Both the position numbers and the translations under genes were made by a program. This document shows, in pieces, positions 1 through 64,000 of a stretch of 64,000 nucleotides of DNA. The DNA is from Mucidula mucida (lineage: Eukaryota; Basidiomycota; Agaricomycetes; Agaricales; Physalacriaceae): the NCBI GenBank assembly GCA_015501055.1, contig JADNYV010000020.1, forward strand, positions 1-64,000, written 5' to 3'. A model generated the notes under the pieces. That model worked only from the letters and a program-made list of their open reading frames with translations. It searched no databases and was not told the origin of the DNA. The first letter of the stretch is position 1, and every line of letters starts with the position of its first letter.

Positions 1-2
1 AA

Positions 3-423
3 CGCGAAGCATCGCTGCCCCCGCCGCCTCTTGAAGAGGCGTTCGTCGAACGGCAGCTTTATTACCCAGAACCGGTATCTGCTGGGTCACAGCTGTCCTC
101 CCCCGTCGACCCCGCCCTCCCTTCCCACTTCTTTCCCCCCGAATATCTAATCAACAGTTCACCATTTCCCGCCACAGCGCCCATGTACCCGCTTCCAGGC
201 CAGAGTTTTTCCCGGAGATCCTTCTCAGGTTTTTCCTTCTGACAGCGCCTGTTACCAAGAAACCCCGTCTCCTGGGTTTGATTTCTTCGCCTTTCCTTCA
301 CCGGTGGGCGATTCGGATTATCTGGCAGATCTTATGAACTTTGAGATGCCCATGCCTTTGATCCCCACTTGGATGCATCTGCGCCCGTTATGGGCTTCTG
401 ACGCGCAAGTCTACCACTCGTAA
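3..423 (+). pseudogene. 3' end of an unidentified gene, frame not continuous
   Basis: An open frame enters from the left edge and reads a Pro/Ser-rich stretch to a stop near base 242. Protein-like sequence continues in a second frame, with PSPGFDFFAFPSP and then DYLADLMNFEMPMP, and ends either at the TAA at 421-423 or, in a third frame, at a TGA near 401. The acidic and hydrophobic tail resembles an activation domain, but no family is recognised. I found no intron of normal size that joins the frames, so the 3' end may be decayed or carry small indels. It could also be an intact gene whose splicing I have misread, because most of the gene lies outside the window. Confidence is low. Confidence 0.3.
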
Positions 424-960
424 TGTATTGTATGCACATTCTCTCTTACGACACGCTTTCCGCTCTCCCTTTCCTTCCTTATCCTTCCTGTCTCTTCCGT
501 CCTTTCTTCCTACATTACCTTGCTTGATTACTCATCACCACACTTCTTGGTTCACGAGCTGTAACAATACTGACATCCCCTCTTAGCACGGACTTTTCTA
601 CATACTACCCACTTCCGTTGTTGTTGTAGATCATGTAGACCAAGTGAACAACTATTCCTGGACCCACCTCAGTGATCAACGTGCTATGGCCATCACGCAG
701 ATCCTCAGCCACACTAAAGGACGTACACGGCACGCCCACAACCAGCAGGTGTAACGTTCGCGGCGGCCCCAAAGCCTCGTCACCTGAAGTATGGTGGCGC
801 CGCCACCACCACCGGTATCCGGGCGCTATCCTTGAAAGTTGAAACGACCGCCGATTTGCACATTGGAAACTTGTGATATAAATTTTGAGATTAAAACCAT
901 GTGAGATCCCCGGTGTTATTAACTCTTACAACCTTCCTTTCGCGGCACAAGGGATCTCAA
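424..960. other. Intergenic stretch, no gene seen
   Basis: Pyrimidine-rich sequence with no ORF, RNA gene or repeat that I can support. Probably the 3' flank of the gene at the left edge. Confidence 0.4.
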
Positions 961-1960
961 GCATATGCTACCAATCTTGAATCTCCGATTCTGGGTGGAG
1001 ACGGAGGCAAAAGATGTCTCCATGGAATCTGATCTGAGCAAGTGCTTCCACGGAGGGTAAAGTCAATGACCGCCACAGAGAGCCCATTTCCGAGTCCATA
1101 TGACGATGCCGCGCATTACCGATATGAGGCACTGTCCGGAAACGCAACAAGAACGCGTCCCGGGCGGCAATGACTGAGATAGACGATGAGGCTGAATTAG
1201 AATCTACCCTGCCGCCAGGATTCAACAGGAAGTGAATATGATAGAAAGGAGACAAAACAAGCTACTCTCTAGTGTTTCCGCAGAGAAGCAACAACGCCAG
1301 AACTTCGAGTGCGGCCTGAGTGCAGGCTTCGATAACTCATCGCTGGATGACTACAGCGAAGACATAATCGATCCTGGAAATGAAGATTCTTGACTGGCCG
1401 GTCAGGACTCAGAATGGGTTTTGCGGGGAGCTCCTGCGCCTTTAACCGACTCGGACTCCGCAGGACACAAAGATTGACACGGTCCCCAGAGTCCCCAAGG
1501 ATTTCAAATATTGCGAGCACGAACGAAGACCACATTCCGTATCCCAACCAATCACTCACTGAACCATGAACCTTAAATGAAATTCACAGAGTCCAGGACA
1601 TACCGAGAAGTCGTAACTATCATAGCTCGCGCGAGGAAGATCTGAAGCACCAGCACGAAACCCGAGATATCTTTCTGCGTGAAGCAAAGAGGATAGACGA
1701 AGGGTCCTTCTAAGCTAGTAAAATTGTTCCAACAAGCACTGGGCCAAGCTAAGGAGCAACGAGGTCAGGAGAGGAGAAAAGCTGCGACAACGAGCCTGAA
1801 ATTAATGAATCCAAGCCATGTCAAGTTAGTCGATCAGGTCAGGTGCTGAACACCGAATGTGAAGAGATAGCCGGCAAAAGAATCTGGAGGAGGTCGACAT
1901 GAAAGGAGAAGTACGAGTCACTGGCCAACATACCGAACATTTGAAGAGTAGATATGACTA
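961..1960 (+). pseudogene. Decayed coding region of unknown family
   Basis: The plus strand carries a series of short protein-like segments in alternating frames, each ended by a stop. Examples are TESPFPSPYDDAAHYRYE near 1080, ELESTLPPGFNRK near 1195, NSSLDDYSEDIIDPGNEDS near 1335, SSREEDLKHQHETRDIFL near 1620 and NLEEVDMK near 1885. The composition is charged and partly coiled-coil-like. The segments follow one another along one strand but no set of GT-AG introns joins them. That is the pattern expected of an old gene broken by indels and stops. No product is recognised. A multi-intron gene with unusual splicing is the alternative. Confidence 0.3.
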
Positions 1961-2145
1961 TCGATACATACCACCGTTAGGCCCAGTTGTTTTTATCATA
2001 TTTCCCCTTCCTCGGGTGTTTCCTCTCGTTCTTGCCTTTGCTCCCTACCGCTGCTACTCTCTTTATCCTTTGCTACATCTCTCTCCAAGCGAGGTTTCTG
2101 AAGCGACAGAGATCAGGCGCAGAGCTTGAGATTAAGAACATTCCA

Positions 2146-4721
2146 CTATACCTTTTCTGTCCGGCCATCGACACTATCGCTTTCCTTATCTCTCGCTCGT
2201 TTTTCACCTCCTTCCGGTTCGTCTTTATCTCTGACAGTGTACTCTCCCTTGGAACGATCTCGTCCTCTGTCTCGTTCTCGTTCCCGATGCCTGCGATCAG
2301 AGTCGTGTCTTGCAGAACGAGAATCCCTATCCCTATCCCTCTCATCGCGAGGATACTCCTTTGAAGAACGCCTGTCGTAGTCGTCGTGTCGGTAATGATC
2401 GCGATGTCGCTTGTCATAGTCTTTGCCACGATCCCTGTCGCGTTCGCGGTCTCGGTCGTAATCGTCACGAACGGGCTCCTTGCGCTTCCGGCTTGTTGTA
2501 GAACCATCCTCGGAGGCAGCATGCTCCCTTTGGCGTTCCTTCTGTCGCTTCACAAATTTGGCAAATGCAGTACGACGTGCCTCTTCATCTTCGATAGCTT
2601 TGAACTCCGGTAAGTGGTCCATAAGAGGAAGCGCCTGTATACGTTGAGCCCCAAGAAGAACGCCTAAAGGTTTCTACTTACCGCCTCGTATGTCATATTG
2701 TAGTCGATGGGCTCCGGTAGTTTCTTCAAAGCGTAACGGAAATCATCTTGTAAATGCCTTAGCTTTCGCTCTGCCCGACGTCTTTCATCAGCTACTTTTT
2801 TCAAGGCCGTTTCGCGTAGCTGTAACACAGATAAGAAACAAGGAAGCGAAGAACAGACATCATACGCACGGTATTATAAATGTCGACCAAGTCGTCCTTG
2901 GACAGCTCTTTGACAGAGGAATGCTCAAGAGAACTGACGACCTGGATGAAGGTATCCTCGGATGTATCGGCTTTGACCTCGAAGGCCTCGTCGCGTGCCT
3001 TGAGTGCGTCTTCCAAAGTCGCGATCTTGGCATCCAACTTCTGGTCGAATCCATCGACGAGATCCCAAAAGAGCTCTAGCTGGTTGGAGCCCGGGTTTCC
3101 TAACATGTTGAGGTACCGCTCATCTTTGCTGAACAATGGGTAGACTTGCTTCCACTTTGTACGAGCCTTAAGCTTTCCACCGTCAACTAGCTCCTGGAGA
3201 AGCTCCTACAGCGCGTCCAATGAACTTTGAAGACATTTTTGATGAAAAACAACATTTTGACATACCTTGAACGCTTCACGCGCTTTTCTTTGTTTGCGAG
3301 TGTTCTCCACTTGCTCCTTCCGCATCTGATCATCGAATTCTCTCTCCTTGACACGACTGTAATCCTCGAAAGCGAGAAGGATGTCAAGCGGGGGCAGCTT
3401 TTGGATTTCAGGGTCTGACTTCCATTCGTCTGAATCAATGATGAGATTGTACGCCGTGCGCCATCGTGTCACAGCGTCTACGCCTAGTTGTTTGAAAAGG
3501 GACACCACCTTGGCTGTGGCTCGCGTGCGTGCAGCAGTGCGTTCTTGCTAGCATTGGAGGATGAGTAAATACAATCCATGTCCAAACAACGCGACTTACA
3601 GCCTCTCGCGCCTTTAGACCTTCAACGTATTCTTCGAAAATCAAACGTCTTTCCGATTCGATTCTCGCGGTCTGCCAGATAGGATGCTGTGAGAACAATT
3701 TATCGGCCGTCGAAAAGGTAGTGTAATGAAAAACGTTCGGATTGCCCTTGAGCATGTTGCGCAGGGCGGGCCTCAGTTTGGCAAGTCGTGCTTCGCGTTC
3801 CTCTTTCTCTTTATTTACGAGAGACAAAGTATACTGACGTGACTGTGAGTGGGGACTGGCGGGGAGAAGAAGGGGATGCCCTACTTTTTCAAAGACAGCT
3901 TTTTTCTCGGAAAGACTGTTAAGGGCTTTATACAGAGGATCTGTGATGATGGCACGCATTGTCTTCTCCCATGTCCAATCGGGAGCCACACCCGCCTTGC
4001 GAAGGAGATGTGTAAAGGCCTTTTCTCCTTCTTCCACGGTTGCGAATCCATTGTGTGGAATGACTGGGTCGTCAGGCATGTTGGGTCGAGCAGGCAGGAT
4101 GCTGCTAGCCGCGAGCGGTAATCCGCCATTATGTGGCCCAACAGCGAGCTCGTTCCCGTTTGTCGGCGTGGCATCTGAGCTCGGTGGTGCAGTTATTGCT
4201 CCTTGTCTGTCAAATAGTGAGATGGCGCATCATACATAGACCACTGCGACGCACGCAGTCGGTGTCTGCACCGCGGCCAGACCCTCTTTCTCAACCTTTT
4301 CCATCACTAGGACGAGCTCGTCCGGCATGTCCCATTTCGATTCTTTGGTTTCCGTCTGAGACTAGTTAGCGACAGACTAGTCAGATAGACGACGGCGCAC
4401 ATTGTAGTAATACTTTCTGCCTCCGGAAAAGTACTCTTTCCACTTCGTCTCATTGAGCGCCCTCTGTACAGATTGAGTGTGTGCGCAGTATCAAGCCGTT
4501 GCATCGTACCTCGAATGGCGTCTTCAATTCTTGAACAGTGTTAGGTTCTGGGAACAAGTAGCACAACCAGAAACGCACCATCTGGCTTTTCCCAAACACT
4601 CTGCTTCGTTCCCGTATTAAACCAGTACGTTCTCCCCTCCGGATTACGATGCTCAGTCTTTAACCATGGTTAATCAATAGCGTATAACCCAACACAATCA
4701 ATAACGTGCCCAGATATTCAT
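2146..4721 (-). CDS. PRP40: Pre-mRNA-processing factor Prp40 (WW-FF protein, U1 snRNP)
   Basis: Prp40 is a U1 snRNP protein that bridges the 5' splice site complex to branch-point factors during early spliceosome assembly. Two WW domains open the protein: [20 protein letters not shown]..., then [13 protein letters not shown] with [11 protein letters not shown] across an intron. FF-type helical repeats follow, seen as [39 protein letters not shown] and [17 protein letters not shown]. The C-terminus from about 2500 down is an RS/RD/RE-rich tail with [10 protein letters not shown] runs. The start is set by a four-codon exon, ATG AAT ATC TGG at 4710-4721, followed by an intron that begins GC and ends AG. 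This makes the first WW domain start [12 protein letters not shown], as expected for the family. At least eight introns. Identity is secure; inner splice sites are approximate. Confidence 0.9.
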
Positions 4722-4794
4722 CCTGACGTTGAAGGTGGAAGAAAGAGATGAGTTTCCCACGGTACGCTGGATCACAAGTTGGAAGCGGCTTTTT

Positions 4795-5789
4795 CTATTC
4801 TTTATTACGAACGATGTACAGATAATAATGGAAAGCGTCGCCCATCTCCTGTACCTGCATTGATGTAGATGGTCGAACGAGAAATCGTTTACGGAAATGC
4901 GGTTGCCCAAAAGTCAGGTAAAGAAATAATCCTGTCTTGGGTCGTAGGACTCTGCGACGACCTGAAATGAGTGATGAATCCATACTCTGAATCCTATCGC
5001 CTACCTTATCACCTCGTCCACCTCTTTCGTGCAGTCAGAAACAACTTGCTCCGGAGGGTCCTACGATCAAGTTTAGTAAACTTTCGTGTCGCGAACGCTT
5101 CGTAGTCACTACCCAGACATCTCCTTTGGCGGTCATCATAGCATCCATCGTTCCTTTGTCGATCGCAACGTCGAAGCTATCCGCGTCAAAAGATAGCTCA
5201 CGAACGTCCATAACATGCCCTTCACCTCCCTATCAATCTCTGAATTCTCGACCCAAGGAGCACTTACACTCCATTTCTGGTCGCGTAGACTCGTGTCTTT
5301 GCTTCATCTGGTCGATGACCACCGCAGAATACTGAATATATGAGCTCAGCGTCAAATTCAAGGTTCAACTTACATCGACGTTAACAATATTCCTGTAACC
5401 GTCATCATACATCTTTCTCAAGGATAGTCAACGTTGCTGAAATCTTGAAGCTACACGTAGGAACACACATCTTGGGACAGCGTTGAATTCCCGCAACCGA
5501 GCATCAAGATCCTCCAAGTTTTGTTCGGAATGAGATCGCGAAAGAGGGGAGCGATTTCAGCATAAGACTTGAACCAGTCAAAGGACCCTCCATCAGATTC
5601 ACTGGCAAAAAAAGACATCGACCGTCTAAGTACTTGAGCAATCAACATTGAAGAGAGGTCTTAACGCACGCCTGATATCGTCGATCCCTGCGTCTTTTGA
5701 GTCCTGTTGCAACGATGGCACGAGTTGACGCACCAATAGTCTTTCGTCCCATACTGCTCGTTACTCTCTGGTAGTATGCTGGTGCTCAT
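4795..5789 (-). CDS. Class I SAM methyltransferase, EEF1A lysine methyltransferase-like
   Basis: Reads MSTSILPESNEQYGTKDYW, then SDGGSFDWFKSYAEIAPLF, then RILMLGCGNSTLSQD (the SAM-binding motif I, LGCGNS), DDGYRNIVNVD (motif II acidic end) and SFDVAIDKGTMDAMM. This order is typical of the METTL13/EEF1AKMT4 group, which methylates elongation factor 1A or related substrates in the cytosol. The end is HYYLYIVRNKE followed by TAG at 4795. Several short introns, for example one right after NIVNVD. The ATG at 5789 is chosen because homologues begin close to the SNEQYGTKDYW motif; an in-frame TTG upstream is not used. The 73-bp gap to the PRP40 start suggests the short intergenic space serves as PRP40's promoter. 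The substrate is inferred from family resemblance only. Confidence 0.8.
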
Positions 5790-5978
5790 GATGAAGGTCG
5801 CGAAAAAGCTTGGTCTGCTCGGCCGAACGGCCCGATGATCTTCCTCGACGAAGAGACGACCATGATACATAAAGAGGTTGAATAAGTCTAAATGTGGTAT
5901 AAGTATGCTTGATATATTATGAAATGTATTGTAGTCTATATTCCCAATCCCAAAGAAATTTAATCGCTTGTTCTGCGT

Positions 5979-7973
<1,995 letters not shown>

Positions 7974-8321
7974 GTCCACCGATAAGGACGAGATATAGGA
8001 CCGCAAGAGATTGGGGGAAACGAACTCGCTAGACTTTCATGGGGTACTTTAAGCTGATATCCGGCCATAACCGGTCCGAGAACCGAGCCAGGAAATCCCC
8101 AACGCGATCGCGCGTCTTCCGCTCTGTTCCGCTACATTTCCAGGGCGAATAACGCGCTGAACATAAGAAGCCTGACGTGTGCACATTCTGCATCCAAGAG
8201 CACAGAACCACATCCAGCTTCACAGCGGACTTTAAATGTACCTCCCCCAACGTTCAGATCATATGTCTGATTAGCGAGTCCGTTCGCAAAAAATATACTA
8301 ATTCTACACCCTGCTTGTAAC

Positions 8322-10572
8322 TTACAAGATATCAAACTTCACCTTCTCCTCCTCTGTCCATGAAAACACAGGGAACGGATGTGCTTCGGTATTGAACACC
8401 CATTGTTCCAAGGGAAGTGGATTCTCTTCCATACACATGAGGTGAAGATATTTTAACCTGGAGGAGAGTCATCAGCGCGATTGACGAGCAGACAAACGGA
8501 TGAAATATTGTACGTCTCAGCTAGGAAATAACTAGGAGAAGTTAGCGTCGATTTAGACGCACATTGATTTTTTAGTCTTACCTAGGCATATCGTCTAATT
8601 TCGGAGGCGGCACCTTCTCTACAGATTTCAAACTAGCATATCCGTATGGTGTCTTGCTGTGCTTCTCAATGCTTTCAAAGATCTTCCATCCTCGCTCACG
8701 CCATTTTGAATCGCCAGTGATACGCCACATGAGATACAAGGATTCGACAGTCTAGAATCGTTCGCACCATCTTCCAGTCAATGTAAAGAAACCACTCACT
8801 TCTGGCCTCAGCATATAACTGTGCTTTTTGATGGCGTAATCCCTCCCTCTAATGCCGCCACGCAATCTTTCCTTCTCAGTGTATACGATAGGCGCGGTGT
8901 CCTTTGTCCCAGGAGGAGATCCACGAGCGCCAGAAGCTTTCCATTGATCCATCGCGTCCATCCACACTGTTCCAGGACCTGCAACTTCTTCCGCGCTAGC
9001 CCGAACAACGATCTCATCTGGACTCAAGCCTGCGGGTTGATCCGCGTACATTAACCAGCAGGTTTGTGCAAGGCCTTCGGCAGCCCACATGTGAAGATCC
9101 TTCAACTTGTACCCGGAGAGCCGGCGATACCCTTCTCCAGCAAAGCCAAACTTTCCTTGGGATGCCAGCTCCCCTAGGTTCAGATTAAGAGAGTCGAACT
9201 GATCCCAAGGCAGAGTATGTACTCCCAATGCGAAGAGGCCTGGAAGAAAACAAGACAGATGTTCCATAATATGTGAAGGCTTTCCACGTTCCTCGTGTAC
9301 AGGATCTTTCGTGTCCGTCACGTATAAAAGGTGTCGCGTTGGAGAGATGTAGAGAAGATTGGAGATGATATGAGTGGTCGTACGAATGTCTAGGTCCTAA
9401 CATCAACTGCCAATGCCCAAAAGAAACATACATTAAATCGCACGCACACATATCAAGATTCGCTTTATCCGATTTCGCAGTCAGTAAGTACTGCTTCAAC
9501 AGATACTCGTGCGCACTATCCGCCTGAGCACCGGCGGATAAGCGATCTAGATATTCAGCTTCATGAGAGCGGAGTAATTCAGCCTTGGTTTAATACTTAC
9601 AGTCGACAGGTTGCGCATTGGTCAAGTTCCAACCAATAGGAAACATTCCTCCAGTCTGACGAAGATCTGCCTTCTCGAGAGCGCGAATAACAGTATTGGC
9701 GCGATCGAAATGTTCCTTCTTGCCAGTCACCTTGGCTAGATACGTGTACTCCAGTTGCAAGCTGGCTATTTCCGCTAAGATACCAATTTCGGGCCCTATG
9801 ATCTCTCCACTGATATTTGAAACCTGAATTGAGAGAGTATCGAGAATAGATTGCAAAGACTGACTTCGTGGGGTTCACTCCATACACAGCAAGTCCGCTC
9901 GGAGTCTGGAAGACAGGGTCGAGTTTTCGCGCGAGCTCGTCAGCGCGATGGAGCAGTAGCGCGTCTTTGTTGAGCGCGTAAGCTGAAAGCAGTCCTCCCA
10001 GATACCGGATGACCGTTTCAAAGTATGGAACGAATTGACGCTGCGGATACGTGTCGCGTTATAGGCCGCGTAGAACATGGGCGTGCCACCTACGTCTGGA
10101 AGATCAAATTTGGTGGCCTGTACCATCTCGCGCGCTCTTGCGTACTCGGCATCCAGTCCGAGCATAATCATTGTGTCCAAAGAGTCATATATAGTAACGC
10201 CCCATCCATTAAAACTGGTGACGGTCAGCCAGATACCTTGTGTATCATTGAAGGATGAATTCACTTGTCTGAGTAACCTCTCGATATGGGTTTGATTTCG
10301 TCGTGTGGGGCTGCATGTCTCTCGTAGCCATGATATGCGTGAAGGAAGGCTCGCTTCACCAGTCGCGCACGTTCGTCCCAGCTCAATGGTGGTGCTGTGT
10401 ATGGGTAGAACGAGTCTGCTAATGAGGTATGGGGCAGAATAAGGGAGTACAGCGCCCAGACCGTGACGATCAGGACTGCGCCATACAAGGCATTGCGTGC
10501 AAAGGCTTTATGTCGAATAGCCCGTAGCAGTTGATGACTCCGAGCTACGTTGGCATTGGGAGGGTACGTCAT
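8322..10572 (-). CDS. GH47 alpha-1,2-mannosidase, type II membrane protein
   Basis: Trims alpha-1,2-linked mannose from N-glycans in the ER or Golgi. A short cytosolic N-terminus is followed by one signal-anchor helix (about residues 28-46, ALYGAVLIVTVWALYSLIL). Family motifs in order: RAFLHAYHGYERHA, FNGWGVTIYDSLDTMIMLGL (acid-bearing GH47 motif), GPEIGILAEIASLQLEY, GAQADSAHEYLLKQ, MEHLSCFLPG, and near the C-terminus WVFNTEAHPFPV with the calcium-binding Thr. It ends EEEKVKFDIL and TAA at 8322. About ten short introns. The common GDS(Y/F)YEYLLK motif reads ADSAHEYLLK here, as in a subgroup of fungal enzymes. The single-helix anchor argues for a Golgi or ER processing enzyme and not a secreted one. 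Confidence 0.88.
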
Positions 10573-11669
10573 GGCAATTTAGGCGAAAAGTGCTCCAACC
10601 ATGGGACCGGAGAGCTTTGCTGAACGTTTCTAACAAAAATAGTGAGCTGCGCGATGACGACATGTGCCGGCGGGACGGACTTTCGTTGAATTCGAACTAC
10701 CATGATCATCAGACGACCTCCTTGGTGGACTGCGCAAATTGGTTGACTATCAGAATCTCAGATGGTTTTCTATGGCCTGCCGGGATCGTGCTTACTTTTT
10801 TCGCTTTTGCCTGCGCTCTTGTCACTCCTGGTTGTACTCAAGGCAACGCGACTTCTTTTCTGTCTTTACCTCGACGTACGGCGCACTTGCTGGGCCGGAT
10901 GAATTCCTGCGGTACTACTTTGACGTTCAACACTGCAGCTTCTAGGTTTATGTACAAATCCAGTGAAAAAGCATACTAGTACTCACGACGTACGCATTCG
11001 GTTCCTATTACTGTGGCCTCGATGTCGACCATACCATATAGTGTTCTCTTGGATGTTGTTTTCTAACCGTCCGTACAAATTTCTTTGGAGCCATTCATTG
11101 CATCGGTAAGTAATTGTGTATGTAGCCTTGTCGCATTATTCTTCGGAGGGTCAGATAGAATCCACAATCCGCGGTCTATCAAAGCCATTCGAATATTGAA
11201 CTTGAAGGTTGCTGTGATAACGCCACGCGACAAGGCGATATGTCTACTCTGTGTGGCGTTTGATCATCTCTCACGTTCATTAGGCTTGAGGAATAGGAGA
11301 AGATGCACAGTCTAGCATACAGTTCTACGTGATGGTAGTGAACATTATCCCGTTCAATCATCTGTCCGCGACTGAGTTGTTCGCTTTGTCGAAGGATGTC
11401 GCCTTTGTCTTCTCTGGTTCGGGGTCACGTTGAATTCTTCGGGTAGTCTCGAATGAGGGAAAGTCTTCGATAGTCCGTTGTGAACACTAGTTCGTACATG
11501 ACGTGACATGCAAATGTATATGTTGTCCCGCCCAGTTCCGTGCTGAGTTTGAAAGTAGGTAACCCTATTGGGAAGTTGCCGGGCATCCTTTCGTGGGTTG
11601 ATTTCAGGCGTTGTTTACTCAGTCGCTGTCTATTTCGCCCGTCACCGCCATCTACGCTACGCGGGCACC
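10573..11669. other. Intergenic region between divergent genes
   Basis: About 1.1 kb separating the GH47 gene (minus) from the AP180 gene (plus), so it should hold both promoters. A 129-codon plus-strand ORF from 10590 has a hydrophobic stretch but no start context, no conserved motif and no homologous look, so it is not called. No TATA box, RNA gene or repeat was recognised. Confidence 0.4.
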
Positions 11670-14600
11670 ATGTCGAGCTACGACAAGGTGGTGAAGCTGG
11701 CATGCAAACCCAAGGCGGCCCCGCCAAAGGCAAAGGTGGGTTCGGTATGTCATTGTTTGCTCTCATCTCATCCCTTGTAGTACTTGGACCCCATTATTGC
11801 CGCAACCTGGTCAGAGGACGGCGCCGTCCACGATGTCTGCAAGGCCCTTTCTCCGCGCTTCAGAGAACCCAATGCGATTGTGCGACGCCCACCCACTCCC
11901 CCCGCGTATCCTGACATCTCCCCAGGTCGTCTTCAAAGCTCTGATTGTGCTCCATACAATGATTCGCAACGGCGCTACCGATAACGTATTGTCCTATCTA
12001 TCATCCTCAGAAGTTCTCCGCCTCAATAACGTCTCCGCTGGCAACTGGGAAGGTCAGCTTATATCCTCGTCACCTCTGGCCTCTGCTGACGGGTCAATAT
12101 AGGTTACCGACCACCTGACAATCTGCAGAACTATGCTGCTTATCTCGAATCCCGTATCAGGGCATACAAGGACCTAAAACACGACGCAGTCCGGGTGCAG
12201 GCCGAGTCAAACCGAGATATGCGCACTTCCCAATCCATCGAAGAAGAAGGTTACCGCGTCAAGAAAGGTGTCGGGAAGCACGCTCAATCTGCACCACCCA
12301 CCCGTAGCAAAACTATCATGGGTCGCAAGTTGCGATCAATGACCGTCGAGAAGGGCTTACTTCGGGAAACGAAAGCTGTCCACAGAATGATTGACGCCCT
12401 GGTAGAATGCAGAGTGCGTCTTCTCTTTATTTCTTTCAGAACTCATTCTTACATTATATTCAGTTCTATCTTGACAATCTAGAGGACGAGCTAAACATCA
12501 CAGCTCTCCGCATGCTAGTGAAGGACCTCCTGATTTTATTCCAAGCTGGAAATGAAGGTGTCATCAACGTGCTAGGTACACTTCCGACTTCTCCTGGTCC
12601 TTGTCAACCTCATAACGACTATATAGAACACTATTTCGAGATGTCGCACGTCGATGCCGAGCAAGCGTTGGCGTTATATCGCCACTTTTGCAAACAGACG
12701 GAATGCGTCGTCGAGTTTCTTGGTGTGGCCAAGAAGCTTCAAAACCTTCTAAATGTGCCAATTCCAAACCTGAAGCATGTCAGTATTCTCGCTTCTAGGC
12801 CTTTGGCGTCAATTTATGTTTCCATCACAGGCGCCCGTATCGTTAGCAGGTGCCCTGCAGGAGTATCTTGATGATCCCAACTTCGAGCAGAATCGGATTG
12901 AGTATAAGACAAACAAGGACGCCGCTGAGCGTTCGGCACGAAAAGGCAGTTCGACGATAAAAAAGACAGAAAGAAGTATGTGCATCTATCTACTTTATAA
13001 TGTCGACGGCTGATTGATCGACGTTCAGCAGCAGAGTCGAGACCTTCAACAGCTCCGTCGTCGTCGTCCGCCCCATTACCATCCAACAACTCGTCTGATA
13101 TCTCCAAAGCACACCCCGTCATCGATTTCTTCTCTGCTATTGAAGGGGAACAGCCTACAATGTTCAATCCGGCGACGAATAGGTTAGTTCTATCCTTTTC
13201 ATCTTGTTTTATCTTTTAAATGTCCCACACTCTTAGTCCCAGCACTGCATATTTCCAGCAACAAGGCGCTGCGAACCCGTTCGTCCAAATGCAGATGGCC
13301 ACTGGTCAGCCGTTTGCGATGCAGCCTCAACCCACTGGATTTCCGATGGGGGGAGGTGCACCGAACCCTTTTGGTCTCCAAGCCTCCCCTTCAGCTCCTT
13401 CTCATTTACGGCCGCAACCGACCGGCCAGCCGGGTGGGCATCGTCCTTTCACTTCATTCATTCCGAATGGACAGATGCCGGGCGCAAACCAGGGCTTTTT
13501 GCAACCGCAAATGACGGGAGCGAATCCTTTCCGACAAAGCGTTCTTGTCCCGCAGACTACTGGCATGGCCATGTTTGGTGTTGGCGGGCCAGGCATACAG
13601 CCACAGAATACGGCGACACCGTTTATGAACAGTGCCAATACTGGCGTGGTTCAAGGGCAATCCGTTTTCGGGGGTTCTCCGTTTGGAACACAGCCGAACA
13701 TGAACGGTCAACCAAGCACGAATGCTTTGTCGAACTTGACTGGTCAGTGGAATATGAACGGTCAACCAGGTATGAACGGCCAGCCGTTCGCGAATCCATC
13801 ACCCTCCTTCAGTTCTCTTGCAACACAGTCATCTTCTACAGTCAATGGTCGGGATGTACCCGCCCGTCCAGCTTCCACTCCTTTGACATCACTTCCATCT
13901 ACATTCTCTTCCAGGTCTCCGCCGACCGCGCAGCCTGTCAAAACACACCAAACTGGAACGAGAAATCCCTTTGGCCGTGTCGTTACGCCTCCACCGGCAG
14001 TACCCAAACAACCAACATTGATGGAACTGGCCATGGGTATGGGAACATCTAATATGAATGGGAATGCCCAACAAAGCAACGACATGCAGCCCTCCCAATC
14101 ATCTACTAGCCAGAACGGTTTTGCTTTTTCGAACAGCGCGCTGAATCCTGGCGCGACCGATATTTCCAGTGTTGCGTCGTCCTTCAGTTTCAACAAACCA
14201 AGCGTGTCGGAGGATTATTCTGCTACATCCACGTCGTCATTTTCTCCTAGTGGCATCAACTCTCAGAATACGTCTACCACAATGTCCTCTATGTTTTCGG
14301 ACTCGTTATGGTCCTCTTCTCTGTCTTCACAACAGACTGGTGCGACTAACACTACCAACACCTCGTCGGCGCCTTCGATATCCCTCACGCCTGCTCTGAA
14401 GCCCCAGACGACTGGATTTAGTGGATTGAAACCATTCAAGCCGTCGTCGTCGTTTGGCGCGTCGCTCATGGAGTCTTTGCCCCCCATACCAGGCTCTGCT
14501 CCTGCCACGCCTTCCATCACAGGTACTGCCCCTCAACTGGGTAATACTACGACCGGTACGCAATCAGGGAGCGCTTTTGGCAATCAGTTATCCAGCGGTC

Positions 14601-14965
14601 TGAATTCGTCGTTGCCTTCGTCGGGTAACACCCCCAGCTTTGGGATAGGGTCTGGATTTGGTTCCCAGCCGACTGGTTTTAATCGCTTGGACACCCAACC
14701 AACGGGTATGCCCAATTTTTCAAGTGGAGTGACGACGGGTCAAGGACTACGACCTCAGATGACGGGATCGGCTGCTAACCCGTTCCGAGCATCGATGGTC
14801 AACGGTAATACCACAGGGGGTGTGCCGATGTTTACTGGGGCTATGGGCCAACAACAACAGTCCAGTAACATGTTCGGCATGCAAAGCAACAACGCTTTCG
14901 CGCCCACCTTCACTAATGGCGGACAGCAACAACAACAACAAAGTGCTACTACTTCTTTGATCTAA
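11670..14965 (+). CDS. AP180/CALM-type clathrin assembly protein (ANTH domain)
   Basis: ANTH-domain adaptors bind PI(4,5)P2 and recruit clathrin at endocytic sites. The N-terminus MSSYDKVVKLACKPKAAPPK with AKYLDPII matches the ANTH phosphoinositide motif (PKxK[H/Y]LxxLI). FKALIVLHTMIRNG, LVECRFYLDNLEDELN and FFEMSHVDAEQAL-like helices complete the ANTH and CALM-type helical domain (about residues 1-300). A long disordered tail follows from about 13,240, rich in Gln, Thr, Ser and Pro. It carries five NPF motifs (EH-domain ligands) at about 13273, 13363, 13525, 13963 and 14779, and repeated QxTG motifs, several with Leu three residues before the Gln (LRPQPTG, LQPQMTG, LKPQTTG, LRPQMTG). About seven introns in the 5' part; the tail is one exon. 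Roughly 980 residues. Confidence 0.9.
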
Positions 14966-15230
14966 TCTTATATACCACACCCAGTCTTTGGCTTACGATA
15001 TTTCTCATGCAATGTTCCGTCCTCTCATTTGCGTTTTTGGTATGGATCAGGATTGTGTTATATGTTTTCGCCTTTTGGACGCTTCGCCCGCTGTACTTTA
15101 TCTAGTTTCCATTAATTCATTTTCCTGCTGTACTTTTACTGCTCGTCAGGTGAATTTTGTCCATCCGCGTTGAGGCCATCTCTGTTTCCGTGTGTTTACG
15201 TGATTCGCATCTTCTCTTTGTTCAGCCGTC

Positions 15231-15736
15231 ATGGAAAATCTTAGCCAGATACCTCAGCAAAATGGGGCTCCGTCGCAGGAGGAAGAGGCGGCGAAACGCG
15301 CTCAAGAAGAGCAAATGAGGAGAGATATGATGGCTACAGTGCTGGATCCCGCTGCGAGGGAGCGATGTTAGTGGACCCGTTCGATGCTGTTGAACCATAT
15401 TCATTACTGGCAGTATCGCGTATCGCGCTGGTCAGCCCGGAAAGATCCAAGCAAATCGAGACTATCTTGATGAGAATGGTGCAATCGGGGCAGCTTCGAG
15501 GTCGTGTGTCAGAGAATCAACTCATTGATCTGCTCGACCAGGTTCGGACGTCTCATGGCATTTCACTCATCCTCTCACCGGTTCGTTAATAGGTAGAGGA
15601 AGCAGCCCAAGGGCCCAAGGCCACAAAGAAATCTACCATCGTTGTGCGTTGTTACACTTGCACTGTCCGGTCCGACTTACCACTTTTATGGCAGTATCAA
15701 CGACGGAAAGACTTTGACGACGACCTCGATTTTTGA
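15231..15736 (+). CDS. PDCD5/TFAR19 family DNA-binding protein
   Basis: A small, conserved, mostly helical protein found from archaea to humans. It is linked to apoptosis in animals and binds nucleic acid or chaperonin; the fungal role is unclear. It reads MENLSQIPQQ, an acidic helix with EEEAAKRAQEEQMRRDMM, then LDPAARERLSRIALVSPERS, LMRMVQSGQLRGRVSENQL and IDLLDQ, and ends with YQRRKDFDDDLDF. These match the PDCD5 core (ARERLxRIxLVxPE...VEQLL...GQLxxKVxExxLIxLLEQ). Three introns of about 50 nt; the second removes a stretch that would otherwise read through to a stop after the LLDQ codons. About 130 residues, the usual family size. Confidence 0.9.
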
Positions 15737-15898
15737 ATTCTGTATCTCGTATTGATTCCTTTCTTGTCTGTATCATCGCATCCATGCTTTCTCTCGCCCG
15801 GAAATACGATCTATCCATCTACCCACATCAGCGCTATGCCCGCAGTGTGCCCTCAGATCACGTAGCCTCGTGTTCGCATTGATTGGTGTTCATTCACT

Positions 15899-17157
15899 CT
15901 ACTCTTCTGTTACAGACTGATCCCATAGTACATACAACAAACGACGTCTCTGAAGCATCGTCAACCGTCTATGGAACCAGTCTCTCATGAACGTAAAGTC
16001 TTGTTCGGAATTATGCTCGGAATCGAGCTGAATCAACAAAGTCACTGATGCATCAGCTTCGCCTGGTCTCAGGCTCAACGCAATATCTAGACGCGCCCAT
16101 GCCACTTGATACCTATCAGGAAACAGAGAGTGCAATGGACTCGAAGATCCCGTCTGTAGCTGCAAGGTGATAGTGACTCGCTCCCATTCCGGGCGTGAAC
16201 GATTGAAGTTTTTCGTCCACCACGCCAGGGAGGGTGATGCGCGAGACGCATCCGTCAGTGTGACTACGAAGGAGAATTCTGATATGTTCTTGACATTCAA
16301 TGGAGGCAGGACCGCTTCTAACACACAGATCCGTCAAATTCGTTACGCGAGTGGGAATAAACGAACGGCTGACCTATGCCATGAGAGTCCCCGAAGGTCA
16401 TCGCTGCTAGGGCTGAAGATGATGAGAGCGTGTGGCACAATGTCTGGATCGCAGTCGTAAGCTTCTCCGATTGCTGTACTGCAATCTCGTTGATATACAG
16501 CGTTTCTGTAGCCGCCAGCCGGAGTGGGGATTGGTTAGGGTCGAAGAGAACATTAATCATGTCCACATCGTCCTCCGTCTGTACGTCGAGAGTGATCATG
16601 TTCAGACGCGGTTCGACAGCATCGGCAACTTGCGGAGTCGCAACCAAGTCCTGAGAACGAAAGGTAATGTTACCCATGTCCACTGATTCCAGAGAGGAAG
16701 ATGATCGGTAGAGCATATCCCACATAGACTGCACGGAATCGAAGAGGATAGTGTGACATCGAATGCTCTTCAGTCGGCTATACACGCCGATTCCGTGATG
16801 GCTCGAGGACCACATCACAGATACGACGCAGATACGCGCCAGTTTAGTGAGGTCGCGCAGCGTCGAGGGGAGATCAGACCATGAATCCGCTTCATCAAAC
16901 TGTCCGCTGATATTTAGGATGCGCACGAGAGGTGCTATGGCAGGAACGAATTCCACAAGGCGATGGAAGGTTTGACAATCTTCCGCGTCCTCAAAGGAGA
17001 CGATGGAATACAGGCGCCGCTGGCTGCCTGCTCGGAATTCTCGTGAGACCTGTCCGAGGGCGAGGACATCCGAGCTCAATGTGAGCTGCCTAAATATCTC
17101 CCTCACGATTTCACGAGAGGAGACTGCGCGGGTGAAGGACGACGACGACGTCGACAT
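15899..17157 (-). CDS. F-box-like protein of basidiomycete type
   Basis: The N-terminus SSREIVREIFRQLTLSSDVLAL followed by GQVSREFRAGSQRRLYSIVSF has the layout of an F-box helix bundle (xxIVxEIxxxL...L..VSR.F). The remainder looks like degenerate leucine-rich repeats, for example LRDLTKLARICVVSVMW, LESVDMGNITF and MITLDVQTEDD. One intron (about 16,323-16,376) joins GDSHGI to EAVLPPLNVKNISEF. Such proteins are numerous in mushrooms and are usually SCF ubiquitin-ligase substrate receptors; the target is unknown. ATG at 17157 and TGA/TAG near 15899 give about 400 residues. It is convergent with PDCD5, with 162 bp between the stops. A closely related LRR-only role cannot be excluded. Confidence 0.65.
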
Positions 17158-17673
17158 GGTGGGTGAGAAGGAACAGGTGCTGTGCTACGAGATTATTTAG
17201 TTCGTTTGGACTTGCTCCAACAAGGGGATATCCTGCTCCGGAGTCCGCGAAGAATTCAAGGCGATGACGAGATTAACAGGAGGGGAATTAGACCCTAGAC
17301 CCTACTGAGACAAAAGGGGACCGAATAGAGGACAAACGGTAGGACAAAAAGGAAAGGACCATCCGGGTCAGGCTGGGAAAGTACAGGAAACAAATCACGC
17401 GGAGCCTACCTGGCACTTGGAATTCGATAAACAGAGACGTGTACAAAAAGACGTGCTTGATCCGAAAATCCTGAGCAGTAAATGAGTTCCCTGGAATCAC
17501 TGTTACGGAAGAACTAACATTGCCATGCCATTTCCACCTCCCAATATCGAACAACCGAATGAAGACTATAGTATTGGCATTCGAAGGAATCCATGAAGCA
17601 AGTAATGTACATATTCAAGAACAACAAATGAACAAAGCAACTTACAAAATACAAGCTCCTCCTGTGAGGACGT
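17158..17673. other. Intergenic region
   Basis: About 0.5 kb between two minus-strand genes: the 5' flank of the F-box gene and the 3' flank of the palC-like gene. Small ORFs here lack coding character. No motif recognised. Confidence 0.4.
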
Positions 17674-19173
17674 TCAAAAATATGAGCCCGCTCCGGCGTA
17701 CTGCCCAACCTCGGCAACCTGAGGCTCCTTCTCCCCGGGGCCTGTAGATTCCTGCTCTTCTGCCTTGCGACGCCTATACTCTCCCGAACCTGGGCCATAC
17801 ACAGGAGACGGCGGTAGGTAAGGCTTTGCATCCACCGCCAGTCGGCCCGTGGGGATTCGCGACTGAAGATCGGATCGCTGAGGTACCGGCTGGAAATGAA
17901 TACTATCGTTTGCTTTCTGGTAATTCGTCAACCAAAGGGAAACGCTTTCCATCTCCTCGGCGACCTTGCACTTTCGAAGCGTGCGACTCTTCTCTGATTT
18001 ACCTATTCCTAGGCTTTTTCCGCCATCCTTAAGCTCTTCCAACTCTTTGTGAGCCCACGACAGGAAACCGACCGCATCACCGCCCTTCATGGACTCCCCA
18101 GCATCCACTCCTAGCCATTTGTGAGCCAGGGCGGAATGGAAGGCAGCCTCATCCGCTAGATATCGCCGCAGGTCAACTGACACGTCGCCCGAATCACTAG
18201 ACGATCCGGGTGTTTTGGCTAGGGTGCGTGCCGAGGAGTAGAGGGACGCGCATTCAAGGTGGAGCTTAGCTACAAGTGCGGGAGAAGGATGTGACTTGGG
18301 CAAGGGAGGTCCGGGTGCAACATTGCTGTCATATGCGGACTTTGAGAGGAGTTTGCGGATGGCGAGGCTTTGGGCATCGGCCAACGATAACCTACCGCAA
18401 ATGCTCAGGCAGTGCACGTCACAGGAGGTTGTAACTTACTTGGCCAATGCGCCATTAACTTCCGCCGTGTAATCAGCTGGAAGGTTGACGCCGGAGAGAC
18501 CACCGTTTCTGCTGCTTCTCCACTCGGGGAGGGCACTGTCGCTGATGAATGAGAAGATACCGCTCGCCTTGCAAAGGAAGGTGACAGCATGGTTTAGCTT
18601 TTCATCCTTTGCCTTGCGATCAGAATCTGTGATGGCGCGATCGTGTTCGTATGGACCAAGAGAGGTGACGATGGCACGGGCAAGATTTGATAGAGCAAAG
18701 GCATAGGTCAACATGGACGAGATGTAATCTGCATGGAGAGATGGAAGGGAGACACGCGGAGAGTTGTGAAACACGTGGGCAGAGAGCGTAGAGCGCCAGC
18801 TGAACACTGTTAGCTGGTTCGTTGCATGGTACCATCAAGATCATGGAGACATACTGGGTTCAGACTGTAGACCGATTTCGTCATGTGCGACACAGTCGAC
18901 TAGGGATCGTAACTGGGGAATGTATTCATCTAGTATCTGTAATAGATAAGATGCCGCCACCAACAACGACGAGCAACAGACCTTGACAATACGCAAATAG
19001 TCCTTCTCCCCGTCTGTTCGCTTCGTTTCCTTGAGGACACCGCGTAGATTGGCTCGACTTTGGGTCGTCTCAGCGAGATGAGATGTATACGCCCTGTCAG
19101 CGGTGAGATCAGTGCAAATGTCGGCAAAGGATATGGCGCCCGTTGTCGGCAGTTCGTAGAGGAATGTCGACAT
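17674..19173 (-). CDS. pH-response regulator PalC/Rim23-like (BRO1 domain)
   Basis: PalC joins the Pal/Rim ambient-pH signalling complex at the plasma membrane through ESCRT-III contacts. The start MSTFLYELPTTGAISFADIC resembles the palC N-terminus. The middle is an all-helical BRO1-like domain, with SWRSTLSAHVF, YISSMLTYAFALSNLARAI, HAVTFLCKASGIFSFI, SLADAQSLAIRKLLSKSAYD, LVAKLHLECASLYSSART and ADEAAFHSALAHKWLGVDAG. The tail is polar, with EKSRTLRKCKVAEEMES and a Pro-rich end. ATG 19173 is preferred over an in-frame candidate at 19230 because it begins at the conserved N-terminus and gives a normal spacer to the divergent NASP-like gene (130 bp). Four or five introns. Other BRO1 proteins (Bro1, Rim20/PalA) are much longer, which favours PalC. 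Confidence 0.72.
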
Positions 19174-19303
19174 GGAAGTAGGAGGAAACAGGGGATAGCG
19201 TCGTCGGGCCGACGTCCCGTATTTTCGCACGCCCCTTTGTGCAAGCTTTGAGCTCCATTTCTCCCTTGCCTACCACCACCATCACCATTCACGCCACTCA
19301 ATC

Positions 19304-20787
19304 ATGGACTCGTGAGGCTCCCTCAACTCTGTCGCAATACCACGCTAACGTCTTATTAACGCCAGAACTACTGCCACCAACGCGTCGGTACCCACTGTCA
19401 CCCTTGAATCTGCCATTGATCTAGGAAAACGCGCTTTTGCTCTGAGAAAGTATGAGCAAGCCGTAGAACACTACACTACCGCCCTGGAACTCATGTATTC
19501 ACGTTCAACACCCTCCATTGGTCGTGTTTGACGCGTCTTTCTTTCCACAGGACGGCCACTCACGGCGAAGACGCTCCAGAGACAGCAGATCTGTACTTTG
19601 TATATGGAAAGGCACTTTTGGAAAATGCCATTGCTCAGAACTCTGTGCTCGGCCAAAACCAACCGGAGGAACCGACGGAATCCAATGATAGTGAGCGTAA
19701 TGTCCGCGTCGCCACGGTTGTATGTTGACAATGGTAGCCTCTGTGTCTGGATCCAGAAATGGCCCTATTCTCTCGTTCACTGGTGATGCGGATGATACCG
19801 AGGATATAGCAGTCGACTTGTTCTCCGAGGCCTCCAAGGCTGTCGCTGAAGCAGAAGCTGCAGCCGCAAATGGTGGAGATGACGACGAAGAGGAGGATGA
19901 GGACGCAGAACCTGAAGACGATTTTAATGCTGCTTGGGAGGTTCTCGATGTAGCCCGTTCCATCTACGAAAAGCAGCAAGAGGCTGGTGTGGATGATGAG
20001 GTCCAACTCAAGTTGGCAGAGACCTATGTTGCCTTGGGTGATGTGTCATTAGAAACTGGTGAGCATCTAGTCCACACGATACTTTAATCGTTGACTGTGA
20101 TTTTAGAAAAGTTCGACCAAGCCATTACGGATTACGAGACCAGTCTCGGGCTGAAATTGCAGCTCCTTCCTACCTCCTCTCGGCAAATTGCAGAAGCGCA
20201 CTATAAACTAAGCATTGTTCTTGACATGACGCCCGGACGCCTCTCTGACTCGATTCTTCACGCTGAGAAAGCCTTGGAGAGCATCGAGACGCGACTCTCC
20301 GAGCTCCGTGACGCATTACCTAGTTCATCTGCGACGCCTCAAGCTGCTGAACAACCGGATCCGAAGGGTAAAGGCAAAGCGAAGCAAATCGCTGGAGATG
20401 ATGCGATCCCGAAGATGACGACCAGCCAAATCGAAGGCGAATTGAGAGAGCTTGGGGAACTCAAGGAAGATCTCGTTCTCAAGGTTTTGCGTTCTAATAT
20501 CGTCTTAGACCAGTATTACTGACAGCTAGGACTAGATCGAAGAGTTGAAGACTTCTCCAAACGAAAATACTACTCAGAGTGCTCCTGCGCTTGCCGCGGC
20601 TGCTCTTGATAAAGAGCTGAACGGAGGCAGTGTTGCTGTACCGAACCAAGAACCTGTAGTGAACGATTTGACGGGAATGATCAAGAAGAAGAAGAAACCT
20701 GTACAGGAAGTGTCCTCACCGTCAAAACGGAAAGCTGAAGAGGACGCAGGAGGTTCAGAGAAGAAGCCGAGAGTGGACGAGTCATGA
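19304..20787 (+). CDS. NASP/Sim3/Hif1-type histone chaperone (SHNi-TPR)
   Basis: Binds histone H3-H4 and escorts it to the nucleus and chromatin. The first exon is only MDS. After the intron come the first TPR (ESAIDLGKRAFALRKYEQAV with EHYTTALEL), APETADLYFVYGKALLENAI, a long Asp/Glu-rich insert (DDDEEEDEDAEPEDD) inside TPR2 as is typical of SHNi-TPR proteins, FNAAWEVLDVARSIYEKQ, KLAETYVALGDVSLE, FDQAITDYETSLGLKLQLL and QIAEAHYKLSIVLD. The C-terminus has LTGMIKKKKKP, the conserved NASP tail motif, and a basic stretch SPSKRKAEED that could be a nuclear signal. Five introns or so. The acidic insert and the C-terminal motif make the call firm. Confidence 0.87.
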
Positions 20788-20901
20788 GTTGTTTTGCTAG
20801 CATTTTATTTTGGCTTGTATCATGAGATTTAACGACGATATCCTGAAGTGCTCAAATGATACCAACGTGCATTGCCTATGGCACTTATGTAGTTTCCTGC
20901 C

Positions 20902-22473
20902 ATGACGTCTCCTACTCAACCGCATCTCGTGTCCCTCGTCCTACAATCAAAAAAGGCACTCCAACAAGGAGAACAACTATGTTCTCGCGCACACGACATC
21001 TCCAATGCATCCGCTCAGGCCGCCGTCGACGTCTTTGCCCTCGACGCAAAGGTTAAATGGATCTCACAAGCCGTTATCCAGCAACTCAAGGTTCGCGCCT
21101 GCTCTGTATTCTACCAATCTCATTCACGCCGCGTCTAGCTGGCAGCAACGGTGGCAACCAGCATCCAGAACAGACGCTCCAGTCTCGTCAAAGAGGTCCA
21201 AGAGTTTGACGCGCTCAGGATGCAGGAAAGCAATTCACTTGACAGCACCCTCGACGGTCTTGGCTCCCAGCGCGTGCCACCAGAATTCTACCACACCGAC
21301 AGCGACGACGACGACGACTCGTTATTTGGGCCCCAACTTCTCGACCAGACCACGAGCCAGAGCCCATCTGCGACCGTTATTGTCCGCATGCCTGCGCCCA
21401 ATGCAGGCAAGACTCTGCGCGACTTCATCGCTGATAGAGCAATAGACGAGATACTCGATGCAATAGACAATGAACGGAACGAGCTCGATGACGTCTTGGA
21501 ACAGACTACGGACTTCCCCATCGTACTTCGCAACACCATTGATGCTATTGAGAACGCCCTTCCGCAGGATACTATGCCCGTTGTATACGCCGACTTGGAG
21601 CGCCAGGAGCAGACTGTCTCCGAGATGGCAAAGCACTTAGAGAGTCTCGCCCAGCACTTTGATCAAATGTCCAGTGCCCTCCAGGACACGGAGCGCGGGG
21701 AAGATTTCGCGGAGCAGGACATACAAGGTGCGCTTCATCTGTCGTCGAAGTTGCGCGCGCTAAAGCCATCCAGAGATGAATCGCGATACAGACGAGCTCC
21801 CAGCTATAATTGCAGATCTAGAAGAATGCTTTGAGGCTGTATCATCCCTACAGTAAGTCTTCTCGACAATATATATATATGCATTGCCAGTGAAAAATAC
21901 TCATAGCGAATCGTTCAAATCTAAGAAGGCTTCTTCCGAGACTGATGTCGAACGCCTCGATTCTGTTCTCGATGACTTGGACGAATTAGGCGGTATCATG
22001 GATGAAATGCTGGAGACACAGGAGAACGTCGAGGTATACGACATCTGGTCATTCTGTCCGCTTCTACTGAACCATTGAGCTAGAACACAAGCACACCTTT
22101 ACTTGCCTCACTACATACTCATGTCTCCACCCTAGCCGCTTTACATGGTTCGTTTCTCGAGTATCAAACGGCCTTCAAGAAGCTACTTGTCGAGATCGAT
22201 AGACGAAGAGTATATGCGGAGGCTGCCGCGAAGATTGTACGGGAGATGGGGAAACAGCTTGACGCCATGGTTGAACGTGCGTCGATTATTCCATCCTTAA
22301 TCACTTACTGACGTGTACTCCCAGAGGAGAACGTTGTTCGCCAACACTTCAAGGCGGAACATGGGCATTATCTACCTGAAAACATATGCGTTTTCGCCAA
22401 CGATTCTCCGACTCTTTGGAAGGTGCGCCCAATAGGTCCGCTAGAAGAGGTTGGCAAAGACTTTTCTCATTGA
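20902..22473 (+). CDS. ATG17: Autophagy-related protein 17-like scaffold
   Basis: Atg17 is the scaffold of the Atg1 kinase complex that organises the pre-autophagosomal site. The product is nearly all helical and coiled-coil. It starts with LVSLVLQSKKALQQGEQLCS, then IQNRRSSLVKEVQEFDAL, a short loop SQRVPPEFY followed by an acidic run (DSDDDDD), KTLRDFIADRAIDEILDAI, TVSEMAKHLESLAQHFDQM, DELGGIMDEMLETQENVE, FLEYQTAFKKLLVEIDRRR and a C-terminal block RQHFKAEHGHYLPENIC. The KTL(R/H)DFI and the C-terminal (F)...G.(F/Y)LP.(N/D)(I/L)C pattern are Atg17 features. Five introns. Coiled-coil proteins are easily misassigned, so this is probable and not certain. Confidence 0.65.
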
Positions 22474-22553
22474 TGAGGGCGTACAGCAGAGGTCAAGAAT
22501 AATGTATCATATACCCTTGTTGTACAGAGATTATCATTAGACATGCGTTCGAA

Positions 22554-24056
22554 CTAGAACGGAACGGTTTTCGTTGGAATAGAGTTATGCTTATACGGCT
22601 TTTTCCCCGAACCAAACTCCCCGACAATGTGTCCTTTGTCGCCTTTACTCCTCAACATGTACTTGTAGATGACCAGACCCTCCAATCCCACCGGCCCTCG
22701 GGCATGTATTCTGCCCGTGCTAATCCCCACTTCCGTCCCAAACCCGAATCTGAAGCCATCCGCGAAGCGCGTGCTGGCGTTGACAAACGTGCCAGCAGAA
22801 TCTACGCCCCTTGTGAATACAGACGCCGCCAGCTCGTCCTCGGTCACGATGGCATCTGTGTGATGGGACGAATGCGCGTTGATAAACTCAACAGCTTCGT
22901 GGACGGATGACACCGTGGTTACCGAGATTGTCAGACTGAGATGCTCGGTCGTATATGAAGTCTCATCAGCCTCTGAAACGAAGCTGGAGAACTCTTCTTG
23001 ACTTGACAGCGTTTGAAGGGCGGATAAGGTTTCTGGATCGCAAAGGAGCCGAACTTTGGCGGATACCAAGGCTTGCGCCACGGTTGGCCAGACCGTCGCT
23101 AACAATGACTTGTGCACGATAAGCGTCTCTGCAGAGTTGCAGGCCGAGGGATAATCGGTCTGTTCGGTTAGTTATACACCTCCTCTGAGCGTATGACCCT
23201 CACCTTGGAATCCACGACGATCCGAACGGCCTTGTCGACATTTGCAGATTTGTCAAGATAAACGGAGCATAAACCATCCGCATGGCCCATGACAGGAATC
23301 CGCGTATTGTTTTGTATGCTCTTGACCAGACTGTTACTCCCCCGTGGAATCACAAGATCTATATACTGGTCCAGTGCGAGGAGAGAGGACACTTCGGCAC
23401 GCGTCTGGATAGTCTGGATGTATGTCGCAGGGAGAGATGTCTTGGATAACCCTTCGGATATTGCTTTGGAAAGCAGCTGGCCGTTCGCGTAGACTCTTTT
23501 CCACCTTTCAAGATGGCAGCATTTCCTGTCAACTAAGCTAAAGTGGGTCTTTCGATGAGATAAAAGTGATGATACCTGATTTATTGCTAACGAAGCGATA
23601 TTGACAACCACTTCAGGTCGGGCTTCGAAGATGACCAGTAAGACGCCGATAGGACATGACACGCGATAGAGTTCCAGGCCATCGTCCAGCTCCGTGGCAT
23701 ACGTCACAACATCTGTTGGATCCGGCAGAGACGCGACATCCCGAACACCTTGCAGCATAGAATCCCACTTGTCTCCCTTGTTCAACGCGAGGCGCTTCAA
23801 CAAGGTTTCACTCATACGTCCGGCTTCTACTTCAGCTTGCGCAGCCTGAGTCTTTAGAGTACGATCAGCGAAATACATCAATCCAGCTCACCTTCAAATC
23901 TTCTTCATTTGCAGCGATGATTTCTGCTTTGTTGAGTTCAAGAACATCACAGATCGAATGCAGCGCTTTGACGCGCTCATCCGAGGATATAAGCTGAGAC
24001 TTTTGGAACGCAGCCTTGGCCGCTTGTGCGATTGCTGCAGAGTCGGACGCAGACAT
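22554..24056 (-). CDS. PRO2: Gamma-glutamyl phosphate reductase (proline biosynthesis)
   Basis: Reduces gamma-glutamyl phosphate with NADPH to glutamate semialdehyde, the second step of proline synthesis. Family motifs in order: LNKAEIIAANEEDLK, MSETLLKRLALNKGDKWDSM, RVSCPIGVLLVIFEARPEVV, GNAAILKGGK-like segment bordering an intron, DLVIPRGSNSLVKSI, PVMGHADGLCSVYLDKSAN, DYPSACNSAETL with the catalytic Cys, DAIVTEDELAASVFTRGVDS, NASTRFADGFRFGFGTEVGI and GRIHARGPVGLEGL. The end is SIPTKTVPF. Three or four introns. It is convergent with the ATG17-like gene (80 bp between stops). All active-site segments are present. Confidence 0.95.
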
Positions 24057-24965
24057 GATGGTGGTACAGCGCCAAAACAGCCGATCGATCAGTAACGTAC
24101 TTACGCGTGAGCTACGCGTCCATTTTGGTTAATGAATGTCCTTTGAATTGGAAAGCAATGTACCCAAGGCGGGACGCGGCCCAACAATGGAATAAGTAAA
24201 GTGCACAATGTCAATTGTACGTGTTAAATAAAGAATTTGACGTGAAGACAAGTTGGTAGACTACAAGTGCCGATTTGTTGTCGCGACATATGCCGCGTAC
24301 TGTGTCTAGTGGCAAGATCAGAAGGAAAATATATATGTCTGCCTTATTTTCACCCAGAGAGAAGAAAAGATAATGTGAAGAATAAAGTAAAAAGGGAATG
24401 CGAGTTTGGAAAAGGTGTAATATATTTGCTAACTTTTTGCTAGCAATGAAAGTGAATGAAGAGATAGACTAAGGTAAGGAAAGAACTAGAGATCGATGGG
24501 TGTGGACATAGAGGAACAAGTGGAAAATGAATGTAGTTTGGCGTGGACAAGAGTGCTTGACAGGGTGGTTGACGACCGCGAACGACCAGATCGCTGGCCC
24601 TCTACAAAGCATGCGGATAAGAGAAGGGGAAGCGGATAATAACGAGATCTGTGGGACAAGTCCGCTCTCAAACCCAAGTTACGTCTCCACAACCCCTACA
24701 AGTACCCTTAACACCTGCCAGTGTTTATTGGGACGATAGCGATGACAGTGAGAAGCTGATGGAATGATGATGGAAACAGCAAAAGGGAAAGTGGTGATGC
24801 ATATGGATGATTGATATGATGGAACAAGTGAAAATGCGGTTCGGCCGAATATGGTCGGCGAGAATGGTGGTACATTTTGCGGTATCGGAAAGCGTTTGGA
24901 AAACCAACAAGAGGACAGGATGCGATGATGCAAGGATACAATTGGTTGTGATTTTGGATCATTCA
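24057..24965. other. Intergenic region
   Basis: About 0.9 kb. It holds the PRO2 promoter side and, near 24,400-24,960, the likely 3' UTR of the cyclin gene. The sequence is relatively AT-rich and no ORF, RNA gene or repeat is supported. Confidence 0.4.
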
Positions 24966-26293
24966 TTATGAGAACGTGAATGGCGACGACACGTTCCGGT
25001 TCCGTAACGGAAGACGTGCGTACGCGACAAATTCGTGTGGGAGGAATTGCTCATCGATCCTTTGTTTAGCAAGAGCTGGCTCGAAGGAAACGGGCATATT
25101 CTCCTTGTCATCAGGGGATAACTCCACGTAAGACTCGCTGTTAAGACCCGCGGGAGTTACTGGAGTGAGGGGGAAGTCGTCGGAGACGTCCGAGAGCGAT
25201 GTCGTGGAGCTCATGGGCGTGCTCACCGCAGAAGCTGGCGAAGAGCGCGGCGGCGTGACTGGGAAGGGCGAAGATGTCTGACGCGAAAAGCGTCCGCCCT
25301 GGAGATAGTAATGGATAACAAAGGTGGCCGCTTTAGAGTAAAAGCCGTAAGAGTACTTCTTGACCAGAATTTCGGACAAGTCGTTGACATGCTTGGCTAG
25401 ACGCTCATCGAGTAACTCGATGACTTCCAGGCAGTCTTCCGACTCTTCCCACACGCGTCGGGGCTTCCCACAAAGAAAGCGAGCTAATGTGAGAGCTCCC
25501 AGCGCGATGGCCGATGGCGAGTGGCTAACGAATTCACGATAGAAGAGCGTGATTTCCATCAAGAAGCGCGCGACGTGCTCAACCTTCATCTCCTCTATAC
25601 AGGGTCCGCAGCACATAAGTCGCAACCATGCTTCGGCCGTAGGATGTCCTAGAGTCCATTGAATGGTAGATAACACGTGTCCCTCCATTTGTATAAATGC
25701 GGATTCCGTATAGGCATCATGGCACATCTCAACGAGATCCTGGATGGTAGGGACGCGCTCTTTCGCATCTTCAAACTTTGCGGCTATCCAGAGCGCGGCA
25801 CAACCAACGAGTTGATAATGTTTGACGTAGACGACGCGGCGAGAGACGTAGCGGTCAATAATGTTCAACGCGAGATAAAGAGTTTCAGGGCGAAGACGAA
25901 AACTGAAGTGAACCTCTACGAGGAAGTCGACGAGGGACGGGCGCATGTGCCATTTGATTTCGGGTTGTTGGTCCATGGACTGCATAGAAGACATTGTGAA
26001 AAGCTGAAATGTATAAAGCTCAACCAATGTCCTCTATGAGAGAGATAGACGAGATTCACCTCCATTTCGTGCATGTAGCGTCGTATTTCGTCGCGATATT
26101 CTTCCTCAAGCAGGATGCTTCCAGTCCTGATAGCGAGGGAATGATTATCGCGGTGTCGTTGCTGGATGAGGGCCGATTTCGCAGAGCGAGGAGAACGACG
26201 CGCTGGAGATTTCTTGAGCACGCCATGGGGAGATGGGCGCTTCCGGGGATAAACAGCAGAGATGCGGGAGTGTTTGTTGGAGAGATCCTTCAT
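24966..26293 (-). CDS. G1/S cyclin of the CLN type
   Basis: A cyclin that would activate Cdc28/Cdk1 for G1/S entry. After a basic N-terminus (RKRPSPHGVLKKSPARRSPR) comes LLEEEYRDEIRRYMHEME. One intron of 56 nt follows, and then MDQQPEIKWHMRPSLVDFL, ETLYLALNIIDRYVSRR, HYQLVGCAALWIAAKFED and VPTIQDLVEMC, which form the cyclin-box fold including the MRPSLVDFL helix that contacts the kinase. A second cyclin fold (LMCCGPCIEE to LTLARFLCGK) follows. The tail is Ser/Thr/Pro-rich with TPPRSSP and LTPVTPAG, as in PEST-regulated cyclins, so rapid turnover is likely. The DQQPEI..MRP block favours CLN1/2/3 over B-type cyclins. About 420 residues. Confidence 0.85.
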
Positions 26294-26948
26294 CGCAGAA
26301 AACCGAGGCGGGTAGTTAGTTGCCCTGAGAGGGAACGGGTAAGCGCCTCAGCATGGGGAAGACGATGGGGACAGGATGACACGGAAAACAAACGCTGAAA
26401 GCGCTAGAAGTGCTAATACCAAGCCATATGCAAAGGCACGGTAACTGGCTGCGATGGCTGTGGCTATGGCCGGCGCGTGATGGCGGTACTACGGGGTGCA
26501 GCGAGAAAATCCGTCCAACGCATACGGCTCACAGCACAAGGCCGGGTTGCTGGGTAGCACGGCGAAAAGAGAGCAGCGACGCGACGACGAGTACTCACAG
26601 AGGGTGTAGCACGCTTCATGCAACGATGAGGACAATAGCGACAATGAAGCGTGTGCCCGAGAAAGTGGAGGCGGCACGTTGCTGAGGGAAAGCGAGCAGA
26701 GCCTGGTCGTTGTGGTTCGTAAATAAGGGAATAAAGGGGATAGTCGTCCTCGTAAACTACGAGGCCGGGACGAGAAATGTACAATCGAGAATTCGCAAGG
26801 TCACTATTGGTCAGCCTCCGCTCTTCGGCTTTTTCCATAGCGAGGATTTCGGTCCAAAATTTCTCTTGTCTCGTGCCCTGGGCTAGGCACGAGGCGCGTA
26901 CAAACTTTGTGTAGAGCTAGGTAGGTAGAACCGCTGTATTTTTTACTT
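26294..26948. other. Cyclin gene upstream region
   Basis: Lies between the cyclin start and the TRM82 stop, both on the minus strand. I looked for SBF/MBF boxes (ACGCGT, CACGAAA) that often control G1 cyclins and found no exact copy. No gene is supported; the small ORFs here have no family resemblance. Confidence 0.35.
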
Positions 26949-28858
26949 CTACACGCCCTCGTCGGGCTGCAGACTCTTCTTCTGCCTCTCCTGGATCGCC
27001 TTCTTGCTCTTCAGTTTCCCAATCTCTTTCTTGCTCAACGCCTGCCCTCCTCCCTCCGAGGCAATGTCATCGGGACGATCCATAGCATTATGCTCGGCAT
27101 GTGTGTTTTTGGCAACGATTTCAACGCGCCGTATAATTCTAGATTATCTGCATCGCCTGTCGATGATAACAAAGCAAATGAGCGACAAGAGCGTCATTGG
27201 TGACACGCACATACCGGGTAACAACGACAGCGAATTTAGTGTCGCCAACAAGGCGCTCGACGGATCACTGGAAATAGGAATCAACTGATTTGAAGTGTAA
27301 GTGTGGTGTCTCGCCATATGTCCGAAGCAGCGTACTTTGTCTTCAAATACCTGTGCGACATGAACAAAAGGTGACGGCGTGGCTTCTTTGTTATAAGGCC
27401 AAGCAGCGTCGACAGCTGTCCAAACCGATGGAGTTTCCCCTTGAATGACACAAAAGTCTAGGACAGGTTTATGCAAGTTCAGTGCATGGATCTTGGGGCG
27501 CGGGTTTTCTGATGTCGGACATTGCAAGCTGAACAACGCGGTCCCCCTAAAAGATAGGGAGAGTTGAGCGCGAAACAACGGCAAAACTGTTGCAAGAAGC
27601 TTGGACGTACCCCACGACGCTGAAGACAACGCACAGTGCTTCCTTAATGAAAACAGACTCGATCTTGTGTACAGCGAGTACAGTTTCTGCTGTATCCTCA
27701 TCTTTGACAGCTGCCAAATCATCCATGCGCGTGTCGGCGATTGGAGTATTGTGCTCTTGTCCCTTGTTAAGCTGTTTCCTCCGTTTGTTCGCTTTGGGTC
27801 GATCGTGATCATCATCACCCTCGTCGTTGTCGTCGTCTTCGCCACCTCGACGCTTTTTATGGGGCTTAATTTTGACTTGAATGAATTCATGAACGGTCTC
27901 CCAGATCGGCACGTCGTATTTCAACTCGCCGGACATCCACTCCCATACTTTAATTTCAGAATCGCCGCCACCAGATATAAGCACAGAAGGTTGAGACGCC
28001 GGAATATGAAGGGCGGAGATAAATCTGCAAGAGACGCAGTAAATACCGAACCGAAGACGATGCAACGATGCCACTAACTTTGTAGAGCCGAGGCAATAAC
28101 TTTCAATACAATATCCTTGGGGGTACCAACTGACGCGAATATGTTCATCTCTGTCCGCTGTAATTATGTACTTTTCGTCATGCGAGATCAGGAAGGATGT
28201 AATCAGAGACGTGTGCCCAAGGATCAAGGTACCAGAGGTCGAGGGATGTGAGACCAGAGAGCTTCGATCTCGAGCTTGTTGTTCACTAGCAGTTTTCGGG
28301 TCCGACGGAGGTGGGGGATGCAAGGAATAGCTGTACGACATCCTCCATGAGCACGATACAAGAACAAGGCCGGTTCTCTTGCCTGAAGATGTCTCCAAAC
28401 TTATCGGAGACTAGAATGGTTTGACTGTCTGCAGTAAACGCGAGACTGGTGGGCTTCTTGGGTAATTCCCTGCCCGATAGTCAGCACTGAGAGGAAACGC
28501 ATGAGGAAGACAGATGCGAGAAGAATGGACCAGAAACGAACCTCTCACTAGAAAGCGCAATGGTTCCGTCGCTTATATCCCACACTTTGAGCATCTTGCC
28601 ATCACTAATCGTGGCTAGATAGGACCTCGAGGAATTTATTGCTGCACATCTTATAGGTCCAGATTTTTTCAACGCTTCCTGTTCTGCGGGAAGACTCGCG
28701 GATGATGAGATGATGTGGCCAGTGCTATATTTTATTAGTTATTTATTGAACGAAGGGATAGAAGAACCATACGAGGAGTCTATCGTCTGAATATGAGGAC
28801 CAGATATCACGACTGACGGTGAGGATGAGGACAGCAAGAGTTGGGAGTGGGGGTACAT
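26949..28858 (-). CDS. TRM82: tRNA (guanine-N7-)-methyltransferase non-catalytic subunit Trm82 (WD repeat)
   Basis: Stabilises Trm8 in the enzyme that makes m7G46 in tRNA. Start MYPHSQLLLSSSPS-like, then GPIRCAAINSSRSYLATISD with GKMLKVWDI (WD repeat), LILGHTSLITSFLISHDEKY, the diagnostic ADRDEHIRVSWYPQGY with CIESYCLG, LISGGGDSEIKVWEW, a basic-acidic insert (KPHKKRRGGEDDDNDEGDDD), and a C-terminal LSKKEIGKLKSKKAIQE ending PDEGV and TAG at 26949. The DRDEHIR block is specific to the Trm82/WDR4 family. About six introns. The ATG lies only 47 bp from the divergent PAF1 ATG. Confidence 0.9.
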
Positions 28859-28905
28859 GGATAAAAATGTTGTTTGTTGTGATCGGACCTGCTTTAACGC
28901 AAACG
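28859..28905. promoter_or_regulatory. Very short shared 5' region between TRM82 and PAF1
   Basis: Only 47 bp separate the two divergent start codons (TRM82 ATG at 28858 minus, PAF1 ATG at 28906 plus). The promoters must therefore overlap or lie inside the opposite gene's 5' exon or intron. No TATA box is visible. Confidence 0.5.
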
Positions 28906-30468
28906 ATGAGTCTGAAGAAAAGGTAAGGCTTAATCTAACAAATTCTTTTGCTCACGATAATCAGCAAGCTCGACCTGCTCGTGCGAGTGCGATACTCAAA
29001 TCCACTGCCGGCACCGCCATGTCCTCCGAAATTGCTCGACATCCCTACCAATCCCAAGCGATACGCCCGACCTGAGCTGCTCAATGCACTGGCAAATCAG
29101 ACTCCACTGCCCATGATTGTTGACGCGGAATGTGGGATGCCGCTCGACCTAAGCAAATGGGAATGTCTGTGGCAGGAGGGCGCCGATGATTCTGGTTTGT
29201 TCTTCCCCGTCTGCTCTCGATCGCATGTTCAAAGCATCGTAGAACTGAACCCTGACCCCGACAACTTGCCCAAACTCGACCCCAAGGATGACTTTTTGGC
29301 GTACGATGCTGCGGGGCCCTCGACCGGCGCATACACCAACGGAAACACGCCCAGTGCCTCACAGGGTACACCTTTGTCAATGTACCCTGGCTTCGCAAAA
29401 CAGAATACACAAGCAAGTCCGATGCGCGTTCTAATATGAGTGAAACGTGCGTATCTACCCGCTACGCGTCTATGCTTGTTCTCACTCTAGTCCAGCAAAA
29501 ACGTGCAGGCCCCTCCCATTGACGTTTCCCATGCGGCTCAGATTCGCGACATCGAGGCCACCTTCGTTGCTGCGAATCAAGATTTCTCATTGAAGAATCT
29601 TCGTCATCCTACAAAACCAAAACTCACCGCTATCGAATCCTACGAAGTCCTACCTGATATTGACATATGGCCAAACCAATACGATCTTTTCCGGTTTTCA
29701 GAACGGCCTGGCGAGAGGGCTCTTGACGTCAGTATCCCTCATTTGATAAGTTGGTTATACTCATATTGTCTAGATGGAAGATCCTCGACTAGACTGTGCC
29801 ATTCTTAGGCCCATGAAATCCGAGCATGATTCATTCCTTTCTTACTACCTCACTCCAGATGACAAGACTGCATTCACCTTTAAAGAGAATCGCTCCAAGC
29901 TACAGCCGTATGAAAAAGGTTTCGACGATAGCCCATTAGTAAGAGCTCAAGATTTTGTACAAATTGATATAGGCTCACCTTTTCCAGAAAACGGAATTCC
30001 GCTTCGTCAGAGATTACGAGACCGTAAAGGTCGAGCAGGAGGTACCGAACGAGTTCTTGTTGGTGCTAAACGATGGCTCGCCGTCAAACGATATGGAGGA
30101 CGTCTTTGGATGGACGACAGCAAGTCTCAAAAGCGCAGAATGAAGGGCGCTTACTACAAGAACATCGAGCGGAAGATGACGCTCAAGAAGAAACGTGCCA
30201 AGGTATCGTCTATGTTCGATCCTTTTCAGCCGTAATCTCATACCATATGCAGATTCAAGAGAAATATCCTGACAAGTGGGATGTAATACAAATGCAGTAT
30301 TGCGATATGGACGCCGGGGAGGTAGAGGAGAGAGACGAGGCGTTGGCCGAAGTCATCGACCCAATGTACATGATGCGTGGCGAAGCTGACGCGGATGCGG
30401 ATGCGGAGGATGACCCATTGTCAATACCCACAGGTAATGGTGCTGACGTCGTAATGGCGGATGCATGA
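28906..30468 (+). CDS. PAF1: RNA polymerase II-associated factor Paf1
   Basis: Core subunit of the Paf1 complex, which accompanies Pol II and promotes H2B ubiquitination and elongation. Exon 1 is MSLKK, spliced (GTAAGG...CAG) to SKLDLLVRVRYSNPLPAPPC, followed by CPPKLLDIPTNPKRYARPE and MPLDLSKWECLWQEG. After introns come APPIDVSHAAQIRDIEATF, LKNLRHPTKPKLTAIESYEV with LPDIDIWPNQYDLFRF, MEDPRLDCAILRPMKSEHDS with FLSYYLTPDD, and near the C-terminus QEKYPDKWDVIQMQYCDMDA plus an acidic end. These match Paf1 throughout. The start at 28906 gives the expected KxKLDLLVRVRYxNPLPxPPxPPKLL opening. About five introns. Confidence 0.93.
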
Positions 30469-30779
30469 CAGTGGCGCATGTTTGTCGAGTTATCTATCGC
30501 TTTGTTGTACGACACACCTTTTGCAATTTGACTTGTTCATCACGGCCTCCCGTAGTAATTTGAATCTGGTCAAAATGTTGCCTTGAATGTGTCTGAGAAC
30601 TATCATCGCGTTTCTGGCGCCCCGAAGAAGATCGTCGCGATGTGGCGTCGCGACATGGCGGCAGGCACGGAGATTGCCGGCCTCTTCATGGCTCGATCTC
30701 TCCTCTCTTCTCAACCGACCTTGAAAATGCGCAATCTTTCGCGTGTGTCAAAGGTAGAAAATGCACTACCGTGAGCCTG

Positions 30780-33228
30780 TCACCCACCTGCGCTCCGACT
30801 CGCTTACTGGATGCGTTTCATTCTCCCCGCGTGTGGTACAACTTGCTTGACGTTCTAAATCTTGCTCCAGAGCTGTATGGGAAAGGTGAACGGGGCTCGC
30901 TTTGCCGGATATTTTAGCTGAAAATGTCAATGTAGACCTGTCCTTGACGTTCAACTTCCGGGAGTCCAGCGTGAACAACGTCGCGGTCCTTAACGGTGTA
31001 ATTTGCATGTGCGATCCAGAGATCATTTTCGGTGTATCACAGTGCACCTCGACGAGGAGAGGTGTACCTTATCGGTGTCGAATGCGCGTGAACACCACCG
31101 AAAAGGCCTCCAATGTAGATCCATACGCGTAGACGTTCGCTTTCCTGACGGTGAGCTTCGTACTTTGGGAATTCACTATCCGTTAATAGGACTGCCCACG
31201 CCTCACTCTGGTCTGGAAGGCAGGGAGATGGAATTGCGATGCTCGGTGTTACAGTCACCGACGCTAAATATCATTCGCACACAACTTGGCATCGACTCGA
31301 TATTTCCCATATGGCTTCCGGCCTTGCTCATACGCTACCTCCATGGGATGCTCACCGGGACGAGAGCCAGACGATTGATGCTGCGGCTAGTGCTTGACTG
31401 TACGACTGACATCTATTTTGAAACTTCGGTGACGCAAAACAACATTCAGGACTCCAGTCCGACTTGGGATACACGAAGTCCAGACTCGTTGAAGGGCATA
31501 TAAAGTTCATCACCACGATTCATTGAGCTATGACTTCCTCGGTGTGCTACCCGAACTCTCTTCTCCCACCATTCAACGCTCAAGTTGGACACCAATAGTA
31601 ATGTTACGAAAAGTTCCTTGTGAGTATCTGGAGGTGGATCTACCCCAGAAGAAACATCAGAAGACGACAAGCAACATTCGTTCTCACCGTATATCACCGC
31701 CTTTTTGGCATTGTCTTCATATCGAACATGCGGTCCTGATTGCGTTGTGCATCCATGGCGCTGATTCGCAGATCCTTGGACTCGTTACGGTGGCCAATAT
31801 TTTATCGCAATCGCATACGCAGGACAACGTCGTCAAGCTCTGTTCACTATTTACCTCGGTGTGCCATCTTCGTGAGTACTTCCTTTTCGCACCGAACTAG
31901 ATATCTGATGTGTGTATTACTCAGCTGGCCTCTGTGGTTTCGTCTTCTCACGGCGAGAGTTTACCAATTGGGAGGAGTACACTCAGGCGCAGCGGTGTCG
32001 AGTACTATATGGCTCGCGGCTTGACCATCCAAGTTACAAAAGAACATATCCGCAGAGACGAAGTGGAGAGGTTTTTCCTTTATTCGTTCTTGTAAATCAT
32101 GGGTTTCTTCTTCTAGATCTCCGCGGCGACTGTAGCCGTCACTTGGGTCATCCTACTCTTTCTAGCTGGGATTGTTGTATTTGCGCATCCCTCCTTTCGA
32201 AGCAAAAGTCCAATACGTTTGAACGCATCCTTCGATTTGTGGTTGGACTGCAACCGCTCTTGTGTGGGTTCAGGTACGTCTACAACGTGTCGACAATCTA
32301 CGCTGACTGGTGTTCGCAACAGATCATCTTGCTCACAAAAGACTGGAAGAATCGCGCTTCCCTCGGAGATGCATTGCTTCACTCAACTGCGTTTTGGTTG
32401 ATGGTTGCCATAACTGGTCTGTAGCAGTGTGGATGAGATCGGTCCTCGCCAACCTAAACCTCAACACTAGTTTTCCTCGCTCCTCCATGGATGAGACTCC
32501 GCAAGGTTCCGGTTGCAGTGGATACTCTCCGACCATGCTGTCCGACTCTTTGTCAGCTATAGAAGTGCGCTTGAATACCTGATCTTATCATAGTCAGATC
32601 GACTGATGCAACATCTAGTCTTTGGCTTCAAGCCCGCGCCACGTCCTGGATCGTTTAGTCGCATATCTTTGAGTCCCTCAGCGAATGGCATGCATTTGCC
32701 AACTTTCCTGTACCCGGAACCGATGAGTTTTCCGTTGTCATCTCACAGGCAGGAGGTTGGACTACAAAAATCATCAACGATCCTCCTAAGGAGATCTGGA
32801 TCTGCGGAACGCCTGTATCTGGAGTGCTGCGCGTCAATATCTTGTTTAGACGCGTAGTGTTTGTAGCTACCGGTAGTGGTATCGGCCCTATCGCACCCTG
32901 CCTTTTGGAGCGGTCGACTGTTATGGACTGGATCTGACATCAGAAGGACATTTGGGGACGGACTGGTCAATACGGTCCTTGAGGCTGAACCTGGAGCTGT
33001 AATTTATGGTGAGTTTGCTTTCTTGGCTTCGTGCTCTAGTCATAAAGTTCATTCTTAGACACTCACATATACGGTCGGCCTGACATGATGAAATTGACAT
33101 ACAAGATTGTTCAAGATTTCGAGGCTGAAGCTGTTGTGATCATATCTAACGAACCCTTGACGAGAAAACTCGTGTATGGCCTAATGAGTAGAGGGGTTCC
33201 TGCCTTTGGCGCTATTTGGGATTCGTGA
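30780..33228 (+). pseudogene. Broken membrane oxidoreductase-like gene (ferredoxin-reductase-type NAD-binding end)
   Basis: Coding traces run along the plus strand in changing frames. In order: AYWMRFILPACGTTCLTF (membrane helix), NLAPELYGKGERGSLCRIF, GDGIAMLGVTVTDAKYHS, SPYITAFLALSSYRTCGPDC, ADPWTRYGGQYFIAIAYAGQ, RVYQLGGVHSGAAVSSTIWL, TVAVTWVILLFLAGIVVFAH, GWTATALVWVQ, LGDALLHSTAFWLMVAITG, WHAFANFPVPGTDEFSVVIS, VVFVATGSGIGPIAPCLLE (nucleotide-binding glycine motif) and RPDMMKLTYKIVQDFEAEAV, ending GAIWDS and TGA. This is the layout of a fungal multi-pass protein with a reductase-like C-terminus. Damage includes in-frame TGA codons at 31621 and 31762 and frame breaks near 32025, 32207, 32230, 32680 and 32925. 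Several GT-AG introns are still recognisable. The 5' limit is uncertain; 30,469-30,780 shows no clear coding. Confidence 0.8.
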
Positions 33229-35220
33229 CTACTTGAATCTGCTGTATTTAAAAGGTGGGCTCTCAAATCAATAGTCTATCATACGCACTGAAGTCAAGGC
33301 TGTCGAATGACCGTTTCTCGTAATCGATCAGCGTCCTGACGCTCCGGGAGGTGATGCCCTTATTTGGGATGTCGGAATCTGATCGCGACATCCGGGCCGA
33401 ACCCGGATGCAGTGTATAACGCAGTTACTTGATATCTCTTCATTGTGAACAGACTGTTACTTGTTGCATGGATAGAATATACACAGCCTATGACAAAATC
33501 GAGTCCAGCGTCAGTGGTAATCAGCGATGACTGCTACACCCATATCACGACTCCATGCAGTGCCGTCTTCATCCATGATGTTAATCGTCAGCACGTCCAG
33601 TCCGGTATCACTAGGTGCGATATACGTGGCAAACGCGTTGGTCGCGGATACCGATCCCTTCCCTACGTTAATGGTGAATGTCGGATTGACAAATCCACGA
33701 GCCAGGTCTTCTAGTGATACGCTGATTGTACTGCTGGGAGCTACGAAAACATGAGGCTCCGCCATCCAGTTCAGATATCCGTCCAAAGGAGTCCAACCAG
33801 TTTCACCATCATCGGAACCATCCCACCAGTCTGGCAATCCATCGTTGTCGCTATCGACGTCCCAGGCCGCGCGCACAGCGTTTGGGTAGTTTTCAAGACC
33901 TCCCACATCGGCGGGATCGTCAATAATACCGGCTTTTCCTGTGTAGCTCCCAACGTAAGTCGTCGTATTGGTTATTGTTTCGTTGATGATTCGCTTGTCA
34001 TGGTCATCTAGGACAGGAATATTCGCGCCAACGTCTGACAATACACGCTTGCGGGCCTCCTTCGCCGGCTGAATATCGACACTGTTAGGGAAGAAAGGCT
34101 GGTCGAGGAAGTACTGATACGTCGGAGCAGGATCGATGGTCACCCACGCAAAGCACGGACCGACGCCACTGCTTGTCGTAGAGTTGAACACCTGGGGAGT
34201 GTTCTCGTCAAATACGCCAGGCATAACGTTGCCTGAGCAGTAATATTGTTGGCTTCCCGGAAATGAGTCTTCGTATTGAGCTTTAAAAGAGTAAAAGATC
34301 GCCGTTGCAGCACCCGTCTGATAGTAGTTATTGATGAAATCGGCCTCGCGCGCGCCTCCATCAGTTGCTCGGTCGCCTAGGATGCCTTGAGTAGACCGAA
34401 ATGAACATCTTGTTTCCAACATACCAAAGTTGTATACAACATTGTTGACAATGCTGAGTTGCCCATTGAAATTGGCAGCGTTATCCAGTCCGCCCGCCAT
34501 GCTCCAGGATCTCCCTTCGGCATGAGCGATGAGGTTGTGATGAAAAGTACCGGTATTTCCTCCAATACTCGCCGCGAATCCGTGTTGTGTCCCTTCCGGA
34601 TAATTTTGGTGTCCAGCTGCGTTGAGAGGCTCTGAGATAAGGGTCTGTTGTAGCGTGATGTTATATGCGTCGCGCGAGGAAAAGGATTCATCGATTGTCC
34701 AAGAAATCGAGCAATGATCGAAGATACAGTGATTAGACCCACGCATACCTGCGCAAGATGAATGCTATAATTCTGAGGTCGGTAGAAGCACTCACCCATG
34801 CCGTCAACGGTTTCGTTGCTGAGCTTCCCGGGACGTACGCGCAAATGGCGTATTACAACGTCTGACGTGCCTGATAGACCAACGGGGAACGCCTGGAGAA
34901 CAATGCCTTTTCCCGGGGCCGTTTGACCCGCCACCGTAATGTACTTTTCAGTGATAGTTACTCGAGCTTTCAATGTGATTACGCCTAGAGGGAAAAGCGT
35001 CAATCACACTTTGTTCAGGTACGAAGAAAACATTGTACTGACCGCCCACATCGAAAATCACAGTTCGCGGGCCAGTTAAAGCGCTGACTGCCCAGCGAAA
35101 GCTCCCTTCAATCACATCCTCACTTGATGGATCGTAATCTTTGAGATTAGTGACTTTGGCAACGGCGCCGTTGCGGCCACCTCTTGCATAGCGACCATAA
35201 CCATCTGCACCGGGGAATGC

Positions 35221-35229
35221 TACACCACC
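35221..35229. repeat. Outer element left end: TA duplication plus inverted repeat
   Basis: TA then CACCACC. Pairs with GGTGGTG then TA at 39724-39732. Confidence 0.85.
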
Positions 35230-37046
35230 CTCTTGAGGTGACGTGAGTAGGATGTTCGGAAGATGACATCCGAGCATCTAGCCTTTGATGTCAGCACCCC
35301 ATCAAGACCATGTCGCCAGGATGTTTCCTCATAAATCGCACGTGTCTTCCATTGAGCCTTGTAACTAGAGTATCAGAATTTTGTATACTCGAAACATTGT
35401 TGAATGCATGGGTACTCTATTCTGAAATGACAGTAATTTTATACGGTATCCTGTGAGCCTCCGACCAGGGTACAATCATTTGAAAGCGGGCAGCTGCGCC
35501 GCCTGCGCGTCGCGACTAATTCTTTGCCACTTGTGCTCACGAACACGGAAAACAGATATAAATCACTTGATTAATAGGTATGATAAAATATGTAAACGAA
35601 TGGTGATCTATAGACATTGGGAAGCACAGCGAAATCTAGGACGACGATGACGGCCCAGCCACAGGTGCCGGCGCCGCCGCCACTCGGTTTCCTTGAGCTT
35701 CAGCACTCAGCATGAAGGCATTGATCGATACGGTGGCGGCTGCATCCCCAAAGCGATGGCGATCCTTGGTGAGAGCATGTTGGAAAACCCTGTCGTGGTG
35801 ATCTGTCAGTCTATGGGTTCGGAAGCGGTTGAAAACACGTACTTGGTAATCTTTGCGGCATCCTTCTTTTCCTCTCGGATCTTCACAAGTTTCGCATCGA
35901 TACAATCCCAAAAGTCGGACGGCACCTTTCCATTCATGCTCTCGTCAAGCTTAGCTGCATACAAATACCGCTGAGAACAGTCCGACTCAGCTCATGACAC
36001 ACAGAAGCTCACGAAAGCTCACCAAAAACGCGACGCGCGCAACAAACGGAAGTGTGATAGACACAACAACACCAGTACTGGTGACGGTATCGATGATCTT
36101 CTCAGTGAGCTCGTAAATGCCCCACGAGGGTCCGTCAAACTTCTTTAGAGTGTCGTTAAAGATTCCCATGGATTGTCCGATCTGTGCGAAGGTGTAAGTC
36201 AGAATGCAAGGCGAAGAAGTAAGTCGTACCAAGTCTTTCGTGTCGTTGCGATAATGAATAAACTTTGAGCCAATGTATCTCCCGATAAGCTTGTTAGCAG
36301 CTTTGTCGCGGGAGACACCAGCTGGAATATTTCCATCTGCTGCAAGCTGTGTCTAAGGTTGTGTTAGTTACACAGCCGCTCGGAAAGACGCATCACACCA
36401 TGAGCTTCTTGTTGGGCCATTCTTTATAGGCGGAGAGGTCACTGCTCAGGAAGAGCTCTGCAGCTTTGACATCGATGGCATTCTGAACACAGTAAGATGA
36501 GAACTTCGAAGATGAAACTGCATACCGTGAGCGCAGCAGGCAGGGTATTATCTGCCCATACATCGTCGACGCGCTCTTTCGCCATTAGGGTCTCTAGCTT
36601 GGAGAACAAGGCAAGTCGCTCGAATGCCCATTGCTTGGTGCGACCCGCCTCGGGAACGCTGAGAAGTCGTAACAAGGAGTCGAATTTATCGCACTGGAAG
36701 TATCATGAGCAAAGAACAAATACTCCAAGGATACACTTACATCTTCCCCATCTGACGCTTCCGATTCCGTGACGGATTCATCTGGATTAAGGATGGCGCG
36801 CTGTACGTTGCTCGACTCCGAGGGCTCAGCAAAGGCTTCCGCAAGAAGCTGCGCAAGGCGCTCATTACAAATTGGCACATCGCTGGGGACAGTCTGAAGC
36901 TGTTCAGACTGATGAATAATGGTACGGCTCATCGAGTTCAGACGCACCATAGGCCCCAAAGCAAACAACTCCTGCAAGTGGCAGTTCGTATCCTGAACGT
37001 GTCCAATGAGCGGTTTCAAGGCAGCGGAGACTGCTCGTTCCAAAGG

Positions 37047-37055
37047 TACACCACC
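37047..37055. repeat. Inner element left end: TA duplication plus inverted repeat
   Basis: TA then CACCACC, directly after the outer element's CCAAAGG. Pairs with 39295-39303. Confidence 0.87.
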
Positions 37056-39301
37056 CTCTTGAGGTGACGTGAGTAGGATGTTCGGAAGATGACATCCGAG
37101 CATCTAGCCTTTGATGTCAGCACCCCATCAAGACCATGTCGCCAGGATGTTTCCTCATAAATCGCACGTGTCTTCCATTGAGCCTTGTAACTAGAGTATC
37201 AGAATTTTGTATACTCGAAACATTGTTGAATGCATGGGTACTCTATTCTGAAATGACAGTAATTTTATACGGTATCCTGTGAGCCTCCGACCAGGGTACA
37301 ATCATTTGAAAGCGGGCAGCTGCGCCGCCTGCGCGTCGCGACTAATTCTTTGCCACTTGTGCTCACGAACACGGAAAACAGATATAAATCACTTGATTAA
37401 TAGGTATGATAAAATATGTAAACGAATGGTGATCTATAGACATTGGGAAGCACAGCGAAATCTAGGACGACGATGACGGCCCAGCCACAGGTGCCGGCGC
37501 CGCCGCCACTCGGTTTCCTTGAGCTTCAGCACTCAGCATGAAGGCATTGATCGATACGGTGGCGGCTGCATCCCCAAAGCGATGGCGATCCTTGGTGAGA
37601 GCATGTTGGAAAACCCTGTCGTGGTGATCTGTCAGTCTATGGGTTCGGAAGCGGTTGAAAACACGTACTTGGTAATCTTTGCGGCATCCTTCTTTTCCTC
37701 TCGGATCTTCACAAGTTTCGCATCGATACAATCCCAAAAGTCGGACGGCACCTTTCCATTCATGCTCTCGTCAAGCTTAGCTGCATACAAATACCGCTGA
37801 GAACAGTCCGACTCAGCTCATGACACACAGAAGCTCACGAAAGCTCACCAAAAACGCGACGCGCGCAACAAACGGAAGTGTGATAGACACAACAACACCA
37901 GTACTGGTGACGGTATCGATGATCTTCTCAGTGAGCTCGTAAATGCCCCACGAGGGTCCGTCAAACTTCTTTAGAGTGTCGTTAAAGATTCCCATGGATT
38001 GTCCGATCTGTGCGAAGGTGTAAGTCAGAATGCAAGGCGAAGAAGTAAGTCGTACCAAGTCTTTCGTGTCGTTGCGATAATGAATAAACTTTGAGCCAAT
38101 GTATCTCCCGATAAGCTTGTTAGCAGCTTTGTCGCGGGAGACACCAGCTGGAATATTTCCATCTGCTGCAAGCTGTGTCTAAGGTTGTGTTAGTTACACA
38201 GCCGCTCGGAAAGACGCATCACACCATGAGCTTCTTGTTGGGCCATTCTTTATAGGCGGAGAGGTCACTGCTCAGGAAGAGCTCTGCAGCTTTGACATCG
38301 ATGGCATTCTGAACACAGTAAGATGAGAACTTCGAAGATGAAACTGCATACCGTGAGCGCAGCAGGCAGGGTATTATCTGCCCATACATCGTCGACGCGC
38401 TCTTTCGCCATTAGGGTCTCTAGCTTGGAGAACAAGGCAAGTCGCTCAAATGCCCATTGCTTGGTGCGACCCGCCTCGGGAACGCTGAGAAGTCGTAACA
38501 AGGAGTCGAATTTATCGCACTGGAAGTATCATGAGCAAAGAACAAATACTCCAAGGATACACTTACATCTTCCCCATCTGACGCTTCCGATTCCGTGACG
38601 GATTCATCTGGATTAAGGATGGCGCGCTGTACGTTGCTCGACTCCGAGGGCTCAGCAAAGGCTTCCGCAAGAAGCTGCGCAAGGCGCTCATTACAAATTG
38701 GCACATCGCTGGGGACAGTCTGAAGCTGTTCAGACTGATGAATAATGGTACGGCTCATCGAGTTCAGACGCACCATAGGCCCCAAAGCAAACAACTCCTG
38801 CAAGTGGCAGTTCGTATCCTGAACGTGTCCAATGAGCGGTTTCAAGGCAGCGGAGACTGCTCGTTCCAAAGGTACCACCGCCTCCTCGTGAAGCAGTTGG
38901 CGAAGGAGAGCATTTTCTGGTGAATGAGCGACCGGCGGTTTCTGATCATTGTCATCATACTCGGACTGTGTCCCATACGTGCCCGAGGCCGTCAGTCCAT
39001 CAAGAGAAGAGGCCATGATTGAAAGAGGAAAAGGTGCCGGTGAAGCAAGGTGAAGAGCTAAGAGGCATGCTGATGCCGCAGTATTAAACGCAGAAGTTCA
39101 GCAGGTATGTGTTGACGATATGGAGAGGAACATCGGGACGATGTGACGGTGATGAGTCAGACATACTCGGGGTATACCCGAGCAACATGGCCCCAGAATC
39201 ATCGATTCTATCTAACTACGACAAGATCCCAATACGTTAGTCCTGTCTACTTCTGATATCTCTGGTCAACATCCTCAGAAGCTCCGACCAAATTGGTGGT
39301 G
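37049..39301. mobile_element. Inner, complete copy of the same 2,253-bp element
   Basis: Same termini (CACCACC...GGTGGTG), flanked by TA at 37047-37048 and TA at 39302-39303. The inner copy is uninterrupted: the segment corresponding to the outer copy's insertion point reads straight through near 38,873 (CCAAAGGTACCACCGCC). The left 1.8 kb of the two copies match except for at least one base (G at 36622, A at 38448), and the right 0.4 kb look identical. This implies a recent insertion. It carries one spliced gene on the minus strand. Confidence 0.9.
37462..39016 (-). CDS. Element-borne protein of unknown function (intact copy)
   Basis: Starts MASSLDGLTASGTYGTQSEY at 39016 and ends in a Ser run before TAG at 37462. 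About 420 residues over seven or so exons with normal GT-AG introns, e.g. after TESEASDGED. Recognisable blocks: ALLRQLLHEEAVVPLERAV, NERLAQLLAEAFAEP, CDKFDSLLRLLSVPEAG with RTKQWAFERLALFSKLETL, AAELFLSSDLSAYKEWPNKK, DKAANKLIGRYIGSKFIHY, SWGIYELTEKIIDTVTSTGV, DFWDCIDAKLVKIREEKKDA and FQHALTKDRHRFGDAAATVS. It looks like a helical protein of a mushroom-specific family. I see no DDE/D catalytic pattern, zinc-binding transposase domain, helicase or reverse transcriptase. It may be a captured host gene or a new kind of element protein. Function is unknown. Confidence 0.75.
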
Positions 39302-39303
39302 TA
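39295..39303. repeat. Inner element right end: inverted repeat plus TA duplication
   Basis: GGTGGTG then TA, followed by CCACCGCC, where the outer element resumes. Confidence 0.87.
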
Positions 39304-39723
39304 CCACCGCCTCCTCGTGAAGCAGTTGGCGAAGGAGAGCATTTTCTGGTGAATGAGCGACCGGCGGTTTCTGATCATTGTCATCATACTCGGACTGTGT
39401 CCCATACGTGCCCGAGGCCGTCAGTCCATCAAGAGAAGAGGCCATGATTGAAAGAGGAAAAGGTGCCGGTGAAGCAAGGTGAAGAGCTAAGAGGCATGCT
39501 GATGCCGCAGTATTAAACGCAGAAGTTCAGCAGGTATGTGTTGACGATATGGAGAGGAACATCGGGACGATGTGACGGTGATGAGTCAGACATACTCGGG
39601 GTATACCCGAGCAACATGGCCCCAGAATCATCGATTCTATCTAACTACGACAAGATCCCAATACGTTAGTCCTGTCTACTTCTGATATCTCTGGTCAACA
39701 TCCTCAGAAGCTCCGACCAAATT

Positions 39724-39732
39724 GGTGGTGTA
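39724..39732. repeat. Outer element right end: inverted repeat plus TA duplication
   Basis: GGTGGTG then TA, the inverse complement of the left end at 35221-35229. Confidence 0.85.
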
Positions 39733-40709
39733 GTATACGGGAGCGGAACGACCACACACGGCCTGGAACGATGCTTCCGTCATTGTAAATGGTGTCGACT
39801 CTCCACCAGTAGGTTTCCAGGGAGCTGATATTGCTCAAATCGTAAGACGGATCAGAAAGTGCACCCACGTAGGCATCGGAACTTGTGGTCGCGTTTTCTA
39901 CTGTAGCGGCCGACCTGGTGGATATATAGAGGTTGTAGGAAGTAGAGTTTGTCGCTGTCTTGAAATGAAGAGTAAAAGTCTTGTCATCAGCCGAGACGTG
40001 CTCTTCACCGTTGGGAGGTTCAGGAAACGATGGCTGATCGTTTACATTCGGAGTATCGATTTCTATGGCATTGATATACGCTCGTTTGTCAGTTGAAGCA
40101 GAGTCTCCAGAAGGCGTGAATGTGAAGAATGTCGTATCGGATGCCGATGAGACGTTGAAATTGAGGTAGGTAGAGGCTGCTGTCCAAATATTGTCAGATC
40201 GCACTGTCTGGGGGGAAGACTGGAAAGTATACATGTCATAAGTGAGATCGTGACAAGAGAATGAGAACACTGACGCGAATAACAATTTGATCATTTATGG
40301 CAACGTCGATGGATGAGGTCGAGTTGAGAGCATCCCATGCATTGTGCCAAGCAAGAAGGCTATGAGATCCCTCTTCAAGGCCAGAAACTGAAAGCCGGAG
40401 AGCCACACTAGCATCCTTTTTGTCCGAAGAGAGCCCTGCACCCACAAGGAATTCACCGAGATATCCTGTCACGTGTGCCTGCACAATCTTATTTCTGTTT
40501 CCATTCAAAGCGTCACCCATAGCCTCCAGTCCCAACGACACCTCATCGAATGTCGCGTTAGATGAAACATCGCCATTAGTAACGGGCCAGATTTCATATC
40601 CTTCAACAGAGCGAGCAGTCACCGAAGACGGATTCAGCTGCACCTTCAGGGCAAAGATGGGCGCGACAAGGAACGACGGCCCAAAGACTGACGAGAGGAG
40701 AAGACGCAT

Positions 40710-41250
40710 TCTGAGTTAGAGACTAGCCCGAATGTACGAGATTTTATACTCGGCCGTCTGTGTGCGGTCCGGAGTGCGGGAGCAGAAGCCTGCTGAGGCG
40801 ACTCAGGTGAAAGATCCGACTTTATTCCTGCTAGCGAAGGTCCCAAATGAACAATTCATGCATGATGAGGCGCATGCGAGGTACTGAATCTACATGGGAT
40901 GATGGTTCCCGGACGGCCCGGTGTCAAACGAGGTCCTTTTGAGCCACTGTAGGAGAGGTTATGAATAGAGACCAGAGAGAAAGGAAGTGACGTACCAAGT
41001 AAGTACGATTAGTACAATGATGATCATCAATGCATTGGTTTAACTTTTGTCGCCTAGAAGTGGACAGAGAAACGAGAATATAAGGGTTGCCAAAAAAGGC
41101 TTCATCTACAAACTCCGCTGTTGGCCGCAACTTCTCCGCAACAAGCACTGTCTCTAAAAAGAACAAGACACGTTAGAATGGGACCGCCATTTATGAGACG
41201 TATCTGTACAAACAAAACGCAGTCCTACACCCCCCATCAATTTTCCTAGC
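40710..41250. other. Shared upstream region of the lyase-like and F-box genes
   Basis: About 0.54 kb between divergent starts. A minus-strand open stretch at 40924-41166 (VDEAFFGNPYILVSLSTSRR) and a short hydrophobic run (MIIIVLIVLTW) next to a good GTACGT...CTACAG intron hint at a very small spliced gene, but no ATG-led model holds together. Not called as a gene. Confidence 0.3.
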
Positions 41251-43253
41251 ATGCTCTACAAATCTGTCTCAACCCTCTCTACACTTCTCGCGAATCTTGT
41301 GCTAGAGAACAAGCACGCAACGCAACAGCCAACATGTTTCATACAGCGGCTCAGTCCCGATATCGTAGTTGACTGTTTGTTCCCTTTACTTTGCGTGGAG
41401 GAAATCATCTGCCTTAGACGGGTACGCGAATTTTCATCTTGCCTGAGTTGCACGCTGATTTCTTGTAAAGGTTAATAAGCTATTCTTCCTCCTGACCCAA
41501 GAGCCTATAGTTTGGCAACGCATTCTCCAGCGCCTCGCGATCCCCACCCCTCCTCTGAGCACAAAATTCCGCCCTGGCGTCAAACTACCAGATCACGAAG
41601 CCGAAGAGATTGTTACTCGTGCTGTCACCGTCGATGACCGCTTCCGCGATGCTAATACGATGCTTCACACCTCGTTCAAACTCACTATACCTGAAATTGT
41701 CCTCGAATTAAAGCTGCTCATCGGAGGCAAGCATCTCGTAGCGTCCGTGGCGCGTCGTCGTAACACAGGATGGACCTACGCGCTAGCTATCATGAACGTG
41801 GAACCGCATGAAAGAGATCCGAGCACCACTCTGGCGTTGAGCGAAGATCTAGAATCCCGCGCTTACTGTCTTGATGCTAAACTTATGAGATATCATGGTG
41901 AAGATGGCATCATGATATCCCACGTTCGACGATTCTGGAGTCCTGATCCTCAAGCTATCGGTTCACAATACGAGTTGGACGAGCAACCGTATGTTGTGCA
42001 TTGCCTACAGTGCTTGTTCTCCTCCTCATGTTAATTGACAGGCAGATCAATCTTGACGAGCAAGTTTTCGACGCGTACTCGGGCGAAAAGTACCCCCAAG
42101 AATTCGAATGCGAGTGTACATTCGTTTCCATCATCGATCTCGAGAGGGCTATGGACCCGCATGCCAAGGCACGGCTAGGTGCGCGCAACATTTTCAGACC
42201 TGTCCGTCAGTATTGGTCGGCACTTCGAATCTACGAACCGGTGTTGTACAGCTTACATGAGAGAGCACACGTCTCCTTCACGGAGCAACCGAGGTATACC
42301 ACCACATCGCAGCCTCCAGACAGGGTCGTCTTCCTCCCCATTGAATCCGATGCCACGCCATCGGTGTTGATCTGCAACAGAATACCAGCTCGTGCAACTT
42401 GGGTATGTCAGAATATCCTCGAGTGCTCTAACGCTTACCGTCTCTTACACAGATGCACCGTGTCCGCCAATTACGCGTTCTTCCAGGACAGAACCAGGTT
42501 CTCGTCGTTCGTAGTGTTTATCACTCGCAATTCAGGTCCGAACACGCCATCGAACTATACAACCTACCACCGAAAGGTCATATCGCCGAGTACCCTTGCA
42601 AGCAACGAGTGATGTTGGAGCGGGATGGCGTGATACGCAACTTCCACCTCTCTGACTTTTACCTTCCTCCCACGTACACTGTGTCAAACAACCAAGATCG
42701 ATATCCGCCGATATCCATCTACATGGTGCCGAACGAACCGCAGATGGTCTTTCATTACCTTCTCTGGCCAACCAGGACACAGGGAACTACTGATAATGCC
42801 AGCTGGATATACGACCTGTCGGAGTCAATAGTGGCGCAATCTGGACGGGAAGTCGACAGCAACATCAACCTCAGGATACTCCCTGGCATACACCGTGCGT
42901 TGGCCTGGGGCCATCAGCTGTTTGACCGGCGGGAGAGTCCGCATACTCTCCTTTTCCAGAGATACATTTGTCGCCAGCGCGGCCCGCTGAGGACGGACTG
43001 GCAGGATAAGCCTCAGGAGAAAATGTTGGCGCGCGGTCGCAAGGAGATCCCACAGCTGAATATCTTTGCGTACGTCGAGAACGTGAACATCAACACGTTT
43101 CCAGAGTTTTTCGAAAAGGGGATCGCGAGTATTACCTGGGACGAGTCAATCGGGCGCACATGTGCGGTTTGTGGGGATAGTAATGTTATCACTGTGATGG
43201 ACTTTGCCAAGACTGATGGAATGGACCGCTCTGCTTTGACGAAGAATTGGTAA
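41251..43253 (+). CDS. F-box protein with propeller-like C-terminal region
   Basis: The N-terminal FIQRLSPDIVVDCLFPLLC with VEEIICLRR, spliced to VNKLFFLLTQEPIVWQRIL, is an F-box (LPxxIxxxIFxxLxxxxLxxxxxVxKxxxxxxxxPxxWxxxL). The rest is a long region found in many mushroom F-box proteins, with KLLIGGKHLVASVARR, CECTFVSIIDLERAMDPHAK, QVLVVRSVYHSQFRSEHAI, HRALAWGHQLFDRRESPHTL and SIGRTCAVCGDSNVITVMDF near the end. The last motif is common in this expanded basidiomycete family. The product is probably an SCF substrate receptor with unknown target. About four introns. ATG 41251, TAA at 43251-43253. Confidence 0.78.
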
Positions 43254-44030
43254 ATTGAATTATACAAGTATGTAGTGATGTTCGCCGATGTTCACATAAC
43301 CTATGCATATTCGCGACGTGTGTGAAGGATGTTTTGCCATAGCTGGGCTCTATCTTTCCTCTACTAACTTCGCGAGCCAATCGAGCGGCAGTGACGGGCC
43401 GAGGCACCTCTTCCTGAGCGCGTTCATTGAGCACTTCCGATTTCTTGCGAAAATGCGGCCACTACCCCTTGGAGAAACGTCGAAATACTCTTTCAAGATA
43501 CCATACAAGGCCCCTTGTCGTACTGACTCTGTCTCGTCGGAAAAGATGTAATGCTTGGCAATTGCAACAGCTTTCTATGGATCGTCACTTCTGTGAAAAA
43601 TCCTACAGTATTTCTTCGTATCGCATTGGAACCTCTTATTGCTGATGTCTTTGGCGTGTACGCCAACTTGCGGTATCGTCGTCCTAAAATATGACGTTGC
43701 GATGTCTCCATCTCGATTTTGCTAGCTAGCTCCCGTAAGTACCCTTGCCTGAGTTTGTTCACGCACTGACACTTGACTAGACTCCACCTTCACTAGCGCC
43801 ATCTATAGAGCGATCCATAGCCTGAAACTCGACTCTTCAGAACGAGTGACAAATTTGGTATGTAAACAACAACACATTTTTTGTAACAACAAAATGAAAG
43901 CTCAACCGGGAATAAACGAGTGGAAGAATTCTGCGAATACAGCCCGTCCGACGAATGCAAGACCATGATCGCGTCTTTCCTCGCCTCAACATCACTGAAT
44001 TCCAGCGTCGGATTGTAAAGAGAAGTTGAA
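43254..44030. other. Intergenic region
   Basis: About 0.8 kb between convergent genes. The part from about 43,920 to 44,030 resembles the flanks downstream of the other hydrophobin copies and is probably the HYD1 3' UTR. Nothing else is supported. Confidence 0.4.
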
Positions 44031-44481
44031 TTAGATGTTAATGGGGATGCAGCCAATGGAGATGAGCCCGCCTAGACAAGTACAGTAAGTAAAGCGCTTT
44101 TCTAGTAATCAATGAAGCGCTTATGCATACCGACGGAGTTATTCTCGCAGCACACTGGGTTGGCAGAGCTACATTTTCATTTCAGATTGTCAACATCCAC
44201 CGACAGGAAAGTTTCACCCACCATTCGCTGCCTCCGACGCCGATGATGGTGAGTGGGGAGCAGTTGATGCCGATGATGGCGGTCAAATCGGGCAGGACGA
44301 TGCCCAAGAGGGAGAGGATCACGCTGACCAGCGGGTCGGTGGCAGTGGTGGTTGTGTCGCAGCACTGGATGGGACCAGTGGCGCATTGCCCGTCCCCGTC
44401 AGCGCGGGGGGCGGGAGTGGGAGTGGCGGCCGCAAAGGCTGCGAGAGCAAGGGTGGTGAGAGTAACAAGCTTGAACTGCAT
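44031..44481 (-). CDS. Class I hydrophobin, copy 1 (intact)
   Basis: A small secreted protein that self-assembles into a water-repellent film on hyphae, spores or fruit bodies. Signal peptide MQFKLVTLTTLALAAFAAAT; mature protein starts near TPTPAPRADGD. All eight cysteines are present with spacing C-X6-CC-X32-C-X12-C-X5-CC-X12-C-X5, within the class I range. Residues Cys33, 40, 41, 74, 87, 93, 94 and 107 of 112. Two introns: one splits the Cys87 codon (TG|C), and one follows ENNSV. Conserved blocks are INCSPLTIIGVGG and NPVCCENNSVGGLISIGC. A TATA-like box lies about 70 bp upstream. It is the first of four tandem copies in the same orientation. Confidence 0.93.
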
Positions 44482-46236
44482 GCTTAGAGACTTGGTATGA
44501 TGGTACTGGAACTGTGTGTTTGAGTGAAGAAACAAACCGGTTTGTCGCAAGCCTTTTATACCAGCTAACTTCCCAAAAGGTACTAGAAACATGGCACGAC
44601 GAGGTCCTTGTCTAAATGGAGTGTAAAGGAAATGAAGGACTGGGGAATGTCGAGTCTAGGTGCGGAGGGTATGGATTTGAACCCTTGTATGACTTCGTGC
44701 AACATGGAAAGAACTCGACTTGGGAACAGAATTCGCTTGCTATTAGCCGGCTCAGTCAATATGGGGCGATGGCCAAGCAAAATAACGAAATTGCATCTAC
44801 ATCGGACTGAATTACAAGGTACGACGGAGAACGCGTACGTATCGAGTTCTTCACCTCGAGTAGTTGCTTGACATTTAGAGTTTCCGTAGACTTACCTTCC
44901 TGTGGCATCATTCTGCTATCGAAATATCGGTGGTTTCGGTAGGTTACTTGAGCTCGACAGACCTCCTTAGCATCAGTCGGGTTCACCCAAATCACTCTCC
45001 TCACGTAGCGCGCACTGTCAGGCTGCCCACCTGTACATCAAACATCCACAAACTCGGTTTTGTAGCATCGCTTTCAACTGACATAGAAGCTACGACGAGT
45101 TCAGACCATGCTTGTACTGTAAACGTGCCAAGAAAAAAAGGCATAAATCTGGGGTCCATCGCACCAAACTATTCGCTTCGGACGCGGGCTTGTGTCAAGT
45201 GACGCGACTAGGCTCATTGCAGAAGACAGCCCACAACGTGCATTGTCAATTGTTCCAGCAGGAGAATGAGTCGGCTGTCATGGAGCACACGCGCATTTCA
45301 CATAACGATGGAGAAGACAGGCTGTAAAAGGAAGGAATACAAGTCCAACTTGGAAATGCGTAAGTTGGCCGGAGTTGTCGGCAACGAAGAAGCAAGCGGA
45401 TGACCGCCTAGGTCCACAGCATCATTAGTTTTCCGGCATTGGTTGGGCATTGGGCAAGAACGCAGAGTCATGGCAGAGATTTCGATATAGCAGTAGTGCA
45501 GCGTAGACTTTAATGCCTGAAGTTTCAATGCTCCTTGTGCACCAGGCGCCGCGGAGCCACAAGCAGCTGTTGGAAGTTGAAGCAGAACGCCGTCGTGAGT
45601 AGTTCGGCATTTTCCGAACCAGAAGCGGCATGCTGATGCCGAGATACGTCTTGCATTGAACTTCCATGGCAAAATATTTCCCGGCGTTTTTCATCGCTCC
45701 CTCTTCCGATGCGTTTGATATGGTTACTTACATCTGTCTCTCAAAAGCGACTCTCTGTTGAAGTACAAACAAATCCACTCATCCACAGCAACAAGTTTCT
45801 ACTTTGAACCGTCAGCGCTACCTCTTGCAAGGTCTTTCATTGCGCCGCGACTAAACAAGGTGCTTCAGAACTTCTGAACGGTGGTATCTCTGCTCTGCGT
45901 CCAGTGCCGCTTTCGTCTCATCCCTGGAATATGATGCATGGCGTCGTGACTTGCTGCCGCCTGGCACTGACAACTGTAAGTTCCTCCTGTACTGACGATT
46001 GACTGGAGTTTTTTAACAAGGTACAACAATATTCCTCAAGTCGCCACGTCCCAAACTAGTTTACAACAACATGAATTTCGTGACTAATTAGGCATAGTAA
46101 ATGAAAAGTCTGGGAACTAAAAGAGCGCTACGATGTCTCCGAATACAGTTTGTCCGGCAAGTGCAAGACCACGATCATATCTGCTCTCGTCTCAACATCA
46201 CTGCATTCCGGCTTCGCTTTGTAAAGACAGTTTGAA
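44482..46236. other. Spacer with coding relic between hydrophobin copies 1 and 2
   Basis: About 1.75 kb. It contains the copy 1 promoter and, at about 45,300-45,690 on the minus strand, coding-like sequence (including FFVADNSGQLTHF) that is related to a segment near 50,250-50,400 (FLVSDNPGQPYARL). It looks like an old gene fragment carried along by duplication. A plus-strand segment near 45,910 (SSLEYDAWRRDLLPPGTDN) is also protein-like. No intact gene. Confidence 0.4.
44551..44560 (-). promoter_or_regulatory. TATA box of hydrophobin copy 1
   Basis: TATAAAAGGC on the minus strand, about 70 bp upstream of the ATG. The same decamer occurs upstream of copies 3 and 4. Confidence 0.7.
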
Positions 46237-46692
46237 TCAGAGGTTAATGGGGAGGCAGCCGATGGAGATGAGCCCGCCTATGATTTCATCGTAAGTAAGT
46301 TGCTCCTCTATCCAACTATGCGGTGATACGTACCAACGGCGTTGTTCTCACAGCAAACGGGGTTAGCAGCGCTGCGACGCTCTTAGCCCACTGAAAGTTG
46401 CGACAGAAAAAATCGACGTACCACGCGCCTCCTCCAATGCCGATGACGGAGAGCGGGGAGCAGTTGATGCCGATGATGGCGGTCACGTCTCCGACGACGA
46501 CACCGAGCAGTCCGAGGATGAGACTAACTAGCGGGTCGGTGGCGGTGGTGGTTGTGTTGCAGCACTGAATTTCGCCGGTGGAGCATTGCCCGTCTCCGCC
46601 GTCCCCGCCGTCAGCGCGGGCGAGGGGAGTGGGAGTCGCGGCCGCAAAGGTGGCGAAACGAGGGCGGTGAGAGTGATGAACTTGAACTGCAT
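46237..46692 (-). pseudogene. Class I hydrophobin, copy 2 (frameshift in the signal peptide)
   Basis: Begins MQFKFITLTALV and then loses frame. Alignment with copy 3 shows that one base is missing near 46,655-46,665, inside the signal-peptide coding part. In the shifted frame the rest of the hydrophobin is intact: FATFAAATPTP, GDGQCSTGEIQCCN, LLGVVVGDVTAIIGINCSPL, NPVCCENNAVGGLISIGC and LPINL with TGA at 46237. All eight cysteine codons and both introns, including the one splitting Cys5, remain. No in-frame ATG upstream of the break can rescue it. The TATA box is also altered. It is either a recent pseudogene or a base error in the assembly. Confidence 0.82.
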
Positions 46693-47803
46693 GTTTAGAG
46701 ACTGGGGTATGATACTAGAACTGGTTGGCGTGTTCGAGTGAAGCACAGAAGGGTATGTCGCATGCCTTATAGACTGTCTAATCTTCTCCACAGGTGTCAG
46801 TGCAACTCCTTTGACGAGCAACATGGCTCGGCAGGTGGTTGTCTACATGGAGCATAGAGGGACTACGAGGCTCGAAGGATTGGGACCTAATGCTCTAGGA
46901 GAGGATGGTAACTCCCCGCCATAGAGATGACTCTCATGCTCGACGAGGAAAGAAGGAAAGATGAGCAAACCACTATCGGACACTTCAGTGAACACGGTGG
47001 GATTGAGCCCCACAAAACAGCGTGCATGATTTATCAGTGGTATCATCCTCTCCTTTGAAGCTTTGACATTTAACCCAAATCCACTTGGGAGGGAATAATA
47101 TTCTCTCACAGTGGCGCCGTTCTCTCCGCTAAAAAGTCCGGGGTTTTAGCTGGCTATCGACTCCCACGACCTGAAGGTGGAGGTCGGGGTTGTCGGTTTC
47201 ACGTGGCGCAGTGGACTACGAACTATGAACGCATGTATCTGCGGTAATTCGCGGACTTGTGTGGGCTCCGTTGATGGATGACGCCGAATAACTGGTTCCG
47301 GTCTTTGTCGTATGAGCATACGCGACCTTCTTAGTTTAGAGGTGAGTCAAGTCTGTAAAGACCTTTCTTTGGCCTGTAATCGCCTCCTCGTGGCACCGTA
47401 CTCTCGTAACCTGGGGGGGCATGGCACTCGTCGAAGTATGGCCGTTGATTTCATTCACAGAATCTACTTCGGACTCGTACCGGCCTATGCGTGCGTCCGT
47501 ATTGTACGTGTGGCGCGGCACCCTAGTGGACGATCGCAATGTCTTCATCGATCTCACCTTAGTATTACGGTAAGCACCCAGCTTGACTTTGTCTCTGCAC
47601 TGAACGGAGTTCAACAAAATCAGGTCGTTAATGATTCACTGTATACTCAAACTGGTGTATGTCTACATTTCGTTACGGAATAGAAAGTCCGGGAACAAAG
47701 GAGTGTATGATTACTACTCCGCCTCCGAATACAAGTCCGCAAGACCATCTTCCTCCCCTCAACATCACCGAATTCCGGGGTCGCTTTGTAAAGACAGTAT
47801 GAA
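46693..47803. other. Spacer between hydrophobin copies 2 and 3
   Basis: About 1.1 kb. It contains the copy 2 promoter, and the end near 47,680-47,803 resembles the 3' flanks of the other copies. A plus-strand ORF at 47312 has no coding signature. No gene called. Confidence 0.4.
46764..46771 (-). promoter_or_regulatory. Degenerate TATA box of hydrophobin copy 2
   Basis: TATAAGGC, two A bases shorter than the TATAAAAGGC seen upstream of the other three copies, at the matching distance from the ATG. Confidence 0.5.
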
Positions 47804-48256
47804 TTAGAGGTTGATTGGGATGCAGCCGATGGAGATGAGCCCGCCTAAAATTCATCGTAAGTTAACTGCTCCCCTCTAACCGACCAAACGCTTATACGTA
47901 CCAACGGCGTTGTTCTCACAGCAAACGGGGTTAGCAGCGCTACAACGCTCTCAGCCCACTAAGACTTGGACAGAAAAAAAATCCACGTACCATGCGGCCC
48001 CTCCAATGCCAATGACGGACAGCGGGGAGCAGTTGATGCCAATGATGGCGGTCACGTCCCCGACGACGACACCCAGCAGTCCGAGGATGAGACTAACTAG
48101 CGGGTCGGTGGCGGTGGTGGTTGTGTTGCAGCACTGGATTTCCCCAGTGGAGCATTGACCGTCCCCGTCAGCGCGGGGGGCGGGAGCGGGAGTGGGCGTG
48201 GCGGCTGCGAAGGTGGCGAGAGCCAAGGTCGTGAGGGTGATGAGCTTGAACTGCAT
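47804..48256 (-). CDS. Class I hydrophobin, copy 3 (intact)
   Basis: Signal peptide MQFKLITLTTLALATFAAAT, then a short Pro/Ala/Asp linker and the hydrophobin core: GQCSTGEIQCCN, LLGVVVGDVTAIIGINCSPL, SVIGIGG, ANPVCCENNAVGGLISIGC. Eight cysteines at 35, 42, 43, 76, 89, 95, 96 and 109 of 114, with the same spacing as copy 1. Two introns at the same places, the first again splitting the fifth Cys codon. It is the closest relative of copy 2 in both coding sequence and 3' flank. Expected to be secreted and surface-active. It is expressed from a TATAAAAGGC promoter about 75 bp upstream. Confidence 0.93.
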
Positions 48257-49207
48257 ATTGAGAAGCTTGGGTATGATGCTAGAACTGGTTGGCGTGTTCG
48301 AGTGAAGAACGGAAGGGTATGTCGTGCGCCTTTTATACTGGCTAATCTCCCCCCTACAGGTACCACCCCGAGCAATATGGCTCGAGGAGGTGGTTGTCTA
48401 CATCGAGGAGTGTACAGGAAATGCGGCGCTTGGAAGATTGGGTTCAGGTGCTGAATGGAGGATTTCAATCACGCCACCACAGCGACGACTCTCATGCAAA
48501 ATAAGAGAGGAAAAGAGTAACAGACTCCTATCGGTCAGCTCAGTCGACTAGGTGCAGTGTACGAGCACAACAACGACGTGGGTGCCACAGCGCGGTAATT
48601 GTGACGCAGTACGTTCACCCAGCTTTACTTGAGGAATAGTATTTTCACACGACAGCGTTGTCTACTATACATTACAGCTGAAATATCGGGTGATCTGGTA
48701 ACTCCTCACGCTTTGGAGGGTCGGGGTTGCCGGGCTCACGGTCATGCAATTGACGGACCCTGTGTTGTACAATTGACAGAGAAGCTGGCATGAACGCGTG
48801 TTTTTGCGGATACACGGTACAGAGGATCTGTACCGTAACGTCGACGGTTCGTGGTCTACGAGAACGGGAGAAGGGTGAACGACCACAAGCAACGTTTGGA
48901 GGTAAATCAAGTATGCCTTGGCTTTGATACTCAGTTCTGAGTGAGCCGTATGAGCGCTAACTTTCTCTAGCATAGGTTCGGCAACGTCGTCTTGGACCAT
49001 CCACTTGGCTATACTTGACTTGCTGGAACACAGGGAGCTCAGCCATTTCCTAACTGCTCAGACGAAAAATGGGTACAACAACGTAAATTTCGTAACAAGT
49101 AAGTCCGACGAGGTCTACTACGTCTCCGAATACTACAGTCCATCCGACGAGTACAGAAACCATGAACCACATTCTTTCCCCGCCTGGACTGCATTTCTTC
49201 GTTGGGA
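48257..49207. other. Spacer between hydrophobin copies 3 and 4
   Basis: About 0.95 kb holding the copy 3 promoter and, from about 49,070, the 3' flank of copy 4, which resembles the other flanks (TCCGAATAC... near 49,120). No separate gene. Confidence 0.4.
48328..48337 (-). promoter_or_regulatory. TATA box of hydrophobin copy 3
   Basis: TATAAAAGGC on the minus strand about 72 bp upstream of the ATG, identical to copies 1 and 4. Confidence 0.7.
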
Positions 49208-49646
49208 TTAGAGGTTCACAGGGACACAGCCAATAGAGATGAGCCCGCCTATAATTTCTACTGTAAGCTACCTCCCCTAAACCGACGAAGCGCCAATACA
49301 TACCGACGGAGCTGTCATCGCAACAAACAGGGTTGGCCGAACTACACGACGGCTTAAATTTGACTTGAGAGAGAAGAATCTACTCACCATTCGCTGCCTC
49401 CAACGCCGATGACGCTGAGCGGGGAGCAGTTGATGCCGATGATGGCGTCAATGTCCGGGAGGACGATGCCCAAGAGCGCGAGGATGACGCTGACGAGCGG
49501 GTCCGTGGCGGTGTGGTGGTGTTGCAGCACTGGAGTGTACCAGTGGCGCATTGGCCGTCCCCGTCAGCGCGGGGGGCGGGAGTGGGAGTAGCGGCCGCAA
49601 AGGTGGCGAGAGCCAGGGTGGTGAGAGTGATGAGCTTGAACTGCAT
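49208..49646 (-). pseudogene. Class I hydrophobin, copy 4 (frameshift after the first CC)
   Basis: Signal peptide and first three cysteines read normally (MQFKLITLTTLALATFAAAT, GDGQCATGTLQCCNTTT). One base is then missing in the repeated ACC codons near 49,511-49,522, compared with copies 1 and 3. As written the protein continues in a wrong frame rich in Arg and Ser and stops early. In the correct frame the rest is complete: DPLVSVILALLGIVLP, IIGINCSPLSVIGVGG, a split fifth Cys, NPVCCDDSSVGGLISIGC and VPVNL with TAA at 49208. Promoter TATA box intact. It is either a young pseudogene or a base-calling error in a short tandem repeat. Confidence 0.82.
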
Positions 49647-50713
49647 GTTTAGAGAGAGATTGGGGTATGTATGTATGACACTAGAACTTGAACTGGGTGG
49701 TGTGTTCGAGTGAAGAACGGAGAGGTATGTTGCAGGCCTTTTATACTCTTCTTGAGTAGCTAGCGAACTGGCACTGGGAGGTGAATGTCTAAATGGAGCG
49801 TACTGTGAAATAACGAGTCTAGGACCTCAACGGCCCCCGCCTGACTTGATGCAGCGAGGAAAGAAGGCGACTTGGAACAGCCCGTTATTGTCCAGCTCGG
49901 TCGGTGGACAAGCACACATGGCATGTCAGTCAGAAGATTACGAGCATGAAGGAGAAGGCGTCCGTAGTATCGTGCCCTGCAGCTATACTTTGTTGAATGT
50001 CTGGAGTTGCACTGTTCAATGTTACCTCTGTCAAAAGGAAGGTTGAATCGGGACTACCGGGAATCCCGTAGCGCGCATTCTCAGGTTTCCGTTCTAGGTT
50101 TTAAGTACTGGACTACAACAAGTCGATCTACTTTGATGGAATCGCTTTAAACAGACAGCGAAGCCGCATTTGTCAACGATGTTGAGTGACACTACTTGAT
50201 TTGACTACTACTAGTCGGAGAGTAGAATGAATAGGCATGAGGGCGACGAAGAGAAGCTAGAAACGGATGGAGACGTGCGTAAGGTTGACCGGGGTTGTCG
50301 GAAACCAAGAAGCAGAAGAGGCAGTCAGAGTTGTAGGACATGGTAACGCCGGAGAGCGCTGGAAGATTGATATAAATTCGATTCGCAATCGATTTACCAT
50401 GATTCGACGCTTTGTATGTTGAACCGCGTCCCGCGGGAAAAACAGGTGATCAATCAGCACGCAAGTAATTTCGGATCCAGGAATCGCGTATTTCATGTCG
50501 GTGCACAGGGATCAACCGAAATGAAAAAAAAAACATATCTGTAATTCAGCAAGTCACTAATTGATACAATCCGGTATGAGTAAAGAGAAACTAATCGCTC
50601 AAAAGTTACAACATGCTAAAACGAGAACAAAGATATGGCAACGTTTATCCCAAAGAGAGGAGAGAGAAAAAAATAAAACAACCCCGCTTCCCCACGTTTC
50701 CCCACACAGGCCC
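49647..50713. other. Intergenic region upstream of hydrophobin copy 4
   Basis: About 1.07 kb. It holds the copy 4 promoter, the coding relic near 50,250-50,500 related to that at 45,300-45,690, and the 3' flank of the next gene. No intact gene. Confidence 0.4.
49736..49745 (-). promoter_or_regulatory. TATA box of hydrophobin copy 4
   Basis: TATAAAAGGC on the minus strand about 90 bp upstream of the ATG. Confidence 0.68.
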
Positions 50714-51932
50714 TTACTTGACCAAAGTCTTAGGCTTGAGAGCAGCAAAGCTGCTGGGGAAGAGGGGCGAAGATCGCTCTTCGACGCTAGTGGACATAGG
50801 GCCGAGGCTGAGGGAAGAGAAGGATGAAATGGAAGCAGGGCGTGAGCGCCGACCAGTCAGCAAGGGACTAAACGAGGGACTGCTTCTCATTGGGCTGCTC
50901 CCAAAGCTCGGGCGACGAATGTCCATACCCGACCGGGTAAGCGTCGGAGAAAGGGTAGGTGATGAGGGAGTTGGAGAAGTGCTGATGCGTATACCATGTA
51001 TCTGTGAAGGCAAGATGCCCTCTTCCTCTGGAGTATTCGCAGTAGCAGTGCCCGGAGCACTGGATTCCTCCTCCTCCAATATGCCGTTCAGACCCGTATT
51101 TGTGGTGCTGGCGGCGGGGGAGAAAAAGGGACTGGTGGACGGAGAGGATAGGATCGGCTCAATGATGAGCGGCGATGAAGGGGGCGACTTGTCGAACACG
51201 GGGGAATCCATAATAGCATCCCAGTCGTCCCAATGACCACGAGCCTTCATGCCGCTGTCCTCCAAATCTGAGGTATTTTGCTCGTCATCTGATGGCGGTA
51301 CATCCACGTCAAGCTCGCAGGGAACACCCAGGGCGCCTTTGACGCGTTCCCAGATTGTTTCCGAGTGTGCAAGGATGCAGCGACGTGTATTTGCAACCCA
51401 GAGTGTGTCTGGGACCGTGTCCCGATTGGTTTTTGTGAGCCAATCAAGTAGCTGGGCAAAAGACCACTTGGCGGAATCTTCCGACCCAACGTGTGTGCTG
51501 GCATTGAATGTAAGCTGCAGAGGGCGAAGAGTCTGGCTGATGGGGGTGATGAGATGAGGGCGGCGACCTCGGAGGGGCGGTCGATAAAGGGGAGTAGGAT
51601 GTCGTCGGGCAGCGGAGTAAAGGTAGCCTCGCGCAGAGGCGATGTTATCGTGTTTGGACGGGCAAGGGCCATGAGCTCGTCGGGAGTGACGGCTTTCGGA
51701 ACAGACAGAGAGGCCCGGCGCGGACTAGTAGCGCGCTCCTTGGAAAAGGAGGACGCAAAGCTGAGACGTGTAGGGGGGGGGCTTTAAGTTGGATGGCGGG
51801 AGGTGCCCCGACGCGCATGATGGACAGCCGGGACGATGTCTCCGTGTCGTTCTCAACAACGTTTTTTGCCCATGGATCGCTGGCAGAGAGAGATCCACGG
51901 CGAGTAGTAAGGCGGCGGGTGGGATTCATCAT
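50714..51932 (-). CDS. Unrecognised Ser/Pro-rich protein, frame broken at a C9 run
   Basis: ATG at 51932 (MMNPTRRLTTRRGSLSASDP) leads into a basic N-terminus. The frame then breaks at a run of nine C on the coding strand (nine G at 51773-51781). With ten C the frame would continue to RLSFASSFSKERATSPRRAS, AVTPDELMALARPNTITSPL, EATFTPLPDDILLPFIDRPS, an intron, SAKWSFAQLLDWLTKTNRDT, LWVANTRRCILAHSETIWER, DVPPSDDEQNTSDLEDSG and a Ser/Pro-rich C-terminus ending LKPKTLVK. The break is as likely a homopolymer error as a mutation. No known domain is recognised; the SDDE/DLEDSG region is a plausible CK2-type phosphorylation site. About 400 residues. Probably an intact fungal-specific gene. Confidence 0.55.
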
Positions 51933-52134
51933 GGCAAGTGCTAATGTCAACTCCTGTCCTTGTCCTTAAGTACCTGTCGACATGACGTAATGAGGTCATC
52001 ACCATTTGCCTCCGTCGCCCACGTGTGACATGAATCATCTCACATCCCCGCCACACAGGTCTCAATATAGTTATAGTCAACTCCACACGCTGTGCTCACG
52101 CAGTTCTTGACTCTGCATCAACATCTAACTGCAA

Positions 52135-52444
52135 ATGGAACACGACCAGAGCAACCTGGCTCAATCTTCCATCAAACGATTCCAACAAATGATTGTTACG
52201 AGTACAACTGATCTAGCCAGGATCTTAGTTGGTTCAAATGTACTTGGCGACGGTGAATTAGGATACAACACGCGACTTGCTTCTCCAAAAGTTTGAGACT
52301 GTCTCGCTTGCATGTATCTCCAAAGTCCGACATGAAATACGCGAACTACGTGTCCTAAATATCGGAACGGAACATGTAGCCTTCCTCAACGCGCGCCTAG
52401 ACCTATCCAACACCGTCGCTATGTATATTAGTACACGACTCTAA
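52135..52444 (+). CDS. Small two-exon helical protein of unknown function
   Basis: Exon 1 reads MEHDQSNLAQSSIKRFQQMI with VTSTTDLARILVGSN. A 52-nt intron (GTACTTGG...CCAAAAG) contains an in-frame stop if left unspliced. Exon 2 reads FETVSLACISKVRHEIREL, VLNIGTEHVAFLNARLD and LSNTVAMYISTRL, then TAA. About 85 residues, amphipathic and helical. Size and layout recall small subunits of kinetochore or trafficking complexes, but no family is recognised. It is convergent with the TBC gene, 43 bp between the stops. It would be missed by simple ORF calling because neither exon is long. Confidence 0.5.
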
Positions 52445-52487
52445 ACCTATAATATGCCTAAAAATCCATTATCTATAATAATACCCA

Positions 52488-55269
52488 TCACCCCTCCATC
52501 AACTCCAACAGCGCCTCACCATGCGCCTCCCTTTTCTGCAACAAATCCGCATGCACCATCGACGCCCTCAACTCCGCCTCTGCCTGCAGAAGCTTATCCG
52601 CTTCCCACATACGCGTCGGCAGATTCTCCAGCGCCGTATACACCGCCGGCACACTTGTACACCCCAACAGCTCCTGCTCCCGCGACTTGAGAATCGCCAG
52701 TGCAATCCGAAATAGCACATCTATCCCATCAGTGAGAAACACGTCCCACACGCGAAAGAGCGTTTCAACGGGCAGACAGTCCGTGAAGAGCGAAAGGAAC
52801 CACGAGAAGCATATCGCTGGGAGATCGACGCCAAGGTTCTCGAGGTGCGTGTGTAATTTGGGAATATGCTCTTGTACGTATTCGAGCAAGACAAGAGGGC
52901 ACGCGCGAGAAGGCAAGAGGGACGGTGAAAAGAACTCGCTCGGGAGAAGACGCTCAACGATTGCCGACAGCACCCAGAAGGCTTCTTCCTCGTCACCATA
53001 GACCAACAATAGCGTAGACGTCACCAAGTTCATGCCTTGACAATATCCCACCTTTTCGTTGCGCCTACAAGAATTGAGCAAACCGGCTGGTAAATCATGT
53101 CTGACATACCTGGAATACGCTCTCAACACACGCCTGAGCTTGTCCACACCGGCGCCTTCCCCAGCGAAAAATACATTGAGCGGCATCGTCCGTCCCACAT
53201 CCTTCTCAATCTCGCCTTCACTCTCGCTCTTTCCCTGGAGAAGCTCGGCAAACACACCAGGCTCACGCATCTCCAGGGCGCCGCTGCACTCGAGCCACAC
53301 CTTGCCTCTATACGCGAGCGGTATGCCCCCACGCACCAGCCGATTGTACTCTTTCCGGTCCGAAGCAGACAACTTTATCAAACCCACAAAATCCTCGCTA
53401 TCCTCAGACGATGGCTTCAGGAACGCATCCCACTCCTTCTTCCTCTTGGCCTGCCGCTCATCGTGTATCGTGATCAGCGCGTCCAAAAGCCTCCTCATCA
53501 CCCGCGCACAAGCATGACGCGGCGTGTTGGCGTTGACACTTAGAATATCCGTAGAACCCTTGCCCAACGTGACCTCCTCCTCCTCACAATCACACTCCCC
53601 TTTCAGAATTTCAACTTCCTTCCCGGCATCATGTCCCTCCTCTTCAGGCCAATTGTTGTTCTCTTCTCGATCGGCTATCCGCACCCCCGTTAGACACGCA
53701 GGCGCTGTATTCCCACATTCTCGCGCACGAGTTAGGAGAAGCACATCGTACAACGAAACGTCATACATGAACCCATAACGATCCGTTAGGCCGTTCACAG
53801 ATATCGAAGACGTTGTAGTCTGCTCAAGCGAGAAATGAAAGTTCCGGGACGTCAAGGGAGCGTAAAACCGTCCAAGGTGGTGGGTCGGTGGTTTAGCAGT
53901 GTCCGGGATGATGGACTCTAGAACAGTAGAAGGCAGTGGTGCAGATTCCTTCTTCTCACCAACAGCCTTACGCGGCTGTTGTGACAAGAACGAGCCAAAC
54001 ATTGGCGACGAAAACGCCTGCGGTATAGAGAACGACGCCCCTTTTCTCTGCTTGCGCGTCTTTTTTCGAGTGGCATCCCCAAGAGCACGCAGATTATCCT
54101 CTGCCTCACCTTGAATATGAGTAATCGTCGCCATAACCTTTTCCTGAGAGGGTTCAGGTCTAGGTTTCCGTTCCTTGTGTTCCCGGAACACGATACCCTC
54201 ATCGCGCGCATTCGTTATCAACTCCAGTGCAAGACGCGCTACCAACGGGCTAGTCTCCTTACCTTGGTCGTCAGTATGCTCGCGGGATCAGAGGTCATGA
54301 CCCGAGTAGCATTGGCAATAGCACGTAGTGAAGATCCTTGCATCCCTGTGATAGACTCTTGTATCGATGACGGAGGTGTGTCGAGCGTCGTCGTTACTTG
54401 AACCGGAGGAATGACAGGTGAAAAGGGTACAGTTGAGGATAATGTAGAAATCGCTGCAGAGGCAGTGGTGTACGTCGTATGATTGGACATTGTCGATGCT
54501 GTGTCGTCGAAAACACTCTCAACCTCTGCCGAGCCATCTTTGGGAGCAGGTACGGGATTGAGAATGGATATTCCCAGCGTTCCAAAACACTTTTGGCCGT
54601 GCGTCGGCGCTGAGGCTTGGACGCGCAGTGGTTGCTTCTGCATGAGACACCGTACGTGTCCGTGTTCGACTGGGTGGTCGCCACCATGTTCCCATCCAGT
54701 CTCCAAGCGAGTTTGAACTTTTATCTGAATTAGAATGGAGGGGGGAGGGTCGTCTCTAGATACGATCGAAAGAGCATCCTCATCAACGGTCGCGTCGTCG
54801 TTGGTCGACAAATTCGTCGTTGAAACGATAGGTGTCATGACTTCCTCCGGCACACTACGAGAAAGCGCAACTTGGTCTGATATCGCCTCCGAGAGTGACT
54901 CGGTCAGCGACTAGGCTATAGTTAGCAACGCAAGAGAATGAACAAGATACGCACCATGAAGCTCTGCTTGCGTTGTCGCAACGCCTTGTGATGTTCCTCA
55001 TCAGTGAAAATAGATTGAATGACGCGCTGGGCGACATCTCTTTCGGCAGCGGGGAGCTCGTGTATCATGTTGTCTGCCCGTTGCCGTCTTTCATCGTCGC
55101 GTTCCTGCAACTGCCTGCGCTGCTCCTCGAGCTCCGTCTTGGCGCGCGACAACACCAGCGACAGCGTGCGGAGCGCGACGTGGTATGGATTGCTCGACAC
55201 TGCAGGAGAGTCGGAAATAGATAAATTGGATACGGCAGTCTGGATCGCCTCGTCCGATACTCGTGCCAT
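52488..55269 (-). CDS. TBC-domain Rab GTPase-activating protein
   Basis: A TBC/RabGAP speeds GTP hydrolysis on a Rab and shapes membrane traffic. The N-terminus has a coiled-coil (TELEEQRRQLQERDDERRQR), followed by a Ser/Thr/Pro-rich linker. The TBC domain starts near LVRGGIPLAYRGKVWLECSG. It has IEKDVGRTMPLNVFF (IxxDxxRT, arginine finger) and VGYCQGMNLVTSTLLL (YxQGM, glutamine finger), then AFWVLSAIVERLLP, LLEYVQEHIPKLHTHLENLG, ICFSWFLSLFTDCLPVETLF and RVWDVFLTDG. Both catalytic fingers are present, so it should be active. A second coiled-coil ends the protein. At least three introns; one with donor GTGCTA near 54,330 joins SSL to RKETSPLVARLALE. The Rab target is unknown. Confidence 0.9.
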
Positions 55270-55837
55270 CGGGTAGCGACGACCTGGGCTGTCAGAGGAT
55301 CACTATCAGTGTGGCATCCCGGTTACGGCTCGGCGTTGTCGGGGGAGTCGCTGACGAGGCTACGACGATGAGCGGTGCAATGCGCGGGGAGCTCTCTGGT
55401 TGCGGGGATGTGGACATGGTGCGTCGAGAAAGACGTCGGCCGACTTGCGGCGGTCTGCCTTGCGATAACCGCGAACGCTCCCATCCCAGGCACATCTCGT
55501 TCCTGCTGAGCTTTGAGGGTAAAGTAGTTGGCGGCTGGGCGGGATTCTGGCTCACGCGAGGCCCTCGAGTTTCTGCTGGAGCGCGAAGGGGCGTCTTCTT
55601 GAGGCGACAATGGATGGGAATGCACAGGCGTGGTGGACATGTTGTCGACTATTCCATGTTGTTGGTCAATGATGAGGGCATGCTGGAGCCGCATGTATCC
55701 AGCGATCATTCAAGCCGGATACGGCAACTCGAAAAATGTTTTCAAAAGTACAACAACAATTGCTGGCCGTTCATAGTATTGGATTCATGGGCATACGAAC
55801 ATACAGACAAAGATGACAAAAACGCAGTCGCAACAAT
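55270..55837. other. Intergenic region
   Basis: About 0.57 kb between the TBC gene start and the eL43 stop, both minus strand. It holds the TBC promoter and eL43 3' UTR. A 208-codon plus-strand ORF here has no coding resemblance and overlaps eL43 exons on the other strand, so it is a shadow. Confidence 0.4.
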
Positions 55838-56326
55838 TTACGCCTCGTTGATCTCCCGCAGGCGACGAACAGTGCTGCATCAGAGCTGAGTATACGGTGC
55901 ACACAAGTAAAGTCAGAATGCATACCTCCGTACAGTGGCCGCCGCCGTTGTCGACACAGTCCATGCACCGCCCGCGATGACCTTCCTGCATGCGCTGCAG
56001 TTCCAGATACCGACAGCCGTCCGCTTTACCGTGTCCTAAAAACAGCGCCATCAGCTTTCATCCACCAGATCCCATCGACGACAACGGACCTTGCCACAGA
56101 ATGTGCAGGTGTATCGTGCATGCTGCGATATTTCCATCTTTTTAACCTGCTTTCGCAGGGAGGCACCGTAACGCTGTCCATCCACTATTTAGCCGCCGAT
56201 TCCAGTCCATCGTCCGTGTCCACTCACAGTACCGTATTTACCGGTGATTCCGACTTTCTTGGTGCGTTTTGTCTGAGAACACAGCGGTTAGCATCATCAA
56301 TACGACAAGGACAGTAGGCGTACCAT
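55838..56326 (-). CDS. RPL43: 60S ribosomal protein eL43 (L37A)
   Basis: A zinc-ribbon protein of the large ribosomal subunit. The ATG at 56326 is followed at once by an intron (GTACGCC...CTAACCGCTG...CAG), and the protein then reads [79 protein letters not shown] and [11 protein letters not shown]. The four zinc cysteines (CxxC...CxxC) are present. Four introns; the last acceptor is the CAG before CACTGTTCG, which gives the normal C-terminus. A first intron directly after the start codon is common in ribosomal protein genes. About 92 residues, the family size. Confidence 0.95.
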
Positions 56327-56793
56327 CTTGAGGAGTGCGGATGTAGTGCTTACTCGACTACTGCACTCTGAGAGAACTCGCCTGAGATCGGGGAAAGTAA
56401 TTACATAAGCTGTACAGCAGTCCGGCATCTGCCGATTCTGATTCACCGTTCTTCAAGGCTTAACTAATTTGAAAAAGCCTGGAGCGACGTTACAATCTAC
56501 GTGTGTGCGACAGTGATGATATTCAGTAATGGCGAGACACTCATAAGCAGCTTCCATGGATCAGCACAAGAAAAAGTGTTCTCGAGCTCTACAGAGCCTA
56601 CGCGACAAGTTCAGCACTCCAAGCTCGAATCTCAAGACTCGATAGACTCCCTTCATCGCAAATCATGACGAGCAGATCAAGTTTGGCAATTTAGGCTATC
56701 GCGTTCGGCCCGCATCTCCGACCCACCTTCCCGATAACCTCCATGTTACAATGCCATTAAACCGCCTAGCTGCCCAATACTCATTCATATTAG
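56327..56793. other. Divergent promoter region
   Basis: About 0.47 kb between the eL43 start (minus) and the small membrane protein start (plus). No motif recognised and no ORF supported. Confidence 0.35.
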
Positions 56794-57481
56794 ATGCGCC
56801 TCCTCGTCTGCCAACGCTTCCCTTTCCCCTCCCATGCTCAACCCACCCGCATCAAATATTCATCTCCCACTGAACGCCTCCCACAAGACATCAAACGCCG
56901 ATGTATGTTTCTACCGCAGAATATACCTTCTTAACAGACTTAGACTATGACCTGGTCGAGTGCACCATCCCGATCTCCGCCTGTCGCGCAGTATCCTCCG
57001 CCGATCGCACCGTACGGTTCCAGCGATTGTGTCTGCGTATGACCAACTGACGGGGAAGACTCCGCACTCGAAAGCATGTCCGGACTTTGGTGAATACGCG
57101 GATGAACTTGCGAGACGTCAGCGAGCCCGTGATAGAGCACGAATGTATCGCCAGCGGGAGTATACACACCCTCCAAGGTACGAGTGGGAGTCGAATGCTG
57201 ATGACCGCTGGAAGGATCGTATGATTCTGACCTTTGGAGTTGTGGTACGTTCAACTTGCAGAACGCGCTGCATTCTTTCTCAGTGCGGCCATTAGGCTTT
57301 GGCTATTGGCATTGCTCCGGGATTTTTCTTGTTGCCTTACCAATTACACCAAACGAGGCATTTGAACGCTGTCAAGAGCTACTCGGAAGTTAGAATAGAA
57401 GCGGAAGAGGAAGCCGAGGGAAGGAGAAAGGGAATACGCAACCGTCTTAAGCAAATCAAGGATGAATCGCGTTGCAATTGA
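56794..57481 (+). CDS. Small single-pass membrane protein, possibly mitochondrial
   Basis: Exon 1 reads MRLLVCQRFPFPSHAQPTRI, KYSSPTERLPQDIKRR. An intron of about 58 nt (GTATGTTT...CTATGACCTGGTCGAG) leads to LHHPDLRLSRSILRRSHRTV, AYDQLTGKTPHSKACPDF, a basic helix DELARRQRARDRARMYRQRE, WKDRMILTFGVV, and after a second intron ALAIGIAPGFFLLPYQL (one membrane helix), ending in a charged helix and TGA. The Arg-rich start without acidic residues could be a mitochondrial targeting sequence. About 175 residues. Family not recognised. The first intron is the weakest part of the model, because acceptors a few bases upstream give other frames that stop early. Confidence 0.5.
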
Positions 57482-57615
57482 AATTCTCTTAGTAACTTCA
57501 TACTTATCACGCATGTATATTAGCAGGAACAAGACTGACATAGGAACGGCGTGCAGCGAGGCGCCATTTAGACTGCCCCACCAAGACATTCGACATCCAG
57601 CACTCTCGTCGACCA

Positions 57616-58277
57616 TTAATCGTTCTTCAAACTCGACTTTGTGAAAGAGTTCGTGATGCGGTAGCCCATGTCCACGGCCATGCCCAGAGGCACTAGAGAG
57701 AACGGGACATAACCCGACAATATGATAGTGCGTTGCGCAGTGCTGAGGCCGTCGTGTTGCACAACGTGTACAAGGCAGGGAAGCGTCGTCGTGACAGTAG
57801 AGGACGCGTAAACCAAGAGGAGCACATAGATCGACTTTGAGTCTAGCAAGAGGTTGTCAATCTCCCAAGCGTCTTGAACTGATAGACACACACCTTTCCA
57901 TAGAGCAATCATCCCTAGCACGAATACGGGAAGTTGGAAGAGACTGCAAGGTATTAAGATAGCGAATAACGTGCACTAAATGAAATCGTACAACTCAATC
58001 GCGAGAAAACAGATGAACCAGGTGAGGTTGTGCTCTTTCCGCATCGCGCCTCCAATGAGAGGGTCATTTGAGAAACTGATGTAGTACTCGGGGATTGAGG
58101 GAAGCCAGGTGTAAGGATAGAACAAGGCTTGAAAGTCGACAGCAAAAGACGCGACGAGGTGCCACTATGTGATATTCGTTGGAGGGTTAAGTTACGAATA
58201 TAGCAAGCTACGCATACCAAGAAAAAGGTGAAGTAAACCAGATCCAGAGGGCGAGATGCAAGTGGGACGCGTGACAT
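57616..58277 (-). CDS. EXPERA-domain membrane protein, TMEM97/sigma-2 receptor-like, copy A
   Basis: Four-helix membrane proteins of the EXPERA group (EBP, TM6SF, TMEM97) act in sterol handling at the ER. It reads MSRVPLASRPLDLVYFTFFL, then after an intron DFQALFYPYTWLPSIPEYY, GGAMRKEHNLTWFICFLAIE, LFQLPVFVLGMIALWKG, DSKSIYVLLLVYASSTVTTT and SGYVPFSLVPLGMAVDMGYR, ending SFTKSSLKND. The RPLDL(V/L)YF start and the P(x)FVLG motif fit TMEM97. About 170 residues and four introns. Followed upstream by a paralogue in the same orientation, 60 bp from its stop to this start. Ligand unknown. Confidence 0.8.
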
Positions 58278-58337
58278 GATGGTAGGAGACAGTGTTGCAT
58301 TCACCCTCGTCGGAGGTAAAATTATGCATTTATTTAT

Positions 58338-59019
58338 CTACTCATTTTTAGTTGTAACTCTACTCGAAGAAGTTTGAACGATATTGTGCAGCCTCAAGGC
58401 CATATCTACAGCCATAGCGAAAGGTAACAAGAAAAAGGGTATATAGCTTGAGAGCAGCATAACTAGCTGCTCCGTGGTCAAAGAATCTGAGCGGTGGATC
58501 ACAAATGCTATGCATGGAAGGGTAGTGGTCGCCGTGGATGCCGCATAGGCAAGCAGGAGGACATAGATCGACTTGGAGCCTGTCCGTTCACGCGTGAGTT
58601 GACGACACGGGTTTACGACGCGTCAACTTGCCTTTCCACAGCCCACGAGCACCGATGATAAAGACAGGAAGTTGAAATAACCTGGATGCTGGCGTCAGAA
58701 CACGATAGTGTGAATGGAAGGCGGACAAGTCGTACATTTCAACGTAGAGGAAGCAGTTGAACCAAACAAGTTGTGGGTCTTTCAGCATGGCGCCTCGTAT
58801 AAGAGGGTCGGCAGAGTACCCAGTATACCACTCTGGTAACGATGGCAGGAATGTATTTGGGTGCAGGAGGGCCTGAAGGTCGACTAGCAGTGACGCGGGG
58901 ATATGCATCTGTAGTTGACGTTCAATTCGATGCACGACAGTATTGGCGAAACGTACGATGAAAAAAGAGAAATAGAGCAAGTCTAAAGGACGCGACGAAA
59001 GGGGAATACGGCTGGACAT
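58338..59019 (-). CDS. EXPERA-domain membrane protein, TMEM97-like, copy B
   Basis: A tandem paralogue of copy A. It starts MSSRIPLSSRPLDLLYFSFF, then LLVDLQALLHPNTFLPSLP, EWYTGYSADPLIRGAMLKDP, QLVWFNCFLYVEM, LFQLPVFIIGARGLWKG, GSKSIYVLLLAYAASTATTT, and ends VQTSSSRVTTKNE with TAG at 58338. The same intron positions appear to be kept, with one before LFQLPVF and one before GSKSIYV. ATG 59019 is chosen to match the copy A start. The two proteins are clearly related but well diverged, so the duplication is not recent. Four membrane helices predicted. Confidence 0.8.
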
Positions 59020-59282
59020 GATGGTGAGAGTGTGGGTAGCCCGGCAATGCAACGACTGTATCATCGGTTGGCGAAATGGTCAATAGTCTCAACATGCAAG
59101 GGTTCAAATCGGCAGTTCAATGTAGTCTCGCGTCCTCCCATGGACGCGCGCAACGGCTTGGAATAAACAAAGTCCTTCGGCCAGTTCGGCTTTACGCCCA
59201 AGGATCACCTGCCTCCCCACGTGCCCCTTCCCCGCATTATATGAACTGGGTTGTTCTCTTGTGCTCTCACTGAGCTACAAGT

Positions 59283-61339
59283 ATGTCTGCCAGCAGAAAT
59301 TCTATCCTCCGTCTCATCAACGCATCGCAACATTCTGCCTGCCCGTGTCACGGCTGCAGCAGCGCTGGACACCACGGTAGTCATCACGCAGTCAACCAGC
59401 TCCGGAAACTGGCGACGCCTGTGAACCGCGTCGAAAAGGAGTATGCATTTGAGGTCGGTTCTCCATGGCCCATATCTGTTATGCTCATATCACCTAGGTT
59501 GCTGCATCTAATCTGCGATTCGGAGATGGAGTAACGAGAGAAGTTGGCATGGACTTGAAGAACCTGAAGGCGACCAAGGTCGGTCACACGTTCCGTGCAT
59601 TGACTGCTGTATTCATCCCATGTTAGGTCGGTGTCTTCACGGACCCCGTTGTTGCGCGTCTGCGACCAATGCAGACAGTACGTTCTGCCGGCCGAGCCGG
59701 CCGAACTATCCACTGACGGTTATAGGCTCTGGACTCCTTACAAGCGCAACAAGACCTACCATTTGAAGTGTACGATAAAGTCGTAGCAGAGCCTACTGAG
59801 GACAGCTGGCGCGATGCCATTGCCTGGGCCCGCAAACACGACTTTAGTCACTTCTTGGCGTACGTCCATTAGCCCAAATCAGTTAACAAAATCTAACGGT
59901 TATACAGTGTCGGAGGCGGAAGTGTCATTGATACTGCCAAAGCTGCAAACCTGTATGACTCTTAGATGTGCTCCCAGCTGAGTTTGACGCGTCCTAGATT
60001 CACGGTATACAAGGATGCCGATCTCATGGACTATATCAACGCCCCAGTGGGCAAGGGTCTCCCTATTTCTGACAAGCTTCGTCCTTTGATAGCTATTCCC
60101 ACAACTGCTGGCACCGGCTCGGAGACCACCGGCGCGGCTATTGTCGATATAACGTCCAAGTCATTCAAGACAGGCATTGCAAGCCGCGCTTTGAAACCAA
60201 TTCTTGGGATAGTGGTATGCATAACTGTATTGACTCTATGATCAAAGCTGATACAGCAGCGAAGGACACTATGAATACAGAGTCGTGCCCGAGAGAAGTA
60301 CACATCAGTGCCGGTCTTGACGTCTTGTTCCACAGCATGGAAAGCTACACTGCTATTCCGTACGTGTATTTTTAATCGCGGGTCTCGTATCTCACGATTC
60401 CTCAGGTATACCGAACGCACACCGCGACCGGCAAACCCCATCCTTCGACCAGCATACCAAGGAAGCAATCCCGTCGCAGATATCTTCTCTCTATGGGCTT
60501 TACAGACCACTGTGAAGTATCTGCCACGCGTCGCTAAAAACGTCGAAGACGAGGAAGCTAGAAGACAGATGCTGTAAGTCTATCATTGGCTATCGCACAG
60601 GATATTTACTTATAGCGCAGGCTGGCTGCTTCATTCGCTGGCATCGGTTTCGGTAATGCAGGTGTCCATTTGTGCCATGGAATGAGTTATCCTGTGCGTT
60701 TCTCTCTGTTCCATTGATGGTATGGGTATTCATGGTTCTTCATGCAGATCTCAGGCCTTAACAAGAAGGGACCAAAATACAAGCATCCTGGCTATCTTCT
60801 GGACCATCCCATCATCCCACATGGTGTTAGGTATGTATCTTTCCCCCGCTCTCTGGGCTTCATGTTTATCATCCATCAGCGTTGCGTTAACTGGGCCCGC
60901 TGGTACGATGGTTATTTCGGCTTTGCTGCCATGGTGCTGATGCGCTCTCACAGTATTCCAATTTACCGCGCCTTCATCTCCGGACCGACACCGTCAAGCA
61001 TTAGCAATCTTCACAGGGACTACTGTGTCGGATCCATCGATATCTGCAATCCCAGATTCAGATATTGGACTTCATCTATATGAAGCCATTGCTCGTTTCC
61101 TTGATGGTCTTGGTGTTCCACGTGGACTGAAAGCTGTAGGGTAGGTGTTGTCCACATTGTTCATTATCTCAGGCGCTAAGTGTCCTTCAAGGTATACTTC
61201 GGCAGATATCGACCGATTGGTTGAAGGAACACTGCCGCAGCGACGCGTGTTAGACCTAGCTCCTGGGATCGGTGATTTTGTGGGCGAAGATGGCAGGATG
61301 CATTTGACAAAGATGATTGAGAGGTCAATGGAGTATTAG
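59283..61339 (+). CDS. Hydroxyacid-oxoacid transhydrogenase / iron alcohol dehydrogenase (ADHFE1-like), mitochondrial
   Basis: HOT couples oxidation of gamma-hydroxybutyrate to reduction of 2-oxoglutarate. The N-terminus [20 protein letters not shown] is basic and could be a mitochondrial presequence. The body is an iron-containing [50 protein letters not shown] (nucleotide binding), [20 protein letters not shown] with [45 protein letters not shown] and [13 protein letters not shown] (metal-ligand histidines). The C-terminus has [15 protein letters not shown] and [17 protein letters not shown]. Eleven or so introns. Where many homologues read DPLNT this one reads DTMNTESCP. Complete length, about 500 residues. 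Confidence 0.9.
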
Positions 61340-61460
61340 GATGTCATTTATGCAATTATCTGGAACACGCAATTCTTTGCACTTCGGGTAAAAAAAAAAG
61401 TCACGTCAAGGTAAGTAATACGCGAATGTCCTCAATGTAGAAAGAAATTTCCGAATTACA

Positions 61461-62757
61461 TCAGAAACCCTCAGCCAAACCACCATAGCGCTTTGGCAAA
61501 TTCTCCTCGTCGATGACGGCAAGAAGAGCCTTCTTGATCTCGTGCGTGCTCGTGCCAACCATGTTCATTTTGGCAAATGTTGCAGAAGGGATGAAGGTCT
61601 TGAAGAACCAGAATATCCAGGACATGAGGGTTGGGACATTGATGAAGAATTTCTTGGACTGAGAAAGCGTCAACAATGGTCATGCAACCTGTGTAGAACG
61701 CACCAGGAGTTCCGGATAATGAGACGAGAACACATTCGAAGCCTCAGATGCCGCCTGTTTTGAGTTGGCGTCACGACTTGACATGCTAACGCCCTCGTAA
61801 TCTAGGAGACGCGATCAGTTCATGTTTAGCACGTAGATATACAATACCATACCGTGAATCTGCACGGTTTGATCGACCGTTACGAAATCGCACTGCGCAA
61901 CAGTCTCTTCCATGAGCTTGACACGCCACCTGATGAAGCGAGGCACGTCCCCAAAAACGGCCTTGATGTCCTTGTTTCCCCCATAAACGTTATATCTAAT
62001 TGAAATGTGAGATGGCAGCTGAATTGGGGTTGACGTGAACTTACGATACCGGACGGCCTTGCTTGTCGGTCTTGTAGATGTGTCCGAGAGCGCCAAATAT
62101 TTCCTGAGGAAATTCCTCCTTCATGAGAGCGTCGATGCCAATCTCATCTCTCCAGCGGAGGGTGTTGACCAGCATCTCGCGCGCCGCTTTGACGTTGAGA
62201 TTCCTGACATGCGTGTCAACGACTAGTGAACACATGAAGATCATGTACAACCGACCTGGCTCGCAAGAACTTGACCAGGATAACGCTGACACGCGCGTCG
62301 TTGGCTGGTTTCCAAGGATCAATAACGACGCCCCAGAAAGTGATGGGCGCATCCTTATTGTCCTTCTTGTCAGGGTATCCATCTGAGAATATCTCTGGCA
62401 ATTGTTTCTGTACGCGAAATGAGGGAAGCGGTCAGTAATAGCAGAATTAGTACTTACGCGGAACTCTTTGAGTGCAGTCCACTCGGCTTGGGTGAAGGCC
62501 TGGGTAAGAGCATTCTGGGGCTCTTCTTTGGGTACCTCGACCGTGCGGGGCTCAGTGACTGGGGCAGGAGTGGCCATTGGGGGCGTTGTGGAAGGAGCAG
62601 GAGCAGGCGTGTCTACCGCAGTGCTAGGCTCAGGCTCTTTTTCAGGCTTCACGATAGGTTCCGCAGTCTTCACATCAGGTGTCGTCTCCACCTGCGCCAC
62701 AGGTGCAGTCTCGCTCGTGGCAGCCAGTACCGGAGTCTGTGTATGTGGTTCAACCAT
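61461..62757 (-). CDS. SFH5: Sec14-family phosphatidylinositol transfer protein, SFH5-like
   Basis: CRAL-TRIO lipid-transfer protein that moves phosphatidylinositol between membranes. A long Pro/Thr/Glu-rich N-terminus (PAPAPSTTPPMATPAPVTEP) precedes LTQAFTQAEWTALKEF, VSVILVKFLRAR, LNVKAAREMLVNTLRWRDEI, FPQEIFGALGHIYKTDKQGR, PVRYNVYGGN, FIRWRVKLMEETVAQ, QTVQIHDYEGVSM, FINVPTLMSWIFWFFKTFIP and YGGLAEGF at the end. DYEGVS...YPELL...FFINVP is the SFH5 order. ATG 62757 is used; an upstream in-frame TTG is not a start. About five introns. Divergent from the SLY41-like transporter. Confidence 0.85.
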
Positions 62758-62908
62758 AGCTGTGGTCAAGATTCGCTTATCAGTTTAGATAAGATGCAGG
62801 CGGCTGTTCATCCACAATTCTCACGGTTTCTCCTGGCTACTGCCTTCTCCGCCTGATCTGTTGTATGCTCGCCCATTGAGCCGACTTTCAGTCTTTTACC
62901 CCCCGGAA
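62758..62908. promoter_or_regulatory. Short divergent promoter between SFH5-like and SLY41-like genes
   Basis: 151 bp between the two start codons. No TATA box or other known site is visible. Confidence 0.4.
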
Positions 62909-64000
62909 ATGCACAGTCACGTCTCTATCTCCAACGGCTACAACGACCAGACACGATCCGCCGAGCCGTGGATGTCTGGACAGTCATTACCCTTGTATGC
63001 CAACGCCCAGCCTGTCTCAAAATTCGCCGACTTGCAAAGCGCCTTTGCCCGGTTGAAAAACAAAGTTGTACGGCCTCTCCAGCGCGTGGGCCCACTGGCT
63101 GGCACCCGGACGCTATCGTCGGGCACCGGTGCCCCATCACCATCCAGCCTCAAATTCATATTCATGTGCAGCCTTTGGTATACCTCGTCCGCGCTCTCCT
63201 CCAACACCGGAAAAGCCATTCTAAACCAGTTCCGCTACCCCGTCACCCTAACCTTCGTCCAGTTCGGCTTTATCTCCCTATACTGCCTGCTCCTCATGTC
63301 GCCCGCCATTCGTTTCTCGCACCTGAGATCGCCGACGCGGGCAATCCTCAAGAGTACTATTCCTATGGGCATGTTCCAGGTCGGTGGTCATGTGTTTTCA
63401 AGCATGGCCATATCCACCATTCCCGTCAGCACTGTCCATACTATCAAAGTTCGTGTTAGCAACTCTCTGGCCCTGCAACTGGTACTGATTTTTATTAGGC
63501 GCTCTCACCATTATTCACTGTCGCGGCGTACGCTCTTCTCTTTGGAGTGAGCTATTCAAGCAAGACATATATGTCTCTGCTCCCGCTCACCATTGGTGTC
63601 ATGCTAGCATGTTCCTTTGATATGTCCGCGTCAAACTATGTTGGGCTCCTATGCGCATTTGGGTCCGCCTTGGTCTTTGTGAGCTCCAACATATTCTTCA
63701 AGAAGATCATGCCATCGGGTGCTTCGCAGTCGACTAGCAAGCTCGACAAGCTGAACCTCTTGTTCTATTCCGCGAGCGTCGCGTTCGTGCTTATGATCCC
63801 GATATGGATGTGGTCAGATCTACCCGCACTGCTGGGATCTTCGGAGCACGTCGTACATCCCAGCCACAGCCACCACCATTCCTATGCCTCTGTCGCATAC
63901 TACTTTTTCATGAATGGCACGGTTCACTTTGCGCAAAACATCATTGCCTTTGTTATCTTGTCCTCGACTTCGCCTGTCACGTACTCCATCGCGTCGCTCA
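62909..64000 (+). CDS. Triose-phosphate-transporter-family protein, SLY41-like (3' end outside window)
   Basis: A nucleotide-sugar/phosphate-sugar type transporter (DMT superfamily, TPT family) of ER or Golgi. Starts MHSHVSISNGYNDQTRSAEP at 62909; an in-frame TTG at 62861 is ignored. Helices seen: FIFMCSLWYTSSALSSNTGK, VTLTFVQFGFISLYCLLLM, FQVGGHVFSSMAISTIPVST. One intron (GTTCGTG...TTATTAG) then leads to ALSPLFTVAAYALLFGVSYS, LPLTIGVMLACSFDM, GLLCAFGSALVFVSSNIFFK, LLFYSASVAFVLMIPIWMW and, at the right edge, NIIAFVILSSTSPVTYSIAS. The STVHTIKALSPLFTV and KLDKLNLLFY blocks match Sly41. Truncated by the window end; substrate unknown. Confidence 0.85.

Follow-up and report, generated by a model that had tools for sequence, protein, structure and literature searches.

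A 2,253-bp transposon of the wood-decay mushroom Mucidula mucida was found inserted into a copy of itself in a 64,000-nt window (the whole stretch of DNA analysed). Very probably, a deletion derivative of a longer element entered a host gene and a second copy was then nested in the first. The nesting, the TA duplications, the copy inventory and the shared ends were read directly from the DNA sequence.

Nested pair and interrupted host gene

The original prediction of a self-nested 2,253-bp element with a left-left-right-right order of segments was borne out by starts at 35223 and 37049 and ends at 39301 and 39730. As predicted, the inner copy (37049–39301) measured 2,253 bp, began with CACCACC, finished with GGTGGTG and had a TA at either side, and the two parts of the outer copy (35223–37048 and 39304–39730) added up to the same length, again with the same ends and TA around them. 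The copies differed at 1 of 2,253 bp: the G at 36622 against A at 38448, already pointed out, proved to be the sole difference between the left parts over 1,826 bp, and of the four copies covering this position only the inner one carried the A. Alignment of the right parts, as had been suggested, gave 427 identical bp, but the inner start proposed for it (38876) had to be corrected to 38875. Two successive insertions at TA sites, the explanation offered earlier, accounted for all junctions, and the same ends with TA were found at further loci.

Table 1. Coordinates of the nested pair, its predicted gene and the flanking host gene in the 64,000-nt window
Feature	Position	Strand	Basis or remark
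Host gene, downstream part	33511..35220	-	P0032; matches P0034 from residue 162
TA target duplication, outer element left	35221..35222	.	
Outer element, left 1,826 bp	35223..37048	+	ends in TA where entered
Subterminal AGGATGTT, outer left end	35249..35256	+	offset 27-34
G in outer copy	36622..36622	+	inner copy A at 38448
TA target duplication, inner element left	37047..37048	.	
Inner element, complete, 2,253 bp	37049..39301	+	CACCACC...GGTGGTG
Subterminal AGGATGTT, inner left end	37075..37082	+	offset 27-34
Predicted fusion accessory gene, inner copy, 407 aa, 7 exons	37462..39016	-	model drawn by eye
Exons 1-4	38567-39016, 38352-38519, 38225-38308, 38056-38178	-	
Exons 5-7	37891-38007, 37669-37796, 37462-37615	-	all introns GT-AG
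Subterminal AGGATGTT, inner right end	39268..39275	-	offset 27-34
TA target duplication, inner element right	39302..39303	.	
Outer element, right 427 bp	39304..39730	+	
Subterminal AGGATGTT, outer right end	39697..39704	-	offset 27-34
TA target duplication, outer element right	39731..39732	.	
Host gene, upstream part, polysaccharide-lyase-like	39733..40709	-	ORFs; matches P0034 residues 12-163

Protein P0034 matched the upstream ORF until residue 163, and its match to the downstream part picked up at residue 162; a host gene is thus interrupted by the outer copy. The gene resembled those of family-1 polysaccharide lyases; four host-gene ORFs gave no Pfam match at E 0.001, so this label depends on the names of homologues. 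P0032 is a database protein apparently from this contig, and two database proteins that seem to derive from it were chimeras bearing transposon-end residues, illustrating how transposon ends get into public protein annotation.

Element family and its long member

The M. mucida assembly (59.9 Mb in 1,047 contigs) was scanned with a 35-base end pattern, allowing one mismatch at most. Twelve matches were obtained (10 exact and two with one mismatch), against none for the reversed pattern used as a control. The one-mismatch matches, in C83 and C680, had intervening bases unlike those of either end. The 10 exact ends made up five elements with intact ends: three of the 2,253-bp type (one copy 1 base short), one of 2,679 bp and one of 7,385 bp. 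Beyond the nested pair these were located in C553 (2,252 bp), C230 (2,679 bp) and C1004 (7,385 bp), and all five insertions found in the assembly shared these ends and were flanked by TA. The terminal inverted repeat (TIR) was short: the outermost 7 bp matched, as did 8 bp at offset 27–34, a run attained in 15 of 20,000 shuffles. Since the ends and TA were shared by the C553, C1004 and C230 loci, the ends of the nested pair exceed chance. The inverted ends, together with a target duplication of constant length at independent sites, point to a cut-and-paste DNA transposon with TIRs. Six matches to the N-part of gene A were obtained in the genome, every one within this family.

The composite of 4,508 bp had intact outer ends and should thus be mobile as a unit. 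It could have moved as such, so the nesting need not have taken place at this locus, and a composite built elsewhere by self-insertion and then moved into the host gene is an unlikely alternative. No second composite was found in the assembly, where all 10 exact ends were assigned to the five elements; this argues only weakly against such a move, since cut-and-paste transposition leaves none behind. A search of the same assembly for an empty-site allele, in which 2,270 bp of right-hand flanking DNA served as query, returned one match, the window itself.

The transposase exon had 24 matches in the genome, one 100% identical in C1004 and the remaining 23 at 26–45%, so the 7,385-bp element carried the sole close match. 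Its transposase model was drawn by eye, and the in-frame stops inspected lay in plausible GT-AG introns; the C1004 member is possibly autonomous. The 2,253-bp type shared both ends with this longer transposase-coding copy and had no transposase segment. Thus, the 2,253-bp unit is probably a transposase-less internal-deletion derivative of the 7,385-bp element, non-autonomous like maize Ds. When the C1004-specific segment was used as query (4,985 of 5,114 bp), just 431 bp recurred elsewhere in the assembly, in C230. The C230 element shared the first 558 bp of this segment at 99.1% identity and picked up again at element position 1459, past the breakpoint of the 2,253-bp type, and this different breakpoint indicates a second, separate deletion.

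The deletion joined two accessory genes in frame in the 2,253-bp type; database model P0151 takes a fifth intron different from that of the 407-aa model in Table 1. The fusion protein might act as a regulator in trans, by analogy with truncated P elements, but we regard this as rather improbable, as chance alone gives an in-frame fusion one time in three.

The direction of change, from 7,385 to 2,253 bp, appears well supported. The reverse, in which the 2,253-bp form was original and insertion of a 5.1-kb element gave the C1004 form, would fit the full open 407-aa gene model of the short form and the 2-bp CA repeat at the join, present on both sides of the 5.1-kb segment. It is nevertheless very unlikely: by inspection the extra segment had no inverted ends; the one close match to the transposase in the genome lay within it; C230 kept part of it with a different breakpoint; and two proteins of Hymenopellis radicata (P0152 and P0153, carried on one or more contigs of 14,782 bp) had the accessory gene unfused, as in the 7.4-kb form, and at element 1120–1121 showed the Lys of that form instead of the Ala found in the 2,253-bp type.

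Junctions and proposed history

Near-identical copies, such as these, are a frequent cause of misassembly, and the assembly was fragmented into 1,047 contigs, so a single copy might have been mis-joined into an apparent double. Several observations make such an artefact highly improbable. Each of the four 24-bp junctions occurred once in the window, and the inner junctions, where the interior of the outer copy abuts exact element ends with a TA duplication, by inspection shared only a few bases with an alternative join. Misassembly of a repeat is expected to give left-right-left-right or collapse, not left-left-right-right with TA duplications, and one base told the copies apart. Unequal crossing-over or tandem duplication without a second insertion would agree with the direct orientation of the copies, but would yield left-right-left-right and not the order seen, and a TA duplication surrounded the inner copy; the segment order refutes this explanation.

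The order of the parts shows the outer element to predate the entry of the inner one, as judged from the assembled sequence. In the preferred account, two insertions after a deletion, a cut-and-paste family making TA target duplications would have a single member of 7,385 bp in this assembly, which is possibly autonomous. Loss of a net 5,132 bp from its interior would have removed the transposase gene, giving a 2,253-bp non-autonomous form that retained both ends and the fused accessory gene. Either the 7,385-bp copy or a lost relative may have mobilised this form in trans. One copy would then have entered the polysaccharide-lyase-like gene, and a second would have entered the first at an internal TA in the same orientation, producing the left-left-right-right order; a local or sister-chromatid event may underlie the second insertion. 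Under uniform targeting the chance of self-insertion was ca. 0.1%, a figure to be read for a window picked for its oddness, and a target bias is possible.

Related elements and significance

In the classical double Ds, which breaks chromosomes, the copies lie in inverted orientation. As in a double Ds, one copy lay inside another of the same element, but unlike the classical form both M. mucida copies had the same orientation. According to a maize study (PMC3260210), Ds-del elements are internal deletions of Ac, Ds-l4 was found nested in Ds-l3, nested Ds are rare, probably from acquired chromosome-breaking properties, and a double Ds was not encountered in B73. The M. mucida pair resembled the nested Ds described there in being an internal-deletion derivative, copy inside copy, with a transposase-coding partner in the genome, and differed in its duplication (8 bp in maize, TA here). 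It also resembled the P-element self-insertion of Drosophila, in which a transposon enters a copy of itself already in place, though the superfamily differs and the case covered in PMC4744444 was an engineered P construct. Autointegration of Sleeping Beauty and piggyBac (PMC3952818) shows that self-DNA is not necessarily spared as a target by eukaryotic transposons; unlike the present case, intramolecular autointegration yields deletion or inversion circles and no extra nested copy. Nested self-insertion is thus already known, and nesting itself is ordinary.

At E up to 1, eight pieces of the C1004 element gave no Pfam transposase match, nor did six homologues at E up to 10; three element ORFs gave no Pfam match at E 0.001, and a profile search of PDB sequences returned no transposase and three chance-level matches. 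Tc1/mariner was rejected on these eight pieces and six homologues although the TA duplication fits; a very divergent member could escape. Plavaka (PF18759) was likewise rejected, as none of the 122 matches listed in the genome fell within C1004:5984-13368; the model would miss a sufficiently diverged Plavaka. By inspection, the transposase contained WSDDVSGN, DNPQQSE, CRRD, LHVLTH and EVFECFN in this order, from which we infer D, D, C, H(3)H and E residues. PMC12730594 describes a CMCT clade (CACTA/EnSpm-Mirage-Chapaev-Transib and kin), for which D, D, C(2)C, H(3-4)H and E are the expected succession of motifs; one member, the fungal transposon Plavaka, is present in Agaricales. As in the fungal members of this clade (EnSpm, Plavaka and ESTA), the element had CA..TG ends and extra genes beside the transposase. 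Like the EnSpm-like ESTA, it had a 2-bp TA duplication, and a D/D/E succession with H(3)H could be read from its transposase. The C(2)C motif of the clade read C(2)D, with Asp for the second Cys, and the CACCACC ends were unlike the TGT..ACA of PlavakaA and CATCA..TGATG of PlavakaB as described there. For another, related family of transposases (in C2, C105 and others), two stretches of 7 kb failed to reveal both termini.

An H. radicata accessory protein was identical to that of the long C1004 copy at 340 of 342 residues in a protein comparison, and at both differing residues the M. mucida C230 copy matched H. radicata, so the difference between genera was no greater than that between copies in one genome. 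Published genome-wide identity was taken as the host baseline: according to PMC9961838, M. mucida had ca. 85% whole-genome identity to the other species compared, including two H. radicata strains. This value speaks against near-conspecific hosts and favours transfer or introgression. We lean slightly toward horizontal transfer or introgression as the origin of the shared element; the H. radicata match may also stem from a small contig that is a contaminant or was mislabelled. The fuller scenario of a recent Hymenopellis/Mucidula crossing, followed by spread in M. mucida chiefly as the transposase-less derivative, self-insertion included, seems evenly balanced. If the near-identity of the element in the two genera is confirmed as transfer, it would offer a recent example among wood-decay mushrooms that could be dated.

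Thus, M. mucida would harbour a small, complete natural two-component transposon system, comprising one candidate autonomous copy and a nested pair and including two independent kinds of deletion derivative. If the choice of ends is loose, the four ends of the nested pair predict products of 2,682 and 4,079 bp.

Nested insertion and copies of the family

The original prediction, one transposable element inserted at a TA into a copy of itself, proved exact to the single base in the coordinates of both copies and in the length of each, and its left-left-right-right order with TA at the junctions was confirmed. The near-identity claimed for the left parts held for the whole copies, which differed at one base, 36622 G (outer) vs 38448 A (inner). 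The C553 and C1004 copies (named, like C230, by their contigs), the other two covering this place, also had G on sequence comparison, so the A was private to the inner copy; the C230 copy lacks the place and was left out. By inspection both codons of the accessory gene model read Phe (TTC/TTT), making the change silent. C553 showed the same base difference from the inner copy and, in addition, lacked one base near element position 2143, in the region upstream of that gene model. The near-identity of these three 2,253-bp-type copies suggests that they moved very recently.

The assembly was scanned with a 35-base end pattern allowing at most one mismatch, which more divergent members would escape. 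Twelve matches were obtained: 10 exact ends (i.e. five elements) and two with one mismatch (on contigs C83 and C680), where the intervening bases resembled neither element end. The reversed pattern, used as a control, had no match in the assembly. A DNA search agreed with this inventory and added one stretch on contig C89 of 69% identity, an isolated piece of the accessory gene region that may be what is left of an older relative. The five target sites had nothing in common except TA (by eye). The left and right ends shared 7 bp plus AGGATGTT at offset 27–34, which is possibly a transposase-binding site; 15 of 20,000 shuffles attained a run of 8 at equal offset.

Elements, junctions and related loci (plain numbers are positions in the window)
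Feature	Position	Strand	Length	Remark
TA	directly left of 35223			target duplication left of outer element
Outer element, left part	35223-37048
Inner element, complete	37049-39301		2,253 bp	TA both sides
TA	between inner element and outer right part
Outer element, right part	39304-39730
TA	directly right of 39730
Outer element, whole			2,253 bp	TA both sides
C553 element			2,252 bp	TA both sides
C230 element			2,679 bp	TA both sides
C1004 element	C1004:5984-13368		7,385 bp	TA both sides
Transposon-end-coded protein starts	35223-35277 and 37049-37103	minus		P0032 and P0151
Second family copies	C2, C105, C241, C210, C234, C75, C672, C188			loci L014-L019, L022, L023
Insert in locus L057 (G000:C105:85500-92500)	~1228-1475 of the locus		~240 bp
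Stretch resembling accessory gene region	C89:89459-89623			locus L012

The family totals 16,823 bp (0.028% of the assembly). Under uniform targeting, the chance of four later insertions striking it would be ~0.1%, a figure that is no test of target bias since the window was chosen for being odd; so low a chance would speak for local or sister-chromatid transposition or for target preference. The nested insertion is real, clean and of an ordinary kind, and the family appears to be unnamed. For Ac/Ds, a passage of PMC3260210 documents both nested self-insertion and internal-deletion derivatives, and one of PMC4744444 documents insertion into their own kind for P elements. Our literature search met no description of this family (one may exist elsewhere), and excerpts of PMC1978519 and PMC3903597 held nothing specific to the element.

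Transposase-like protein of the 7,385-bp copy

The C1004 copy carries 5,114 bp absent from the 2,253-bp form (BLAST borders), coding on the plus strand for a transposase-like protein. Its central exon had 24 matches in the genome, the C1004 locus at 100% and the other 23 at 26–45% identity. Thirty database proteins matched the transposase, and those with names come from Agaricomycetes. The best, P0001 (a record on a 6,289-bp contig), was identical to C1004 in the part common to both except at one residue (259 of 260). Searched against Pfam, neither eight element pieces nor six homologues matched a transposase; one chance-level hit was to a zinc finger (E 3.8). Plavaka as its Pfam model defines it was not supported, none of the 122 matches listed in the genome lying within the C1004 element.

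By inspection the motifs WSDDVSGN, DNPQQSE, CRRD, LHVLTH and EVFECFN follow one another. CMCT transposases show D, D, C(2)C, H(3-4)H and E in order (PMC12730594); the C1004 motifs appear to fit this succession, with Asp at the place of the second Cys of C(2)C. In alignment A1 (29 of the 30 matches, P0028 being omitted owing to a foreign domain), 21 proteins had residues at this site: 12 read CxxD (including P0001, close to the C1004 element itself), seven CxxC and two neither, indicating that the Asp is common to a group and no defect peculiar to C1004. The in-frame stops inspected by eye sat in short GT...AG-bordered stretches, so no clear disabling change was seen among them, and the protein is a candidate, though unproven, active enzyme.

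Another family, whose transposase is related to that of C1004, had at least eight copies; where they were compared, their DNA was ~95–98% alike. Its protein was 34–36% identical to that of C1004 in most copies and 45% in one short match. A related transposase-bearing element at locus L057 held an insert whose inverted ends are 27 bp long and 88.9% alike; the insert is missing from the sister copy L056 and is probably a small nested MITE.

Accessory genes, probable deletions and the Hymenopellis copies

Two accessory genes lie on the minus strand of the 7,385-bp form: A, of 254 aa, and C, of 342 aa under the database intron choice and 328 aa in our alternative model. The 2,253-bp form joins the N-part of A and the C-part of C in one reading frame of 407 aa, spread over seven exons with GT-AG introns. 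Of the segment specific to C1004, the C230 copy keeps the initial 558 bp at 99.1%; it then resumes at element position 1459, past the breakpoint of the 2,253-bp form, and so reads as another, separate deletion derivative of one parent form. By inspection the deletion join has a 2-bp CA repeat in the 2,253-bp type and almost no repeat in C230, whose gene C meets a stop after residue 85 in the present reading.

A search with the fusion protein (at least 7,997 candidates scored) gave three proteins among the matches listed: P0151, apparently encoded by the window's own contig, and two Hymenopellis radicata proteins, P0152 and P0153, both gene C and not the fusion. P0153 was identical in 298 of 343 columns, several differences resembling gene-model choices. 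Lys stands in C1004, P0152 and P0153 where the 2,253-bp type has Ala. The second deletion in C230, together with the unfused gene C and the Lys of both H. radicata proteins, makes the long, unfused form most likely ancestral. Both H. radicata records are reported with a longest contig of 14,782 bp, close to two full elements; these copies are perhaps a tandem or nested pair.

P0152 matched C1004 gene C in 340 of 342 residues. C1004 and C230 differed at 8 of 1,884 bases. Since only two residues differ and C230 has the H. radicata residue at both, the element appears no more distant between the genera than between copies within the M. mucida genome. Passages of PMC9961838 give an average nucleotide identity of ~85% between O. 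mucida CBS 558.79 and the other strains compared, two H. radicata included (these may not be the strains of the window and P0152), and a split of O. raphanipes and M. mucida ~33.1 million years ago; they also report misnamed strains in the group, the two H. radicata strains being only 85.8% alike. In passages of PMC12929423, M. mucida shares a branch with O. radicata IJFM A160. On balance we lean slightly towards horizontal transfer or introgression of the element between the genera, the main rival being that a small contig is contamination. Cross-genus transfer of the element possibly lies behind the self-insertion in the window.

Interrupted genes and possible products

The outer copy interrupts a host gene resembling family 1 polysaccharide lyases. 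The nearest named homologues are annotated as pectin lyase fold or as family 1 polysaccharide lyase, and P0034 (Venturia nashicola) aligned with the upstream ORF as far as residue 163 and, starting at residue 162, with the downstream part; the four ORFs had no Pfam match at E 0.001, so the lyase label comes from homologue names. P0031, a database protein on record with a longest contig of 15,746 bp, was identical to a 411-aa ORF of the window, and this gene of M. mucida (Physalacriaceae, Agaricales) is probably also in another assembly. Insertion of the inner copy broke the fusion gene of the outer copy in its exon 1 (286–735), at minus-strand position 428; the fusion gene of the inner copy itself is whole.

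Read outward, the left end codes for MLGCHLPNILLTSPQEGG and then a junction-derived Val. P0032 (“pectin lyase fold/virulence factor”) and P0151, both apparently encoded by the window's contig, start with MLGCHLPNILLTSPQEGG and Val, and are evidently gene-model chimeras over the two left insertion junctions, one running into the host gene and the other passing out of the inner copy into the outer one.

If the direct repeats recombined with each other, 2,682 or 4,079 bp would result. Neither length occurred among the five elements of the assembly scan, C230 (2,679 bp) being built differently from the predicted 2,682-bp product. If free pairing of ends is allowed, products of 2,253, 2,682, 4,079 and 4,508 bp would be possible.
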